Positions 1 through 45,393 of a stretch of DNA of 45,393 nucleotides are shown here, one piece after another. The notes under the pieces are model-generated. The model had not been told where the DNA came from. It saw only the letters and a list, made by a program, of their open reading frames with translations, and did no database searches. Numbering within the stretch: the first letter of the stretch is position 1; each line of letters begins with the position of its first letter. The stretch is taken from IMG/VR virus record IMGVR_UViG_3300023118_000012, positions 1 to 45,393 of that record; one strand, given 5' to 3'. Position numbers and translations under genes: made by a program. Source of the DNA: a virus.

Positions 1-126
1 GGATAAGGCGGCCCTCATATCGGCGCCCCTCGCATGATGACAGATATCAAACTGCGCTTTGCTGACGTCGCCGAGTATGAGGCGGCGGCCCCGTGGACAA
101 CCCGTGACGCCGAGACCGGCGAGTTG
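1..126. repeat. End overlap, left copy (matches 45262-45387)
   Basis: Bases 1-126 are identical to 45262-45387; the last six bases of the window no longer match cleanly. The tail gene ending at 45298 runs into the gene starting at 34 through an ATGA overlap, so gene order is continuous across the junction. I read this as the overlap left by assembling a circularly permuted genome. A genuine short terminal repeat is possible but less likely, because the repeat cuts through coding sequence. Confidence 0.9.
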
Positions 127-345
127 CTGACGTACCCGGGTGGTGAAGGGTGCTCCGTCGTGGCGGGTGTCACCGTCGTGACGGTGCCGGGCGTTTACGA
201 CCCCGAGACCCTGGCGGAAATCACGCCGCCGGTGTTGGCGCCGGGCTTCCATGTCGACGTCCGGTTAGTGGATCGTGACGTGCCCGAGGAGCTGACGCCA
301 TTCTTGGTCGCGCCGGCAATCTCTGCGCATGAGTTCGCCTCATGA
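34..345 (+). CDS. Small baseplate-cluster protein, function unknown
   Basis: 103 residues, acidic, with no membrane segment and no motif I recognise. It lies between the plug/lectin protein (which ends at 45298, equivalent to 37 here) and the hub gene, and is translationally coupled to both: its ATG overlaps the preceding stop as ATGA, and its own stop overlaps the next start the same way. Position suggests a small structural or assembly part of the baseplate, but nothing in the sequence proves it. A second ATG at 37 is possible. A partial second copy lies at the right end of the window because of the end overlap. Confidence 0.8.
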   Translation: MMTDIKLRFADVAEYEAAAPWTTRDAETGELLTYPGGEGCSVVAGVTVVTVPGVYDPETLAEITPPVLAPGFHVDVRLVDRDVPEELTPFLVAPAISAHEFAS

Positions 346-1169
346 CGCCCGAGCTGGACCCCCGCATACTGCGCGTCGGCATTGAGATCAGTGGAGAAAT
401 CCGCTGGTATGAAGGCCTCAATATCCATGTGTCGGGCACCAAGCTGGCGAGCGATGCGCAAAATCAATGCCAAATCGATATCAGCAATCTTTCGCGCGCT
501 ACCCGCAATTACTTGCTTACGGAAACCAGCCCGTTCAACAAAAACCGCAAGCCCAAAAAGGTCTACGTTGACGCCGGCCGGGTGAGCACCGGCACGGAGC
601 GCATGTTCGTGGGAGAGATCACCGAGGCCGGCGTGACGATGCCGCCAGAGATCACCCTTGAGCTCAAGGCGCAGACCGGCGCGTACCAAAAGGGCAACCT
701 CGTGGCACGATCGGGCCAGGCTCGGGACAAGCTGTCCACTATCGCGCAGCAAGTGGCTAAGGACATTGAATGCGATTTGGAGTTTGAGGCGGACGACAAG
801 GATATAGCCAACTGGAGCTTTTCCGGGGCCTCGCTTAAGCAAATCAACGCCCTGGCGCAGGCCGGAAAGGTGGACGTTTTCCAAGACGATACCACCCTCG
901 TGGTCAAGAACGCCGGCAAGCCGCTCAAGAACCGCGTCAAGATTATTCAGGCGGACACCGGCATGATCGGGCTGCCCGAGGCCACGGAACGCGGCATCAG
1001 CGTAACCATTTTATTCGACACGGACACTAATTTGGGCGGCGCCATTGAGCTCAAGAGCCAATTGAACCCGTCGCTCAATGGTAGCTATACGATTTACCAG
1101 CTCGCTTTCGATCTCTCCAGCCGGGAGAAAGCTTGGTATTACAAGGTGGAGGCGTCCCGCAATGACTGA
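342..1169 (+). CDS. Baseplate hub protein (gp27/gpD-like)
   Basis: 275 residues. In contractile phages the hub is a trimer that joins the tail tube to the central spike. The length, the beta-rich composition and the position directly before the Gp138-type spike and gp25 genes match hub proteins of Pam3-like and Mu-like baseplates. A stretch near residues 130-200 (starting DKLSTIAQQVAKD and including SLKQINALAQ) resembles the domain of gpD/gp27 hubs that ends in a short-peptide-binding fold. Start ATG at 342 overlaps the previous stop by ATGA. The next gene starts 8 bases before this stop. The assignment rests mainly on gene order. Confidence 0.75.
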   Translation: MTPELDPRILRVGIEISGEIRWYEGLNIHVSGTKLASDAQNQCQIDISNLSRATRNYLLTETSPFNKNRKPKKVYVDAGRVSTGTERMFVGEITEAGVTMPPEITLELKAQTGAYQKGNLVARSGQARDKLSTIAQQVAKDIECDLEFEADDKDIANWSFSGASLKQINALAQAGKVDVFQDDTTLVVKNAGKPLKNRVKIIQADTGMIGLPEATERGISVTILFDTDTNLGGAIELKSQLNPSLNGSYTIYQLAFDLSSREKAWYYKVEASRND

Positions 1170-1818
1170 AAACACGCCGCGCTCGGGTAACCCCGCCGAC
1201 GATAAAACCTTAACCGGCCTCATGAAAATGACGGTGCAAAAGGCCATGCAAGGCATGGACAGCATGATGCCGGTGGAGGTGGTGAAATATGATCGCGCCA
1301 CCAACCGCGCCACCGTCAAGCATCTCATTCAAATGCAGGGCACCAATGGCGATAAGGTGGACCGGGCGCAGATTGCCAGCGTCCGCGTGCAGCAGTTCGG
1401 CAATGCCAAATTCTCTATAAGCCTGCCGATTAAGCCTGGGGACAAAGGGTGGCTCAAGGCCGCCGATCGGGACATCTCGCTATTTCAGCAAGATATCAAT
1501 AAGGCCGACGCGCCCAACACGGAACGCATGCACTCGTTCCAAGACGGCGTGTTCATGCCCGATGCCATGGGCGCCGGAGACGCGCCGGCCGGGCAGGGGG
1601 ATAAAACCGTCATCGGCTCGGTGACCGGGGGGTTTTATTTCTCGTTTGACGATGACGGGTGCGAGCTTAAGATTGGCCCCGTCACCTTCACGGTAACCGC
1701 CGGGGGCGTGGACATTACCGGCGGCACGGTCACCCACAACGGCAAGAACATCGGTTCAACGCACACCCACGGGGGCGTCATTCCGGGGGCTGCCAATACG
1801 GACGTTCCCAATGCGTAG
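1162..1818 (+). CDS. Baseplate central spike, Gp138 type
   Basis: 218 residues. The N-terminal two thirds looks like the OB-fold of Gp138-type spikes (VEVVKYDRATNRATVKHL, then IASVRVQQFG, then PIKPGDKGWL). The C-terminal part is glycine/threonine-rich and repetitive (FTVTAGGVDITGG), as expected of a beta-helical needle. It ends with an H-T-H motif (His201 and His203), the kind of pair that binds an iron ion at the tip of P2 gpV and phi92 gp138 spikes. The spike is the membrane-piercing tip. I chose ATG 1162, which overlaps the hub stop by 8 bases; a longer in-frame start at 1078 would lie inside the hub gene. Confidence 0.85.
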   Translation: MTENTPRSGNPADDKTLTGLMKMTVQKAMQGMDSMMPVEVVKYDRATNRATVKHLIQMQGTNGDKVDRAQIASVRVQQFGNAKFSISLPIKPGDKGWLKAADRDISLFQQDINKADAPNTERMHSFQDGVFMPDAMGAGDAPAGQGDKTVIGSVTGGFYFSFDDDGCELKIGPVTFTVTAGGVDITGGTVTHNGKNIGSTHTHGGVIPGAANTDVPNA

Positions 1819-2155
1819 CTTTGACCGCGACCCGCTCACGAACGACTTGGTTATCATCGGGCGCGACCTCTCCATAGTGGTTGACCTCCCGGCGGTGCTG
1901 CGCGTTTGCGAGCATGTTGCCAAGGCCATCCTCGGTGAGATGGTGTTCGCCAAAAACACAGGCATGCCGTATTTTCAGACGGTATGGGTAGGGAACCCCA
2001 CGACGGCGCCGTTTGAAGCGGCGTTCCGCGCCCGCATCATGGCCGTGCCGGAGGTGCTGGAGATTGTCGATTTGCTCACGGAGCAGGTGGGCGATAGCAT
2101 GCAGTACACGGCGGAAATTCGCACCACGTTTGGCACCGGGCAAATCAATGGCTGA
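1811..2155 (+). CDS. Baseplate wedge / sheath initiator, gp25-like
   Basis: 114 residues, the usual size of gp25/gpW-type proteins (Mu gp46 equivalent). It has the typical layout: an N-terminal DRDPLTNDLVI segment, a helical middle (LRVCEHVAKAILGEMVF) and a C-terminal strand region ending in IRTTFGTGQ. gp25 proteins link the baseplate wedge to the first ring of sheath. The gene overlaps the spike gene and the J gene by 8 bases on each side, so the three are translated as a unit. Confidence 0.85.
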   Translation: MRSFDRDPLTNDLVIIGRDLSIVVDLPAVLRVCEHVAKAILGEMVFAKNTGMPYFQTVWVGNPTTAPFEAAFRARIMAVPEVLEIVDLLTEQVGDSMQYTAEIRTTFGTGQING

Positions 2156-3347
2156 TGGCTACCAGTATATCACCGCTACCGGCGTCATAGTCCCGGACAC
2201 CGCCGAAACCAAGGGCATCGTGGAAAGCGAGTTTCGCACTGCTTTTGGCGATGATTTGGACGTCAGCCCCGAGACGCCGCAAGGTGTGCTCATCACGGGT
2301 GAGGTGCTGGCACGGGATAACGTCATCAAAAACAATGCGGCGGTGGCGAACCAAATCAACCCGAACATTGCCGGCGGCGTGTTCCTCGACGCTATTTGGG
2401 CGCTTATGGGCGGCGGTCGCGTCAAGGCCACCCCCACCATAGTGCGGGGCGTCACCCTCACCGGCTCCCCCACCTCCATCATTCCGGCCGGTGCGCTCGC
2501 GAGTACGGGGGTAGGCGGCGCGCAGTTCCGTCTCCTCACCGCCGCTATCCTCGACGGCGGGGGCGTGGGTGTCGGCACGTTCCAATCCGTCGACCTTGGG
2601 CCAATCCCGGCACCGGTGAGCGCGCTCAACCAAATCGTTACCGGCGTACTCGGGTGGGAGGGCGTGAACAACCCGACCGCCGGGGAGGTTGGCCAGCTCT
2701 CGGAAAGCGATATAGCCGCGCGTATCCGGCGCCGCCGTACGCTGGCGTTTCAGGGCGTCACCTTGCCCGAGGCGGCGACAAGCGGCCTGCATTCCCTTGA
2801 GGGCGTGCGCAGCGCTGTGTTCCGGGAGAATTATACCGGGGCGTCAATTGTCATAGAGGGCGTCACTCTGGTAGCGCATAGCGTCTATGCCTGTGTCGAC
2901 GGCGGGTTGGCCACGGACATTGCTACTATGCTGCTCCGCAAGAAGTCCTCGGGTGCGGCGTGGAACGGCACTACCACCGTGCAGGTGCAGGAGCCGAACA
3001 GCGGGCAAATCTATGACGTCAAATTCTCCCGCCCCACCCTCATCCCCATCTTTGTGCGGGTGACGGTCGGCGGAGGTGGCAGTTTCCCCGACGTCCCGGG
3101 CCTGGTGCGCGCGGCGATGGTTGCCTATGCGGATGGCCTGCAGCAAGACGAAGACGGCTTCGTGGTAGGCGGTGACGTCAGCCCATTCGAACTCGGCGCC
3201 GCCGTCAATCGGGTGGCCCCCAGCTTGCAGGTGTCGGCGCTCACCTTGAGCACGGATGGTGTCACTTACGTAGCAACCGAGATCAGTATTCTAATCTCCC
3301 AAAAGGCTACCCTAGCCGAAGGCAATATTGCGGTTACGGTGGCCTGA
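2148..3347 (+). CDS. Baseplate J family protein (Mu gp47/JayE-like)
   Basis: 399 residues. Baseplate J proteins form the wedges that open when the tail contracts. Recognisable landmarks are the N-terminal VPDTAETKGIVESEFRTAFG, the FLDAIWALMG segment, GVTLTGSPTSIIPAGA, and GWEGVNNPTAGEVGQ followed by ESDIAARIRRRRTL near residues 165-200, which is the hallmark of the family. ATG 2148 overlaps the gp25 stop by 8 bases; an upstream in-frame ATG at 2013 lies inside gp25 and is rejected. The stop overlaps the next start as TGATG. Confidence 0.92.
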   Translation: MADGYQYITATGVIVPDTAETKGIVESEFRTAFGDDLDVSPETPQGVLITGEVLARDNVIKNNAAVANQINPNIAGGVFLDAIWALMGGGRVKATPTIVRGVTLTGSPTSIIPAGALASTGVGGAQFRLLTAAILDGGGVGVGTFQSVDLGPIPAPVSALNQIVTGVLGWEGVNNPTAGEVGQLSESDIAARIRRRRTLAFQGVTLPEAATSGLHSLEGVRSAVFRENYTGASIVIEGVTLVAHSVYACVDGGLATDIATMLLRKKSSGAAWNGTTTVQVQEPNSGQIYDVKFSRPTLIPIFVRVTVGGGGSFPDVPGLVRAAMVAYADGLQQDEDGFVVGGDVSPFELGAAVNRVAPSLQVSALTLSTDGVTYVATEISILISQKATLAEGNIAVTVA

Positions 3348-3994
3348 TGGTTGTTCGTATTCAGGAACTAGACTTTTCCGTTAATTTGCTCAAGGCAATC
3401 TTGTGGCAGTATAACGACGCGGAAAAGCTGCAATCGCTACTCCAGACCAAACAGGACTGGTATGAGGTTACCCAAGAAGACTTTTGGGAAGCTTGGGTAC
3501 GGGACGTGTTTGACCTCAACACGGCCAACGAATTTGGTCTCACGGTGTGGGGCATCATTCTCGCCATCCCACTGTCGTTCGGCCTGCCAGGCACCGGCGC
3601 GCGTGAGGTGTTCGGCTTCGGCGTCAACAACCTGAATTTTGAGAATGGCAACTTTGGGCGTGACGCGGCGGGTATCGCTGGCCTCACGACAGAACAAAAG
3701 CGGCTCGTGCTCAAGCTGCGATATTTTCAGCTCATTTCGGACGGCTCGGTGCCCCATGCCAACTACGTGCTTAAGACGGTCATGGGCACGGGGTACCTGC
3801 TTGATCGATACGATATGACAATCACCTACATTTTCCCCACGGCGCTACCCTCGGGCGTGCAGCTTATCCTTGAGCAATTCGACTTGCTGCCGCGCCCGGC
3901 TGGCGTAAAAGTCAATATCTTGATAGACCCGCAAAACGTGTTCGGGTTTAATCCCTACTATCTGAATTATGGTAACGGCACGTTTGGAGCCTAG
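3347..3994 (+). CDS. Baseplate protein, DUF2612 type (gpI/gp48-like position)
   Basis: 215 residues. The pattern LLKAILWQYNDAEKLQSLLQTKQDWYE, then FWEAWVRDVFDLNTANEFGLTVWG, then FGFG...NFENGNFG matches DUF2612 proteins found directly after J proteins in small contractile phages. It occupies the place of P2 gpI or Mu gp48, which lies at the wedge tip where fibres attach. The C-terminus repeats the FGFN..LNYGNGTFGA theme of the mid-region. Coupled to the J gene by TGATG. Confidence 0.8.
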   Translation: MVVRIQELDFSVNLLKAILWQYNDAEKLQSLLQTKQDWYEVTQEDFWEAWVRDVFDLNTANEFGLTVWGIILAIPLSFGLPGTGAREVFGFGVNNLNFENGNFGRDAAGIAGLTTEQKRLVLKLRYFQLISDGSVPHANYVLKTVMGTGYLLDRYDMTITYIFPTALPSGVQLILEQFDLLPRPAGVKVNILIDPQNVFGFNPYYLNYGNGTFGA

Positions 3995-3997
3995 CGC

Positions 3998-5404
3998 ATG
4001 TCTAATCAGCGGTTTTTCCGGGTTCCATTTGCCGAGACTGGTGACAAGACGCCCATTCCCGACGTGATCGACGCGGGCGGCGCTATCTCTTATCCGCAGG
4101 GGTTCGGGCCGGACTATGAGCGGCCCCCCGTAAGCGACCCGCTGGCCAAGCGCGTGCCGCGCCCGCAGACCAATCAATACCTCTACGATATCACGCAAAA
4201 CCTTCGGCAGTACCAACTCATGGGTACGCCGGAGTGGGTGACCGCCGCGCAGAATGGCGGCGTATCGGTGCCCTACGCGCTCGGCGCCCGGGTGCTCTAC
4301 GATGCTGGCGGCGGCTTCTTGGTCTATCGATCGCTGGTTAACTCCAACGTCGCGCTGCCCACCGTCACGGCCAACTGGCGCGTGGACATGCCCTACCTCT
4401 TGGCCACGATCGCGCAGGCTCGGGCCGGCGTGTCGACGGACACCATTGTGCCGCCGTCGATCCTCGCGCAGGCCGTGCAGGAAGGGGCGTGGCGGTATGC
4501 CGTGGCGACGGGCACCAACACCCTCGTGGCGGCCTTCACGCCGGCCATAACCGCGTACGTCACTGGCATGGTGCTGCGCGTGCAAATCCCCAACACCAAC
4601 ACCGGAGCGGTCACGCTTGACGCGGGGGCCGGTGCGCAGCCCGTGCAGACGCAGCGCGGCGCGGCGCTCAAGGCTGGCGATCTCACGGCCGGCGCCATCA
4701 TGACGCTGGTTAAAGGCGCCGCCTCGTGGTTCTTGGCGGGGCTGTCCTTAAGTGACGTCGGCGGCCGGCTCCTCGGAACGCAAACGTTCAATACCGCCGG
4801 TACCTTCACCTATACCCCCACCCCGGGCACGGCGTTTGTCATCGCTACGGTGGTGGGCGGGGGCGGAGCCGGCGGCGGCTCCGGTATCACGGGCGCCGGG
4901 GCGTGCGCCGCCGGTGCGGGGGGCGCCTATGGCGCGAGCGGGCAAGGGCTCTATACCTCGGCGTTTGCGGGCGTCACCGTCACGGTCGGCGCTGGCGGCG
5001 TGGGCATTGCGGGCATTGGCCCCAGCGGCGGGGCGTCATCTTTCGGTGCCCTTCTATCTGCGCCCGGCGGCCCGGGGGGTGAGTTTATCGCCCCCACCAC
5101 TGGTGTTTCTGTCGCGGCCTGCCCAGGCGGTTCGCCGCCTACCGGGTGGAACATATGGCGTAACGCCCCCCAGGTTGGTACCCCCGGCGTCTCGCTCGGC
5201 GGCGGCACCGGGTACGGCGGCATTGGCGGCAGCGGGGCATATGGTGCCGGCGCCAATGGGCGCCTATCGACGGCAAACGGAAGCCCGGCGGTGGACAGCC
5301 ACGGCGGCGGCGGCGGCGGTGCTTTCAGCGCGCCTAGCAATGCGGTCAACCGGCTGGGCGGCAATGGCGCGACAGGCATTGTTATAGTGCAGGAGTTTTC
5401 GTGA
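3998..5404 (+). CDS. Tail fibre with glycine-rich C-terminal domain
   Basis: 468 residues. The N-terminal about 150 residues presumably attach to the baseplate. A middle region around 150-255 carries the GAVTLDAGAGAQPV type of repeat common in fibres. From about residue 265 to the end the protein is strongly glycine-rich, starting with TPGTAFVIATVVGGGG, the signature of the glycine-rich domain that binds receptors in many phage adhesins. The last residues (GNGATGIVIVQEFS) are the usual ending of that domain. GGAG lies 8 bases before ATG 3998. The next gene is a fibre chaperone, which supports the call. Likely the main host-range protein together with the lectin-like plug protein. Confidence 0.88.
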   Translation: MSNQRFFRVPFAETGDKTPIPDVIDAGGAISYPQGFGPDYERPPVSDPLAKRVPRPQTNQYLYDITQNLRQYQLMGTPEWVTAAQNGGVSVPYALGARVLYDAGGGFLVYRSLVNSNVALPTVTANWRVDMPYLLATIAQARAGVSTDTIVPPSILAQAVQEGAWRYAVATGTNTLVAAFTPAITAYVTGMVLRVQIPNTNTGAVTLDAGAGAQPVQTQRGAALKAGDLTAGAIMTLVKGAASWFLAGLSLSDVGGRLLGTQTFNTAGTFTYTPTPGTAFVIATVVGGGGAGGGSGITGAGACAAGAGGAYGASGQGLYTSAFAGVTVTVGAGGVGIAGIGPSGGASSFGALLSAPGGPGGEFIAPTTGVSVAACPGGSPPTGWNIWRNAPQVGTPGVSLGGGTGYGGIGGSGAYGAGANGRLSTANGSPAVDSHGGGGGGAFSAPSNAVNRLGGNGATGIVIVQEFS

Positions 5405-5958
5405 TGAGCTATGTGCTGGTGCAGAATGGCTTGGTCGCCGAAGTTTTTTCGGATGAACCGCCTATCGCCGAACGCTTCCACCCGGATTTTGTTGCCTCAC
5501 TCATTAGCGTGAGCGGCGAGCCGCCGGCCCCGGGTATGACGGCAACCGAAGGCCCCGAGGGGTGGACATTCGCCCCGCCCTCCGCGCCGCCCGCCACGAA
5601 CGAGAACGTGGATGCAGAACGGGACCGGCGCACCTCGGGCGGCTTCCATTTTGCGGGCAAGCTCTATCAGTCCCGGCCCGAGGACCGGGAGAATATTGCC
5701 GGTGCGGCAACCGCCGCGCTCGCCGCCAAGATCAACGGCGCGCAGCCGGGCAACCTTCGGTGGGCGGACCCGGACACGGACTTTGCGTGGATAGCCGAAG
5801 ACAACGACCTCGTGCCTATGGACGCGCAGACCGCTTTTGCGTTTGCCCAAGCTGCCATGGCGCACAAGCAGCGGCTCATATTCCAGGCCCGCACGCTCAA
5901 GGACACCAACCCAATCCCGAGCGATTACGCCAACGACACCTATTGGCCGGAGAGCTGA
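5404..5958 (+). CDS. Tail fibre assembly protein (DUF4376-like)
   Basis: 184 residues. The C-terminal half (NVDAERDRRTSGGFHFAGKL, then YQSRPEDRENI, then a helical segment) resembles DUF4376, found in small proteins next to fibre genes that act as fibre chaperones or caps. The N-terminus (YVLVQNGLVAEVF) fits the usual start of these proteins. ATG 5404 forms TGATG with the fibre stop; a GTG at 5401 would add one residue. The fibre-chaperone pairing is the main contextual support. Confidence 0.82.
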   Translation: MSYVLVQNGLVAEVFSDEPPIAERFHPDFVASLISVSGEPPAPGMTATEGPEGWTFAPPSAPPATNENVDAERDRRTSGGFHFAGKLYQSRPEDRENIAGAATAALAAKINGAQPGNLRWADPDTDFAWIAEDNDLVPMDAQTAFAFAQAAMAHKQRLIFQARTLKDTNPIPSDYANDTYWPES

Positions 5959-5961
5959 CCC

Positions 5962-6783
5962 GTGGACAAGGCCGCATTCTTTGACATGGTTCGCAAGGCC
6001 CCGTTTGGCGGCTCGTTGTCCGCCAAGCAGGTGGCCGGTATGGAGGCGTTTCTAAATCACGTCCCCAGCTCCCGAGCCATCCCGCATCTTGCCTATGAGT
6101 TGGCCACGCAGTTCCACGAGACCGGCGAAAAAATGGTGCCGGTTGTGGAAAACCTCAACTACACCACGGCGGCCCAAATCCGCAAGACGTGGCCGACGCG
6201 CTTTGCATCGGACGCCGCCGCTGCACCCTATGTCAAAAACCCCCAGCTCCTCGCCAACAAGGTTTACGGCGGGCGCATGGGGAATGTCGGCGCCAATGAC
6301 GGGTGGACCTTCCGAGGCCGGGGCGGCCCCCAGCTCACCGGCCGCGACATGTATCGCAAGGCGGGGGACAAGCTCGGGATTGACCTTGAGAGTAACCCTG
6401 ACCGCATGCTTGAGCCGGACATTTCGGCCAAGGTGACGGACCTCGGCATGAGTGAGGGCTGGTTCACCGGAAAGAAGCTGGGGGACTATGACACCCCGCA
6501 AGGTTTCTCCGCCACTAGCGCCCGCGCGATCATAAACGGGGACGTGGCGGCCAACGGCGCCAAGATCGCCGGGTACTGCTCTGACTTCGCCAAGGCGCTC
6601 ACCGCTGCCGGCTGGGGCACGCAGGCCCCGGCGGAGCCCGAACAACCCACGCCCGCTCCCACGCCGGAGGTAGACCGCGCGCAGCAAGCAGCATATGCTT
6701 GCATCCAAGCGCAGGTTACCGTCTCGGCGGAGCTCGCCAAAGCATTCGGCCTTACCCTCACGTGGAGCTTGACCAAGCCATGA
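5962..6783 (+). CDS. Endolysin, GH19 chitinase/lysozyme fold
   Basis: 273 residues from GTG 5962. Phage GH19 enzymes cut peptidoglycan glycan strands at the end of infection. The FHETGE motif (residues 51-56) holds the expected catalytic glutamate (Glu53), and GRGGPQLTGR at 119-128 is the conserved GH19 substrate-site motif. The catalytic domain covers about residues 1-215. It is followed by a proline-rich linker (PEQPTPAPTPE) and a roughly 45-residue helical tail ending in LTWSLTKP, which is unusual and might aid anchoring or wall binding. No signal peptide is visible, so export should depend on the membrane proteins encoded next. The stop overlaps the next start as ATGA. Confidence 0.92.
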   Translation: MDKAAFFDMVRKAPFGGSLSAKQVAGMEAFLNHVPSSRAIPHLAYELATQFHETGEKMVPVVENLNYTTAAQIRKTWPTRFASDAAAAPYVKNPQLLANKVYGGRMGNVGANDGWTFRGRGGPQLTGRDMYRKAGDKLGIDLESNPDRMLEPDISAKVTDLGMSEGWFTGKKLGDYDTPQGFSATSARAIINGDVAANGAKIAGYCSDFAKALTAAGWGTQAPAEPEQPTPAPTPEVDRAQQAAYACIQAQVTVSAELAKAFGLTLTWSLTKP

Positions 6784-7181
6784 GTGCCCTGCTCGCCGCT
6801 CTCCCCATGCAACTCATCCTAGGTGCCGTACGCGGCGCGGTGGCGGAGGTTATCAAGGCCCCCGGCCTCAACAACGCACCGGCCGCCGAGGCCAACACCA
6901 TAGCCTCGCAAGTGGTGGAGCAGGTTGTGCAGAGCAAGGCTATCAAGGAAGTAGTCGCGCAGGCTACCAACGCCACCAACTCGGAACCGTGGTATCAGTC
7001 GCGCGTTACCTGGGGGGCGATTGTCACCGTGGGAACGTCGGTTGCCGGCGTGCTCGGGGCGGCTATCAGCCCGGAAGACGCACAGGCGATCGTCACCATC
7101 TGCGTAACGGTCGGCTCGGCGGTCGGCGGGCTGATTACCCTCTACGGCCGTTGGGTCGCCCGTAAGCCCATCGGTGCCTAA
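6780..7181 (+). CDS. Membrane protein of lysis cassette, holin candidate
   Basis: 133 residues from ATG 6780. Two hydrophobic segments in the C-terminal half (about 78-98, VTWGAIVTVGTSVAGVLGAAI, and 103-127, which includes AIVTICVTVGSAVGGLITLYG) are separated by a short acidic turn (SPEDAQ) and end in a basic tail (RWVARKP). The N-terminus is an amphipathic alanine-rich helix. Two membrane spans plus a basic C-terminus directly after the endolysin fit a holin, which would let the signal-less endolysin reach the wall. Which of the two neighbouring membrane proteins is the holin cannot be decided from sequence alone. Confidence 0.7.
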   Translation: MSALLAALPMQLILGAVRGAVAEVIKAPGLNNAPAAEANTIASQVVEQVVQSKAIKEVVAQATNATNSEPWYQSRVTWGAIVTVGTSVAGVLGAAISPEDAQAIVTICVTVGSAVGGLITLYGRWVARKPIGA

Positions 7182-7186
7182 TTGGT

Positions 7187-7414
7187 ATGTCGCTGGAGGA
7201 GTTGGACCCTGCCGCCCGTAAATGGCTGCAGGACTTGCAAGAGGACGACGTGACCGAAATTCGGGAAGCCTTCCGGCTTTACCGAAAGGTCATGATTGTT
7301 CTCGGGTTTTTCAAGTACCTACTCTACATGGCCGGCGCGTCGGCTGCTTTCGGTGCCATGTTCGGGGATAACGTGATTAAGCTATGGAGCTGGCTCAAGG
7401 GAGGTTCGTCGTGA
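7187..7414 (+). CDS. Small membrane protein of lysis cassette
   Basis: 75 residues. An acidic N-terminal half (EELDPAARKWLQDLQEDDV) is followed by one long hydrophobic stretch at about 35-60 (KVMIVLGFFKYLLYMAGASA) and a short tail ending LWSWLKGGSS. This shape resembles small phage membrane proteins encoded beside endolysins, sometimes annotated as holins. It could be a second holin or an antiholin paired with the 6780-7181 product. Its stop overlaps the next ATG as TGATG. Confidence 0.7.
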   Translation: MSLEELDPAARKWLQDLQEDDVTEIREAFRLYRKVMIVLGFFKYLLYMAGASAAFGAMFGDNVIKLWSWLKGGSS

Positions 7415-7950
7415 TGCTTTGGCGCACCAGCACTTACGCCGCCGTTTGCCTCGCCTTCGGGTGGTTGGGGTGGCAGGTTTCCGACCGCTCCGTACCGGTG
7501 GTTGTCGCCGCTGCCAAAGCCGAGGCGCCCGCGCCGGCCGGCGGCTTGCTCCGCATCTCCTACCGCCTCCAGCGCAACCGGCAATGCGAAACCGTGGTAG
7601 ACCGCGCCATATTCGACGCCGCCGGCACCCGTTTCATTCTGCCACCGCTGGAGTTTTTGACAGGGGCCGGGCCGGTGGGTGAGGAAGTATACTTCGTCAA
7701 CCTGCCGGTACCCCCGGAAGCCGTTCCCGGCCCGGCGATCTATCGCACCACGAGCCGGTTTGTCTGCAACCTCACCAATCGGCTATGGCCCATTACCGGG
7801 GAGCCGCGTGAGGTTCAATTCGTTGTGTCTGGCGGCAGGACGTCCGCCGCCAGCCCTTTCGTGGCCGACAGTTGCTCAGTGCGCGTGCGCGCTCATTGTC
7901 GCCGGCCGTCCGGTGCTCGGCTTGGACTTAACGACAAGCCGACAGAGTAG
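7414..7950 (+). CDS. Membrane-anchored periplasmic protein of lysis cassette, unknown
   Basis: 178 residues from ATG 7414. One N-terminal hydrophobic segment (about 6-22, STYAAVCLAFGWLGWQV) suggests a signal anchor; the rest looks like a beta-rich extracytoplasmic domain with at least four cysteines. It is coupled to the previous membrane protein by TGATG. A spanin role is tempting from position, but there is no lipobox and no long coiled coil, so I do not assign it. The last about 75 bases overlap the end of the convergent leftward gene at 7876-8226, so the basic C-terminus (RARCRRPSG-like) may be poorly conserved. Confidence 0.6.
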   Translation: MLWRTSTYAAVCLAFGWLGWQVSDRSVPVVVAAAKAEAPAPAGGLLRISYRLQRNRQCETVVDRAIFDAAGTRFILPPLEFLTGAGPVGEEVYFVNLPVPPEAVPGPAIYRTTSRFVCNLTNRLWPITGEPREVQFVVSGGRTSAASPFVADSCSVRVRAHCRRPSGARLGLNDKPTE

Positions 7951-8226
7951 CGCCAGGCCGAAGGCCCATAGGGCGGCCATGGGGGCGCCCATCAGCAGCA
8001 TGAGCGCAGCAGGCACCGTGAGCCATAGCAGCGTCATGACAGCGCCGAGGAACCGCCAGCGGGCCGGCATCAGCCAATGCGTGAACATTACCAGCCCGAG
8101 CACCGGGGAGAAAAATACCGCAAAGGCCACGGGCTGCGCGGCCAAGGCGGGGGCGAGCACCACCAGGGTGCCGGCGAACACCGCCAGAAAAAACGTAATG
8201 GCAAGCCAGAGGTGAGTATATTTCAT
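7876..8226 (-). CDS. Small polytopic membrane protein, unknown
   Basis: 116 residues from the ATG at 8226, with about four hydrophobic segments (ITFFLAVFAGTLVVLA, then VAFAVFFSPVLGLVMF, then FLGAVMTLLWLTVPAALMLL, then AALWAFGLALLCRLVV) and a basic/histidine tail. An AGGAG lies 9 bases upstream on this strand, which fixes the start and argues the gene is real although its end overlaps the rightward lysis gene. It is the last gene of a leftward operon of tiny genes starting at 9115. A role in lysis timing or membrane protection against superinfection would fit, but this is only inference. Confidence 0.6.
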   Translation of the reverse strand: MKYTHLWLAITFFLAVFAGTLVVLAPALAAQPVAFAVFFSPVLGLVMFTHWLMPARWRFLGAVMTLLWLTVPAALMLLMGAPMAALWAFGLALLCRLVVKSKPSTGRPATMSAHAH

Positions 8227-8458
8227 GGGGTTAGCTCCTGTTGAGGTTAAGGCGCGTGTCATGACGCACGGGCCTGACTTCCTATCGGTGTCGGTGGACG
8301 ACCTTTCCGTCGTGCTCCACCCGCGCCAGATTGACGCGCTAGTTGCCGCCTTGCAAGCCGCCCGGGGGCAAGTCGCTCTCGCTATTCCCAACGTCACCAG
8401 CGTTTGCACGCTGCGCGTCATCGTCGATCGCAATCCCGGCGACGAGCTCCACCGCTAG
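8225..8458 (+). CDS. Possible small rightward gene inside the leftward operon
   Basis: 77 residues. The segment VSVDDLSVVLHPRQIDALVAALQAA looks like a real folded peptide (strand, then an amphipathic helix) and AGAGGTGAG lies at a good distance before the ATG. Against it: it runs against all neighbouring genes, its start codon overlaps that of the leftward gene at 8226, and its second half overlaps the end of the leftward gene at 8339-8545. Its C-terminal half looks less protein-like. I list it as a candidate only. Confidence 0.38.
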   Translation: MGLAPVEVKARVMTHGPDFLSVSVDDLSVVLHPRQIDALVAALQAARGQVALAIPNVTSVCTLRVIVDRNPGDELHR

Positions 8459-8545
8459 GTACCCCTCGCTCATGAGCAGCAAGATAGCATCGGCGAGATG
8501 CATGCCGCTCTCCCGGCACTGCTTGAGGCGTTCGGCGACGTCCAT
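8339..8545 (-). CDS. Small leftward protein, unknown
   Basis: 68 residues. The N-terminal 45 residues form a plausible helical protein (MDVAERLKQCRESG, then ADAILLLMSEGYLAVELVAG). The start is coupled to the upstream leftward gene by TAATG, which supports it. The C-terminal part (SESDLPPGGLQGGN) is low complexity and overlaps the possible rightward gene at 8225-8458. No family recognised. Confidence 0.55.
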   Translation of the reverse strand: MDVAERLKQCRESGMHLADAILLLMSEGYLAVELVAGIAIDDDAQRANAGDVGNSESDLPPGGLQGGN

Positions 8546-8796
8546 TAACCGGGTATCCGGGGGCTGCCCTCGCCGTCATATGCCGGCGTCATCTGATTAA
8601 CGTAGACGCTGCGCCGGCTGGAGCCGCCAAGGTTGGCCAGCATCATTGCCGCGTGCGACACGTCGCCAAGCAAATGCCGGCGAATGGTGGAGAGCAGCGG
8701 CCCGAGCGGCTTGGCTTTGGGCTTGGCGCGAGACTTGCGCTTGGGCGGCGCAACGCCTTCGTCGATTACGATCATGGTAGCTTTGCGTTCGGTCAT
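8545..8796 (-). CDS. Small basic protein, unknown
   Basis: 83 residues from ATG at 8796; GAAGGA about 9 bases upstream supports this start over longer in-frame versions. A lysine/proline-rich basic patch (PPKRKSRAKPKAKP, residues 17-30) is followed by a helical segment. Such a patch could bind nucleic acid, but no fold is recognised. It is coupled by ATGA to the 42-residue membrane gene upstream and by TAATG to the next gene. Confidence 0.62.
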   Translation of the reverse strand: MTERKATMIVIDEGVAPPKRKSRAKPKAKPLGPLLSTIRRHLLGDVSHAAMMLANLGGSSRRSVYVNQMTPAYDGEGSPRIPG

Positions 8797-8921
8797 GCTC
8801 GTTTTCCTTCGGTGGGCGTGAGATACATGGCGATGGCCACGCCGGTGCCGATCACGTGCGCGATGAGTAGCGCGGTGAGCGGCAGGAACGCGGGGGTAAA
8901 CAGGAGCGCGAGGGTGCTCAT
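8793..8921 (-). CDS. 42-residue single-span membrane protein
   Basis: A very short leftward gene between two coupled neighbours. It reads MSTLALLFTPAFLPLTALL... and is mostly one hydrophobic helix over residues 3-33 with a basic end (GKRA). Its ATG overlaps the preceding stop (ATGA at 8921-8918) and its own stop overlaps the next ATG (8796-8793). This perfect coupling on both sides is the main evidence that it is translated. Confidence 0.6.
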   Translation of the reverse strand: MSTLALLFTPAFLPLTALLIAHVIGTGVAIAMYLTPTEGKRA

Positions 8922-9115
8922 GTGCGGGCGGCCGGTTTGAGCTCGCGCACCTTAACGGTGCCCCCGTGGACTTCTTGAAAATCCGGGCCGTGGTCCAAAT
9001 AGTTAGACTGCTCATTGACGAGCGTGCGCACCTCGCGCCGGGCCTGCGCCGCCGTCATCCAAGAGGGGACGGAGACGGTGAGGGACATCGTGAGCTGCTT
9101 GCGTGTTTTGGCCAT
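8918..9115 (-). CDS. Small protein, first gene of leftward small-gene operon
   Basis: 65 residues from ATG 9115. It begins with a basic MAKTRKQ, then a strand segment (MSLTVSVPSWM) and an amphipathic helix (AAQARREVRTLVNEQ). No family recognised. Its leader, GGTGGAG 8 bases before the ATG, is the same as that of the gene at 28270, including the first bases of the coding sequence (ATGGC). It is the first gene after the operator-promoter at 9147-9175. Confidence 0.68.
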   Translation of the reverse strand: MAKTRKQLTMSLTVSVPSWMTAAQARREVRTLVNEQSNYLDHGPDFQEVHGGTVKVRELKPAART

Positions 9116-9146
9116 GGGATTTGCTCCACCCGTGATTTGATGAAGC

Positions 9147-9175
9147 ATATGAACACGTGTTCAAGTAGCTGTCAA
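9147..9175 (-). promoter_or_regulatory. Sigma-70 promoter with TTGAAC-N4-GTTCAA operator (site 1)
   Basis: On the leftward strand: -35 TTGACA at 9175-9170, 17 bases, -10 TCATAT at 9152-9147. The palindrome TTGAACACGTGTTCAT covers 9164-9149, in the spacer and into the -10, so a bound protein would block polymerase. The -35 overlaps the TGA stop of the polymerase gene. Spacing, operator and leader are near-copies of the promoter at 28209-28237. Confidence 0.7.
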
Positions 9176-11424
9176 GCCTTCCGGTAGCGGTGGCCGCGCC
9201 AGCCGCCCGAGGCCCGTATCGGCCACCCTTGGGCCCATGGCGGCATCTCCGCCATAATGCTCTCATACTCCTCAATTGACCCCCAGCCGGCAGGCACCTC
9301 GCTCACGTTCTCATCATAGACGTGGAGCACGACGGGATAGCCTCGCGCCTCCAGTGCCGTGATGCCGTAGCGCTGTATGTCGTGCGCGGTGGCCTGCACG
9401 ATGTTCTCGGCGATGCGGCCGGCGTACGTCTTCATTGGCACCCAACCATATGCGCCATATTTGGAATTGCTGTTCCATGTCATATAGGTGATGTCGAGCG
9501 TGTCCGGCCGCATGGTGTTGGTACCGGGCCATAGACGCGGCGAGTGATACGGCAGCTCCCGGCCGCTCAAGAGGCGGATGATGAGGCAATCCCCGCGCAT
9601 GTAAAAGCTGATACCGTGGCTCTCAAACGTCATGTCCGGGTATTGGATGGCGTTGACGAACGCGCCCTCAAAACCGAACCGCTCCAGCCGATAGTCTCCC
9701 TTCCACGGCAGCCCCCGGGCCTGTCCGCCCCACATCTCCACGATCTCCGGCGAGGCATCGCGCCAGGCCAGAATGTTTCGTTTCACCTCATCGTCGGTAA
9801 AATTGGCCGTGCTATCGAACATGCGCCACGCGGGAAGCCACCCGCCAAACCCAAGCCCGAGCTCGGATACCTTGCCGATTTTTTGCCTGTCCGGGTGCTT
9901 GGAGTTGTTGGCGGCGAAATAGGCGGCGTATTCGTCCATGGTGCGGCCGGTGATTTTGCCGGCGCTCACGAGATAGATGTCCTCTCCACGTTCGAACGTC
10001 TCAATGCGCCAGCGGCAGCCGGCAAGCACCGCCGTAACGACCGCCTCAATGGCGCTATAGTCGCTGGCGAGGAGCTCCATGCCCGGGCCGGCAACGAACA
10101 TGCTACGCACGCACCCCGAGATGGTGAGCAGCGCGGAGCCGAAGAAATGCTCCACCACCGGCAGGGACCGCGTGGCCATGATCGGCAGCACGTCTTCAAC
10201 CGGCAGGTGGCCCTCTAGCCGCTTGGGCACGTCCGGCCATTTGTAGCGCTTGAGCCCGATGAGAGACGCCGCGCACCACGGGCACGCCGGCCGGATGGGG
10301 TATCGGGATGGCTTATCGCAACTCTCGCACCATACCATGTCCGGGCCGGCCTTGGGCAGGTTGAGCGGCTGCACAAGGTCACCGGTGGGGCGCCCGGTGC
10401 GCGCGCCATGGTGCACGATGATGTTGCGGACGCGATTGTCAGAGCTGGCGGTGCGGGCGATGGCGTACAGCTTCTTGACGCTGGCGGACCCCACTAGTGC
10501 CCGGACCTCCAGAACGCGCCGGCACTCCGCTGGTAGGTCCTCCCGGCCTAGGGCCTCATCTATGGCCTCGGCGTCTAGGCTCTCAAGGTGCACGCCCCGC
10601 CCCGCCAGCCATCCGCGCAGCGCGGCCACCTGCGTGGGCTCCAGGCCGCCGGTAAGCGTCCGCATCTCCCCGGCGTAATGGACTTGTGCCGCCTCCAGCA
10701 CCGCTATCATGTTGCGCACCGCGTCCATGTCCACGCCGATGCCGCGCCAGTTTATCGCTTGGTCGATTTGCCAGAACGCCAGCTCCGCCCGGCTCATGGG
10801 CATCATGTGGTCCGAAACGCCCACCTCCGCCAACACATCATCATCGCAATAGCTGTAGAGCCGTTCGGCCTCCTCCGGCTCCTCCTCGGGCAGGATGCGC
10901 AGGCGGGTGTCCTTCTTGGTTGGCTTCCGGGGCACGGAGAATTTGTCGAGCAACCGTTTACCGTCCGCGTCCTTGCGCACCGGTACCGGCAATACGTCAG
11001 TGAGGTTGCCGAGGGCGCCGGGGAGATTGTTGACGCGAGCCTTGGCCATGCTGCAGCGGAGCTGCGCGGCGGGGAGCTCGGGCCACCCATAGAGCCGGCG
11101 GCAGACGTGCCACCATATGAGCCGCTCAAACATGACGTTGTGACATTCCATCAGCCCACCGGCGGCGAGGTGGTCAAATAGAGCTTGGGGGTTCGGTTGG
11201 CCGGGACGCCAGCGCAGCACCATCCCGGCGGGCCAATGTGGCAAACGGTAAGAGAAGGTGAGGACGACCGTGCTGGGGTGCTCGGCGTACGCTGCCGCGC
11301 CTACCGCGCTAATGCCCTTCTTTTGCGCACCTGGGGGAGCCCGCCACGCGGTGCCATCCCATACCTGCCCGGCTTCCGAGTAGGTTTCAAAGTCGCCGGT
11401 GGCGTGCTGTTCGATCGCCCACAT
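9172..11424 (-). CDS. DNA polymerase, family A, with 3'-5' exonuclease
   Basis: 750 residues; replicates the phage genome. The exonuclease domain shows DFE (11-13), N96...E100 (CHNVMFE) and YSYCDDD (190-196). In the polymerase domain are HGARTGR (339-345), motif A ASDYSAIE with Asp455, the finger motif DRQKIGKVSELGLGFGG (512-528) and motif C HVYDEN with Asp704. Between palm and fingers a four-cysteine element (CESC 366-369 and CPWC 381-384) looks like a zinc ribbon. The GKVSELGLGFGG form is typical of phage polymerases rather than bacterial Pol I. AGGGG lies about 10 bases before the ATG. Last gene of the leftward replication operon; its stop is embedded in the next promoter. Confidence 0.93.
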   Translation of the reverse strand: MWAIEQHATGDFETYSEAGQVWDGTAWRAPPGAQKKGISAVGAAAYAEHPSTVVLTFSYRLPHWPAGMVLRWRPGQPNPQALFDHLAAGGLMECHNVMFERLIWWHVCRRLYGWPELPAAQLRCSMAKARVNNLPGALGNLTDVLPVPVRKDADGKRLLDKFSVPRKPTKKDTRLRILPEEEPEEAERLYSYCDDDVLAEVGVSDHMMPMSRAELAFWQIDQAINWRGIGVDMDAVRNMIAVLEAAQVHYAGEMRTLTGGLEPTQVAALRGWLAGRGVHLESLDAEAIDEALGREDLPAECRRVLEVRALVGSASVKKLYAIARTASSDNRVRNIIVHHGARTGRPTGDLVQPLNLPKAGPDMVWCESCDKPSRYPIRPACPWCAASLIGLKRYKWPDVPKRLEGHLPVEDVLPIMATRSLPVVEHFFGSALLTISGCVRSMFVAGPGMELLASDYSAIEAVVTAVLAGCRWRIETFERGEDIYLVSAGKITGRTMDEYAAYFAANNSKHPDRQKIGKVSELGLGFGGWLPAWRMFDSTANFTDDEVKRNILAWRDASPEIVEMWGGQARGLPWKGDYRLERFGFEGAFVNAIQYPDMTFESHGISFYMRGDCLIIRLLSGRELPYHSPRLWPGTNTMRPDTLDITYMTWNSNSKYGAYGWVPMKTYAGRIAENIVQATAHDIQRYGITALEARGYPVVLHVYDENVSEVPAGWGSIEEYESIMAEMPPWAQGWPIRASGGWRGHRYRKA

Positions 11425-11591
11425 TGCCCAAGCCCCTAGAGAGAAACGGCCCGCTCCGTGACGAGCGAGCCGCGTAGGTTAGAACGGGATAGCATCGCAG
11501 ACCGGAGGGCCCGGCCGCCCAAGGCGCGCATTCCACGTGTCAATCTTGCACGTAGGGTAGACGCACGCGCCCCGGGGCGCAAAGCATCCCG

Positions 11592-12614
11592 TTAGGCCGG
11601 GGGGCTCATCATACTATTTTGCACGAGGAGGGCGTCGGTCCACCCGGCAGCGATGAGGGCTTCATAGGTCTGCCCCGCCGCCGCCGGCAGCATTACGCGC
11701 GCCGGAGCCGCCGGAGGGGGCGGCGGGGGAGCAGCGGCAGCCGGAGGGGGCGGCGGGGGCGGGGTGAAGGCCGCCGTGCTCGACGGGGGCTCCGCCATCA
11801 TGCCGGCGGCGATAAGCTGCACGTCGGTCCACCCGGCCGCCGTAAAGGCCTCATACGTCTGGCCACCGGCGGCCGGCAGCATGACGCGCGCCGGAGCGGC
11901 GGGGGGCGGCGGGGGAGCAGCGGCAGCCGGAGGGGGCGGCGGGGGCGCAGCGGCGACACCAGCGGCGGGAGGCGGCGGGGGCGCGGCTGCAGCGGGGCCA
12001 CCGGGGGCGCCGTCAAAAGCCTGCTCCGCCGTGGGGCCGGAGATGATAACTTCGCCGATGCGCTCCACTGAAATCTTGTCGAGATTGGAGTACATGCCGG
12101 CGTTCGCCGTGTTGCCGTTGGTGGCGTACAGACCGTACGGCCGAACATAATAGCCCCGGCGCAGCTCGCCCTTGTCGGTCACGAGCAGACGCTTGCCGTG
12201 CTCATCCATCTTGGTGACTTCGGGCGCATAACCGCTGGAGTAGCGGACCACCCAATGACCGGCGAAACCTTCTTTGGCGTTGTGCGGCTTGCCCTTGCGG
12301 TCGAGCCCGTCACCGTCAATGATTTTGCTGGAAAAGGTGGGGTCCGTGCAGCCGAACGACGGCGGGGTGTTATTGCCGCCACCTGGGAATAGCGCCGGCC
12401 ACGCCGCCACCATCTCCGCCTTGAGCTGGAGCAGGTAGGCGAGCGCAGCGGGGTCCGTCTTGGCGTAAGCTACGCCAATGAAGTACTCCACGCGCGGCTG
12501 CCCGGCATTGGCGCCGGTCTTCACGGTGAGCGGGTTGCCGTCATAGTCTTCATCGTTGGGCGTCCACGCATCGCCCTGCACCATTCGGCCCACGGGACCG
12601 GAATATTTGGTCAT
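11592..12614 (-). CDS. Probable ssDNA-binding protein (DUF2815-like) with duplicated C-terminal modules
   Basis: 340 residues. Residues 1 to about 195 resemble phage ssDNA-binding proteins of the DUF2815 kind (DGNPLTVKTGANAGQPR, YFIGVAYAKTDP, KDYKFG absent). After this come proline/alanine linkers of AAAPPPPP type and two copies of a roughly 40-residue module (PARVMLPAA, QTYEA, AAGWTD, MM). Linker-tethered C-terminal modules would allow contacts with replication partners, as the flexible tail of SSB does, but the partners are unknown. The modules are also repeated at DNA level. The gene sits in an operon with nuclease and polymerase, which fits a replication role. The family call is by pattern only. 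Confidence 0.68.
   Translation of the reverse strand: MTKYSGPVGRMVQGDAWTPNDEDYDGNPLTVKTGANAGQPRVEYFIGVAYAKTDPAALAYLLQLKAEMVAAWPALFPGGGNNTPPSFGCTDPTFSSKIIDGDGLDRKGKPHNAKEGFAGHWVVRYSSGYAPEVTKMDEHGKRLLVTDKGELRRGYYVRPYGLYATNGNTANAGMYSNLDKISVERIGEVIISGPTAEQAFDGAPGGPAAAAPPPPPAAGVAAAPPPPPPAAAAPPPPPAAPARVMLPAAGGQTYEAFTAAGWTDVQLIAAGMMAEPPSSTAAFTPPPPPPPAAAAPPPPPPAAPARVMLPAAAGQTYEALIAAGWTDALLVQNSMMSPPA
11633..11947. repeat. Tandem duplication inside the ssDNA-binding protein gene
   Basis: Two copies of about 125 bases, at 11633-11761 and 11822-11947, with a period close to 189 bases (63 codons). They differ by scattered substitutions and one codon, and are identical over the G-rich linker segment. A 26-base part of this linker (11716-11741) also occurs at 13975-14000 in the upstream gene of the same operon, so linker DNA has been copied between genes. 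Confidence 0.8.
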
Positions 12615-12630
12615 GTCATCAGCCCTTTAT

Positions 12631-13746
12631 TTAGCCGAACGCCTTCATAGCGCTGGCTTCGTCAACGGGGGAAAGTTTGGCCTCCCCCTTCACCTTGGCA
12701 GCGTAGGAGCCCACGAGCGCCGGGTCTAGGCCCGCCTCGCGTGCTTGGTTGGGGGTGAGGAGCTTGGGTTTTGTCAGCTCCACGCCCATCATTTTGCCGA
12801 GGGCGACAACCTCCGCCTCCGGCTTGGTCCACTTTTCCGTCTCGCCATTGGTGATTTCCCACCCGGCGATACGCTTGCCCGCGCGGATATCCGCTTTAAG
12901 GCTCGCCTCCAGCCCCGTGGCCATCCCCTGGAGCCGCTGTTGCGCGGCCTGTACGTAGGAGAGCACGAGGCCCTTTTGCTCGGGCGTGAGCTCATTGGGC
13001 GCCGCCTGTAGCGACACGTCAATGGCGTTCTCCGTCGCGCGTTGAAACGCGGCGCAGCCTATCTTGGCGGTGCAGTCCCGGCAGTATGGGCCGGTATGGC
13101 ACGGAGGCCGCACGCCGCTGGCGGACACCGCCGCAACGGCGAGTTGCGCGATGAGGGCGAGAGCTTCCGCGCCGTTGCACGTCCATTCATTCTCCCACGC
13201 CCCAACGCGCGAGAAACAACGCGGCTGGTAAATGGTAAAATGAATGGTCCACGAGGCGTCAAGTATGACGCCATAGTGGTTGCAGACGCCGGCCAAGTAG
13301 TCGAGGAGCTGCCAGTTCTTGTAGACCTCAACGTAACGATGGCCAAACTTATAATCCTTGACCCAAATCTTACGGGCCCTGACGTTGATCGCGAAGAAAT
13401 CAGGAGTACCCCAATTGTCCTCATGAACCGTGGGCATGTATACCCGCGTCTCGACGTTGAAGCTGTCCGCCTCCATGGCCACGGCGAGGCAGTTTCCTAC
13501 CATCGTCGCGCCGCACTTGAGCATCTCCGCCGTCACCGGGTAGGCGTTGGGCGCGATTGCACCCTCTGCGTGCACGGTGCCGCCTATGGCCTCGCTCACC
13601 CACCAGTGCGCGGCGGTGCCTTCGCGAGCCTCCTCGCCGTCCTCGGGCTCGGGGTAGAGGGCGGCCATGGTGGGGTATGCCGGGCAACCGCCCGGCCCCC
13701 ACATTTCAGCCGCCGAGGGCGCGAGACGTGCGTGCGCCCCGCTCAT
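12631..13746 (-). CDS. PD-(D/E)XK nuclease, Cas4/RecB-like (DUF2800 type)
   Basis: 371 residues. Nuclease core: EGTAAHWW with His47, WGTPDFF with Asp116 and VKDYKFGHR with Asp131 and Lys133. Downstream, CHTGPYCRDCTAKIGC (about 215-230) gives a cysteine cluster like the Fe-S anchor of Cas4/AddB-type nucleases. Such phage enzymes are exonucleases that work in recombination with an ssDNA-binding or annealing protein. The flanking ssDNA-binding candidate and polymerase fit this role. The start overlaps the upstream stop by 4 bases (ATGA at 13746-13743). Confidence 0.85.
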   Translation of the reverse strand: MSGAHARLAPSAAEMWGPGGCPAYPTMAALYPEPEDGEEAREGTAAHWWVSEAIGGTVHAEGAIAPNAYPVTAEMLKCGATMVGNCLAVAMEADSFNVETRVYMPTVHEDNWGTPDFFAINVRARKIWVKDYKFGHRYVEVYKNWQLLDYLAGVCNHYGVILDASWTIHFTIYQPRCFSRVGAWENEWTCNGAEALALIAQLAVAAVSASGVRPPCHTGPYCRDCTAKIGCAAFQRATENAIDVSLQAAPNELTPEQKGLVLSYVQAAQQRLQGMATGLEASLKADIRAGKRIAGWEITNGETEKWTKPEAEVVALGKMMGVELTKPKLLTPNQAREAGLDPALVGSYAAKVKGEAKLSPVDEASAMKAFG

Positions 13747-14606
13747 GCTGTGAAGGCCCCGAGCTCCACCAGCTTGGCGTGGAACTTCGCCCGGGCCTCC
13801 TCGCTATCCTTGAGCGCCGAAACCGTGTCGATACCCGCCGCTTCCATGGCCGGCTTGAGATGCATACCGGTGAGCGTGCCGGCGCTTTGGGCGCTGGTGA
13901 TTTTCATCATGATGTTGGGGAAGTTGATTATGGCGCCAGTAGCAGCCGGCGGCGGGGGCGGAGGTGCAGTTGCCGGGGGCGGCGGGGGAGCAGCGGCAGC
14001 GGCCACCGGTGCGGGGGGCGGCGGGGGCGCGGGCAGAACACCGGTGGCGGCCTGCAACGTCATGGCGGTATTGGCCGCGCGAAGCTCCGCCATCACGGCG
14101 TCAAACTTGGCGTCCGGGGTGTTGCGCCGGCGCGCCCACGTGCCGTCCTTATTGGTGCCCTTGCTGGAGGAGTGGATGCGCTCATCCCACGGAATGCCGT
14201 TCTTGTCGCGCTCGCCAGCGGCCGGCGGGGTTGCCGCCATGTGATCGCCGCCGAACGCCTCCTCGGCGCTTATCTCCCCGCCGGTGCCGCCGGCTGCCAC
14301 GAGGGCGTCACCGAACGCCTCCTCGGCGGTGGGCTCCGGCGCGAGGCTCGCGGGCTCGGGCGCACTGCCGGCGTGCGTCACATTGCTCACGGTGGGGAGA
14401 CCTCCACCGCTCGATCCGTCTTGAAGCTTGGCGATGAGATCGGCGGGGCCATTGTAGCGCATGACGTCGCCGACGACTTCCATGGTGACATTGCCGGGCG
14501 CCAAGATGGTGGGCAGCACGGCGTCACCGTGAAGCACATGGAGGAGGGTTACGATACCCTTCGCCTCCGTTGGCGTCACGGCTCCGGTGTTAAAATGAAT
14601 GTCCAT
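13743..14606 (-). CDS. Phage protein with Pro/Ala linker, first gene of replication operon
   Basis: 287 residues. The segment IPWDERIHSSSKGTNKDGTWARRR (about 138-161) is a motif I have seen in uncharacterised phage proteins of replication/recombination clusters; its function is unknown. Before it lies an acidic linker with two AEEAFGD repeats; after it a long AAAAPPPPP linker, then a helical C-terminal domain (about 222-287). The linker shares a 26-base DNA segment with the next gene but one. Domain order suggests a flexible scaffold binding several partners. Start ATG at 14606; the upstream region is shared with the divergent helicase promoter. Confidence 0.7.
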   Translation of the reverse strand: MDIHFNTGAVTPTEAKGIVTLLHVLHGDAVLPTILAPGNVTMEVVGDVMRYNGPADLIAKLQDGSSGGGLPTVSNVTHAGSAPEPASLAPEPTAEEAFGDALVAAGGTGGEISAEEAFGGDHMAATPPAAGERDKNGIPWDERIHSSSKGTNKDGTWARRRNTPDAKFDAVMAELRAANTAMTLQAATGVLPAPPPPPAPVAAAAAPPPPPATAPPPPPPAATGAIINFPNIMMKITSAQSAGTLTGMHLKPAMEAAGIDTVSALKDSEEARAKFHAKLVELGAFTA

Positions 14607-14625
14607 GTTGGGTGCCTATCCGTTG

Positions 14626-14665
14626 TTGACGGAATATGGCTAGAGCAATATGAACACATGGTCAA
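14626..14665 (+). promoter_or_regulatory. Divergent control region with operator site 2
   Basis: Rightward: -35 TTGACG at 14626-14631, 17 bases, -10 TATGAA at 14649-14654, giving a leader of roughly 26 bases before the helicase ATG. The palindrome ATGAACACATGGTCAA (14650-14665) overlaps the -10. Its left-facing arm reads TTGACC, which could act as the -35 for the leftward replication operon (start 14606), but its matching -10 is weak. One bound repressor could silence both operons. Confidence 0.65.
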
Positions 14666-14686
14666 GTTTATTTGCGGGCTGAATTT

Positions 14687-16399
14687 ATGGATTTGCGACC
14701 GTACCAAGCGCGTCTTAAATATGACGTCGAGCAGCTATGGGCGTTGGGGAAACTCATCGTTCTTATGGTCCTTGCTACCGGTGGCGGTAAAACGGCCATC
14801 CTTGCTAAAATTATACAAGAGGAGCCGGGGGCCTCGTGCGTTATCGCGCACCGCCATGAGATCGTGGCGCAGCTATCTTTGGCTCTCGCCCGCTATGGGG
14901 TGCGCCATAATATCATCGCCAGCGCCCGCACCCGTAAACTTATAGCCGAGCTCCACGTTCGCAAACTCGGCAAGTGTTTTTATGACCCACGCGCCCGGTG
15001 CGTCGTCGCCAGCGTGGACACCCTCATAAAGCGTAAAGACCTCAAGGCATGGGCTGCGCAGGTTCGGCTATGGGTGACGGACGAAGGCCACCACCTCGTT
15101 GAGGATAACAAGTGGCACACCGCCATCTCCATGTTTCCTGACGATGCGCGCGGCCTGCTCCCCACCGCCACGCCGGACCGCGCCGACCGCAAGGGCCTCG
15201 GCACCGAGGAGTTGGGAGGCCATGGGTTCGCCGAGGCGATGGCGGAAGGCCCGCCCATGCGTTGGCTCATAGACCAAGGATACCTTACCGACTACCGCAT
15301 GGTGCTGGCGGACAGCCACATGGAGGAGCTGCTTGGCGCCGTGGGGCCCTCGGGCGATCACAGCAACGCCAAGCTCACGCTCGCCGCCGATCGCTCCACC
15401 ATCGTGGGCGACGTCGTGGAGACCTACCGCACGCATGCTTGGGGGCTCACCGGGTTGGTGTTCTCCCCCGATGTCGGCACCGCCACCAAGATGACGAACG
15501 CCTACCGGTCCAACGGCGTGCGCGTGGAGCTGGTGACCGGCGACACCGACCCGGACGTGAGGGCGCGGGTATTCGACACGCTGGAGCAGCGCACCCTAGA
15601 CCTCGCCGTGGCGGTTGATATCGTCAGTGAGGGCACCGACATTCCGGCGCTGCAGGTGGGCATATTTGGCCGCCTCACCGCCAGCTTGCAAGTTTACATG
15701 CAGCAATTCGGCCGCATCCTCCGGCCGATCTACGCTCCGGGGTTTGACCTCTCGACGCAGGCGGGGCGCCTCGCTTCCATCGCCGCCAGCATAAAGCCCT
15801 ACGCGCTGGTGATTGACCACGTGGGCAACTACCTCCGCCATGGCCCGCCCGATCGTGTCCGGGTGTGGCAGCTCGCCGATAGCGGCAAGGTGAGAGACTT
15901 CGGAACCGACGCCATCCCCCAGCGTGCATGCCTCAATATTCAATGTCTGCAGCCCTATGAGAGGCACCTAGACGAGTGTCCGCATTGCAAGACCAAGGCA
16001 CCTGCCCCCGCCGAACGTAGCTCTCCGGCCATGGTGGCGGGCGATATGATCATGCTCGACGCCGAGACCATGCGCGCGCTGCGTGAGAAGGTGGCCGACG
16101 CTGCCATGTCGCTCGACGACTACCGCGCCAGGCTCACCGCCACCAAGCTTAATCCTATGTTCGTCATGGCCAACGCCAAGAAGCATCACGCCAAGCTGGA
16201 GGTGCTGGAGGTGCTCCGCCGTTACATGGGCTGGTGGTGTGGCGCCGTGGAGGCGCGCGGGCTCTCGGTGCGTGAGCAGCAAAAGCTATTCTTCATCCGG
16301 TTCGGCGTGGACGTCTTCACCGCGCAGACGCTCGACACCGCCGGCACCGAGGCGCTGGCGGAGAGAGTGCGGGTTGACAGGCCGCCGATCGGCGCTTGA
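14687..16399 (+). CDS. SF2 DEAD/DEAH-type helicase with zinc ribbon
   Basis: 570 residues from ATG 14687; a TTG at 14672 is a less likely start. Helicase motifs in order: RPYQ (4-7), Walker A ATGGGKT (30-36), Walker B TDEGHH (131-136), TATP (160-163), a domain-2 region with DIVSEGTDIP (312-321) and motif VI QQFGRILRP (340-348). Then four cysteines (416, 421, 432, 435) form a likely zinc ribbon, followed by a helical C-terminal domain. This layout fits phage helicases that unwind branched DNA in replication or recombination. It stands alone behind its own promoter; its stop codon is part of the next -35. Confidence 0.9.
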   Translation: MDLRPYQARLKYDVEQLWALGKLIVLMVLATGGGKTAILAKIIQEEPGASCVIAHRHEIVAQLSLALARYGVRHNIIASARTRKLIAELHVRKLGKCFYDPRARCVVASVDTLIKRKDLKAWAAQVRLWVTDEGHHLVEDNKWHTAISMFPDDARGLLPTATPDRADRKGLGTEELGGHGFAEAMAEGPPMRWLIDQGYLTDYRMVLADSHMEELLGAVGPSGDHSNAKLTLAADRSTIVGDVVETYRTHAWGLTGLVFSPDVGTATKMTNAYRSNGVRVELVTGDTDPDVRARVFDTLEQRTLDLAVAVDIVSEGTDIPALQVGIFGRLTASLQVYMQQFGRILRPIYAPGFDLSTQAGRLASIAASIKPYALVIDHVGNYLRHGPPDRVRVWQLADSGKVRDFGTDAIPQRACLNIQCLQPYERHLDECPHCKTKAPAPAERSSPAMVAGDMIMLDAETMRALREKVADAAMSLDDYRARLTATKLNPMFVMANAKKHHAKLEVLEVLRRYMGWWCGAVEARGLSVREQQKLFFIRFGVDVFTAQTLDTAGTEALAERVRVDRPPIGA

Positions 16400-16428
16400 C
16401 ACCACGCGCCATTTGAACCTATGTTCAA
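16396..16428 (+). promoter_or_regulatory. Sigma-70 promoter with operator site 3
   Basis: -35 TTGACA at 16396-16401 (overlapping the helicase TGA), 17 bases, -10 CTATGT at 16419-16424. The perfect palindrome TTGAACCTATGTTCAA at 16413-16428 covers the -10. The leader from here to the ATG at 16453 resembles that after the promoter at 24532-24563, both containing GTTCAAG then TCACGAGA and an AGGAG-type ribosome site. Confidence 0.7.
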
Positions 16429-16432
16429 GTTG

Positions 16433-16458
16433 TCACGAGAGGAGACCACCCGATGCAC
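16433..16458 (+). repeat. 26-base leader repeated at 16758-16783
   Basis: The leader with ribosome-binding site, the ATG and the first two codons (TCACGAGAGGAG ... ATGCAC) is repeated exactly at 16758-16783, before the next gene. Related but not identical leaders precede the genes at 24589 and 35560. This points to copying of translation-initiation cassettes. Confidence 0.85.
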
Positions 16459-16749
16459 ACCACCGGCCCTTGGACCATGTATGAGAACACGGTGGGCATA
16501 GGCGTGACTGCCCCGGATGGTGACGTTGCGGCGTGCGATCTCGGGCATTCGGCCCGCACCCGTGCGGAGGAAATTGCCAATGCTCGCATGATGGCGGCGA
16601 GCCTCGACATGCACACCACCGGCAAAGCGCTCGTGGACCGGGACTGTCGCTATGAGGGCGGCCTTTTGATTATCCCGTGCGGCTCTCATGCCGACGCAAT
16701 CCGGCTGCTCCATAATTTCCGTCGCGCCCTCGACAAGGCAACCGCCTAA
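16453..16749 (+). CDS. Small phage protein, unknown
   Basis: 98 residues. Pattern: HTTGPWTMYENTVGIGVTAPDG at the start, then ARTRAEEIANARMMAASLDM. It resembles the many small phage proteins that begin with a PGPW motif and contain ANARLIAAAP-like helices, whose function is not known. GAGGAG lies upstream of the ATG. First gene of the operon 16453-19210. Confidence 0.7.
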   Translation: MHTTGPWTMYENTVGIGVTAPDGDVAACDLGHSARTRAEEIANARMMAASLDMHTTGKALVDRDCRYEGGLLIIPCGSHADAIRLLHNFRRALDKATA

Positions 16750-16777
16750 TCCCCGCGTCACGAGAGGAGACCACCCG

Positions 16778-17107
16778 ATGCACCACACCCTTAAAATATG
16801 GCCCCGCTACTTTGATCGCGTCATCAGCGGCGAGAAGACGTTCGAGGTGCGCAAGAACGACCGCGATTTTCAGAACGGGGACACCATCCGGCTGCGCGAG
16901 TATGACCCCGGGCTGGTGGTTATGCCAGCGCCGGCCGCCCCGGGGATGCCGCCCCAAACTGGCGGCCACTCGGGCTACACCGGGCGCGAAGCTACCCTTG
17001 AGGTTGGGTACGTGCTGGTGGGTGGCTCCATGCTGCCGGCGGACGTTGTGGTGTTCTCCATTCGCGTGACGGACACCCATCTACCAGACGCCGAGGGCCT
17101 GCTTTGA
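16778..17107 (+). CDS. DUF3850/ASCH-like protein
   Basis: 109 residues. The start HTLKIWPRYFDRVISGEKTFEVRKNDRDF, then GDTIRLREYDP, matches DUF3850, a small ASCH-like fold related to RNA-binding PUA-like domains. These are common in phages as stand-alone genes; an RNA-binding role is assumed from the fold only. ATG 16778 follows the exact leader repeat of the preceding gene, which decides this start over one at 16688. Confidence 0.82.
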   Translation: MHHTLKIWPRYFDRVISGEKTFEVRKNDRDFQNGDTIRLREYDPGLVVMPAPAAPGMPPQTGGHSGYTGREATLEVGYVLVGGSMLPADVVVFSIRVTDTHLPDAEGLL

Positions 17108-17523
17108 GGCGCAACTACAAGCACCGGGCCGCGCCCAAGCTGGTGGCGCCCGTCAACCCATGGGAGGGATACGGCATGATGGATATGCGCATCATCCATG
17201 ACGACGAAATTCGCACCGTGCCGCTGGAGATGTTCAACCATCACGGCCGGCAGATCGCCCTCAACCATCGGGGCGCCACGGTGCACGGCCTCAACCAAGG
17301 CGGCGGCTTGCAGGTGCGTGAAGCTATCGCCATTCTGGAGGACCGGGCGCCAAGCGGCTTGCATATCTTGAGCGATAAGCACGCCCGGGAGCGGCTCTAT
17401 GAGCTCGTGGAGCTGTATGTGCAGGCCAAGCTTATCTGCGCGGCCATGGGCCAACCGGAGAGCATGGCGGCTATGATCGCCAAGGGCATGGACGTGGAAC
17501 GGCGGAGGGCGCTATGCGCGTAG
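17104..17523 (+). CDS. Small protein, unknown
   Basis: 139 residues from TTG 17104, which overlaps the preceding stop and has GAGGG 6 bases upstream. ATG 17176, with GGAGG 8 bases upstream, is an equally good start and gives 115 residues. The body has a helical C-terminal region (ARERLYELVELYVQAKLICAAMG). No family recognised. Confidence 0.68.
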   Translation: MRRNYKHRAAPKLVAPVNPWEGYGMMDMRIIHDDEIRTVPLEMFNHHGRQIALNHRGATVHGLNQGGGLQVREAIAILEDRAPSGLHILSDKHARERLYELVELYVQAKLICAAMGQPESMAAMIAKGMDVERRRALCA

Positions 17524-17819
17524 TTATCACTCACCCCGAGTGGGGCGTATACCTCGGCAGCTTCTTGGGCCTAGGATTTTGGTCCCTGCTCGACCACGGC
17601 GGCCAAGACTATGCCGTCACCTTCCCCACGCGCGCCGAAGCGGCCGACTATGTGCAGACATGGGAAATGAACGGAGACCCAGGCCTCTATGGGTTTGTGC
17701 CAGTTAACGCCGGCGCATGGGCATCTATTGTGCACCTCCGCGCTGCCGGTCTAGAACCCCTCATTGGCAAGATGGGGCAGCCGGATTTGCTGCGCATGCC
17801 GTGCGAGGGGCACGCATGA
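17514..17819 (+). CDS. Small protein, unknown
   Basis: 101 residues. It reads as a small alpha/beta protein with several aromatic residues (GFWSLLDHGGQDYAVTFPTRAEAADYVQTWE). Not recognised. The ATG lies 10 bases inside the preceding gene and its stop overlaps the next ATG (ATGA). Confidence 0.68.
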   Translation: MRVVITHPEWGVYLGSFLGLGFWSLLDHGGQDYAVTFPTRAEAADYVQTWEMNGDPGLYGFVPVNAGAWASIVHLRAAGLEPLIGKMGQPDLLRMPCEGHA

Positions 17820-18307
17820 CCACGCCGGTGCATCTCACCGCATGGGCCGTGCGGCACGGCATCAGCGCGGCGGCGGTGGCGGACCTCCTCAATGTGTTCA
17901 TCCCGCCGGCCCCGGTGGGCGCGGCCGACACGCCAACAAGCGAGGGCTACGTGCAAAGCGCGGTGCGCCTGGAGGCGCCGTACCATGACGTTTGGCTGCA
18001 CCGCAACAACGTGGGTGTGCTGGAGGACAAGACCGGCCGGCCCGTGCGCTACGGCCTTGCCAACGACAGCAAACAACTCAATGAGGTGTGCAAGTCCGGC
18101 GACCTTATCGGGGTGCGCAAGGTGCTGATTACACCCCCCATGGTGGGCAGCTACATAGGCCAGTTCGTGAGCCGGGAGTGCAAGCATGCCTCGTGGACAT
18201 GGACCGGATCGCCGCGCGAGACCGCGCAACTTAATTGGGCCTTGGCGGTGACACGCTACGGCGGAGACGCCCGGTTTGTGACGGGCTCAGGGAGTTTTGG
18301 ACCATGA
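17816..18307 (+). CDS. VRR-NUC nuclease
   Basis: 163 residues. VRR-NUC is a PD-(D/E)XK fold of structure-specific nucleases, often Holliday-junction or flap cutting. Visible core: SEGYVQSAVRLEA, HRNNVGV, YGLANDSKQ, SGDLIGV with Asp96, and FVSRECKHASW with Glu121 and Lys123, then QLNWALAV. The length is typical of stand-alone phage VRR-NUC proteins. Coupled by ATGA to genes on both sides. It probably works with the SF2 helicase and Cas4-like nuclease in resolving replication intermediates. Confidence 0.85.
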   Translation: MTTPVHLTAWAVRHGISAAAVADLLNVFIPPAPVGAADTPTSEGYVQSAVRLEAPYHDVWLHRNNVGVLEDKTGRPVRYGLANDSKQLNEVCKSGDLIGVRKVLITPPMVGSYIGQFVSRECKHASWTWTGSPRETAQLNWALAVTRYGGDARFVTGSGSFGP

Positions 18308-18762
18308 CTAAGCCTGTAGGATACGTGAGTAAGACCACCTGCCGCGATTTGGAGGAGGGGCGCCCGGGGGTCATCTCGCCCGTGCGTAAGGGGGAATATG
18401 TATTCCCCGCGCATTTCGCCTCCTCTTATGGCGGCTCGCCTGAGCAGATCGCCGCGCGCCTTCAAGAGCTTGACGCAGTGACCGGCGCGATCGGCACCAC
18501 CCGTTACATGGACCCGCCGGACGGCGGCGACGTTAGCTTGGCGGAGCAGGTGCAGCGGATGGCCGCCCATATCACAGTTATGGAGGCGGCGCTTAAGCCA
18601 TTCGGCGGGCGCGCGGATCGATACAATGACAGCGACGCGGCGGCTATCGGCGACAGCGTTGAGCTATGGCAGGTGGCCGGGAATTTGGGGATGCGCGTGG
18701 ATATCACCGTGGGCCACATGCGCGCGGCCCGCGCCGCCCTCACCCCGCCGGTGAAGGCATGA
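18304..18762 (+). CDS. Small protein, unknown
   Basis: 152 residues from ATG 18304 (ATGA overlap with the nuclease stop). The N-terminal 45 residues look compact (GYVSKTTCRDLEEG ... VFPAHFA), followed by a helical, acidic body. No family recognised. The next gene starts inside its stop codon. Confidence 0.65.
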   Translation: MTKPVGYVSKTTCRDLEEGRPGVISPVRKGEYVFPAHFASSYGGSPEQIAARLQELDAVTGAIGTTRYMDPPDGGDVSLAEQVQRMAAHITVMEAALKPFGGRADRYNDSDAAAIGDSVELWQVAGNLGMRVDITVGHMRAARAALTPPVKA

Positions 18763-18965
18763 CCCCCGCGCAGACCAACGCCCTCAAATGGCTCAAGGAT
18801 CACGGCGGGGACGGAGTGTTTGACAAAAACGGTATATTACTCGCCGCCGGTGAGCCGTGCCCGTTCATGCGCTCGACGTGGAATGCGTTACGGGACGCGG
18901 GCCTGGTGGAAATGTATAAGCCGGCCGGCAAGGGGCGCGGGCGTTGCCGCGTGGTGACGCCATGA
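18759..18965 (+). CDS. Small winged-helix-like protein
   Basis: 68 residues. The pattern TNALKWLKDHGGDGV ... MRSTWNALRDAGLVEMY ... GRCRVV suggests helix-helix-helix-strand-strand as in winged-helix DNA-binding proteins. This is a fold guess from pattern alone. Coupled by ATGA on both sides. Confidence 0.62.
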   Translation: MTPAQTNALKWLKDHGGDGVFDKNGILLAAGEPCPFMRSTWNALRDAGLVEMYKPAGKGRGRCRVVTP

Positions 18966-19210
18966 GTAACGAGGTGCGCAAGGGTATGTGCCCGGGGTGC
19001 CCGTGGAATTATGGAGATGAGGCAACCGAAACGGCGTACAACCTCGGTTGCCTCCCCCATATTTCCGAGGCCACCCGAGCAGCGGAAGCGGCCGGCGGGG
19101 CGTGGGCGTGTCACTCGGAACCGAACAAGGTGTGTTGCGGGTACGCCGCCCAAGAAAAGGGGCGCATTAATCTGCCGCTCTATACCGAACCGGGCGTGCA
19201 CTCCACCTAA
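18962..19210 (+). CDS. Cysteine-rich small protein (DUF6283-like)
   Basis: 82 residues with six or more cysteines in the order MCPGCPW, LGCLPH, AWACH, VCCGY. The CPW ... GCLP ... W-CH ... C-G pattern resembles DUF6283 proteins, small metal- or Fe-S-binding candidates found in phages and actinobacteria. Role unknown. Last gene of its operon; the next promoter begins at the following base. Confidence 0.72.
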   Translation: MSNEVRKGMCPGCPWNYGDEATETAYNLGCLPHISEATRAAEAAGGAWACHSEPNKVCCGYAAQEKGRINLPLYTEPGVHST

Positions 19211-19239
19211 TTGACGCGCTGTTCAAATTGCGCCTATAT
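19211..19239 (+). promoter_or_regulatory. Sigma-70 promoter with operator site 4, before the TetR-type gene
   Basis: -35 TTGACG at 19211-19216, 17 bases, -10 CTATAT at 19234-19239. Here the palindrome TTGACGCGCTGTTCAA (19211-19226) includes the -35 itself, unlike sites 1-3. The promoter at 39744-39772 has the same design. It drives the TetR-type regulator and the primase-helicase, so the regulator would control its own synthesis. Confidence 0.7.
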
Positions 19240-19264
19240 GACTGCAGACTAGGAGTGGGCTGGC

Positions 19265-19609
19265 ATGACAAAACTAATCCCCTATGCGGGCAAGGAAGGC
19301 CCCACCAGTGACCGGGTGGCGGATCGTAACGAGCGCGCGCTTACTGCCGGGCTGGAGCTGGCTAAGCTGGTGGGTTTCCAGTTCGTCACGCTGCAGATGG
19401 TGGCGGATCAAACCGGCATGTCCAAGGCCAGCATTTTCAATTGCTTCGGTGGCTCCGTGCCGCTCAAGCGGGCCGTGCTGCGCGCTGCGATTGACCGGGG
19501 CATTATGGAGATTGTTGCGCAGGGGCTCGCCGACCGGCACCCCATGGTTCTTGCGGCGCCCGAGAGCGTCCGGCAAGCAGCGGTACAGCACCTCGCCGCT
19601 GCAGAGTAG
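19265..19609 (+). CDS. Stand-alone TetR-type DNA-binding protein
   Basis: 114 residues. Residues about 24-75 match the TetR N-terminal helix-turn-helix: ALTAGLELAKLVGF, TLQMVADQTGMSKASIFNCFGG, PLKRAVLRAAI. The recognition region MSKASIFNCF aligns with the usual VSKGTLYHHF. TetR proteins are normally about 200 residues; this one has only some 40 residues after the DNA-binding domain, so it lacks most of the ligand/dimer domain. It is preceded by an operator-containing promoter (site 4), with AGGAG 10 bases before the ATG. I infer it reads the eight TTGAAC-N4-GTTCAA sites of the genome; this is not proven. Confidence 0.85.
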   Translation: MTKLIPYAGKEGPTSDRVADRNERALTAGLELAKLVGFQFVTLQMVADQTGMSKASIFNCFGGSVPLKRAVLRAAIDRGIMEIVAQGLADRHPMVLAAPESVRQAAVQHLAAAE

Positions 19610-19614
19610 CAGCC

Positions 19615-22071
19615 ATGGAAACGCTTCCCGCGCCCTTGGCGCCGTTGGCCGCTTGGCCTCAATTCATCCTGTTTACGCTTGTGCCCAAAGAGGGCAAACC
19701 CGGGGAATATGACAAGGTACCGATGAGCGCCAAGCACGGCTACGGCGCCTCGACCACGGACCCCACGGATTGGACGGACTTCGTGTCCGCTGCCGCCTAC
19801 CTCAAGGCGCGCCCCGGCCGCTATCACGGCATCGGCTTCGTCTTCACCGAGCGCGACCCGTTCTTTTTTATCGATATCGACCATGCCCACGATGCCGCTG
19901 CCGGCTGGAGCGGGCTAAGCCAAGAGCTGCTTGCCCGGCTGCCCGATGCGGCCATGGAGGTGAGTAGCTCGGGCACCGGCCTGCACATCATAGGCTCCTG
20001 CACCAAGCCGCTCCAGCACCGCAAAAAGCACGTGCCTCTCGGCATTGAGCTGTATACCACGCAGCGGTTTGTGGCGCTCACCGGCACCCACGCCCGGGGC
20101 TCCGTGCTGTCACCATGCGACCTCCGCCTTATCCCGATCGTCGACCAGTATTTTAACCCGGCAGACGTCGGCCTTGGGCGCCCGGTGGAGTGGACGGATA
20201 CGCCGGTGCCGGAATGGCGCGGGCCGTCCGATGATGAGGAGTTGCTGCGCCGCATGCTCGCCAAGGATGAGCGCAGCGCGGCGGCAGCGTTCGGCGACAC
20301 GGGCCGCGCCACGCAAGTGACGTTTACCGCGCTATGGCAGGGCAACGCCGAGGAGCTCGGGTCCGCGTGGCCATCCGCCAAGGGGCAGGCCTATGATGCC
20401 TCCAGCGCCGACCAAGCTCTAGCCAACCACCTCGCCTTTTGGACCGGCCGCAACGCCGAGCGCATGCGCCGGCTGATGGAACGTAGCGCGCTGGTGCGGC
20501 CCAAATGGGAGGACCGCCCCGAGTATCTTGAGGGCACCATTCTCAAGGCGTGCGCCTTCGTCCGCCAGGTGTACGCCGCGCCGGATGCGCCGGCCGAACA
20601 GGTGGCCCCGGCCGTGACACAGGCGGAGGTGCAGCGCGTCGGGCTGGTGCCGCGCATTGCCGGCGTGTCGGGCATCATGACCATCACGGAGCAGGCCGAA
20701 CACTTCGCCGGATGCGTCTATGTCACTAGCCTTAATAAGGTGCTCACGCCGCGCGGGGAGCGTCTCGACCAAGCCCGCTTTGACGTGGTGTATGGCGGCT
20801 ATGAGTTTGTCAACTCGACCGATGGCAAGGATAGCACGGACAGCGCGTGGGCGGCCTTCACCAAGAGCCAAGCCTACCAGCCGCCCATAGTCGACGGGCT
20901 GTGTTTCCGTCCCGAGCTGGGGGCCGGCGGCATCGTGGAGGACGCGGGCAAGCGCTTGGCCAACCTGTACGTGCCGGTAGAAACCGCCATGATAGAGGGC
21001 GACCCGAGCCCGTGGCTCGACCATTTGGCGATCATGCTGCCGGTACCGAGAGACCGGGCCGTGCTGCTCAATTGGATGGCCAGCGTCAAGCAAAACCCCG
21101 GCATGAAAGCGCAGTGGTGGCCCGTCATCCAAGGCGGCGAGGGCAACGGCAAGACCTATATTCTCAATATTATGCGCCACGCGGTAGGTGCTCACTACGC
21201 GCATTTGCCCAATACCGACAAGATGGTGCGTAACGGCATGAATTTTAACGGCTGGATTGACGGCAAGTTGTTCCTAGGACTTGAGGAAATCTATGCCGCT
21301 AACCGTCGCGAATTCTTTGAGGGCTTCAAGACCACGGTAACCAACCGGTTTATACCTATCGAAGCCAAGGGAGTGGAGGAGCTCACCGGCGACAATCGCG
21401 CCAACGGCATCATAACCACCAACCATAAGGACGGCGTGCCGATCACCGGCAACAACCGCCGCTACGCGCCCCTGTTTTGCCACCAGCAAAGCAAGGCGGA
21501 CAGCGTGCGCGACGGCATGACGGATGCCTACTTTGCGCGGTTGCTGGCATGGTTCTCCGGCAAAGGCGAGTGGCTGCACCTGGGGCCGGACTATGGCTAC
21601 CGGGTGGTCAATCACTTCCTAGCGCACATGGTGCTGGCCGCCGACCTCGACCCCAACCAAGAGGCCATATGGGCGCCCGCCACCTCCAGCATTGAGGAGG
21701 CGATCGGCGCCTCACGCGGCCGGGCGGAGCAGGAGATACTTGAGGCCATCAGTGAGGGGCGATCGGGCTTTTGCGGAGATTGGATTAGCAGCATCCAACT
21801 CAACGCGCTCTTGGAACGCATCCGCGCGCCGGTGGCCCTCAACAAGCGCCGGGAGATGCTCGCCGGCCTAGGCTATGACTATCACCCCGCGTTGTCGGAT
21901 GGCCGCGTGCACAATGTGCTGCAGCCCGATAACGGCAAGCCCCGGCTGTACTGCCGGATGGGGTCCATATCTGCGCTCAACCTCAAGGACGCCAACAGCG
22001 TGGCCAAGGCATACACCCAAGCGCAGGGGGGCACGCCCGCGTCCGCATCAGCCGTAGGAGCATTCAAATGA
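19615..22071 (+). CDS. Prim-pol / SF3 helicase replication protein
   Basis: 818 residues. The N-terminal archaeo-eukaryotic primase-like domain shows FFIDIDHAHD with Asp87 and Asp89, SSSGTGLHII (118-126) and RFVALTGTH (151-159). After a linker, the C-terminal helicase (DUF5906/virulence-E-like SF3) has Walker A GGEGNGKT at 507-514, a KLFLGLEEI Walker B-like segment near 551-559 and ITTNHKDG as sensor motif. The protein would prime and unwind at the phage origin, with the family A polymerase extending. Directly follows the TetR-type gene, so its expression is likely under that regulator. Ends with 4-base coupling to the next gene. Confidence 0.9.
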   Translation: METLPAPLAPLAAWPQFILFTLVPKEGKPGEYDKVPMSAKHGYGASTTDPTDWTDFVSAAAYLKARPGRYHGIGFVFTERDPFFFIDIDHAHDAAAGWSGLSQELLARLPDAAMEVSSSGTGLHIIGSCTKPLQHRKKHVPLGIELYTTQRFVALTGTHARGSVLSPCDLRLIPIVDQYFNPADVGLGRPVEWTDTPVPEWRGPSDDEELLRRMLAKDERSAAAAFGDTGRATQVTFTALWQGNAEELGSAWPSAKGQAYDASSADQALANHLAFWTGRNAERMRRLMERSALVRPKWEDRPEYLEGTILKACAFVRQVYAAPDAPAEQVAPAVTQAEVQRVGLVPRIAGVSGIMTITEQAEHFAGCVYVTSLNKVLTPRGERLDQARFDVVYGGYEFVNSTDGKDSTDSAWAAFTKSQAYQPPIVDGLCFRPELGAGGIVEDAGKRLANLYVPVETAMIEGDPSPWLDHLAIMLPVPRDRAVLLNWMASVKQNPGMKAQWWPVIQGGEGNGKTYILNIMRHAVGAHYAHLPNTDKMVRNGMNFNGWIDGKLFLGLEEIYAANRREFFEGFKTTVTNRFIPIEAKGVEELTGDNRANGIITTNHKDGVPITGNNRRYAPLFCHQQSKADSVRDGMTDAYFARLLAWFSGKGEWLHLGPDYGYRVVNHFLAHMVLAADLDPNQEAIWAPATSSIEEAIGASRGRAEQEILEAISEGRSGFCGDWISSIQLNALLERIRAPVALNKRREMLAGLGYDYHPALSDGRVHNVLQPDNGKPRLYCRMGSISALNLKDANSVAKAYTQAQGGTPASASAVGAFK

Positions 22072-22304
22072 CGACATATCGCATTGAGCCAAGGGGAGAG
22101 CTGGCGGCCGATCTCCCTCTATTCTCCGTCACTCGCGACGGGGAGCACGTATGCGCCCTCACCCACGCCGAGCGCGCCAAGCAGGTGGCGGACCTACTAG
22201 CTTTTGACGAACGCGAGGCCCTTGGCTACCCGCCCGGCGATGAGCGCATCATGTTCGCCGAACGGCCGGAACCGGCTGCGCCCTTGACGAGCGCGCCGGC
22301 TTAA
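22068..22304 (+). CDS. Small protein, unknown
   Basis: 78 residues, starting MTTYRIEPRGELAADLPLFSVTRDGEHVCALTHAERAKQVADLL, which looks like a strand pair followed by a helix. No family recognised. ATGA overlap with the primase-helicase. Followed by a terminator. Confidence 0.68.
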   Translation: MTTYRIEPRGELAADLPLFSVTRDGEHVCALTHAERAKQVADLLAFDEREALGYPPGDERIMFAERPEPAAPLTSAPA

Positions 22305-22353
22305 GCTACCGATAATGTCGCCTATCCCCTCGTGACGTGGGGTTGAACCAAAG

Positions 22354-22394
22354 ACGCCGCCGGTGGACCCCAGCCCCTCCCGGCGGCGTTTCTG
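22354..22394. terminator. Intrinsic terminator, probably bidirectional
   Basis: A perfect 10-bp stem (ACGCCGCCGG at 22354-22363, CCGGCGGCGT at 22380-22389) with a 16-base loop, followed on the + strand by TTCTGT. It lies between converging genes (22304 and 22398). The U-tract is short on both strands. Confidence 0.75.
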
Positions 22395-22397
22395 TGT

Positions 22398-23111
22398 CTA
22401 CCGAGCTGGGCCGGCGGACCGCCGCCAGATCGTCACCCGACCCCACCTCACATCACCCGAACGAATTGCGCGCACGCTCACGGCATCGTCAAACTGGACG
22501 TCCACGAGCGTGTCCGGGGCAACGGGCGGCGGGCTGGTGGCGGCGTGACCTTTCCATGGGCCTTCGACGGGCGGGGCGGCCTCGGGTTCCTCGGCGGGGG
22601 ACCACCAGCGAATGTTACAGCGGGGGTCTTTGGTGATGCCCCAGCAAAATTGCCCCGCCGCCATGCAATAGCCGCTCCCGCCTGCCCGACGCACCTCCAC
22701 CCGCACGTCCGGCGCGACGGGGCATGGGTTACCCGGCTGGTGCTCATACCACGCTCGGGGCGGCTTGACGGGCATCGGCACTAGGTCGAGGCATTCCTGT
22801 GAGGTGTAGGCGAACCGGCCGCACGGGCGCCATTGGGAGACAACCTCCGTCCCGTCCGTCATCAGCACCAACCCCACCACCGGCCAGTCCGGGTGCTTAC
22901 GATCGACGCAGAGCAGCCGCACGGGCCGGCCGTCGCGTGTCTGGTACTTTCCGTCCATGGTGATGGTCACGGGCTCCGCTACCGGGGCGGCAAGGGTGGC
23001 TAGGTGGTCCGCCAGCTCCATCACGGTTGCGCGGGCGGCGGGCACCTTTCCGTCCTGCCCGAGGGCGAGCGCTCGCTTGAAGTGGTCGCGCATGATCTCA
23101 ACGATATCCAT
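22398..23111 (-). CDS. Protein of unknown function
   Basis: 237 residues. The N-terminus is helical (MDIVEIMRDHFKRALALG); a central part has MDGKYQTRDGRPVRLLCVDR then PVVGLV, like a small beta domain seen in other phage proteins; the C-terminal half holds two similar short stretches (PVAPDVRVEVRR and PVAPDTLVDVQF), perhaps an internal repeat. GGAGA lies upstream of the ATG. Second gene of a leftward pair inside an otherwise rightward region. Confidence 0.68.
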   Translation of the reverse strand: MDIVEIMRDHFKRALALGQDGKVPAARATVMELADHLATLAAPVAEPVTITMDGKYQTRDGRPVRLLCVDRKHPDWPVVGLVLMTDGTEVVSQWRPCGRFAYTSQECLDLVPMPVKPPRAWYEHQPGNPCPVAPDVRVEVRRAGGSGYCMAAGQFCWGITKDPRCNIRWWSPAEEPEAAPPVEGPWKGHAATSPPPVAPDTLVDVQFDDAVSVRAIRSGDVRWGRVTIWRRSAGPAR

Positions 23112-23123
23112 TGGGCGTGTCTC

Positions 23124-23294
23124 CTACTTGACGTGGCGGGTGGTAGGAGGAGAGGCCGGACAGGTGGCCTCGGCGTGGGCCTGCAGTTCCCGGGATAGCT
23201 CGCGCAGCACCCGGGCGGCGGACATGAACGCGCCGTCTTCGGCGTAGGTTTGGGCTAGCTCGACCCGTTCCTTAAATCTCTCGTGGATTGTCAT
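23124..23294 (-). CDS. 56-residue helical protein
   Basis: A short leftward gene read from the sequence: it starts MTIHERFKERVELAQTY and continues as one amphipathic helix pair (RVLRELSRELQAHAEA), ending TTRHVK. GGAG lies 8 bases before the ATG at 23294. It precedes the gene at 22398-23111 by 12 bases, with operator site 5 some 20 bases upstream. Function unknown. Confidence 0.65.
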   Translation of the reverse strand: MTIHERFKERVELAQTYAEDGAFMSAARVLRELSRELQAHAEATCPASPPTTRHVK

Positions 23295-23312
23295 GTGGTT
23301 TTCTCCATGAAT

Positions 23313-23328
23313 TTGAACACGCGTTCAA
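23313..23328 (-). promoter_or_regulatory. Operator site 5 (TTGAAC-N4-GTTCAA)
   Basis: A perfect 16-base palindrome, TTGAACGCGTGTTCAA on the leftward strand, 18 bases upstream of the ATG at 23294. The core promoter is less clear than at the other sites: a TATAAA-like -10 at about 23337-23342 would place the operator just downstream of the transcription start. Confidence 0.6.
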
Positions 23329-23525
23329 CCTCCCATAGTTTATATAAACATGCAAGTAATTTAAGGGGGCCACACTCCCGCCATAGTTGCCGCAATGTTG
23401 CCACGGTTATAAATTTATGTAAATTAAGGACTGTATCGGGTTACCGTCCATAAATATGGTACCCCGACAATTTAGCCCGTACGGGGTATAGCTAAGTGGT
23501 TGATTTTGCAAAGGAACCCATAGCT

Positions 23526-23723
23526 TACCCCGCATACCCCGATAACGAAAAGTTGGCTGTCCTGCGCGTAGCGTGGGCGCATGTGCGTGCGCTCGCGTAG
23601 GGCGATTTGCGTTTGGTACGGGGTACTGGGGTGTTTACAATTAATATAGTAGAGATATCAGATACTTGACTTATACCCCTATAACGGAAAATATGCGGGG
23701 TATCGTTCGGGGTATGCGGGGTA
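23526..23723. repeat. 17-bp perfect inverted repeat
   Basis: Left arm TACCCCGCATACCCCGA (23526-23542), right arm its exact reverse complement (23707-23723), 164 bases apart. The arms are built of the GGGGTA element that recurs through the region. Confidence 0.85.
23666..23694 (+). promoter_or_regulatory. Candidate promoter for the terminase operon
   Basis: -35 TTGACT at 23666-23671 and a modest -10 AAATAT at 23689-23694, 17 bases apart, about 80 bases before the small terminase ATG. It has no TTGAAC-type operator but overlaps the TACCCC/GGGGTA repeats. Confidence 0.35.
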
Positions 23724-23777
23724 AAACCCACTAAACTAGTAGACTATTTCTCCTCGGCGTAGATTTGGGCGTGACCA

Positions 23778-24551
23778 ATGCAGATGAAGCTTACCGACAA
23801 GCAAGAGAAGTTCGCACTCAACGTAGGTTTAAAGGGCATGACGCAGGCTGCCGCGTATGTCGATGCCTACGATGCTGGCCAGCTGTTACCTGACGTTGCT
23901 GCCAAACGTGGGCAGGGGGTGGCCGCAAACATGAAGGTCGCCACCCGTATCAACACGTTGCGTGAGGAACAGTCACGACTTGCCGTGCAAGACTTTAGCA
24001 TGTCCGTCAAAGAACTGATGAATACTTACATACAGATTTTCTTGACGGACCCGAACGAACTGATCAGTATGCGGGTCGGTTGCTGCCGCTACTGTTGGGG
24101 ACGGGGCGGCGGCTACCAGTGGCGAGACCGGGAGTACATGGATGAGCTGGCACGGGTGGAGAAGGCAAACGAGCGCCTCCCCGTCGAGAAGCATCAGCCG
24201 CTCCCCGCGCCGCAAGGCGGCTTCGGTTTCAACCTCGCCCTAGACCCCAACCCCGAGTGCCTGGAGTGCAGCGGGGAGGGCGTCATGCGGGTGGTCCCCA
24301 AGGATACCACCAAGCTGTCTCCCGGCGCCCTGCACCTCTACCGTGGCGTCAAGGTCACCAAGGACGGCGTGCAGGTGCTCTTTGGCGATAAGGAAAAGGC
24401 TCTCGAAAATATCGGGCGGATGCTGGGGGCGTTCAACGACAAGGTGCGCGTGGACATCACCGGCAAGCTCGCCGAGCTGCGCTTGACCACGAACGACCCC
24501 AACGAAGCGGCGGCGGCGTATCAAAAGATGGTTGCGGCCTTCTCAACCTGA
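23778..24551 (+). CDS. Terminase small subunit with DnaJ-like zinc motifs
   Basis: 257 residues. The N-terminal 70 residues look like a terminase small subunit DNA-binding domain (KLTDKQEKFALNVGLKGMTQAAAYVDAYDAG, then RGQGVAANMKVATRINTL). In the middle, CRYCWGRG (103-110) and CLECSGEG (161-168) are two CxxCxGxG motifs, as in the zinc domain of DnaJ. The C-terminal part is helical and ends with a likely oligomerisation segment. TerS selects phage DNA for packaging. ATG 23778 has a poor ribosome site; ATG 23784 is an alternative. The gene end overlaps the next promoter. Confidence 0.85.
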   Translation: MQMKLTDKQEKFALNVGLKGMTQAAAYVDAYDAGQLLPDVAAKRGQGVAANMKVATRINTLREEQSRLAVQDFSMSVKELMNTYIQIFLTDPNELISMRVGCCRYCWGRGGGYQWRDREYMDELARVEKANERLPVEKHQPLPAPQGGFGFNLALDPNPECLECSGEGVMRVVPKDTTKLSPGALHLYRGVKVTKDGVQVLFGDKEKALENIGRMLGAFNDKVRVDITGKLAELRLTTNDPNEAAAAYQKMVAAFST

Positions 24552-24563
24552 CGCTATGTTCAA
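24532..24563 (+). promoter_or_regulatory. Sigma-70 promoter with operator site 6
   Basis: -35 TTGCGG at 24532-24537, 16 bases, -10 CTATGT at 24554-24559; half-palindrome CTGACGCTATGTTCAA at 24548-24563 with a perfect right arm. It overlaps the TerS stop codon. Leader similar to the one after site 3 (TCACGAGA, then AAGGAG). Confidence 0.55.
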
Positions 24564-24588
24564 GCCGTCACGAGAAGGAGAACGGCCC

Positions 24589-25314
24589 ATGCATGACTTT
24601 CCCACGCATCTATGCCCCTGCCCGTTTTGTCGCGATCGACGGCAGGCCGCTCACGCCGAGAGCTTGAGGGGGCCGCCGGACGTCGGGTTTACGGCCGGCG
24701 AGCCGTTTCACGCGGTGGATATCGACATGGGCCCGTCATATTCCGACGATCACCCCCATTGGTGCAGAGAGCCGGGGCCACCTGACATTGAGCCAACGTA
24801 CGTCATCCCCAATTTCAGCAAACCTCCGCAGGATATGACGCCCGAGGAGCTGGACGCGGAGATGCGGTTCTATTCCCTCGCTACGGTCCGGCGTCTTGCC
24901 GATACCCAGAGGGGTGAACCGGGGGCGGCGGCAGCTCGTGAGCTGGGGAGGCGCGCGGCGGGGGAGAGCAAGCGCGAGGCGCCGGCCGACGCTCAACCAA
25001 ACGTGCATTCCCGGTACGCCGCGTTGCCGGACCCCTCGCGCACGCCGCTGCAGCGGGCGCTCGACGCGGTGCCGGATCACCTCGACCCCATGAGCACGAG
25101 CGAACCGCCGCGCTGGCACCAAGGCAAGCATGCCATGGATAAATGGCCGCCGGTTGGTGACGTCGAGCTAACCAAGCGCAAGCGCTCCCTGATGCTAGTG
25201 GGCGTCGTGTTCGCCCTCTGCGTCGTGGTGCTCCTCGCCGCCGGCTGCGCGTCACGGCAGGACGCCTATTGGGCGCAGGTGACGCCGCGTGTCGGCGCGG
25301 TGCTGCAGCGGTGA
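24589..25314 (+). CDS. Unknown protein with C-terminal membrane segment and lipobox-like motif
   Basis: 241 residues from ATG 24589 (AAGGAG 8 bases upstream). The N-terminal part begins with LCPCPFCRDRR, a possible metal site, and is hydrophilic and proline-rich. Near the end, KRKR is followed by a hydrophobic run (about 199-217, ending VLLAAGC) and only 21 residues more. LAAGC fits a lipobox, which belongs at the N-terminus of lipoproteins, so the last third might be a separate lipoprotein translated from an internal start near 25135. The internal ribosome site is weak, so I keep one gene. No family recognised. Confidence 0.6.
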   Translation: MHDFPTHLCPCPFCRDRRQAAHAESLRGPPDVGFTAGEPFHAVDIDMGPSYSDDHPHWCREPGPPDIEPTYVIPNFSKPPQDMTPEELDAEMRFYSLATVRRLADTQRGEPGAAAARELGRRAAGESKREAPADAQPNVHSRYAALPDPSRTPLQRALDAVPDHLDPMSTSEPPRWHQGKHAMDKWPPVGDVELTKRKRSLMLVGVVFALCVVVLLAAGCASRQDAYWAQVTPRVGAVLQR

Positions 25315-25517
25315 CCCGGGGTTGCCGGGAGCCGGCGTGGTGGGCCAAGGCGCGCGAGCTGCGCGCCGATGGCCTCAAATATGCGGACGTGGCGCGGGCG
25401 TGCGGCAAGAGCCTCTGCAGCGTCTACCGGGCGTGCAACACCGAGTTGGTGCGGGCGCAACAGCGTGCGCGCTGGCACGGCACGATGCCGCCGTTTAAGC
25501 GGGGGTGGGCGGCATGA
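25311..25517 (+). CDS. Small helix-turn-helix protein
   Basis: 68 residues from GTG 25311, which overlaps the previous stop (GTGA). AKARELRADGLKYADVARACGKSLCSVYRACN is a convincing helix-turn-helix of the resolvase/homeodomain-like kind. It may bind DNA in packaging or regulation. Its stop overlaps the next ATG. Confidence 0.68.
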   Translation: MTRGCREPAWWAKARELRADGLKYADVARACGKSLCSVYRACNTELVRAQQRARWHGTMPPFKRGWAA

Positions 25518-25834
25518 GCGACGATTTGGAAGCGGCGTGGGCGGAGCGTGACGGCGCGTATATGAGCTTGGATGAGGCGCGCGAGGAGCGTGATTTTCTG
25601 GCGGAGCTGGTGGCTACGCAGTGCGAGCTCATCGCCAAGTTGCAGGAGCAGGCCACCACCCAAAATGAGGAGCTCGCCAGGTTCGGGCAGCTCGACGAAT
25701 GGGCGGCCAACATGACGGACGCGGTGGGGGACATGCTGGTGGAGTTTGGCCACGCGCGCCGGCCCGCCAGCTATATGCTGCTCCCATGGCCCTCGGTGCG
25801 CTACGTCGCGGAGCTGGCCTATGAGTGCGGGTGA
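25514..25834 (+). CDS. Small coiled-coil protein
   Basis: 106 residues. About residues 5-60 are a long charged helix with heptad character (EEATERDFLAELVATQ type, then LIAKLQEQATTQNEELARF), likely a coiled coil. Function unknown. ATGA overlap with the previous gene. Confidence 0.65.
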   Translation: MSDDLEAAWAERDGAYMSLDEAREERDFLAELVATQCELIAKLQEQATTQNEELARFGQLDEWAANMTDAVGDMLVEFGHARRPASYMLLPWPSVRYVAELAYECG

Positions 25835-26084
25835 CCTCAAGCAGCACGAAGCGGCTATGCGCATGCTGGGGTTTGACCAGCTACCGCCAGCCGTTCGCGC
25901 GTACCTGACGCAAGCCGCTTTCGCCCCGCCGATGCTTGAGATTTGGCAGGCGGTGACGGCGGGTTACCGAGAGGCCGTGATTGTCGATTGGCTGCGCCGG
26001 TGGAACGAAGGCAACCTAGCCGCCTCCCACGACGCGCAGCGGGACGGGTCGTGGTTTGAGATCAACGCGAGGCGATGGGGGTGA
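25821..26084 (+). CDS. Small helical protein, unknown
   Basis: 87 residues from ATG 25821, which overlaps the previous gene by 14 bases. Helical with a conserved-looking middle (LEIWQAVTAGYREAVIVDWLRRWNEG). No family recognised. Confidence 0.6.
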   Translation: MSAGDLKQHEAAMRMLGFDQLPPAVRAYLTQAAFAPPMLEIWQAVTAGYREAVIVDWLRRWNEGNLAASHDAQRDGSWFEINARRWG

Positions 26085-26407
26085 CCGTCTATGTTGACGA
26101 TGTTCGCCACACCTTCGGCCGCATGGTCATGTGCCATATGTGGGCGGACACCCTTGACGAGCTGCACGCCATGGCGGCCAAGTGCGGCCTCAAGCGCGAG
26201 TGGTTCCAAGAGCCGCCCAAGGCGTCGTGGTGCCACTATGATGTCAGCTTGGGCGTGAAGGCGCGGGCGCTCTACCTCGGCGCGGAGTTAACGGACATGT
26301 TCGGGCCCAACGATCACGAGGCGCGGCGGCTGGGGGATGACGCCCGCCGGCTGCGCTATGCCGAGGCGAGGGCACGCCGCCTAGACAGGATGCTTGCCGG
26401 TGACTAA
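26081..26407 (+). CDS. DUF4031 protein
   Basis: 108 residues from GTG 26081 (GAGG 7 bases upstream; ATG 26075 is too close to it). TVYVDDVRHTFGRMVMCHMWADTLDELHAMA, then WFQEPPKASWCHYDVS, is the full DUF4031 signature. The biochemical role of this family is not known; it is common in phages and bacteria. It lies between the two terminase genes. Confidence 0.88.
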   Translation: MTVYVDDVRHTFGRMVMCHMWADTLDELHAMAAKCGLKREWFQEPPKASWCHYDVSLGVKARALYLGAELTDMFGPNDHEARRLGDDARRLRYAEARARRLDRMLAGD

Positions 26408-28040
26408 GGCCGTGGTGCCCGCCCCCTTTGACTGGAAAAACCCGGACTATGTGCCGGTGTTCCAAGCCCGCCTTGCACGCCTCCAGCACCTCCGCCAGCA
26501 CCCCGAGCTCCTGCCCGGCTTGCGCGCGTGGTACCGTGACCACCCCGCCGATTTTATAAACGATTGGGGCATGACCTACGATCCGCGCAACGCGGACGTG
26601 GGGTTGCCCACGAGCATCCCGTTCCTCCTATTCCCCAAGCAGCGCGAGTGGATTGATTGGGTGCTGGAGCGCTGGAAAAGCCGGCAGCCTGGGGGCACGC
26701 AAAAGAGCCGTGACATGGGCATCTCGTGGCTGGCGTTGAGCCTGTCCGCCACGCTCTGCAATTTCCGCGACGGCATAAGCATAGGGTTCGGCTCGCGCAA
26801 GGCGGAGTATGTCGACAACGGCGGCGACCCCAAGTCGCTATTCTGGAAAGCCCGGTTCTTTCTGGCCAACGTGCCGCCCGAGTTTACCGGCGGGTGGGAT
26901 GAGCGCGCCCACTCCATCCGCATGCGCATTGAGTTTCCGTTGACCGGCAGTGTCATGGGTGGCGAGGCTGGCGACAATATTGGGCGCGGCGATCGGCAGA
27001 CCATCTATTTTGTGGATGAGGCTGCCCACTTGGAGCGGCCCAAGAAGATAGACGCCTCACTATCTGCCACGACCAATTGTCGCCAAGATTTGAGCAGTGC
27101 CAACGGCACCAACAACCCTTTCTATGAAAAGATTAGCAACGGTAAAATCAAGACGTTTACGTTCCATTGGCGCGACGATCCTCGCAAAGACCAAGCGTGG
27201 TATGAGAAGCAGCTTGAGGAGCTAGACGCGGTAACCGTCGCTCAAGAAATAGACATCAACTATACTGCCTCGCAAACCGGCATTGTCATCCCGAGCGCGT
27301 GGGTACAAATGATTATAGACGCAGACCTCAAGCTTGGGTTGGAGATGCGCGGCGAGTTGCGCGGGGCGCTCGACGTTGCGGACGAAGGCAAGGACCTCAA
27401 TGCATTCGCGTGGGGCCGGGGCGTGTTGCTTGAGGGCCTGGAGACGTGGAGCGGCAAGGGGGACGACATATTCGGCACCACGGAGCGCGCCTTTGACCTA
27501 TGCGACGAACACCAGCTCACCGAGTTTAGCTTTGACGCGGACGGCTTGGGCTCGGGCGTGCGGGGCGATGCGCGCGTAGTCAATGAGCGGCGCAAGGCGG
27601 CCAAGAACCGGCTCATTGAGGTGACGCCATTCCGGGGCAGCGGCGAGGTGTTGTATCCTGACAACGCCATCCCCAGCGCGGTCGTAACCCCCATTCGGCA
27701 AGCCGGCGATCGGCTCAACGGAGATTTCTTCGCCAACCATAAGGCGCAAGGCTGGTGGGAGCTGCGCATGCGCATCCTGCGCACCGTGCGTGCACTGGAG
27801 CTGCACAAGGCCGGCAAGCCGATCGGCTACAAGGTGGACGACCTCATGAGCATTCGGGGCACCATCCCTAACTTGGGGCTGCTCACCAATGAGCTAAGCC
27901 AGCCGACCTACAGCAAGAACACGGCCGGCAAAATCCTCGTGGACAAGGCCCCCGAGGGCGCCCCCAGCCCGAACCGGGGCGACTGCATCATGATCCGCTA
28001 CGCCCCGCGCAAAAAGAGCTTCCTAAGCTACTTGGATTGA
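26400..28040 (+). CDS. Terminase large subunit
   Basis: 546 residues from GTG 26400 (AGGA 9 bases upstream; the TTG at 26394 is too close). The ATPase domain has a Walker A-like KSRDMGIS (102-109) and Walker B IYFVDEA (202-208) with Asp206-Glu207. The nuclease domain has ALDVADEG with Asp325 and Asp328, FSFDADGLGSG (377-386), and a GD near the C-terminus. TerL pumps and cuts DNA during packaging. The length and motif form fit TerL of headful-packaging phages. Starts inside the DUF4031 stop. Confidence 0.93.
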   Translation: MTKAVVPAPFDWKNPDYVPVFQARLARLQHLRQHPELLPGLRAWYRDHPADFINDWGMTYDPRNADVGLPTSIPFLLFPKQREWIDWVLERWKSRQPGGTQKSRDMGISWLALSLSATLCNFRDGISIGFGSRKAEYVDNGGDPKSLFWKARFFLANVPPEFTGGWDERAHSIRMRIEFPLTGSVMGGEAGDNIGRGDRQTIYFVDEAAHLERPKKIDASLSATTNCRQDLSSANGTNNPFYEKISNGKIKTFTFHWRDDPRKDQAWYEKQLEELDAVTVAQEIDINYTASQTGIVIPSAWVQMIIDADLKLGLEMRGELRGALDVADEGKDLNAFAWGRGVLLEGLETWSGKGDDIFGTTERAFDLCDEHQLTEFSFDADGLGSGVRGDARVVNERRKAAKNRLIEVTPFRGSGEVLYPDNAIPSAVVTPIRQAGDRLNGDFFANHKAQGWWELRMRILRTVRALELHKAGKPIGYKVDDLMSIRGTIPNLGLLTNELSQPTYSKNTAGKILVDKAPEGAPSPNRGDCIMIRYAPRKKSFLSYLD

Positions 28041-28081
28041 GGCAGTATACGCGGGCTTCTTAGACGTCTTAGGCCTCCCGG

Positions 28082-28117
28082 CGCCCCGCATTGCCAGTGC
28101 GGGGCGTTTGGCGTTTT
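28082..28117 (+). terminator. Intrinsic terminator after the terminase operon
   Basis: Stem CGCCCCGCA (28082-28090) and TGCGGGGCG (28098-28106) with a 7-base loop, followed by TTTGGCGTTTT. A strong GC stem with a T-rich tail, 41 bases after the TerL stop. Confidence 0.85.
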
Positions 28118-28199
28118 ATGAGGACCGGCCTGCGCGGAACCATGCTCCGGCGGCAGCTATGGAGCCAGTGTCAACCCGAGGGGTGCACCCGGTCCTCAT
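28118..28199. ncRNA. Candidate structured RNA or DNA element with 11-bp closing stem
   Basis: ATGAGGACCGG (28118-28128) pairs perfectly with CCGGTCCTCAT (28189-28199). Inside, GCTCC/GGAGC (28144-28148 and 28161-28165) and a second hairpin with GTG/CAC and ACCC/GGGT (28168-28188) give a three-way junction on paper. It lies between a terminator and the next promoter, so no obvious promoter reads it rightward. It has no tRNA features. It might be a small RNA, or a DNA site used in packaging or replication. Confidence 0.35.
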
Positions 28200-28208
28200 C
28201 TCCCCCGC

Positions 28209-28237
28209 TTGACAATCACTTGAACCCATGTTCAAAT
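28209..28237 (+). promoter_or_regulatory. Sigma-70 promoter with operator site 7
   Basis: -35 TTGACA at 28209-28214, 17 bases, -10 TCAAAT at 28232-28237; palindrome TTGAACCCATGTTCAA at 28220-28235 in the spacer and -10. About 67 bases from the -35 to the ATGGC of the next gene align almost without gaps to the leftward promoter at 9175-9147. It heads the long head-tail block. Confidence 0.7.
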
Positions 28238-28269
28238 GCATCATCAGTCAAACGGGTGGAGCAAATCCC

Positions 28270-28485
28270 ATGGCACTCACTTTCAAGCGTAGCAAAGACT
28301 TCCCCGAGTTTTATCAAGTCCGAGACGGCGATACGCTCATCGGCAGCGTGAAGCGCGTTGAGGGTTGGACGGTGCGAGGCGCCCCGGTTCGGTGGGAAGC
28401 CCGTCGCAAGGGCAGGTACCTCGGTTCGGCGGATACCCGTAAAGATGCGGCCGCCTTAATCCTGACGACAGCGGCGGGGGCGTGA
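28270..28485 (+). CDS. Small protein, unknown
   Basis: 71 residues. Pattern FKRSKDFPEFYQVRDGDTLIGSVKRVEG, then WEARRKGRYLGSADTRKDAAALIL, resembles small phage proteins made of a three-stranded sheet and helix. GGTGGAG lies 8 bases before the ATG, in a leader shared with the gene at 9115. Confidence 0.68.
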   Translation: MALTFKRSKDFPEFYQVRDGDTLIGSVKRVEGWTVRGAPVRWEARRKGRYLGSADTRKDAAALILTTAAGA

Positions 28486-28488
28486 GCC

Positions 28489-28734
28489 ATGACCAAGCTA
28501 CAGTTTGATTGCCACCTGCCCAACCTCCTCCACGAGATGATTGAGGGCCACCCCCACCCAGGGCCGTTGACCACGGCGGTACGTTTGACGCTGCCAATTC
28601 TTTGCCAGCTTGCGGAACGGGCCATTGAGTTGGACGACCCCGCGCTTAACGTCCTCATGCTCTGGCTTAACCTTTATGACGTCCCGGAACTGGAGCGCGT
28701 GACGGCGATCGAAGCGCAGAGGGCGCGGCCATGA
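28489..28734 (+). CDS. Small helical protein, unknown
   Basis: 81 residues, leucine-rich and helical (LTLPILCQLAERAIELDDPALNVLMLWLNLYD). No family recognised. Three bases after the previous stop; its stop overlaps the next ATG (ATGA). Confidence 0.65.
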   Translation: MTKLQFDCHLPNLLHEMIEGHPHPGPLTTAVRLTLPILCQLAERAIELDDPALNVLMLWLNLYDVPELERVTAIEAQRARP

Positions 28735-28928
28735 CCGATTACTTCATCATCCAATCTCGCGTCACCGGCAAGTACGTCAAGAGCGGCCGGAGCGAGTGCC
28801 GGGAGTGGTGGCACGCCAAGCGCTTTGAGACGCGCGCCGAGGCCTCGCACTGGTGGGGCGACCCATTGCCTAACGGCCGGTATCTGCTCGTGCGCGTCAC
28901 CACGACCTTGACACCCGAGTTGCCTTAA
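28731..28928 (+). CDS. Small protein, unknown
   Basis: 65 residues. DYFIIQSRVTGKYVKSGRSE, then RFETRAEASHWW and NGRYLLVRV, looks like a small beta-alpha-beta protein. Not recognised. Confidence 0.65.
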   Translation: MTDYFIIQSRVTGKYVKSGRSECREWWHAKRFETRAEASHWWGDPLPNGRYLLVRVTTTLTPELP

Positions 28929-28954
28929 CCCACGTCACAACGGAGATGAGATCA

Positions 28955-29221
28955 ATGACACGAGGCGTAAACGACGGGCAGGCAGCGGAGATCGAAAGCC
29001 CGCCGTCCCCCACCTTCAAGCGGATCACCCGCCAGGTTCCGAAGGAATTTGAGGTTGCCACCGTGGAGGTTTCGACCGCCAAAATAGAGCACCTCATAGC
29101 GCGGGACATTCGGGCTAGCTATGACATAGCCGCCTCCACGGAAGTTAAGGTGACGCTCGATTATGACGATCGCGCCGAGGCGGTGACCGCCTCCGTGACC
29201 ATCACGAGGGCGCTGCCGTGA
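28955..29221 (+). CDS. Small protein, unknown
   Basis: 88 residues from ATG 28955, chosen because GGAG stands 9 bases before it; the ATG at 28946 is too close. A disordered N-terminus (GQAAEIESPPSP) is followed by an alpha/beta body (VEVSTAKIEHLIARDIRASY). No family recognised. Confidence 0.62.
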   Translation: MTRGVNDGQAAEIESPPSPTFKRITRQVPKEFEVATVEVSTAKIEHLIARDIRASYDIAASTEVKVTLDYDDRAEAVTASVTITRALP

Positions 29222-29547
29222 AAGACGCCCTGTTTTATACGCTGCGCCGGGGGCCCCATGGCTCGCGCCGCACCATCATGGCCGTGACGACGGAGAAGGG
29301 CAAAGGCAATTACCGCCACTTGTTCTATGGCCGCGATCAACACGACATGCCCACGAACGCCGCCTCCCGCGACTGCACCGGACGGTTCGCCACCAAAGAG
29401 CTTGCCGAGGCGGCCAAAGTCGTGGTTGACGCGGCCTACGCCGAGCACGAGCCGGCAATCAAAGAGGCCAACGAGGCGTGCGCCCGGGCGTACAGCGCGC
29501 AGGTGAAGGCCGTGGAGATGGCCGTTAAAGAGGCGTGCGGATCATGA
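29218..29547 (+). CDS. Small protein, unknown
   Basis: 109 residues from GTG 29218 (GTGA overlap). The middle contains RDCTGRFATKELAEAAKVVVDAAYAEHEPAIKEA, a helix-rich region. Not recognised. Confidence 0.62.
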   Translation: MKDALFYTLRRGPHGSRRTIMAVTTEKGKGNYRHLFYGRDQHDMPTNAASRDCTGRFATKELAEAAKVVVDAAYAEHEPAIKEANEACARAYSAQVKAVEMAVKEACGS

Positions 29548-29738
29548 GCAGCCCCGAACGACGACGTGAGAAAGCCGCCGAGTGGGCGCGTGAATGTGAG
29601 GCGGAGGAGGTGGAGCGGCGCCGCCGCAACTCGCTCACCTTGCACGAGATGATCCAAGAGGGTGACCTAGATTGGCCGTTGCGGTCCATCCTGGAGACCA
29701 TCGCCGATCGGCTCGACAAGCTGGGGGGCGTGTCGTGA
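29544..29738 (+). CDS. Small charged helical protein
   Basis: 64 residues, very charged in the first half (PERRREKAAEWARECEAEEVERRRR), probably one long helix. ATGA overlap with the gene before. Function unknown. Confidence 0.6.
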   Translation: MSSPERRREKAAEWARECEAEEVERRRRNSLTLHEMIQEGDLDWPLRSILETIADRLDKLGGVS

Positions 29739-30205
29739 CGGTGAAGCTCTATCGCTACGTCGACGGCGGCAAGGGGGACGGCTACAAGCCCCAGCTATGG
29801 ACGTTTGAGACGGTGCGCGAAACACCAACCGGCCGATGGCTGCAATTCTTCAACGTGGCCGGTTGGACCCGGTGGATGCGCCGCGATGCCGCTAACCCCT
29901 ACGCGCACCCCAGCCGGGAGGAGGCCCTTGCCGCCTACATCAAACGCAAGGACCGGCATCTTGCGTTCATCTCCGCCCGGCGCGAGGCGGTGCACGCAAA
30001 CCGGGCGGTGGCCCAAGAGATGGCCTTGCGGCTCGCCGCGTATGACCTACCGGACGTGCCCATGCCGGTAGTGCTGGCGGGGGAGAGCGTGGAGCGGTTG
30101 CGCATGCATCTCTACGGCCCAAGCACGCATTTCTCGGAAGCCGCCCGCGTCGAGCTCACCCGACGCGGCGAGGCCATTGACGCACCGCCCCCAGCGCGGG
30201 CATAG
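29735..30205 (+). CDS. Protein of unknown function
   Basis: 156 residues from GTG 29735 (GTGA overlap). A beta-rich N-terminus (KLYRYVDGGKGDGYKPQLWTFETV) is followed by a helical part containing SREEALAAYIKRKDRHLAFISAR. Not recognised. Last small gene before the portal. Confidence 0.65.
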   Translation: MTVKLYRYVDGGKGDGYKPQLWTFETVRETPTGRWLQFFNVAGWTRWMRRDAANPYAHPSREEALAAYIKRKDRHLAFISARREAVHANRAVAQEMALRLAAYDLPDVPMPVVLAGESVERLRMHLYGPSTHFSEAARVELTRRGEAIDAPPPARA

Positions 30206-30212
30206 TCGCCGC

Positions 30213-31772
30213 ATGTGGCCGTTCAAGCGCAAACCCTCCGTGATCCCCCCAACTGGCCCCTCTGACGACGGGGGGCCTGTTCTTTTTTCCACGCACGACT
30301 TTCCGTCGCGAGTGGTGCGCGCGGCCCGGCGCTTAGATTACGCCATGAAGCTTGAGCGCGCACTGCCGGTGCCAGACGCCGCCGCTGGCGTGGCCATGGA
30401 CAGCGAGGGGCAAGCGACCCTCACCAAGATGGCCCGGTTCGGGTTCGAGGGGCTGCCCGAGGCGCTTACCGATTGGTTCATGAGCCAAGGCTTCATCGGC
30501 TACCAAATGTGCGCCATGGTCGCGCAGCAGTGGCTTATCAACAAGGCGTGCCGGGTGCCGGCGCGGGATGCCATTCGCCACGGCTTTGATGTGCAGGTTG
30601 AGGGTGCGGCGGACGAAGCGGCCGGCGCCGAGGTGCAAAAGCGCATAACGAAGCTCAACAAGAAATACCGGCTCAACCGCAACATGGAGCAGTTTGTTGC
30701 CATGGGGCGGGTGTTTGGCATTCGCGTGGTGTTGTTCCGCGTCAAGAGCGTCGACCCGCTATATTATGAGAAGCCATTCAACCCCGATGGCATCACGCCC
30801 GGTTCGTATCTCGGCATGAGCCAGGTCGACCCGTATTGGATGAGCCCCGAGCTCGACGCGGCGGCGGTCATGGACCCCACCAATCCCGACTTCTACGAAC
30901 CGACATGGTGGGTTATTCAGGGCAAGCGGTACCATCGTTCGCACCTCTGCATTTTTCGCCCCAATGAGGTGCCGGACATTCTCAAGCCGACCTACAATTA
31001 CGGCGGCGTGAGTGTCCCCCAGCAAATCATGGAGCGGGTGTACGCCGCCGAGCGCACGGCCAATGAGGGCCCCATGCTCGCCATGACCAAACGAAGCATG
31101 GTTTGGAGCACTGACGTTGCGGCCCTTCTCGCCAACCGTGAGAAGGCGGCGCAGCACATGGCCACATGGATGGAGATGCGGGATAACTACGGCGTCAAAA
31201 TCAACGACACCAACGACAAGATGGAGCAGTTCGAAACGACACTCAACGATCTCGACGCCACGATTATGACGCAGTACCAGCTTGTCGCCAGCGCGGCGAA
31301 CATGCCGGCAACCAAGCTTCTCGGCACGGCGCCCAAGGGGTTCAACTCCACCGGCGAGTATGACGAGAGCGTGTATCACGAGGAGCTGGAGACCATTCAA
31401 CAGAATGACCTCACGCCGCTCGTGGACCGGCACCACCTGTTTCTTGTGCGGAGCGAGCTGCCGGGGTTTTTCCCTCTGCTCGACGTCACGGCGCTGGAGA
31501 TTGAGATTGATTGGGCGCCGGTGGATAGCCCCACCGCCGTGGAGTACGCCACGATCAACAAGACCAAGGCGGAGACCGACCAAATTTATGCGGGTATCGG
31601 CGCGATCGACGGCGAGGACGTGCGCAACCGGCTGCAGGCGGACCCCAACAGCGAATACACCAATCTGCCGGACGTCGCGCCGGAGGGGACGCTGCCCCCC
31701 AGCGCCGAGAAGCTGCTAGAGGAGCTCGCCGGTGGCCCGACGCCAGCGCCCGCCCCTATCGAAGCCGCGTGA
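30213..31772 (+). CDS. Portal protein, DUF1073 type
   Basis: 519 residues from ATG 30213. The portal is the dodecamer at one head vertex through which DNA enters. Landmarks: LPEALTDWFMSQGFIGYQMCAMVAQQWLINKACRVPARDAIRHGF, VDPYWMSPEL, HRSHLCIFRPNEVPD, YNYGGVSVPQQIMERVYAAERT, and AANMPATKLLGTAPKGFNSTGEYDE (about 365-390). The order TerL, portal, MuF-like, protease confirms the role. Databases also label this family 'anti-CBASS Acb1', but I see no separate phosphoesterase domain here. The ribosome site is weak. Confidence 0.93.
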   Translation: MWPFKRKPSVIPPTGPSDDGGPVLFSTHDFPSRVVRAARRLDYAMKLERALPVPDAAAGVAMDSEGQATLTKMARFGFEGLPEALTDWFMSQGFIGYQMCAMVAQQWLINKACRVPARDAIRHGFDVQVEGAADEAAGAEVQKRITKLNKKYRLNRNMEQFVAMGRVFGIRVVLFRVKSVDPLYYEKPFNPDGITPGSYLGMSQVDPYWMSPELDAAAVMDPTNPDFYEPTWWVIQGKRYHRSHLCIFRPNEVPDILKPTYNYGGVSVPQQIMERVYAAERTANEGPMLAMTKRSMVWSTDVAALLANREKAAQHMATWMEMRDNYGVKINDTNDKMEQFETTLNDLDATIMTQYQLVASAANMPATKLLGTAPKGFNSTGEYDESVYHEELETIQQNDLTPLVDRHHLFLVRSELPGFFPLLDVTALEIEIDWAPVDSPTAVEYATINKTKAETDQIYAGIGAIDGEDVRNRLQADPNSEYTNLPDVAPEGTLPPSAEKLLEELAGGPTPAPAPIEAA

Positions 31773-32610
31773 GGCGTGGGCGGCGCAGCGTGCCGGGCAT
31801 TTGTTCCGGGGCTCGCCGCTCTCTCCGTCCGCCGCCACTCGCGACAAGTACAGCGCCCGCCTGGAGAAGCTTGTTGAGCTGATGGCGACCGTCACGCAAC
31901 GGGCGTTGGTGCGCGAGTATAAGCGGCCGATCGCGGCCCATGCCGGCGTGGCCATGGACGCCCCCAGCTTCGTGACCGCCGTTACCCGGCTCCTGCGTGA
32001 GCTGGAGAAACGGTTCGTGCTGCTCTTTACGGAGCAGGCCGGCGGCCTCACGGCGGCGATGATGAAGGGGGTTAGCGACACCAGCGCCTCGCAGCTTGGT
32101 GATAGCTTAAAGGCAGTGTCGGGCGGCCTCACGCTCAAGACGGATATGATTAGCGGCACGGTTGCGGAGGTGTTTAAAGCAAGCGTTCGTGAAAACGTGG
32201 CGCTAATCAAGTCTATTCCGGCCAAATACTTTGAGCAAATCCAAGGCGACGTCATGCGGTCCATTCAAACCGGACAGGGCATGACCGATCTACTGCCGCA
32301 AATCGAGCAATACGAAGGTGTTACCAAGCGCCGCGCCAAGCTCATTGCCGAGGACCAAACCCGCAAGGCTACCACCGCGCTCAACCGCGTGCGCATGCAG
32401 GCCGCCGGTATGCGGCAATTCGAGTGGCTGCATTCGGGTGGCGGCAAGGAACCCCGGGAGCTGCACGTTGAGATGGACGGCAAGGTGTATGACCTTGACA
32501 ATCCGCCTATCATAGATGAGCGTACCGGCGAACGTGGGTTGCCTGGTCAACTCATAAATTGCCGGTGTCGTATGGTGCCGGTCATTTCCTTCGGCGGACC
32601 CAAGCCTTGA
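31732..32610 (+). CDS. MuF-like head morphogenesis protein
   Basis: 292 residues from GTG 31732 (GAGGAG 8 bases upstream), overlapping the portal gene by 41 bases. The C-terminal third has the MuF/SPP1 gp7 features: KRRAKLIAEDQTRKATTALNRVR, then FEWLHSGGGKEPRELHVEMDGKVY and GLPGQLINCRCRMVPV. These minor proteins sit in the head next to the portal. The N-terminal part is helical. Confidence 0.88.
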   Translation: MARRQRPPLSKPREAWAAQRAGHLFRGSPLSPSAATRDKYSARLEKLVELMATVTQRALVREYKRPIAAHAGVAMDAPSFVTAVTRLLRELEKRFVLLFTEQAGGLTAAMMKGVSDTSASQLGDSLKAVSGGLTLKTDMISGTVAEVFKASVRENVALIKSIPAKYFEQIQGDVMRSIQTGQGMTDLLPQIEQYEGVTKRRAKLIAEDQTRKATTALNRVRMQAAGMRQFEWLHSGGGKEPRELHVEMDGKVYDLDNPPIIDERTGERGLPGQLINCRCRMVPVISFGGPKP

Positions 32611-33737
32611 GCGCACGCACGATCGACACCAACGGATGGTTTGAGGTTAAGAATAACCCGCTGTCCCGTGTTGGCGTGTTCCCCTACAGCGGCGCGCAAA
32701 TCTCCAAGGACTTGCCCCCGGGCGAGATTTTCAGCGTCTTCCGGCCGCCCGAGGAGCTTAGCGCCCCCGAGGCCATGCGCTCGTTTCACCTCCAGCCGCT
32801 CGTGGATGATCACGCTATGCTGGGGGAGGGCTTCAAGCCCGCCGAGGACCATGGCGTGCATGGCGTGATCGGGCAAGACGTCAATTTTCAAGACGATACC
32901 CTCTATGGAACAGTCAAGGTATTCAGCAAGACCCTTGCCGATAAAATAAAAAAGGGTAAAACTGAGCTTTCACTTGGCTACCGCTGTCGCTATGAGCGCG
33001 CGCCGGGGGTCTATAACGGCCAAGCCTATGATTACGTGCAGCGAGGTTTGCGCGGCAATCACGTGGCGCTGGTAGATCAAGGACGGATGGGGCCGGATAT
33101 TTCCGTGCTCGATCATTTGGTTTTTACGGTCGACGCAAAGGAACCGCGCACGATGACCCCCGAACAGATTGCGAAGCTCAAGGAAGCCCTCGCCGCCTGC
33201 ATGGCCGCCCTCACGGACGCCGAAGCAGCCCCCGCCGAGGCCGTGCCCGTCGTGGCCAAGGTCGCGGATGAGACCCCGCCGGCCCCGGTTCCCGCCCCGG
33301 CCAAGGATGAACCCGCGCCGGCCCCGGTTCCTTCCGAGGAGAAAGTTACCGTGAGCGACGAAGACAAGCCGGCCACCATGGACGCGGCGCTTAAGACCAT
33401 CGCTGATCTCCAGAAGACGGTGGCCACGCTCTCCGCCCGCCCCGCCATGGACGAAACCGCCATGGTTACCGGGCTCGCCGCGCGCAACACGCTTGCCGAT
33501 CGTCTCTCCAAGCACGTCGGCACGTTCGCCCACGATGCCATGACGCTCGCGCAGGTGGCCGCCTACGGTGTCGAAAAGCTCGGCATCAAATGCGCCAAGG
33601 GCAGCGAAGTTGTGGCGCTCGACACCGCGTTGCAGGTTATGCCCGTTCCGGTTCCGGTGAAGACTGGCACCGGCATGGACGCCGCACCGCTCGCCGCGCG
33701 CATCGCCGCGCACGCTCACGCAACCCCGGCAGCCTGA
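32607..33737 (+). CDS. Prohead protease with scaffold-like C-terminus (DUF2213)
   Basis: 376 residues from TTG 32607 (TTGA overlap). The N-terminal 190 residues match DUF2213: GAQISKDLPPGEIFSVFRPPEEL, MRSFHLQPLVDDHAMLG, KTELSLGYRCRYE with a likely nucleophile serine, and GNHVALVDQGRMGPDI with a likely active histidine. From about 200 on, a proline/alanine linker leads to a helical C-terminal region (ATMDAALKTIADLQKTVATLSA) typical of scaffolds. It probably works as a fused protease-scaffold that cleaves itself during capsid maturation. Confidence 0.85.
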   Translation: MSARTIDTNGWFEVKNNPLSRVGVFPYSGAQISKDLPPGEIFSVFRPPEELSAPEAMRSFHLQPLVDDHAMLGEGFKPAEDHGVHGVIGQDVNFQDDTLYGTVKVFSKTLADKIKKGKTELSLGYRCRYERAPGVYNGQAYDYVQRGLRGNHVALVDQGRMGPDISVLDHLVFTVDAKEPRTMTPEQIAKLKEALAACMAALTDAEAAPAEAVPVVAKVADETPPAPVPAPAKDEPAPAPVPSEEKVTVSDEDKPATMDAALKTIADLQKTVATLSARPAMDETAMVTGLAARNTLADRLSKHVGTFAHDAMTLAQVAAYGVEKLGIKCAKGSEVVALDTALQVMPVPVPVKTGTGMDAAPLAARIAAHAHATPAA

Positions 33738-33774
33738 CGCCACGTCGCCGCCCCTATAACGGAGCTATCAAGCC

Positions 33775-34326
33775 ATGTCTTTCCAGGCCGCGCCCATTGG
33801 CGCTAACATCGGGTTCGGCGTCATCGGGGAGCTCTACCTTGAGGGCCCCCTGCGTGGGCAGCCGGCAGTTCTCAACTCCGGCGATGCGGCGAATAACGTC
33901 ATCGGTCGCGCGTTCTCCGTCGTGGACGATGCCACCGCTTCGTTTGAGACCGCCGCCGACCCCCAGCCGCTTGACGTGCAGGCGGGCGGCGCGGCGCCGG
34001 CCATTTTCGCCGGCATCCTCGCCAACCCCAAGGTGTATTCCAGCCTCGGCACCGTGGCGGGCGGCACTCTCGCTTCTACGCTGGTGCTGCCCAACGGCAC
34101 CGTGGTGGAGCTGGTGCAGGAGACCGCCGGCCTCATCGTCACCCTACCGGCGGCGTTCGCTATCGGCGATTGGATTTGGTACGCCACTGCCACCGGCATT
34201 CTGCAGTCCACCGCTCCCGGGGCCTCGGCACCGGCGGGCACCGTGCGCCTCCCCAATGGGCGCGTCACCCGGTTCGAAAGCGCGGCTGCCGGCCTCGCGG
34301 TTATCGAATTTGACGCCAAGGCGTGA
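33775..34326 (+). CDS. Capsid decoration / structural protein
   Basis: 183 residues, beta-rich, between the protease and the major capsid gene, the usual place of decoration proteins. The sequence (FQAAPIGANIGFGVIGELYLEGPLRGQPAVLNSGDAANNVIGRAF) resembles structural proteins of Bcep781-like phages. CGGAG precedes the ATG. The assignment depends on position and composition. Confidence 0.78.
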   Translation: MSFQAAPIGANIGFGVIGELYLEGPLRGQPAVLNSGDAANNVIGRAFSVVDDATASFETAADPQPLDVQAGGAAPAIFAGILANPKVYSSLGTVAGGTLASTLVLPNGTVVELVQETAGLIVTLPAAFAIGDWIWYATATGILQSTAPGASAPAGTVRLPNGRVTRFESAAAGLAVIEFDAKA

Positions 34327-34361
34327 GCCTTCGCGCTAGGCGCAACAGGAGATAAACCAAG

Positions 34362-35489
34362 ATGGCCCCCGTTACTAAAATCCGCTACCACATGTCGGCT
34401 TTCGACAGCGCCAGCGCGGAACCGTTCGCCCTCAAGCCGGAGGAGGTGGGGCAGTACGCAGCCCTCGCCGATCTCGGCATCGGGTTTGACGAGCGCTTTA
34501 TGCTGGCGCTCGCCGCTGCCGATGCCGGAGCGGCCATGGATGCCAACGTGCTCCAGCCGCTCATCGGCGTGGCCACTATCGGCACCCCGGCGCAGTTCCT
34601 CCAGAACTGGCTGCCCGGCATCGTGCGAAGCCTCACCCGCGCGCGCAAAATCGACATGCTCGCCGGCATCAGCATCGGCGGCAAGTGGGAAGACGAGGAG
34701 GTGGTGCAGACCACCCTTGAGCCCACCGGCCTCGCTATCCCGTATGGTGACTACACCAACGTGCCGCTCGCCTCGTGGAACCCGGGTTACGAACGCCGCA
34801 CCATCGTGCGTTTCGAGCTCGGCATTCGCGTAGGGCGTCTGGAGGAGGCCCGTGCGGCCCGTGCGCAGATCAATTCGGCGAACGAAAAGCGCGGTGCCGC
34901 TGCTCTTGCGCTCGACATCATGCGCAATCGCGTCGGCTTCTACGGCTTCAATGGTGGCGCCAACCGTACCTTCGGCTATCTCAATGATCCGGGCCTCCCG
35001 GCCTATGTCACCGTGGCGGCCGGCACCGGCGGCACGACCTGGGCGACCAAGACGTTTCTGGAGATCATTGCCGATATTCGTTCGGCAGCGGGTACCCTCC
35101 AGACCAATTCGGGCGACACCATCGACCCGACCACCACGCCCACCATTCTTGCCGTGTCCACGGTGGCCTCGCAGTTCCTTGCGGTCACCTCGGATTTCGG
35201 CAACTCGGTGGCCGATTGGCTTACCAAGACCTATCCCAAAATGCGGGTGGTCACGGCGCCGGAGCTCAACGGGGCCAACGGCGGCGCCAATGTGTTCTAC
35301 CTCTACGCCGAGAAGGTGGAAGACGGCAGTTCGGACGACGGCCTGGTGTTCGCGCAGATCGTCCCGGCCAAGTTCCAGACGCTCGGCGTGGAACAGCAGG
35401 CCAAGGCGTACGTTGAGGATTACACCAACGCCCTCGGCGGCATCATGGTCAAGCGCCCCTTCGCCATCGTTCGGCGCTCTGGCATCTAA
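34362..35489 (+). CDS. Major capsid protein, DUF2184 type
   Basis: 375 residues. Landmarks: YAALADLGIGFDERFMLALAAADAG, LQNWLPGIVRSLTRARKIDMLAGI, YGDYTNVPLASWNPGYERRTIVRFELGIRVG, ARAQINSANEKRGAAALALDIMRN, and the P-domain end MVKRPFAIVRRSGI. This is the HK97-fold DUF2184 family of contractile phages. AGGAGA stands at a good distance from the ATG, as expected for a highly expressed gene. Confidence 0.93.
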   Translation: MAPVTKIRYHMSAFDSASAEPFALKPEEVGQYAALADLGIGFDERFMLALAAADAGAAMDANVLQPLIGVATIGTPAQFLQNWLPGIVRSLTRARKIDMLAGISIGGKWEDEEVVQTTLEPTGLAIPYGDYTNVPLASWNPGYERRTIVRFELGIRVGRLEEARAARAQINSANEKRGAAALALDIMRNRVGFYGFNGGANRTFGYLNDPGLPAYVTVAAGTGGTTWATKTFLEIIADIRSAAGTLQTNSGDTIDPTTTPTILAVSTVASQFLAVTSDFGNSVADWLTKTYPKMRVVTAPELNGANGGANVFYLYAEKVEDGSSDDGLVFAQIVPAKFQTLGVEQQAKAYVEDYTNALGGIMVKRPFAIVRRSGI

Positions 35490-35498
35490 CAACCGGTT

Positions 35499-35520
35499 GG
35501 CGGGGGCCTAGTTCCCCGCC
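35499..35520 (+). other. GC-rich hairpin after the capsid gene
   Basis: GGCGGGG (35499-35505) pairs with CCCCGCC (35514-35520) over an 8-base loop, 9 bases after the capsid stop. There is no T-tract, so it is not a standard terminator; it may pause polymerase or protect the capsid mRNA end. Confidence 0.5.
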
Positions 35521-35559
35521 GGCCCCCACGCAACCCCATGTCACGAAGGAACGGGCCCC

Positions 35560-35946
35560 ATGGCCAAGACGCATTACATTTACTCGACCCTCACCGGCCC
35601 GGTGGACTACACCAATTGGGGCGCAGGCGGAGCGGACCTCAAGGTGCCCTCCGGTAACGTCCGTATCCATGGCGGCGCCAATATCCCGGACGGCTTCCTG
35701 CGTACCCCCCAGGGCGTCGTGACGCCGGTGACGTCCGATGAGCTGGAGCATCTCCGCGCTAACGAGGTGTTCAAGCTCCACGAGGCCAATGGCTTTATCG
35801 TGGTGTCGGACAAGAAGGTAGACCCCGAGGTAGTGGCCGCCGATATGGAGAGCCGCGACCCGAGCGCCCCGCTCGTGGAAGCCGACTTGACGGCGAAGGA
35901 CCCCGAGCCCAAGCTGAACACCCCGAGCCCGCGCGGCAAGGCCTGA
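35560..35946 (+). CDS. Structural-cluster protein, unknown
   Basis: 128 residues. Starts YIYSTLTGPVDYTNWGAGGADL and continues with HGGANIPDGFLRTPQGVVTPVTSDELEHLRANEVFKLHEANGF, a compact domain of about 90 residues; the tail is acidic and disordered. It lies between capsid and neck genes and is similar to small conserved proteins in related phages. A GAAGGAA leader lies upstream. Confidence 0.72.
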   Translation: MAKTHYIYSTLTGPVDYTNWGAGGADLKVPSGNVRIHGGANIPDGFLRTPQGVVTPVTSDELEHLRANEVFKLHEANGFIVVSDKKVDPEVVAADMESRDPSAPLVEADLTAKDPEPKLNTPSPRGKA

Positions 35947-35971
35947 TACACCCCACCGTAGGAGCCGGAAC

Positions 35972-36418
35972 GTGGCGCAGCATGTCATAGACCTCGCCAC
36001 GTTCCGGCTGCTCTACCCGGCGTTCGCCGACACGACCAAATTTCCGGACGCCTATGTGACCGGGGTATGGGCCAAGGGCACGATCTACCTTGGCAGCTAT
36101 GATGATTGCCTGTTGAGCGGCGCAGACCTGCAGACGCTCCTCGACCTCATGGCCGCCCACCTCCTCCAGATTGGCGTGCTTATCGCGGATGGCGGCACCA
36201 CGCCCGTTGTGGGGCAGGTTACCGGCGCGACGATCGATAAGGTTTCCGTCACCATGGCGCCGCCGCCATCCAAGGACGGTTGGCAGTGGTGGCTCTCCAC
36301 GACGCCGTACGGCGCGGAGCTATGGGCCCTCCTTTCCATCAAAGCGGCCGGCGGCTGGTATATCGGCGGCAAGCCCGAGCTGCGCGCGTTCCGCAAAGTC
36401 TATGGTACGTTCCGCTGA
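35972..36418 (+). CDS. Head-tail connector protein (DUF4054-like)
   Basis: 148 residues from GTG 35972 (GGAG 8 bases upstream). The pattern FRLLYPAFADTTKFPDAYVTGVWAKGTIYL, then LMAAHLLQIGVLI, then YGAELWALLSIKAAGGWYIGG and FRKVYG, matches DUF4054 / adaptor proteins that bind the portal at the neck. Coupled to the next gene by TGATG. Confidence 0.8.
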   Translation: MAQHVIDLATFRLLYPAFADTTKFPDAYVTGVWAKGTIYLGSYDDCLLSGADLQTLLDLMAAHLLQIGVLIADGGTTPVVGQVTGATIDKVSVTMAPPPSKDGWQWWLSTTPYGAELWALLSIKAAGGWYIGGKPELRAFRKVYGTFR

Positions 36419-36849
36419 TGGCCCGCGTTGTCCGCACCGGCCCCGGCATCAAGCAGGTTATTGCCCAACTGGACAGCCTCGGCGGGCTGCGTGCAGAGGT
36501 GGGGTGGTTCGATACCAGCCGCGCCTACCTTGCCGCCATCCATGAGTTTGGCTACGCCGCCGGGGGCATCCCCGCGCGCCCCTTCATGCGCCCGGCCATC
36601 GCCAATTACGGCCCGTCATGGGTGGACGCGATCGGGCAGGGCGCCACGCAGGTGGTGCTTGGCAACACAACGGCAGCCGGGGTGCTGGAGATGGTGGCGG
36701 CGCGGGCTGCCGGTGACGTCGCGAAGTCAATCAAGGCCGTGACGTCACCGCCCTTGAAGCCGGCCACCGTTGCGCGTAAAGGTTTCGCCAAGCCGCTCGT
36801 GGCTACCGGGCAGCTCCTCCAGTCCGTCACCTACCGGATAGGCACATGA
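36418..36849 (+). CDS. Neck / tail completion protein (HK97 gp10-like)
   Basis: 143 residues. VGWFDTSRAYLAAIHEFGYAAGGIPARPFMRPAI is the typical core of gp10-like neck proteins, followed by SPPLKPATVARKG and LVATGQLLQSVTYRI. These connect head and tail. ATG 36418 forms TGATG with the previous stop; the upstream ATG 36280 lies within the connector gene. Confidence 0.83.
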   Translation: MARVVRTGPGIKQVIAQLDSLGGLRAEVGWFDTSRAYLAAIHEFGYAAGGIPARPFMRPAIANYGPSWVDAIGQGATQVVLGNTTAAGVLEMVAARAAGDVAKSIKAVTSPPLKPATVARKGFAKPLVATGQLLQSVTYRIGT

Positions 36850-37217
36850 TCCCCGGCGCCAACCTGCTCAATATGGCTTTCGGCGTCATCGGCCGGCAGA
36901 CGGTGCAACTTGCCCGCTTCATCAGCGCCGGCCGTACCCCCAGCGGCTACCCGTTGCCGGTCTACGCAGCCCCCGTGGACATCACCGGTAGTTTCCAGCC
37001 GGCGCGCATGGAGCTTGTGGCGCAACTCGGGCTCGACATGACCCGTAAGTACGCCCTGCTCTACACCAGCGACGGGCCTATTCAGTGCATCGACCCGGAC
37101 AAATCCGGCGACCGCATTACATGGGGCGCCGAGACCTATGAGGCGCAAACCAAAGTGGATTGGAAGGGGCAGGACGGTTGGGAAGCGGTGCTTTTTGTGC
37201 GGGTGATAGATGCTTGA
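36846..37217 (+). CDS. Neck / collar protein
   Basis: 123 residues. NMAFGVIGRQTVQLARFISAGRT, then GSFQPARMELVAQLGLDMTRKY and WKGQDGWEAVLFV. This small beta-barrel-like protein sits at the collar position in DUF3383-sheath phages. Function from gene order and resemblance. ATGA overlap before; the next gene starts 8 bases inside. Confidence 0.74.
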   Translation: MIPGANLLNMAFGVIGRQTVQLARFISAGRTPSGYPLPVYAAPVDITGSFQPARMELVAQLGLDMTRKYALLYTSDGPIQCIDPDKSGDRITWGAETYEAQTKVDWKGQDGWEAVLFVRVIDA

Positions 37218-37746
37218 AAACCAGCTCATGGCCCTGCTTCGCTCCACCCTCATGGCGGACAGCCGCTTGGCGGGTGTGGCGGTGGACCGCAAGTTGCCGC
37301 TTGACGCGATCGGCGCCCCCAAGGTGCCTACCGTCTTCACGCAGCAAATCGGCACCGCGCGGTACGGCTTTCTCAAGCGCGAGTACTTGCCGCTACCGGA
37401 GCCGGCGGAGACCATGTTGTATCGCGAGACGCAGTACATGGAAACCACCGTGCAGGTGAGCGCCACGGCACGCCGCAAGCCGGTGGATGAGGCATTCCCC
37501 ACGGCCTTCGATATCTGCCGGGCGGCGTCCGATATCTTACAGGGCGATGCCGCGTTGGCCACGCTGGCGGCGCAGAACGTGCGCCCTGGTAGGATCACCA
37601 ACATTCGCGACGTTCCCTTTCTTAACGAGAGCGCGCAGAACGAAGACAATCCATCGTTTGACGTGGTATTGCATCACGTGCAAATTACTGAAAGCACCAC
37701 GACGCCGCCCGTTGCGGTATTTGAGCCCAAAATCGGGCGCGTCTAG
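37210..37746 (+). CDS. Tail terminator protein
   Basis: 178 residues. FTQQIGTARYGFLKREYLPLPEP, then ETQYMETTVQVSATARRKPVDEAF, is the core of the neck/tail terminator family placed just before sheath genes in these phages. The terminator caps the growing tail and joins it to the head. Gene position directly before the sheath is strong support. Confidence 0.78.
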   Translation: MLENQLMALLRSTLMADSRLAGVAVDRKLPLDAIGAPKVPTVFTQQIGTARYGFLKREYLPLPEPAETMLYRETQYMETTVQVSATARRKPVDEAFPTAFDICRAASDILQGDAALATLAAQNVRPGRITNIRDVPFLNESAQNEDNPSFDVVLHHVQITESTTTPPVAVFEPKIGRV

Positions 37747-37760
37747 GAGAGAGCCGGACC

Positions 37761-39263
37761 ATGAGCATCAGCATTCGGAAATACGTCGATATCGTCTCCG
37801 GCGTAGGTGCCGGCGCCTCGGTTCGGCAGCGCGACCTAATCGGCAACCTGTTCACCACGAACACTAAGGTGCCGATCGACACGCGCATTGAAATGACCGA
37901 CGCGGACAGCGCGGGGACGTTTTTCGGGACCACCTCCGTGGAGTATCTGCGCGCGGCCTTCTATTTCGCCTTCATCGGCAAGAACATCACCCGCGCCAAA
38001 AAGATTGCCTTCACCCGGTGGGCAGACGTTGCGGCGGCGCCCCGGGTCTACGGCTCGCGTACCCTCACCACGCTCGCCGCGTGGAAGTTGATCACGGCCG
38101 GCACCCTCACCATGAACGCCGGCACCACCATCAACCTCACCGCCCTCAACTTCTCGGCGGCGGTCGATCTTGCCGGCGTGGCCTCCATTCTGCAGACCGC
38201 CATTCGCGCGGCCGGCGGCGCGCAGTTCGTTACCGCTGTGGTAGCGTATGACGCCGTGGGGCAGACGTTCAACTTTACCGGAACCGTCGCGGGCGCTTCG
38301 CCGATCTCCGTCACGGTGACCGGCACCGCTAACGATATCGCCGGCCGCCTCGGCTGGGGCCCCGCCGCCGTCATGTCGCCGGGCACCGCTGCGCAGACCC
38401 TCACCGACACCCTCATTGCGGCGGCCGACAACTCGAACAACTTCGGTTCGTTCCTGTTTATCCCGACGCTGACGACTGATCAGATTATCGAGGTTGCGAC
38501 GTGGAATAGCACCCGCAACGTGGAGTTTATGTTCGTCGAGGGCGTGGACGACACCAACTATGTCGCGCTGTCCGCCGCGCTCATCAACATGCCCGGTACG
38601 GCCCTCACCTATGTGGGCGCCACGCAGACCGAATATGACGACATGATCCCTATGATTGTGCTCGCCGCGACGGACTACAACCGCCGGAACAGCGTGCAGA
38701 ACTACATGTTCCAGCAGTTCCCGACGCTCACCGCCAAGGTCAAGACCACCTCGCAGTCCAACGCGCTCGACCTCGTGCGCGTCAACTACTATGGCCAGAC
38801 GCAGACCGCCGGCCAGCTCATCAACTTCTATCAGCGCGGCGTCATGGGCGGCCCGGCCACCAGCCCGGTTGACCAGAACATCTATGCCAACGAAATGTGG
38901 CTCAAGGATGCGGCGGCGGCCGTCATCATGTCGCTGCTTCTCGCCAAGGCCAAGGTGAGCGCCAATAATCAGGGACGCGGCGAGATTATCGCCGTGATCA
39001 ACGACGCCATCACCCGCGCTCTGTTCAACGGTGTTATCAGCGTCGGCAAGACCCTCACCACCATTCAAAAACTCTATATCACCGATCAGACCGGGGATGA
39101 GTTTGCATGGCGCCAGGTGGAGAATATTGGCTACTGGCTTGACTGCAACATGGCGAGCTATACGACGCTCGACGGTCGGGTTGAGTGGAAGGCGGTCTAT
39201 GTCCTCATCTACGGCAAGGATGATGTCATTCGGAAGGTGGAGGGCACGCACGTCCTCATCTAA
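37761..39263 (+). CDS. Tail sheath protein, DUF3383 type
   Basis: 500 residues. The sheath contracts to drive the tube into the cell. Landmarks: VSGVGAGASVRQRDLIGNLFTTN, FFGTTSVEYLRAAFYFAFIGKNI, FLFIPTLTTDQIIEVATWNSTRNV, YDDMIPMIVLAATDYNRRNSVQNYMFQQFP, and NVEFMFVEG. This is the DUF3383 sheath family of Bcep781-like and AP22-like phages. A long open frame of over 600 codons exists on the opposite strand but is a GC-driven shadow. Confidence 0.93.
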   Translation: MSISIRKYVDIVSGVGAGASVRQRDLIGNLFTTNTKVPIDTRIEMTDADSAGTFFGTTSVEYLRAAFYFAFIGKNITRAKKIAFTRWADVAAAPRVYGSRTLTTLAAWKLITAGTLTMNAGTTINLTALNFSAAVDLAGVASILQTAIRAAGGAQFVTAVVAYDAVGQTFNFTGTVAGASPISVTVTGTANDIAGRLGWGPAAVMSPGTAAQTLTDTLIAAADNSNNFGSFLFIPTLTTDQIIEVATWNSTRNVEFMFVEGVDDTNYVALSAALINMPGTALTYVGATQTEYDDMIPMIVLAATDYNRRNSVQNYMFQQFPTLTAKVKTTSQSNALDLVRVNYYGQTQTAGQLINFYQRGVMGGPATSPVDQNIYANEMWLKDAAAAVIMSLLLAKAKVSANNQGRGEIIAVINDAITRALFNGVISVGKTLTTIQKLYITDQTGDEFAWRQVENIGYWLDCNMASYTTLDGRVEWKAVYVLIYGKDDVIRKVEGTHVLI

Positions 39264-39300
39264 GCCCCCAGCCCTCCCCCTTTCATAGGAAATAGCGACC

Positions 39301-39747
39301 ATGACCACGGACGTTTCGACTATCGGCCTTCGGGTGCAGATTACCGCAAGCCGGACGTTTCCGGCGGGCTTCACCGTCACGCAGTTCGCGGATGATGGTG
39401 ATAGCTTGGACGTGCCGGAGCTCACCATTGCGGACCAAGCCATGGGCACCAATGGCGATCTCATCGTTTGGAGCAAGGCGAACCCGCTCATGCCCAAGCT
39501 CAATATCATTCCGCGCAGTGACGACGATCGAAACCTCGCCGCCCTTTTCGAGGCCAACCGTGCGGGGCGAGGCAAGGCGTCGGCGCAGGACAACATTACG
39601 ATGGTCGCGGTTTGGCCGGATGGGCGCACCAGCACGTGGACCGGCTGCCGCATCGTCAGCGGCATCCCCGGCGACAGCGCGGCGAGCTCCGGCCGTCTCA
39701 AGTCCAAGCCGTACGGCTTCGCCGCCGAGGGCTTCGCCAAGACTTGA
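39301..39747 (+). CDS. Tail tube protein
   Basis: 148 residues, the usual tube size, directly after the sheath. [41 protein letters not shown], then [15 protein letters not shown] and [18 protein letters not shown], fits the DUF3277-type tube proteins. AGGAA lies upstream. The TGA stop overlaps the next promoter's -35. Confidence 0.88.
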
Positions 39748-39772
39748 CGCCGCGTTCAACTTACGCCTAGAT
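39744..39772 (+). promoter_or_regulatory. Sigma-70 promoter with operator site 8
   Basis: -35 TTGACG at 39744-39749, 17 bases, -10 CTAGAT at 39767-39772; palindrome TTGACGCCGCGTTCAA at 39744-39759 includes the -35, the same design as the promoter of the TetR-type gene. The expected start near 39779 lies inside the first arm of the terminator that follows, so RNAs made here should not form the full terminator stem. Confidence 0.62.
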
Positions 39773-39774
39773 GG

Positions 39775-39810
39775 AACCGCCGGGGCCTCGCGCTGCCGGC
39801 GGTTTTTCTT
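39775..39810 (+). terminator. Intrinsic terminator after the tail tube gene
   Basis: Stem AACCGCCGG (39775-39783) and CCGGCGGTT (39796-39804) followed by a T run (TTTTTCTTT over 39803-39811). It ends the head-sheath-tube unit. It lies between operator site 8 and the next gene. Confidence 0.88.
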
Positions 39811-39822
39811 TGGAGGCTGGAA

Positions 39823-40092
39823 ATGCAGATGACACTGGTAGAACGGCTAGAGACAGCCGCTCAAGCGATTGCGGAACGTGGGAACGGGGGCACGGCGGTG
39901 GATATCCTCGACGCCGTGAAGGTGCTGCGCGAGCACGAGACCAACGCCCGCAAGCGCCGTGACGTGATCGCGCTCGCCGCCATGAATACCCTTCTACCGC
40001 ATGCCGTCTATTCGGGCGGCGCGGACCCCGAGGCAATTGCTCGGGAGGCGTATGCCATGGCGGATGCAATGGAGACCGCACGCAATGCTTGA
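39823..40092 (+). CDS. Small helical protein, unknown
   Basis: 89 residues, helical (LVERLETAAQAIAER, then ILDAVKVLREHETNARKRRDVIALAAMNTLL, then AIAREAYAMADAMETA). GGAGG lies upstream. It sits between the tube terminator and the tail chaperone gene, where related phages do not usually have a gene, so it may be an added gene. Its end overlaps the next start by 8 bases. Confidence 0.65.
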   Translation: MQMTLVERLETAAQAIAERGNGGTAVDILDAVKVLREHETNARKRRDVIALAAMNTLLPHAVYSGGADPEAIAREAYAMADAMETARNA

Positions 40093-40522
40093 GCCCAAAC
40101 CGTTCCCGCTGATGCGACAGGACGCCAAACTGGTGGACTTCGTGTTGCACAAATTCCCCGCCATCGCCGGCCGGGAGATCGTCATTGGCTACCCCCTCGG
40201 CAACATGCCCAAGATGAGCGAGTACAAGGTTTCGGAAGAAATTATGCTCAAGCTCATGGGCTATGTGGGCGTACAGTTGGATGACGGTAACGTAATTCAG
40301 CTCACGACCCGGGCCCTCGTGGACAACCATTGTGGTGATTGGGAGACGATAGCAAAGCTTGAATGGGCTATGCTTGAATACAACTGCACTTTTTTGTCGA
40401 AAGGGCTGAACTCCGTTTCCTTAGAGAGTATCAGCCAGAAGGCAATACAGTGGATTTTCCGAACGTTAACGGGTTCATCGGAGCCATTATCGGAAGTGGT
40501 AAAGCGAGCCTTAAAGAGCTGA
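40085..40522 (+). CDS. Tail assembly chaperone, short form (gpG-like)
   Basis: 145 residues from ATG 40085. It lies between the tube and the tape measure genes, the universal place of the G/GT tail chaperone pair. The reading frame passes a T-TTT-TTG heptamer at 40390-40396 (codons 103-104), where a -1 shift gives the longer form. The C-terminal 41 residues after the heptamer (SKGLNSVSLESIS...) are unique to this form. These chaperones coat the tape measure protein and recruit tube subunits; they are absent from the finished tail. Confidence 0.82.
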   Translation: MLEPKPFPLMRQDAKLVDFVLHKFPAIAGREIVIGYPLGNMPKMSEYKVSEEIMLKLMGYVGVQLDDGNVIQLTTRALVDNHCGDWETIAKLEWAMLEYNCTFLSKGLNSVSLESISQKAIQWIFRTLTGSSEPLSEVVKRALKS

Positions 40523-40623
40523 AACACGAGCTTACGCTTGAGGATGCGTTCGATATATGGGAAGTCCATACGACCCAAACTTTCAATGAGTGGCGGGCGG
40601 TCATGCGGGCGAACAAGCGATGA
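40085..40623 (+). CDS. Tail assembly chaperone, -1 frameshift fusion (gpGT-like)
   Basis: If ribosomes slip back one base at the T-TTT-TTG site (40390-40396), the first 104 codons continue into 75 codons of the -1 frame, giving 179 residues ending at TGA 40621-40623. The -1 frame is open from 40378 and encodes VERAELRFLREYQPEG, VDFPNVNGFIGAIIGSGK and a helical end (LTLEDAFDIWEVHTTQTFNEWRAVMRANKR), which resembles the T domain of other phages. A separate start at GTG 40450 is possible. The fusion stop overlaps the tape measure ATG (ATGA). Confidence 0.75.
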
Positions 40624-42767
40624 GCAACATTCTCTCCACCTTCACGTTTCTTTTCGAGACGGACGCCGACAAGGCAACCGCCGAGATGAAGAAAGCCGAC
40701 GTCGCCGCCGATGAGCTGGCGCGCAGCGTTGAGAAGGTGGGTAAGGTCGACGCCGCCGGCATGCAAAAACTGTCGGCGGCGCTCAACAAGGCCAAGGTGG
40801 ACTATCAGCAGCTCAACGCCGAGGCCGCCCACGCCAAGTTTTCGGGCAACACTGCCGAGGCGGAAAAACTGGCCAAGATGGCACGCTCCGCCAAAATTGA
40901 GGCGGAGCGCATTGCCGGCGCCATGAACCGGGTAAAGCTGGAGACGGCCGGCGCGGCGGAGAACGGCAGCCGGTTGGCCACGAGCTTCACCACGGCGGCG
41001 CGCAGTCTCATCGCCCCCCTCGCCGCTCTCGTGTCGATCGGCACCGTAACCAGCTTTGTCAAAGAACGCGCCCGGGAGATACGCGAGCTGGAGCAAGTGG
41101 CGATCAAGCTGCGCGGCTCCGTGGGCGAGGTGGACGCTTTCCGACGCGCCGTGGTGGCGGCCGGTGGCGAGACTGCCGGGGCCACGGACAGCCTGGTGAA
41201 GTTTGGCGAGAAACTCAACGAAGCGGCGGCCGACAAGGCCAGCGGCGCGGCCAAGGATTTTGCCGCGTGGGGGTTCGCCATCAAAGGCGCCAAGGGCGAG
41301 GCGCTCGACGCCACCGCCGGCATGCTCAAGCTCGCCGAGAGTTTTGAAAAGGTGTCCAAGGCGGAGGCCCTTGCCCGCATCAAAAAGCTGGGGATTGAGG
41401 ACGCCGGCACGATTGAGCTGCTCATGAAGGGACGGAAGGCGCTAGAGGACCGCATTGAGGCGGAAAAGCGCCTGGGCGTGGTCACCGAGGAGCAGGCCCA
41501 AGCGGTGCGCGAGTATCGAGGGCAAATGGGGCAGCTCGGCAACATGCTGGAGAGCTTCGGTAACCGTCTGCTCGCGTCAGTCCTTCCGAGCGTCACCAAG
41601 TTTTTCGCCAGCCTGCAAAAGGGCTTTGAATGGATGGCGAAAAACGAGACGCTGGTTAAGGGGTTTTTCATCGGCCTCACCATCGCCATGGCCCCTTTCA
41701 TCGCGTCCGCTGCCCTTGCCGTCGCCAGCATCCTCGCGTTCGCCGCGCCCTTCCTTGCCGTGGCGGCTGCCGTCGCTGCCGTGGGCGTGGCGTTCGCGCT
41801 GGCCTATGAGGACGTGCAGGCCTTCCTTAACGGGCAGCCCTCGCTCATCGGCGAGCTGGCCAAAGAGTACCAGTGGTTCGGCGACTTCATCAAAGCCTTG
41901 GGCCCATTCTTCACGGAGATGAGCGCCCAAGCCTCGGCAGCGTGGGCGGCGGTCAAACATGCGGGTTCGGACAGTCTTGCCGCCCTACGCGACTTGTGGG
42001 GCACCTTGAAGCCTTTCTTGACGGAGGGGTGGGCGGCAATTAGCGCGGCGGGCTCGACGGCGTGGGAGGCTCTCAAGAGCGCGGGCACGGCGTATTTCTC
42101 CAGCCTCATGCCGCTATGGGAGGCATTCGGCAACGCCGCCTCCCTCGCCGCCGACGTCGCCTCCGCTGCTTGGGCCAAGCTCGGGCCCGAGCTGCAGACC
42201 GCCTTTGCGGGCCTGCCGGCGCGGTGGGAGGAGTTTAAGACGCAGAGCAAGGCCATGTTTGAGGCCGTGTTCGGGGACGCCGAGGCCTTCAAGGGCAAAA
42301 TGGTGGCGCTCGGTGATAGCATCGGCTCGGCGTTTACCGCCGCCGCCGGCCTCATCGGGCAGGTATGGTCGGGCATCATCGGCACCATAAGCTCGGGCAT
42401 CAACGCCGCGATTAACGGGCTTCGGACCATCCTTGGGCTGGCGGGCAGCGCCGGGGGCGCAACGGTGCAGGTGACCGGTACGGTAGCCGGCGCGGCGGCG
42501 GCGATCGACAGCACCCGCAAAGGGCAAATCCTGCTCAAGAATGCGGACGGCACGCCGATCAACTCCCAAACCCCCAGCACGGTCAACACCAATGCCGGCG
42601 GGGGCGTCACGGAGGGTCGGAACGTCACCAGCACGGTCAATGTCGGCGGCGTGACGATCAACACCGCCGCGACCGACGCGGACGGCATTGCGCGCGCGGT
42701 GGATAGCAGGCTAAAATCTCACATTGGCCAGACGCAGAACAACCTTGACGACGGAGTGGCGCGGTAA
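40620..42767 (+). CDS. Tape measure protein
   Basis: 715 residues from ATG 40620. Mostly helical: an N-terminal coiled-coil region (about 15-120, with ADKATAEMKKADVAADELARSV), a hydrophobic middle with putative membrane segments (about 345-405, FFIGLTIAMAPFIASAALAVASILAFAAPFLAVAAAVAAVGV), and a C-terminal region of TSTVNVGGVTINTAATDADGIARAVDSRL, typical for tape measures. It sets tail length and helps DNA entry. Tail length in this phage would be roughly 100 nm by the usual 1.5 angstrom per residue rule. Confidence 0.93.
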   Translation: MSNILSTFTFLFETDADKATAEMKKADVAADELARSVEKVGKVDAAGMQKLSAALNKAKVDYQQLNAEAAHAKFSGNTAEAEKLAKMARSAKIEAERIAGAMNRVKLETAGAAENGSRLATSFTTAARSLIAPLAALVSIGTVTSFVKERAREIRELEQVAIKLRGSVGEVDAFRRAVVAAGGETAGATDSLVKFGEKLNEAAADKASGAAKDFAAWGFAIKGAKGEALDATAGMLKLAESFEKVSKAEALARIKKLGIEDAGTIELLMKGRKALEDRIEAEKRLGVVTEEQAQAVREYRGQMGQLGNMLESFGNRLLASVLPSVTKFFASLQKGFEWMAKNETLVKGFFIGLTIAMAPFIASAALAVASILAFAAPFLAVAAAVAAVGVAFALAYEDVQAFLNGQPSLIGELAKEYQWFGDFIKALGPFFTEMSAQASAAWAAVKHAGSDSLAALRDLWGTLKPFLTEGWAAISAAGSTAWEALKSAGTAYFSSLMPLWEAFGNAASLAADVASAAWAKLGPELQTAFAGLPARWEEFKTQSKAMFEAVFGDAEAFKGKMVALGDSIGSAFTAAAGLIGQVWSGIIGTISSGINAAINGLRTILGLAGSAGGATVQVTGTVAGAAAAIDSTRKGQILLKNADGTPINSQTPSTVNTNAGGGVTEGRNVTSTVNVGGVTINTAATDADGIARAVDSRLKSHIGQTQNNLDDGVAR

Positions 42768-43400
42768 ATGGCCGGTATCCTCGACGCCCTAGGGCCCGCC
42801 ATAGACGTTGGCCGGAGCCTCATCCGCCCGTCGCAAGCGGTCGATGTCGTGGCCATCCTCGGGCCGGGCTTTGTGCCGCTATGGTCCGCCCTACGCCCAT
42901 TGGAGGCCGCCGTATTCGAGAGCGCGGACCTCATGGAGCACCCGGTTGAGAATGGTACCGTGATTGCGGACCATCTCGTGCACCACCCGCGCGAAATTCT
43001 CATGCCTATGGTGTGCATTGGCGAGCGCGAGTACCGGAGCACATACGCCAGCCTCAAGGCGGCGTTCATGGCGGGTATCAAGCTCACCATCACGACCCGC
43101 ACAAGCTCTTATTCGGACATGATCTTGACGGACATGCCGCATGAGGAGACGCCCGACCGGTTCAACGCCATCTCTATGGCGCTTCGGTTCCGTGAAGCGA
43201 TCGTAGTTACGCCTCAAAGCGGCGGGCTTACCGAGGAGCAGACGCAAGACCCCGCGCAAGCCTCCACCCAGGCCGGCGGCACCAAGCAGACCACGACGCC
43301 CTCAACCGCTCAAGCGGCGCAGGGCTCCACCTCCTACGCCAATTCCGGGGCCGGCGCCGCGCCACAAGGCTCCACCCTCTACCAGTGGTATAGCCAGTAA
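42768..43400 (+). CDS. Dit-like baseplate/tail protein
   Basis: 210 residues. DALGPAIDVGRSLIRPSQAVDVVAILGPGFVPLWSALRPLEAAVFESADLMEHPVENGTVIADHLVHHPREI is a typical Dit-like N-terminal domain; the C-terminal 55 residues are low complexity (Q/T/S/G-rich) and end YQWYSQ. It would be the first ring after the tube. It directly follows the tape measure stop; its stop overlaps the next ATG. Confidence 0.82.
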   Translation: MAGILDALGPAIDVGRSLIRPSQAVDVVAILGPGFVPLWSALRPLEAAVFESADLMEHPVENGTVIADHLVHHPREILMPMVCIGEREYRSTYASLKAAFMAGIKLTITTRTSSYSDMILTDMPHEETPDRFNAISMALRFREAIVVTPQSGGLTEEQTQDPAQASTQAGGTKQTTTPSTAQAAQGSTSYANSGAGAAPQGSTLYQWYSQ

Positions 43401-45298
43401 TGCGCGTCATCCCCCTCGCCACGGCCCCGCAACAGTCACTTTCGGTTCGGCTCGACGATAGCCGGCTCGTGCTTACCCTCAAGAAGGTCAAGGGCTGCAT
43501 GGTTGCGGACCTTGAGCGGGATGGGGAGTACGTCATTCGGGGAACGCGGGTGCTGGCGGGGGAGCCAATCATTCCCTATGCCTACCTTGAGGAGGGCAAT
43601 TTTCTCCTCCAGACGATCAACGATGAGCTCCCCGATTGGACGCAGTTCGGCGTGTCGCAAACCCTCCTCTATCTCACGGTGGCCGAAGTGACGGACCTAA
43701 AGCGCTACATCGATATTGACGACGCTACCCGGCTCGCCGAGGGCAGCGGGTACGCGGCGCCTACCCCCTCGGTGCTGGGGGCGGATGAGTTTGTTTATGG
43801 GGTGGCGGTGCAGGGCTCCACCATTGAGGTGGTGCTTGCTGGGGTAGTCTATACGCCCACGGTGAGCGCGGTGGACGGCTCGTGGAAATTCCCCGTACCG
43901 TTGCTGGAGAATGGCACCTACCCGATTGTAGCGCGGTACGTCACGCCGGTTGCAGGGCCGTGGTCCGAACCGTTCCTGCTCGTTATGCCCACGCCCTATC
44001 TCATCGCTCTGCGCGCGCAGCTCTTTGGTGAGCCTGCCGGTATGGTGCTGGACTATCTGCGCAACGCGGCGCTCGTGCAGCTCCCCGGCAATACATACCT
44101 CGGCCCGGCGAGTGGGCTGGGGGCGTTTACCCGCGCCACCACCAAAACGCGCCTTAATGCGGCGGGCATCCTGCAGTCCGTGCCTGTTAATGAGGAGGCG
44201 TTTGATTTCAGCTTGGCGGGGGCGGCGCTGGGCCTGTCGATGGAGGGGGCGCGCACCAACGTCATTCTCAATAATACCATGGTTGGTGGCGTAGCAGGAA
44301 CCCCCGGCACTTTACCGACCGGGGGTTGGAGTACTTCAGACGGCGGCCTTACTAGAGCACTTTCTTTTGGTGTTGAGGATGGCATTAATTATATCGATGT
44401 TAAATACGCCGGTATAGCGAGTGGAACAGAGGCGTTCATACTCCTTAGCACCGCCTATTCTGCTGCGATTGCTTCGGGATCGGCTTACACCGGCAGTGTA
44501 TTTGCGGGGTTTACCGATCTAATAACGCCCCCCAATTCTGCGGATCATCGTTTATATTGGGTGGCTGGTGACGCGAATGTATCCGGAACCGCAATACCTG
44601 TAAGCGTAATCCCGGCGGGGGCACTTAAAACCAAACGCATATTGCAGACACGCACCCCGACATTAGCAGCTACAGGGGTACAGACTAGGGTTCGATTTGC
44701 TCTAACCATCGGTAATTCCTATGACTTCACCATTCGCATTGGATTGCCTCAACTAGAAGCAGGTACTTTCGCCTCATCTCCAATCCTTACAGGCGGAACC
44801 ACCGCCACCCGCGCGCAGGATTTCCTGACCTTCGGGCCTACGGGTGGTCTACCCTTCGCAGGCTACGATCAGACACGCGGTGCCATTATCTGGGAAGGCG
44901 TGGTAGAGAATATTAGCGCCCTTACCATGGCTTTGTTTAGCATTTCCAATGACTCAATAACGGATACTATCCATGCAACTGTTTTAGCAACTGGAAATGT
45001 AAGGTTTCAGGTTATTGTGGACGGTGTTACACAAGCCCAAATATCCACCTTGGCTCCAATAGTTCCCAATACGCTTTTCCGCGTTCTGTGTCTGTGGGAT
45101 ACAAATCGATTTGAGATATGGCTTAATGGGGAAAGGGGCTCGGTGGATACCGCAGGCAGTATCCCTGCTTTGTCAGTACTAAAAATTGGACGTAGTGCAA
45201 CAAATGGCGCTGCACTATATGGCCACGTCGCCCGCCCGGTCTATTTCCCCACCCCGCCTTGGGATAAGGCGGCCCTCATATCGGCGCCCCTCGCATGA
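43400..45298 (+). CDS. Baseplate plug protein fused to a lectin-like domain
   Basis: 632 residues. The first about 100 residues (VIPLATAPQQSLSVRLDDSRLVLTLKKVKG, ERDGEYVIRGTRVLAGEPIIPYAYLEEGNFLLQT) match the Pam3-type baseplate plug, normally a protein of about 100 residues. Then follow an Ig-like region (about 130-200) and a large beta domain to the end that looks like a concanavalin/LamG-type carbohydrate binder (MEGARTNVILNN, GRSATNGAALYGHVARPVYF). The DNA for about residues 290-605 is AT-richer, with TTA, AGA and ATA codons rare elsewhere, suggesting an acquired host-range cassette. The stop overlaps the next ATG, which is the gene at 34. Confidence 0.8.
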   Translation: MRVIPLATAPQQSLSVRLDDSRLVLTLKKVKGCMVADLERDGEYVIRGTRVLAGEPIIPYAYLEEGNFLLQTINDELPDWTQFGVSQTLLYLTVAEVTDLKRYIDIDDATRLAEGSGYAAPTPSVLGADEFVYGVAVQGSTIEVVLAGVVYTPTVSAVDGSWKFPVPLLENGTYPIVARYVTPVAGPWSEPFLLVMPTPYLIALRAQLFGEPAGMVLDYLRNAALVQLPGNTYLGPASGLGAFTRATTKTRLNAAGILQSVPVNEEAFDFSLAGAALGLSMEGARTNVILNNTMVGGVAGTPGTLPTGGWSTSDGGLTRALSFGVEDGINYIDVKYAGIASGTEAFILLSTAYSAAIASGSAYTGSVFAGFTDLITPPNSADHRLYWVAGDANVSGTAIPVSVIPAGALKTKRILQTRTPTLAATGVQTRVRFALTIGNSYDFTIRIGLPQLEAGTFASSPILTGGTTATRAQDFLTFGPTGGLPFAGYDQTRGAIIWEGVVENISALTMALFSISNDSITDTIHATVLATGNVRFQVIVDGVTQAQISTLAPIVPNTLFRVLCLWDTNRFEIWLNGERGSVDTAGSIPALSVLKIGRSATNGAALYGHVARPVYFPTPPWDKAALISAPLA

Positions 45299-45393
45299 TG
45301 ACAGATATCAAACTGCGCTTTGCTGACGTCGCCGAGTATGAGGCGGCGGCCCCGTGGACAACCCGTGACGCCGAGACCGGCGAGTTGTCCACG
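45262..45393. repeat. End overlap, right copy (matches 1-126)
   Basis: 45262-45387 repeats 1-126 exactly. The last six bases, 45388-45393, differ at three positions from 127-132. It includes a truncated second copy of the small gene that starts at 34 (here 45295, cut off by the window end). Confidence 0.9.

Follow-up and report, generated by a model that had tools for sequence, protein, structure and literature searches.

This locus raises the question of whether a TetR-type regulator that ends shortly after its helix-turn-helix (HTH) is an intact repressor and, if so, which promoters it controls. The ORF at 19265-19609 (plus strand, ATG start) encodes a 114-aa product, hereafter mini-TetR. 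It lies in IMG/VR virus record IMGVR_UViG_3300023118_000012, the whole 45,393-nt stretch of which was analysed and is referred to as the window. A 126-bp sequence is repeated exactly and in direct orientation at the two ends of the record (1-126 and 45262-45387), which suggests that the window is a complete genome, circularly permuted or terminally repeated.

The TetR_N HTH that marks the DNA-binding domain of the TetR family is present in mini-TetR. Pfam TetR_N (PF00440) matched residues 26-62 (E=5.7e-5) at 23.3 bits, 0.7 bits short of the 24-bit cut-off; relatives passed this profile (L022, 2e-11; CP-T1, 3.7e-9; PD0307, 1.5e-9). The phrog_8723 profile matched residues 19-112 (E=2e-15), spanning the HTH and a conserved tail. 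A sequence-only reading had described a full TetR HTH followed by about 40 residues; the HTH stands, and the remainder is longer: beyond the HTH, whose predicted helices reach residue 61, lie ~53 residues that form a normal TetR helix 4 (64-78) and short helices at 81-89 and 100-113. Mini-TetR is not a canonical ligand-responsive TetR carrying a C-terminal ligand-binding/dimerisation domain of about 120-150 aa, because only these 53 residues follow the HTH, only two short helices lie past helix 4 and the next gene begins 6 nt on. The ATG of that gene, which encodes a primase-helicase, lies so close to the mini-TetR stop codon that there is no room for a TetR C-terminal domain. Continuing the tetR frame past its stop soon met another stop, with no remnant of a longer protein. 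A frameshift hiding a lost C-terminal domain next door, named beforehand as one observation that would count against a minimal TetR without effector domain, was looked for and rejected on both grounds. The gene is short and intact, and the minimal architecture was borne out.

AlphaFold2, supplied with a 14-sequence alignment, confidently modelled mini-TetR as a compact fold of about six helices (mean pLDDT 89, pTM 0.77), with helices at 15-36, 43-50, 54-61 (recognition), 64-78, 81-89, 93-96 and 100-113. PDB matches were full-length TetRs, aligned mostly across the HTH region and with E-values no better than 1e-3, and the best by sequence was Mce3R (PDB 9b7y). In BFVD, viral proteins of 97 aa and 166 aa superposed on mini-TetR at 0.9 A over about 95 residues. 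The mini-TetR HTH came closest to ordinary bacterial TetR proteins.

The homologue search at matching length that the sequence-only reading had called for revealed single-HTH members between 77 and 128 aa long, many of them annotated "TetR". Using mini-TetR, the CP-T1 member and the PD0307 member as tblastn queries, we found homologues in 21, 87 and 36 phage records, respectively; the three sets share entries and contain GenBank/RefSeq duplicates, which puts the total at roughly 100 records. Klebsiella phages are the largest host group (65 among the 87 CP-T1-query records), and the family extends over phages of Vibrio and Edwardsiella, Klebsiella Jedunavirus and others, among them the coliphage ZCEC13. 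Every member tested matched phrog_8723, down to E=3e-36, a family that PHROGs labels "unknown function". The single-HTH genes occupy comparable replication blocks and directly precede the primase gene in MSW-3, PVN06, B2 and L021, among others. Rather than a lone oddity, mini-TetR belongs to a phage family that is widespread and, in many records, already carries the TetR label; its gene is not truncated and not unique. Nor is it a stand-alone DNA-binding domain, as single-HTH members conserve a short C-terminal tail beyond helix 4 (IVAQGLA..HP.A..AP..L+..A in an alignment of 14 members). Because the IVAQGLA motif served to find contig homologues, part of the tail conservation seen in alignment A4 reflects that selection; the same tail is also present in independent phage records. 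A viral-contig scan with the single mini-TetR protein gave no match and alignment A1 was too diverse as a query; contig homologues were reached via the primase neighbour and the tighter alignments A2 and A5. Two scans of 84,980 bacterial and archaeal genomes returned no relative, which is weak evidence of absence because each used one short peptide pattern. MR14, considered as a phage lacking the gene, was rejected as such when the family profile found gp52 (77 aa).

The sequence-only reading had also counted eight operators, one within the gene's own promoter, and the window agrees. At up to 2 mismatches, TTGAACNNNNGTTCAA matched nine sites against 0.75 expected, a number reached in 0/100 shuffles, and seven of the nine adjoin gene starts; the intragenic sites at 1744 and 41344 are probably due to chance. 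Together with a weaker site at 24548, the promoter-proximal set comprises eight (Table 1). An operator in the regulator's own promoter, common but not universal in the TetR family, was found at 19211-19226.

Table 1. Coordinates of the mini-TetR locus and putative operators in the window, and of double-HTH relatives in their own records.
Feature	Coordinates	Strand	Remarks
Mini-TetR gene	19265..19609	+	HTH residues about 26-62, recognition helix 54-61, helix 4 64-78, conserved tail 81-113
Primase-helicase, NrS-1/DUF5906 type	19615..22071	+	directly downstream of mini-TetR gene
Putative operator, 1 mismatch	9149..9164		between -35 TTGACA and -10 TCATAT, minus strand
Putative operator ATGAACACATGGTCAA	14650..14665		divergent promoter region, SSB/exonuclease/polymerase operon (-) versus helicase operon (+)
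Putative operator TTGAACCTATGTTCAA	16413..16428		both half-sites perfect; on -10 TATGTT, promoter of small-gene operon starting 16453
Own-promoter putative operator TTGACGCGCTGTTCAA	19211..19226		on -35 TTGACG (18-bp spacer, -10 TATATG); 38 nt to mini-TetR ATG
Putative operator TTGAACACGCGTTCAA	23313..23328		both half-sites perfect; 19 nt upstream of 56-aa ORF (23124-23294, -)
Putative operator CTGACGCTATGTTCAA	24548..24563		weakest, 3 mismatches; upstream of gene starting 24589
Putative operator TTGAACCCATGTTCAA	28220..28235		both half-sites perfect; downstream of -35 TTGACA; gene likely starts 28270
Putative operator TTGACGCCGCGTTCAA	39744..39759		on -35 TTGACG (18-bp spacer, TAGATG); gene at 39823
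Double-HTH relative, 168 aa	L025:9492-9998
Double-HTH relative, 167 aa	L029:37-540
Double-HTH relative, 166 aa	L044:4987-5487
Double-HTH relative, 205 aa	L036:2941-3558
Double-HTH relative, 140 aa	L048:6001-6423

Three layouts recur among these sites: 19211 and 39744 lie on the -35 element, 14650 and 16413 on the -10 (for 14650, the plus-strand TATGAA, 17 bp from TTGACG), and 9149 and 28220 past a TTGACA -35 towards the -10. No clear sigma-70 promoter was found at 23313, and only a poor one at 24548. Because the putative operators overlap core promoter elements, repression is the effect to be expected from general knowledge of bacterial promoters. The promoters at 9149 and 28220 are paralogous, including leader and ribosome-binding site, which also suggests that both genes begin further downstream than the program-called ORFs do, at about 9115 instead of 9148 and at about 28270 instead of 28228; the former gene is small and has no assigned function. 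Near-identical promoter copies with operator and leader (TTGACA..operator..GGTGGAGCAAATCCCATGG) span 9095-9185 (-) and 28198-28290 (+), which suggests that this promoter cassette spreads together with small genes.

Several other features of the window were noted. The operon downstream of the 16413 operator includes a DUF3850/ASCH-type putative RNA-binding protein (16763-17107). Beside the 23313 operator lies an AT-rich, largely non-coding segment of about 480 bp (23300-23777) with GGGGTAT/TACCCC repeats, possibly a replication origin or regulatory region. On the minus strand, GC-rich tandem repeats in the genes for the SSB-like protein and a neighbour (11592-12614 and 13743-14606) encode long Pro/Ala-rich repeats.

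In related phages, the commonest motif is TTGAC-N6-GTCAA, a 16-bp palindrome with outer TTGA/TCAA that is present in 8-15 copies in many genomes. Counted at up to 1 mismatch and compared with a reversed, non-complemented control (observed/control), the motif gave 15/2 in JD001, 13/0 in CP-T1, 13/4 in MSW-3, 13/4 in PVN06 and 13/2 in MR14. Among viral contigs, the counts were 15/0 (G004), 11/0 (G002), 10/0 (G007), 10/2 (G005), 9/1 (G003), 9/3 (G001) and 8/1 (G012). Among gaps of 0-15 separating TTGA from TCAA, the commonest in genomes with an excess was exactly 8. The sites are concentrated near promoters (12 of 15 in JD001, P=9.9e-6; 11 of 13 in CP-T1, P=2.5e-5; 11 of 13 in MSW-3, P=4.5e-7), often 40-55 nt upstream of a gene start. 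In the same three phages, a site also occupies the divergent region between replication operons, like the 14650 site of the window. Of 25 members inspected, one being a double-HTH chain, 13 have a site with at most 1 mismatch 13-53 nt upstream of their own start, and the palindrome often falls on the regulator's own -35 box. Whole-genome palindrome counts in GC-rich genomes had yielded mainly codon-driven-looking palindromes, a problem solved by restriction to intergenic sequence. An unbiased intergenic search then recovered the motif, scoring 12.6 in MSW-3 (shuffled maxima ≤5.0), 11.9 in CP-T1 (≤3.9), 10.6 in PVN06 (≤5.4) and 7.3 in the window (≤4.8). The short intact gene, the conserved family, and the operators with their promoter positions and conservation were thus all obtained by direct computation, and the independent phage genomes back the minimal-TetR reading far more strongly than the window alone. 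As a separate observation, several operator sites in CP-T1 (L016) flank opposite-strand small-gene clusters within the structural region. The GC-rich repeats that PMC3391216 puts forward as attachment sites were considered as operator candidates, but proved to be unrelated tandem repeats.

Both the operator and the protein vary across the family. The window half-site is TTGAAC (TTGAAC-N4-GTTCAA), unlike most relatives, and the recognition region reads MSKASIFNCF in place of the usual V[SA]xGxVxNAF; this pairing is a single case in sequence comparison and not proof of co-variation. Other palindromes occur in mini-TetR phages, namely ACTTTC-N5-GAAAGT in PD0307 (L014) and ATCRTAANTTAYGAT in Psp6 (L018), and these are possibly diverged operators. 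For the TTGAC palindrome, no clear motif was found in the single-HTH members B2 and AeroV_348 (counts 0 and 1). Silvanus, with a weak family-profile match only, showed no TTGAC-N6-GTCAA excess (2/6). Some relatives carry two HTHs in a single chain (Table 1). Their N-terminal unit is devoid of the tail helices and is missed by Pfam; the L029 protein gave a confident two-unit model (pLDDT 89.6). Genomes encoding double-HTH chains showed little or no palindrome excess (4/4 in G006, 2/3 in G013, 0/1 in G017, 2/0 in G016 and 4/0 in G015), and SppYZU01, with a 166-aa double-HTH homologue, gave 4/0.

Taken together, mini-TetR is likely a Cro-like, autoregulated, effector-free repressor that shuts early genes via 16-bp palindromes. 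Two copies of the protein would bind the palindrome (TTGAAC-N4-GTTCAA in the window, TTGAC-N6-GTCAA in most relatives), placed over the -35, spacer or -10 of early promoters, its own included. Transcribed early alongside the replication genes, mini-TetR would, on accumulating, close its own promoter, the divergent SSB/helicase promoter region and scattered small-gene promoters to RNA polymerase, and the outcome would be a self-limited early shut-off resembling that of lambda Cro. We infer binding of the sites, dimerisation, repression and timing from the genomic arrangement described above. The protein would presumably be constitutive and may dimerise in a new way, as the sequence-only reading had supposed. 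What survives of that reading as the best account is the effector-free minimal TetR, autoregulated and acting at many promoters; the bare domain and the isolated oddity do not.

The same sites could instead serve mini-TetR as an immunity or pseudolysogeny repressor, silencing the infecting genome in some cells and not timing early expression. Such a role would suit operators that cover replication and many early operons, as those of immunity repressors do, and CP-T1, with 13 sites, is reported to be temperate-capable with a genome devoid of any known lysogeny genes (PMC3391216). We consider it quite unlikely, as a protein that turns down its own promoter is closer to Cro in its logic than to a repressor that has to be maintained, several phages of the family have been described as lytic (138, phiPLPE), the pattern-limited scans of bacterial and archaeal genomes returned no relative, and a search of the window with PF00589 returned no tyrosine integrase.

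The palindromes could belong to a different regulator, from phage or host, or they could be overlapping -35 boxes, with the mini-TetR target elsewhere. TTGAC begins the sigma-70 -35 box, so that half of each site could be promoter sequence alone; binding by mini-TetR is predicted, some single-HTH members have no TTGAC palindrome, and the TTGAAC half-site of the window departs from that of most relatives. The -35 resemblance does not account for the GTCAA half or the fixed spacing, which are retained at non-divergent promoters also. The motif lies just upstream of the mini-TetR gene in many lineages and shows little or no excess in genomes with double-HTH homologues, leaving this explanation very unlikely. 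Decay of a full-length host-derived TetR regulator, to which the bacterial affinity of the HTH might point, is extremely unlikely and already contradicted by conservation: independent members share the short length, the tail and a similar neighbourhood, and the downstream gene starts immediately after the stop codon. A more far-reaching version of the repressor model, which we regard as rather unlikely, would be an undescribed phage-wide system in which effector-free mini-TetRs with a new dimer mode co-evolve with a 16-bp operator on dispersed early operons, double-HTH chains replace the palindromic dimer in some lineages, and CP-T1 owes its immunity or pseudolysogeny to the same regulator.

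Known regulators share parts of this Cro-like arrangement. The bacterial TetR family uses palindromic operators and is commonly autoregulated; TetR, KstR, EthR2 and RutR have helices 1-4 including the HTH in common with mini-TetR, but carry the C-terminal ligand/dimer domain that it lacks, and solved relatives match mainly over the HTH. Mce3R has two TetR modules per chain, comparable to the chains of L029, L044, L025 and L036, but each of its modules keeps a C-terminal domain absent from the phage chains. Lambda Cro is a tiny, sensor-free, autoregulated DNA-binding repressor that turns down early promoters; it belongs to an unrelated sequence family, so that the likeness is one of function, the mini-TetR fold being TetR-type and its proposed operators genome-wide. 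Cluster A mycobacteriophage immunity repressors bind many stoperators per genome as monomers at asymmetric sites and also stop elongation (PMC9283540). Mini-TetR resembles them in its many dispersed putative sites, which are palindromic and at promoters, unlike stoperators. The phage "TetR transcriptional regulators" of phrog_8723 (CP-T1 gp14, phiPLPE gp14, JD001, MSW-3 ORF58) share family, length class, HTH, tail and replication-block position with mini-TetR. The TetR label in many phage records is thus already known; tetR-like genes were noted in phiPLPE, CP-T1 and 138, and co-option of an osmotic-stress regulator was suggested (PMC3391216). In the open-access literature, we found no description of the short architecture, operators or regulon of mini-TetR phages.

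Early promoters and operons may now be predicted directly from sequence in these phages, including small-gene insertions within the late region. Because half-sites and recognition helices both vary in the family, it could also yield small orthogonal repressors for synthetic circuits. The mini-TetR system is a candidate explanation for the temperate behaviour of CP-T1. For phrog_8723, the analysis offers a function and a testable regulon across roughly 100 phage records, many of them Klebsiella phages, in which the TetR DNA-binding fold is apparently at work without a sensor/dimer domain.

Follow-up and report, generated by a model that had tools for sequence, protein, structure and literature searches.

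In the simple contractile baseplates considered here, receptor-binding fibres are reported on the wedge. The small plug protein, also called BH1a, is described as filling the gap between hub and wedge with six copies, acting as a glue that is released on contraction, and it has been hypothesised to control contraction (PMC11915804). E217 gp33 is reported to be lost at contraction (PMC10329688), Pa193 gp34 is described as bound to the hub (PMC11042391), and P1 gp26 is assigned to the peripheral region, the fibres being placed on the wedge (PMC12810830). The small adaptors were assigned partly different partners in the accounts of E217 (PMC10329688) and Pa193 (PMC11042391), in both of which the plug copies appear without mutual contact. 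Adhesion modules on core tail-tip proteins are already known: the evolved Dits are core tail-tip proteins reported to contain inserted carbohydrate-binding modules (PMC7291167). A limited literature search by title or abstract found no plug-borne adhesin.

Here, we analysed a whole virus contig of 45,393 nucleotides (IMG/VR record IMGVR_UViG_3300023118_000012; hereafter, the window), in which a plug domain continues into a much longer protein. On balance, we read this 632-aa protein as a one-chain, plug-anchored receptor-binding protein with a glycan-binding head, derived from a cassette that was joined to the plug gene and whose binding domains were later swapped.

Anatomy of the fused gene

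The open frame at 43400–45298 on the plus strand encodes 632 residues, of which residues 1–101 (43400–43702, plus strand) are a plug domain. Residues 1–93 matched the Pfam family Pam3_gp18, 'Cyanophage baseplate Pam3 plug gp18', above the curated cut-off (PF22479, E 8.6e-14; 52.3 bits against 24.2, covering positions 1–100 of the 101 in the profile). The best solved relatives of the domain are Pa193 gp34 (9b45_A, 'gp34 helical bundle', E 3.5e-8) and E217 gp33 (8env_G, E 5.7e-8). The gene also occupies the place of a plug gene: a Dit-like tail protein of 210 aa is encoded upstream (42768–43400, plus strand; PF21821, E 1.8e-12), and the baseplate hub (342–1169, plus strand; PF22759 E217_GP41, E 4.4e-82) follows after one extra gene in the closed genome. 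The end of the record (45262–45393) repeats its start (1–132) with 3 mismatches, closing the genome to about 45,261 nt. A normal tail fibre is encoded as well (3998–5404).

The plug of the nearest relative (locus L117) stops at residue 101, so that 531 residues of the window protein are extra, much as the original prediction of a plug of about 100 residues with some 530 more had it. By size, the protein is no ordinary plug of about 100 aa with nothing attached, as all 107 other plugs surveyed measure 68–144 aa; we therefore call it a plug domain with a graft. The extra sequence starts with residue 102 (43703), some 520 nt ahead of the shift in composition. Its first part, residues 102–205 (43703–44014, plus strand), is a linker with a possible bacterial Ig-like domain (Big_3_5, E 0.031, below cut-off). 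An adhesin base segment follows at about residues 240–294 (44117–44281, plus strand; the range was estimated from the alignment). It is related to Rcc01080, the head spike fibre of a gene transfer agent, since the base-segment profile (alignment A5, positions 7–61) matched PDB entry 6tb9 with an E-value of 1e-13. The RcGTA head spike fibre is reported to bind capsule (PMC10218006).

GC and GC3 are 0.604 and 0.772 in residues 1–101, 0.641 and 0.769 in residues 102–205, and 0.653 and 0.761 in residues 206–276. They drop to 0.532 and 0.478 in residues 276–480 (44225–44839, plus strand), which the predicted strands of the model suggest to be a jelly-roll, and to 0.478 and 0.412 in the lectin-like residues 481–611 (44840–45232, plus strand). 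The C-terminal tail, residues 612–632 with the stop codon (45233–45298, plus strand), is again normal in composition (0.683 and 0.762), the GC3 of 22 comparison genes of the window ranging from 0.67 to 0.85. The dip at 44225–45232, where GC3 falls from 0.76–0.77 to 0.41–0.48 and then recovers, agrees with the shift in codon use that had been noticed at 44270–45230.

The lectin-like nature of the extension, also proposed originally, is borne out by the fold. Residues 511–608 matched Laminin_G_3 below the threshold (19.2 and 22.1 bits against a cut-off of 27.6; E 0.00019 for the lectin piece alone), and we therefore call the domain lectin-like by its fold and do not file it in that Pfam family. 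In the predicted model of residues 98–632, built with 55 sequences (mean pLDDT 72), confidence is high for the lectin (blocks mostly 88–96) and low for the linker. VIA-align superposed model residues 486–624 on a part of NanC, which we take to be its lectin domain, with a Z-score of 15.8 and an rmsd of 2.2 over 137 residues. The NanC and NanB sialidases, CBM40, pentraxins and laminin LG4-5 appeared in the same list, with a Z-score of 12.7 still at rank 50. Residues 242–617 also matched phrog_5939 (E 1.4e-21), and among viral predicted structures the top two rows were held by phage concanavalin A-like proteins (414 and 385 aa).

The lectin module and its companion gene elsewhere

The stretch 44224–44838 is 93.3% identical over 615 nt to another contig, IMGVR_UViG_3300023118_000009 (L002), in which the module forms a 573-aa protein of its own and whose flanks are unrelated and cannot be aligned. 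Such a likeness needs a recent horizontal exchange of the block, and the composition dip is more than drift because these 615 nt are common to an unrelated context. An exact 24-mer from the exchanged block found only L002 among viral contigs, and a DNA search of phage records with 44100–45298 gave no match.

A scan with the jelly-roll family gave 227 confirmed places, 80 of which were kept. We read 84 module loci, including the window and loci found earlier; two are duplicated (L002 as L166 and L005 as L219), further near-copies remain, and 65 are distinct. The lectin with its C-terminal part is elsewhere mostly a free-standing protein of about 400–450 aa, and a plug was absent from all 83 other loci of the lectin family. 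Among 62 loci examined for composition, GC3 drops by more than 0.15 in the module in 16 of the 23 that have high GC3, the window included; the dip therefore marks the module and not only its acquisition by the window. The predicted horizontal acquisition is upheld by the shared block in an unrelated context and by the lack of plugs at the other loci, and a single acquisition proves too simple a history.

The next gene after the fusion across the circular junction (34–345, plus strand) encodes a companion protein of 103 aa (phrog_18574, E 4.5e-6). Of the 58 loci whose downstream frame was eligible, 41 have this family directly behind the lectin gene (counting the window and any near-copies), and among the surveyed plug-hub loci only the window has it. 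The cassette therefore probably moved as two genes, lectin and companion. Only the middle of the fusion gene is odd in composition; the plug, linker, base segment, tail and companion all have phage-like GC3. The fusion point lies well ahead of the shift in composition, so that the plug seems to have been fused first and the middle to have been swapped later.

Phage records contained no match to the companion protein at E 0.01, and a structure search with its model (mean pLDDT 70.9) returned nothing at E 0.001 or better. The phrog_18574 family, represented by the window gene and 26 aligned relatives (alignment A6), is perhaps a chaperone or a cap.

Genes behind extended plugs

Starting from the hub protein, we assembled 110 loci, consisting of 21 genome loci, the best 80 of 160 viral loci, eight phage records and the window; the viral scans relied on a hub alignment (A2) and a smaller plug alignment (A3). 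A single-protein scan found no close hub relatives. A plug was in view in 108 of the 110 loci, and in the other two the hub lies near a contig edge. One hundred plugs measure 68–114 aa (68 aa being one partial match), seven measure 130–144 aa, and the window has 632 aa. None of the 107 other plug loci carries the fusion, and the grafted domain is therefore not a uniform feature of relatives with normal composition.

The hub lies within 80 nt downstream of the plug in 98 of the 100 loci with ordinary plugs. Directly behind the plug in all seven loci with extended plugs lies an extra gene, mostly of fibre, tailspike or lectin type, a label assigned by hand on family support that varies. It is a pectate-lyase-like tailspike in L047, a GDSL esterase followed by a sub-threshold laminin-G-like protein in Stenotrophomonas phage B2 (L009, plug of 141 aa), and a 417-aa protein lacking a family match followed by a BNR/sialidase-like protein in Pseudomonas phage KLEP17-4 (L008, plug of 140 aa). 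The neighbours in L077 and L080 have matches over part of their length, to depolymerases and fibres in the former and to tail proteins in the latter. Neither the L078 gene nor KLEP17-4 gp21 gave a family match; by eye, the first 80 or so residues of the L078 neighbour resemble those of the L080 neighbour.

Two loci run against a strict rule, and both were included in the counts. Behind an ordinary 104-aa plug, L098 has a 188-aa protein and an adhesin-like 611-aa protein (NosD below cut-off), and in L031 a 242-aa gene without the look of an adhesin (5989–6717) intervenes between plug and hub. The 188-aa protein of L098, encoded between plug and hub at 4240–4806, has a repeat-like C-terminal tail that by eye resembles the tail of the extended KLEP17-4 plug, and it is possibly another adhesin anchor.

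Other arrangements were met in passing. In L037 (11809–13390) the extended plug has moved behind the main tail fibre gene, and immediately after it comes a second fibre gene, whose product is glycine-rich; here the hub directly follows the Dit-like gene. The plug of Salmonella phage PCSE1 (L006, 4001–4684) has 227 aa with a short extension that looks Ig-type, and the hub is not the next gene. Because L047 carries a pectate-lyase-like tailspike, we compared the hub region of Acinetobacter phage AP22, which we rejected as a precedent: there the gene immediately ahead of the hub is the 92-aa gp46, and the tail protein gp54 is encoded after the fibre gene.

For the hub tree, 73 of 136 rows were kept, near-copies that agree in plug state having been removed. 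On this tree the extended state requires 7 changes, at least 5 of them on well-supported branches, and its clustering is not significant (120 of 500 shuffles were as low). In the reduced set of 73, an adhesin-type neighbour accompanies 8 of 8 extended plugs, counting the window's own head as one of the eight, versus 1 of 65 plain plugs. A Fisher test that ignores kinship gives 7e-10 for this association. A kinship-aware sign test on five pairs, with 4.9 on average in the same direction and none opposite, reaches only p 0.0625 because there are just five pairs.

Fused plugs were not found in wider searches either. Pam3_gp18 occurs in 45, 6 and 11 genomes out of 268, 385 and 398 in three overlapping sets, and none of these genomes has a plug match in an open frame longer than 316 aa. 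All 38 plugs of the fetched prophages have 97–110 aa, as read from their given coordinates, with none of the extended type. Our own plug profile recovers 23 of the 46 loci of that set and thus misses more distant plugs. A second viral scan, made with plugs, yielded 49 loci, none fused, and its only extended plugs were the L047 and L080 contigs again.

The plug as a proposed anchor for receptor binding

How might the fused protein function? The plug domain would sit in the hub-wedge gap in six copies per tail, each carrying a head via the linker, which is perhaps Ig-like. The head would comprise the spike-base segment, the jelly-roll and the laminin-G/CBM40-like lectin, and, if exposed, it might bind a host surface polysaccharide in addition to the normal tail fibre. 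The published placement of plugs would give the window phage, if its virion is built alike, six lectin heads per tail where hub and wedge meet, in addition to the fibre. The original prediction had put the domain at the centre of the baseplate, a position that does not agree with the off-axis place of the plug family in the published accounts (PMC11915804, PMC12810830, PMC10329688, PMC11042391). As to its origin, the two-gene cassette of the lectin and the 103-aa companion might have entered the junction between plug and hub, where it would have been joined in frame to the plug, and the binding domains of the adhesin would later have been swapped by recombination. Because plugs are a glue lost at contraction, glycan binding by the head could put tension on the joint that keeps the baseplate in one piece.

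Some features fit this reading less easily. The plug may have a buried C-terminus, which would count against the reading. Many fibres are trimers, and since plug copies make no mutual contact, the assembly of a plug-borne head is not obvious. The fusion was found in one genome only, and its maintenance cannot be shown because no relative has it.

There is some chance, if a small one, that the cassette inserted behind the plug and came into frame with it by accident, the lectin being made separately through an internal start or cleavage, with the plug working as usual and the fusion itself having no role. The module does work alone in other loci, and no other upstream stretch in the open frame resembles a Shine-Dalgarno sequence as strongly as that of an in-frame TTG at residue 272 (-12.0, against -11.2 at the 1% level of random sequence), while ATG 281 scores -8.4. 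However, the spacing at TTG 272 is long, with 14 nt between AGGAGG and the start, and starting there would remove the base segment that stand-alone relatives keep, whereas the best-fitting stand-alone starts, ATG 196 and ATG 215, score only 0.1 and -2.8. Moreover, the linker and base segment retain coding composition, and in the seven relatives the extra, mostly adhesin-type genes are tied to extended plugs. The internal starts were looked at and are not convincing. The strong AGGAGG before TTG 272 (44192–44215) may arise from the coding sequence by chance.

That the extension is a stabilising or decorating baseplate domain and not a receptor binder strikes us as improbable. Laminin-G and jelly-roll folds also serve protein-protein contacts, and the Foldseek list for the model includes the Pa193 baseplate chain 9b45_1 (E 2.2e-4), but receptor binding fits better with a swap of just the jelly-roll and lectin domains and with the enzyme or tailspike genes that relatives carry in this position. 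A chimeric record, with sequence of two viruses joined close to its end, is very unlikely: the open frame ends about 100 nt before the record does, but the plug-lectin junction is in frame, the overlapping record ends run on into the companion gene that typically stands behind the lectin in other phages, and the plug, linker, base segment and companion share the GC3 of the phage. Least credible of all is that the composition mirrors selection on the module itself and not recent transfer: the recurrence of the dip across the module family would suit such an origin, but the near-identical block between unrelated flanks needs a recent exchange.

The receptor-binding reading may extend beyond the window. 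A second receptor-binding protein seems to have docked at the plug repeatedly, and the window shows the one-chain form of this arrangement. A tentative generalisation, which we consider less likely than not, would make the hub-wedge plug a general second docking site in simple-baseplate myophages, the adhesin docking either as a separate protein by a short C-terminal anchor tail, as in the plugs of 130–144 aa, or in one chain as in the window. Because the plug glue must leave for contraction, a plug-hung adhesin could couple surface binding directly to baseplate release, by a route separate from the wedge-fibre one described for E217. Should plugs carry adhesins too, receptor-binding genes in the stretch from plug to hub have been missed by annotation in these phages, and how surface binding triggers contraction becomes directly testable, the adhesin being on the part that must let go.

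The window protein may finally be set beside the systems it resembles. The plugs Pam3 gp18, E217 gp33 and Pa193 gp34 belong to the same family as its N-terminal 101 residues and are likewise encoded between a Dit-like gene and the hub; P1 gp26 is counted among them on its naming in the literature. Where a size is stated, known plugs have about 100–107 aa and no binding head, and the window differs from them by its graft. The phage concanavalin A-like or phrog_5939-type tail proteins and Rcc01080 of RcGTA have the base segment and lectin head in common with the window, but as stand-alone adhesins, whereas the window head is fused to a plug. Stenotrophomonas phage B2 and Pseudomonas phage KLEP17-4 resemble the window in having an extended plug and adhesin-type genes before the hub; these are, however, separate genes rather than one chain, and their contents are unrelated. 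Evolved Dits of siphophages likewise have a glycan-binding module on a conserved core baseplate protein, besides a normal receptor-binding protein (PMC7291167). The window has no such module in the galectin-domain loop of a Dit, its Dit-like gene being separate, and it uses another core protein, in a contractile phage, with a C-terminal fusion in place of a loop insertion. By analogy, the window protein would thus work like an evolved Dit without being one and, if our reading is true, might represent the contractile-phage counterpart to these proteins.
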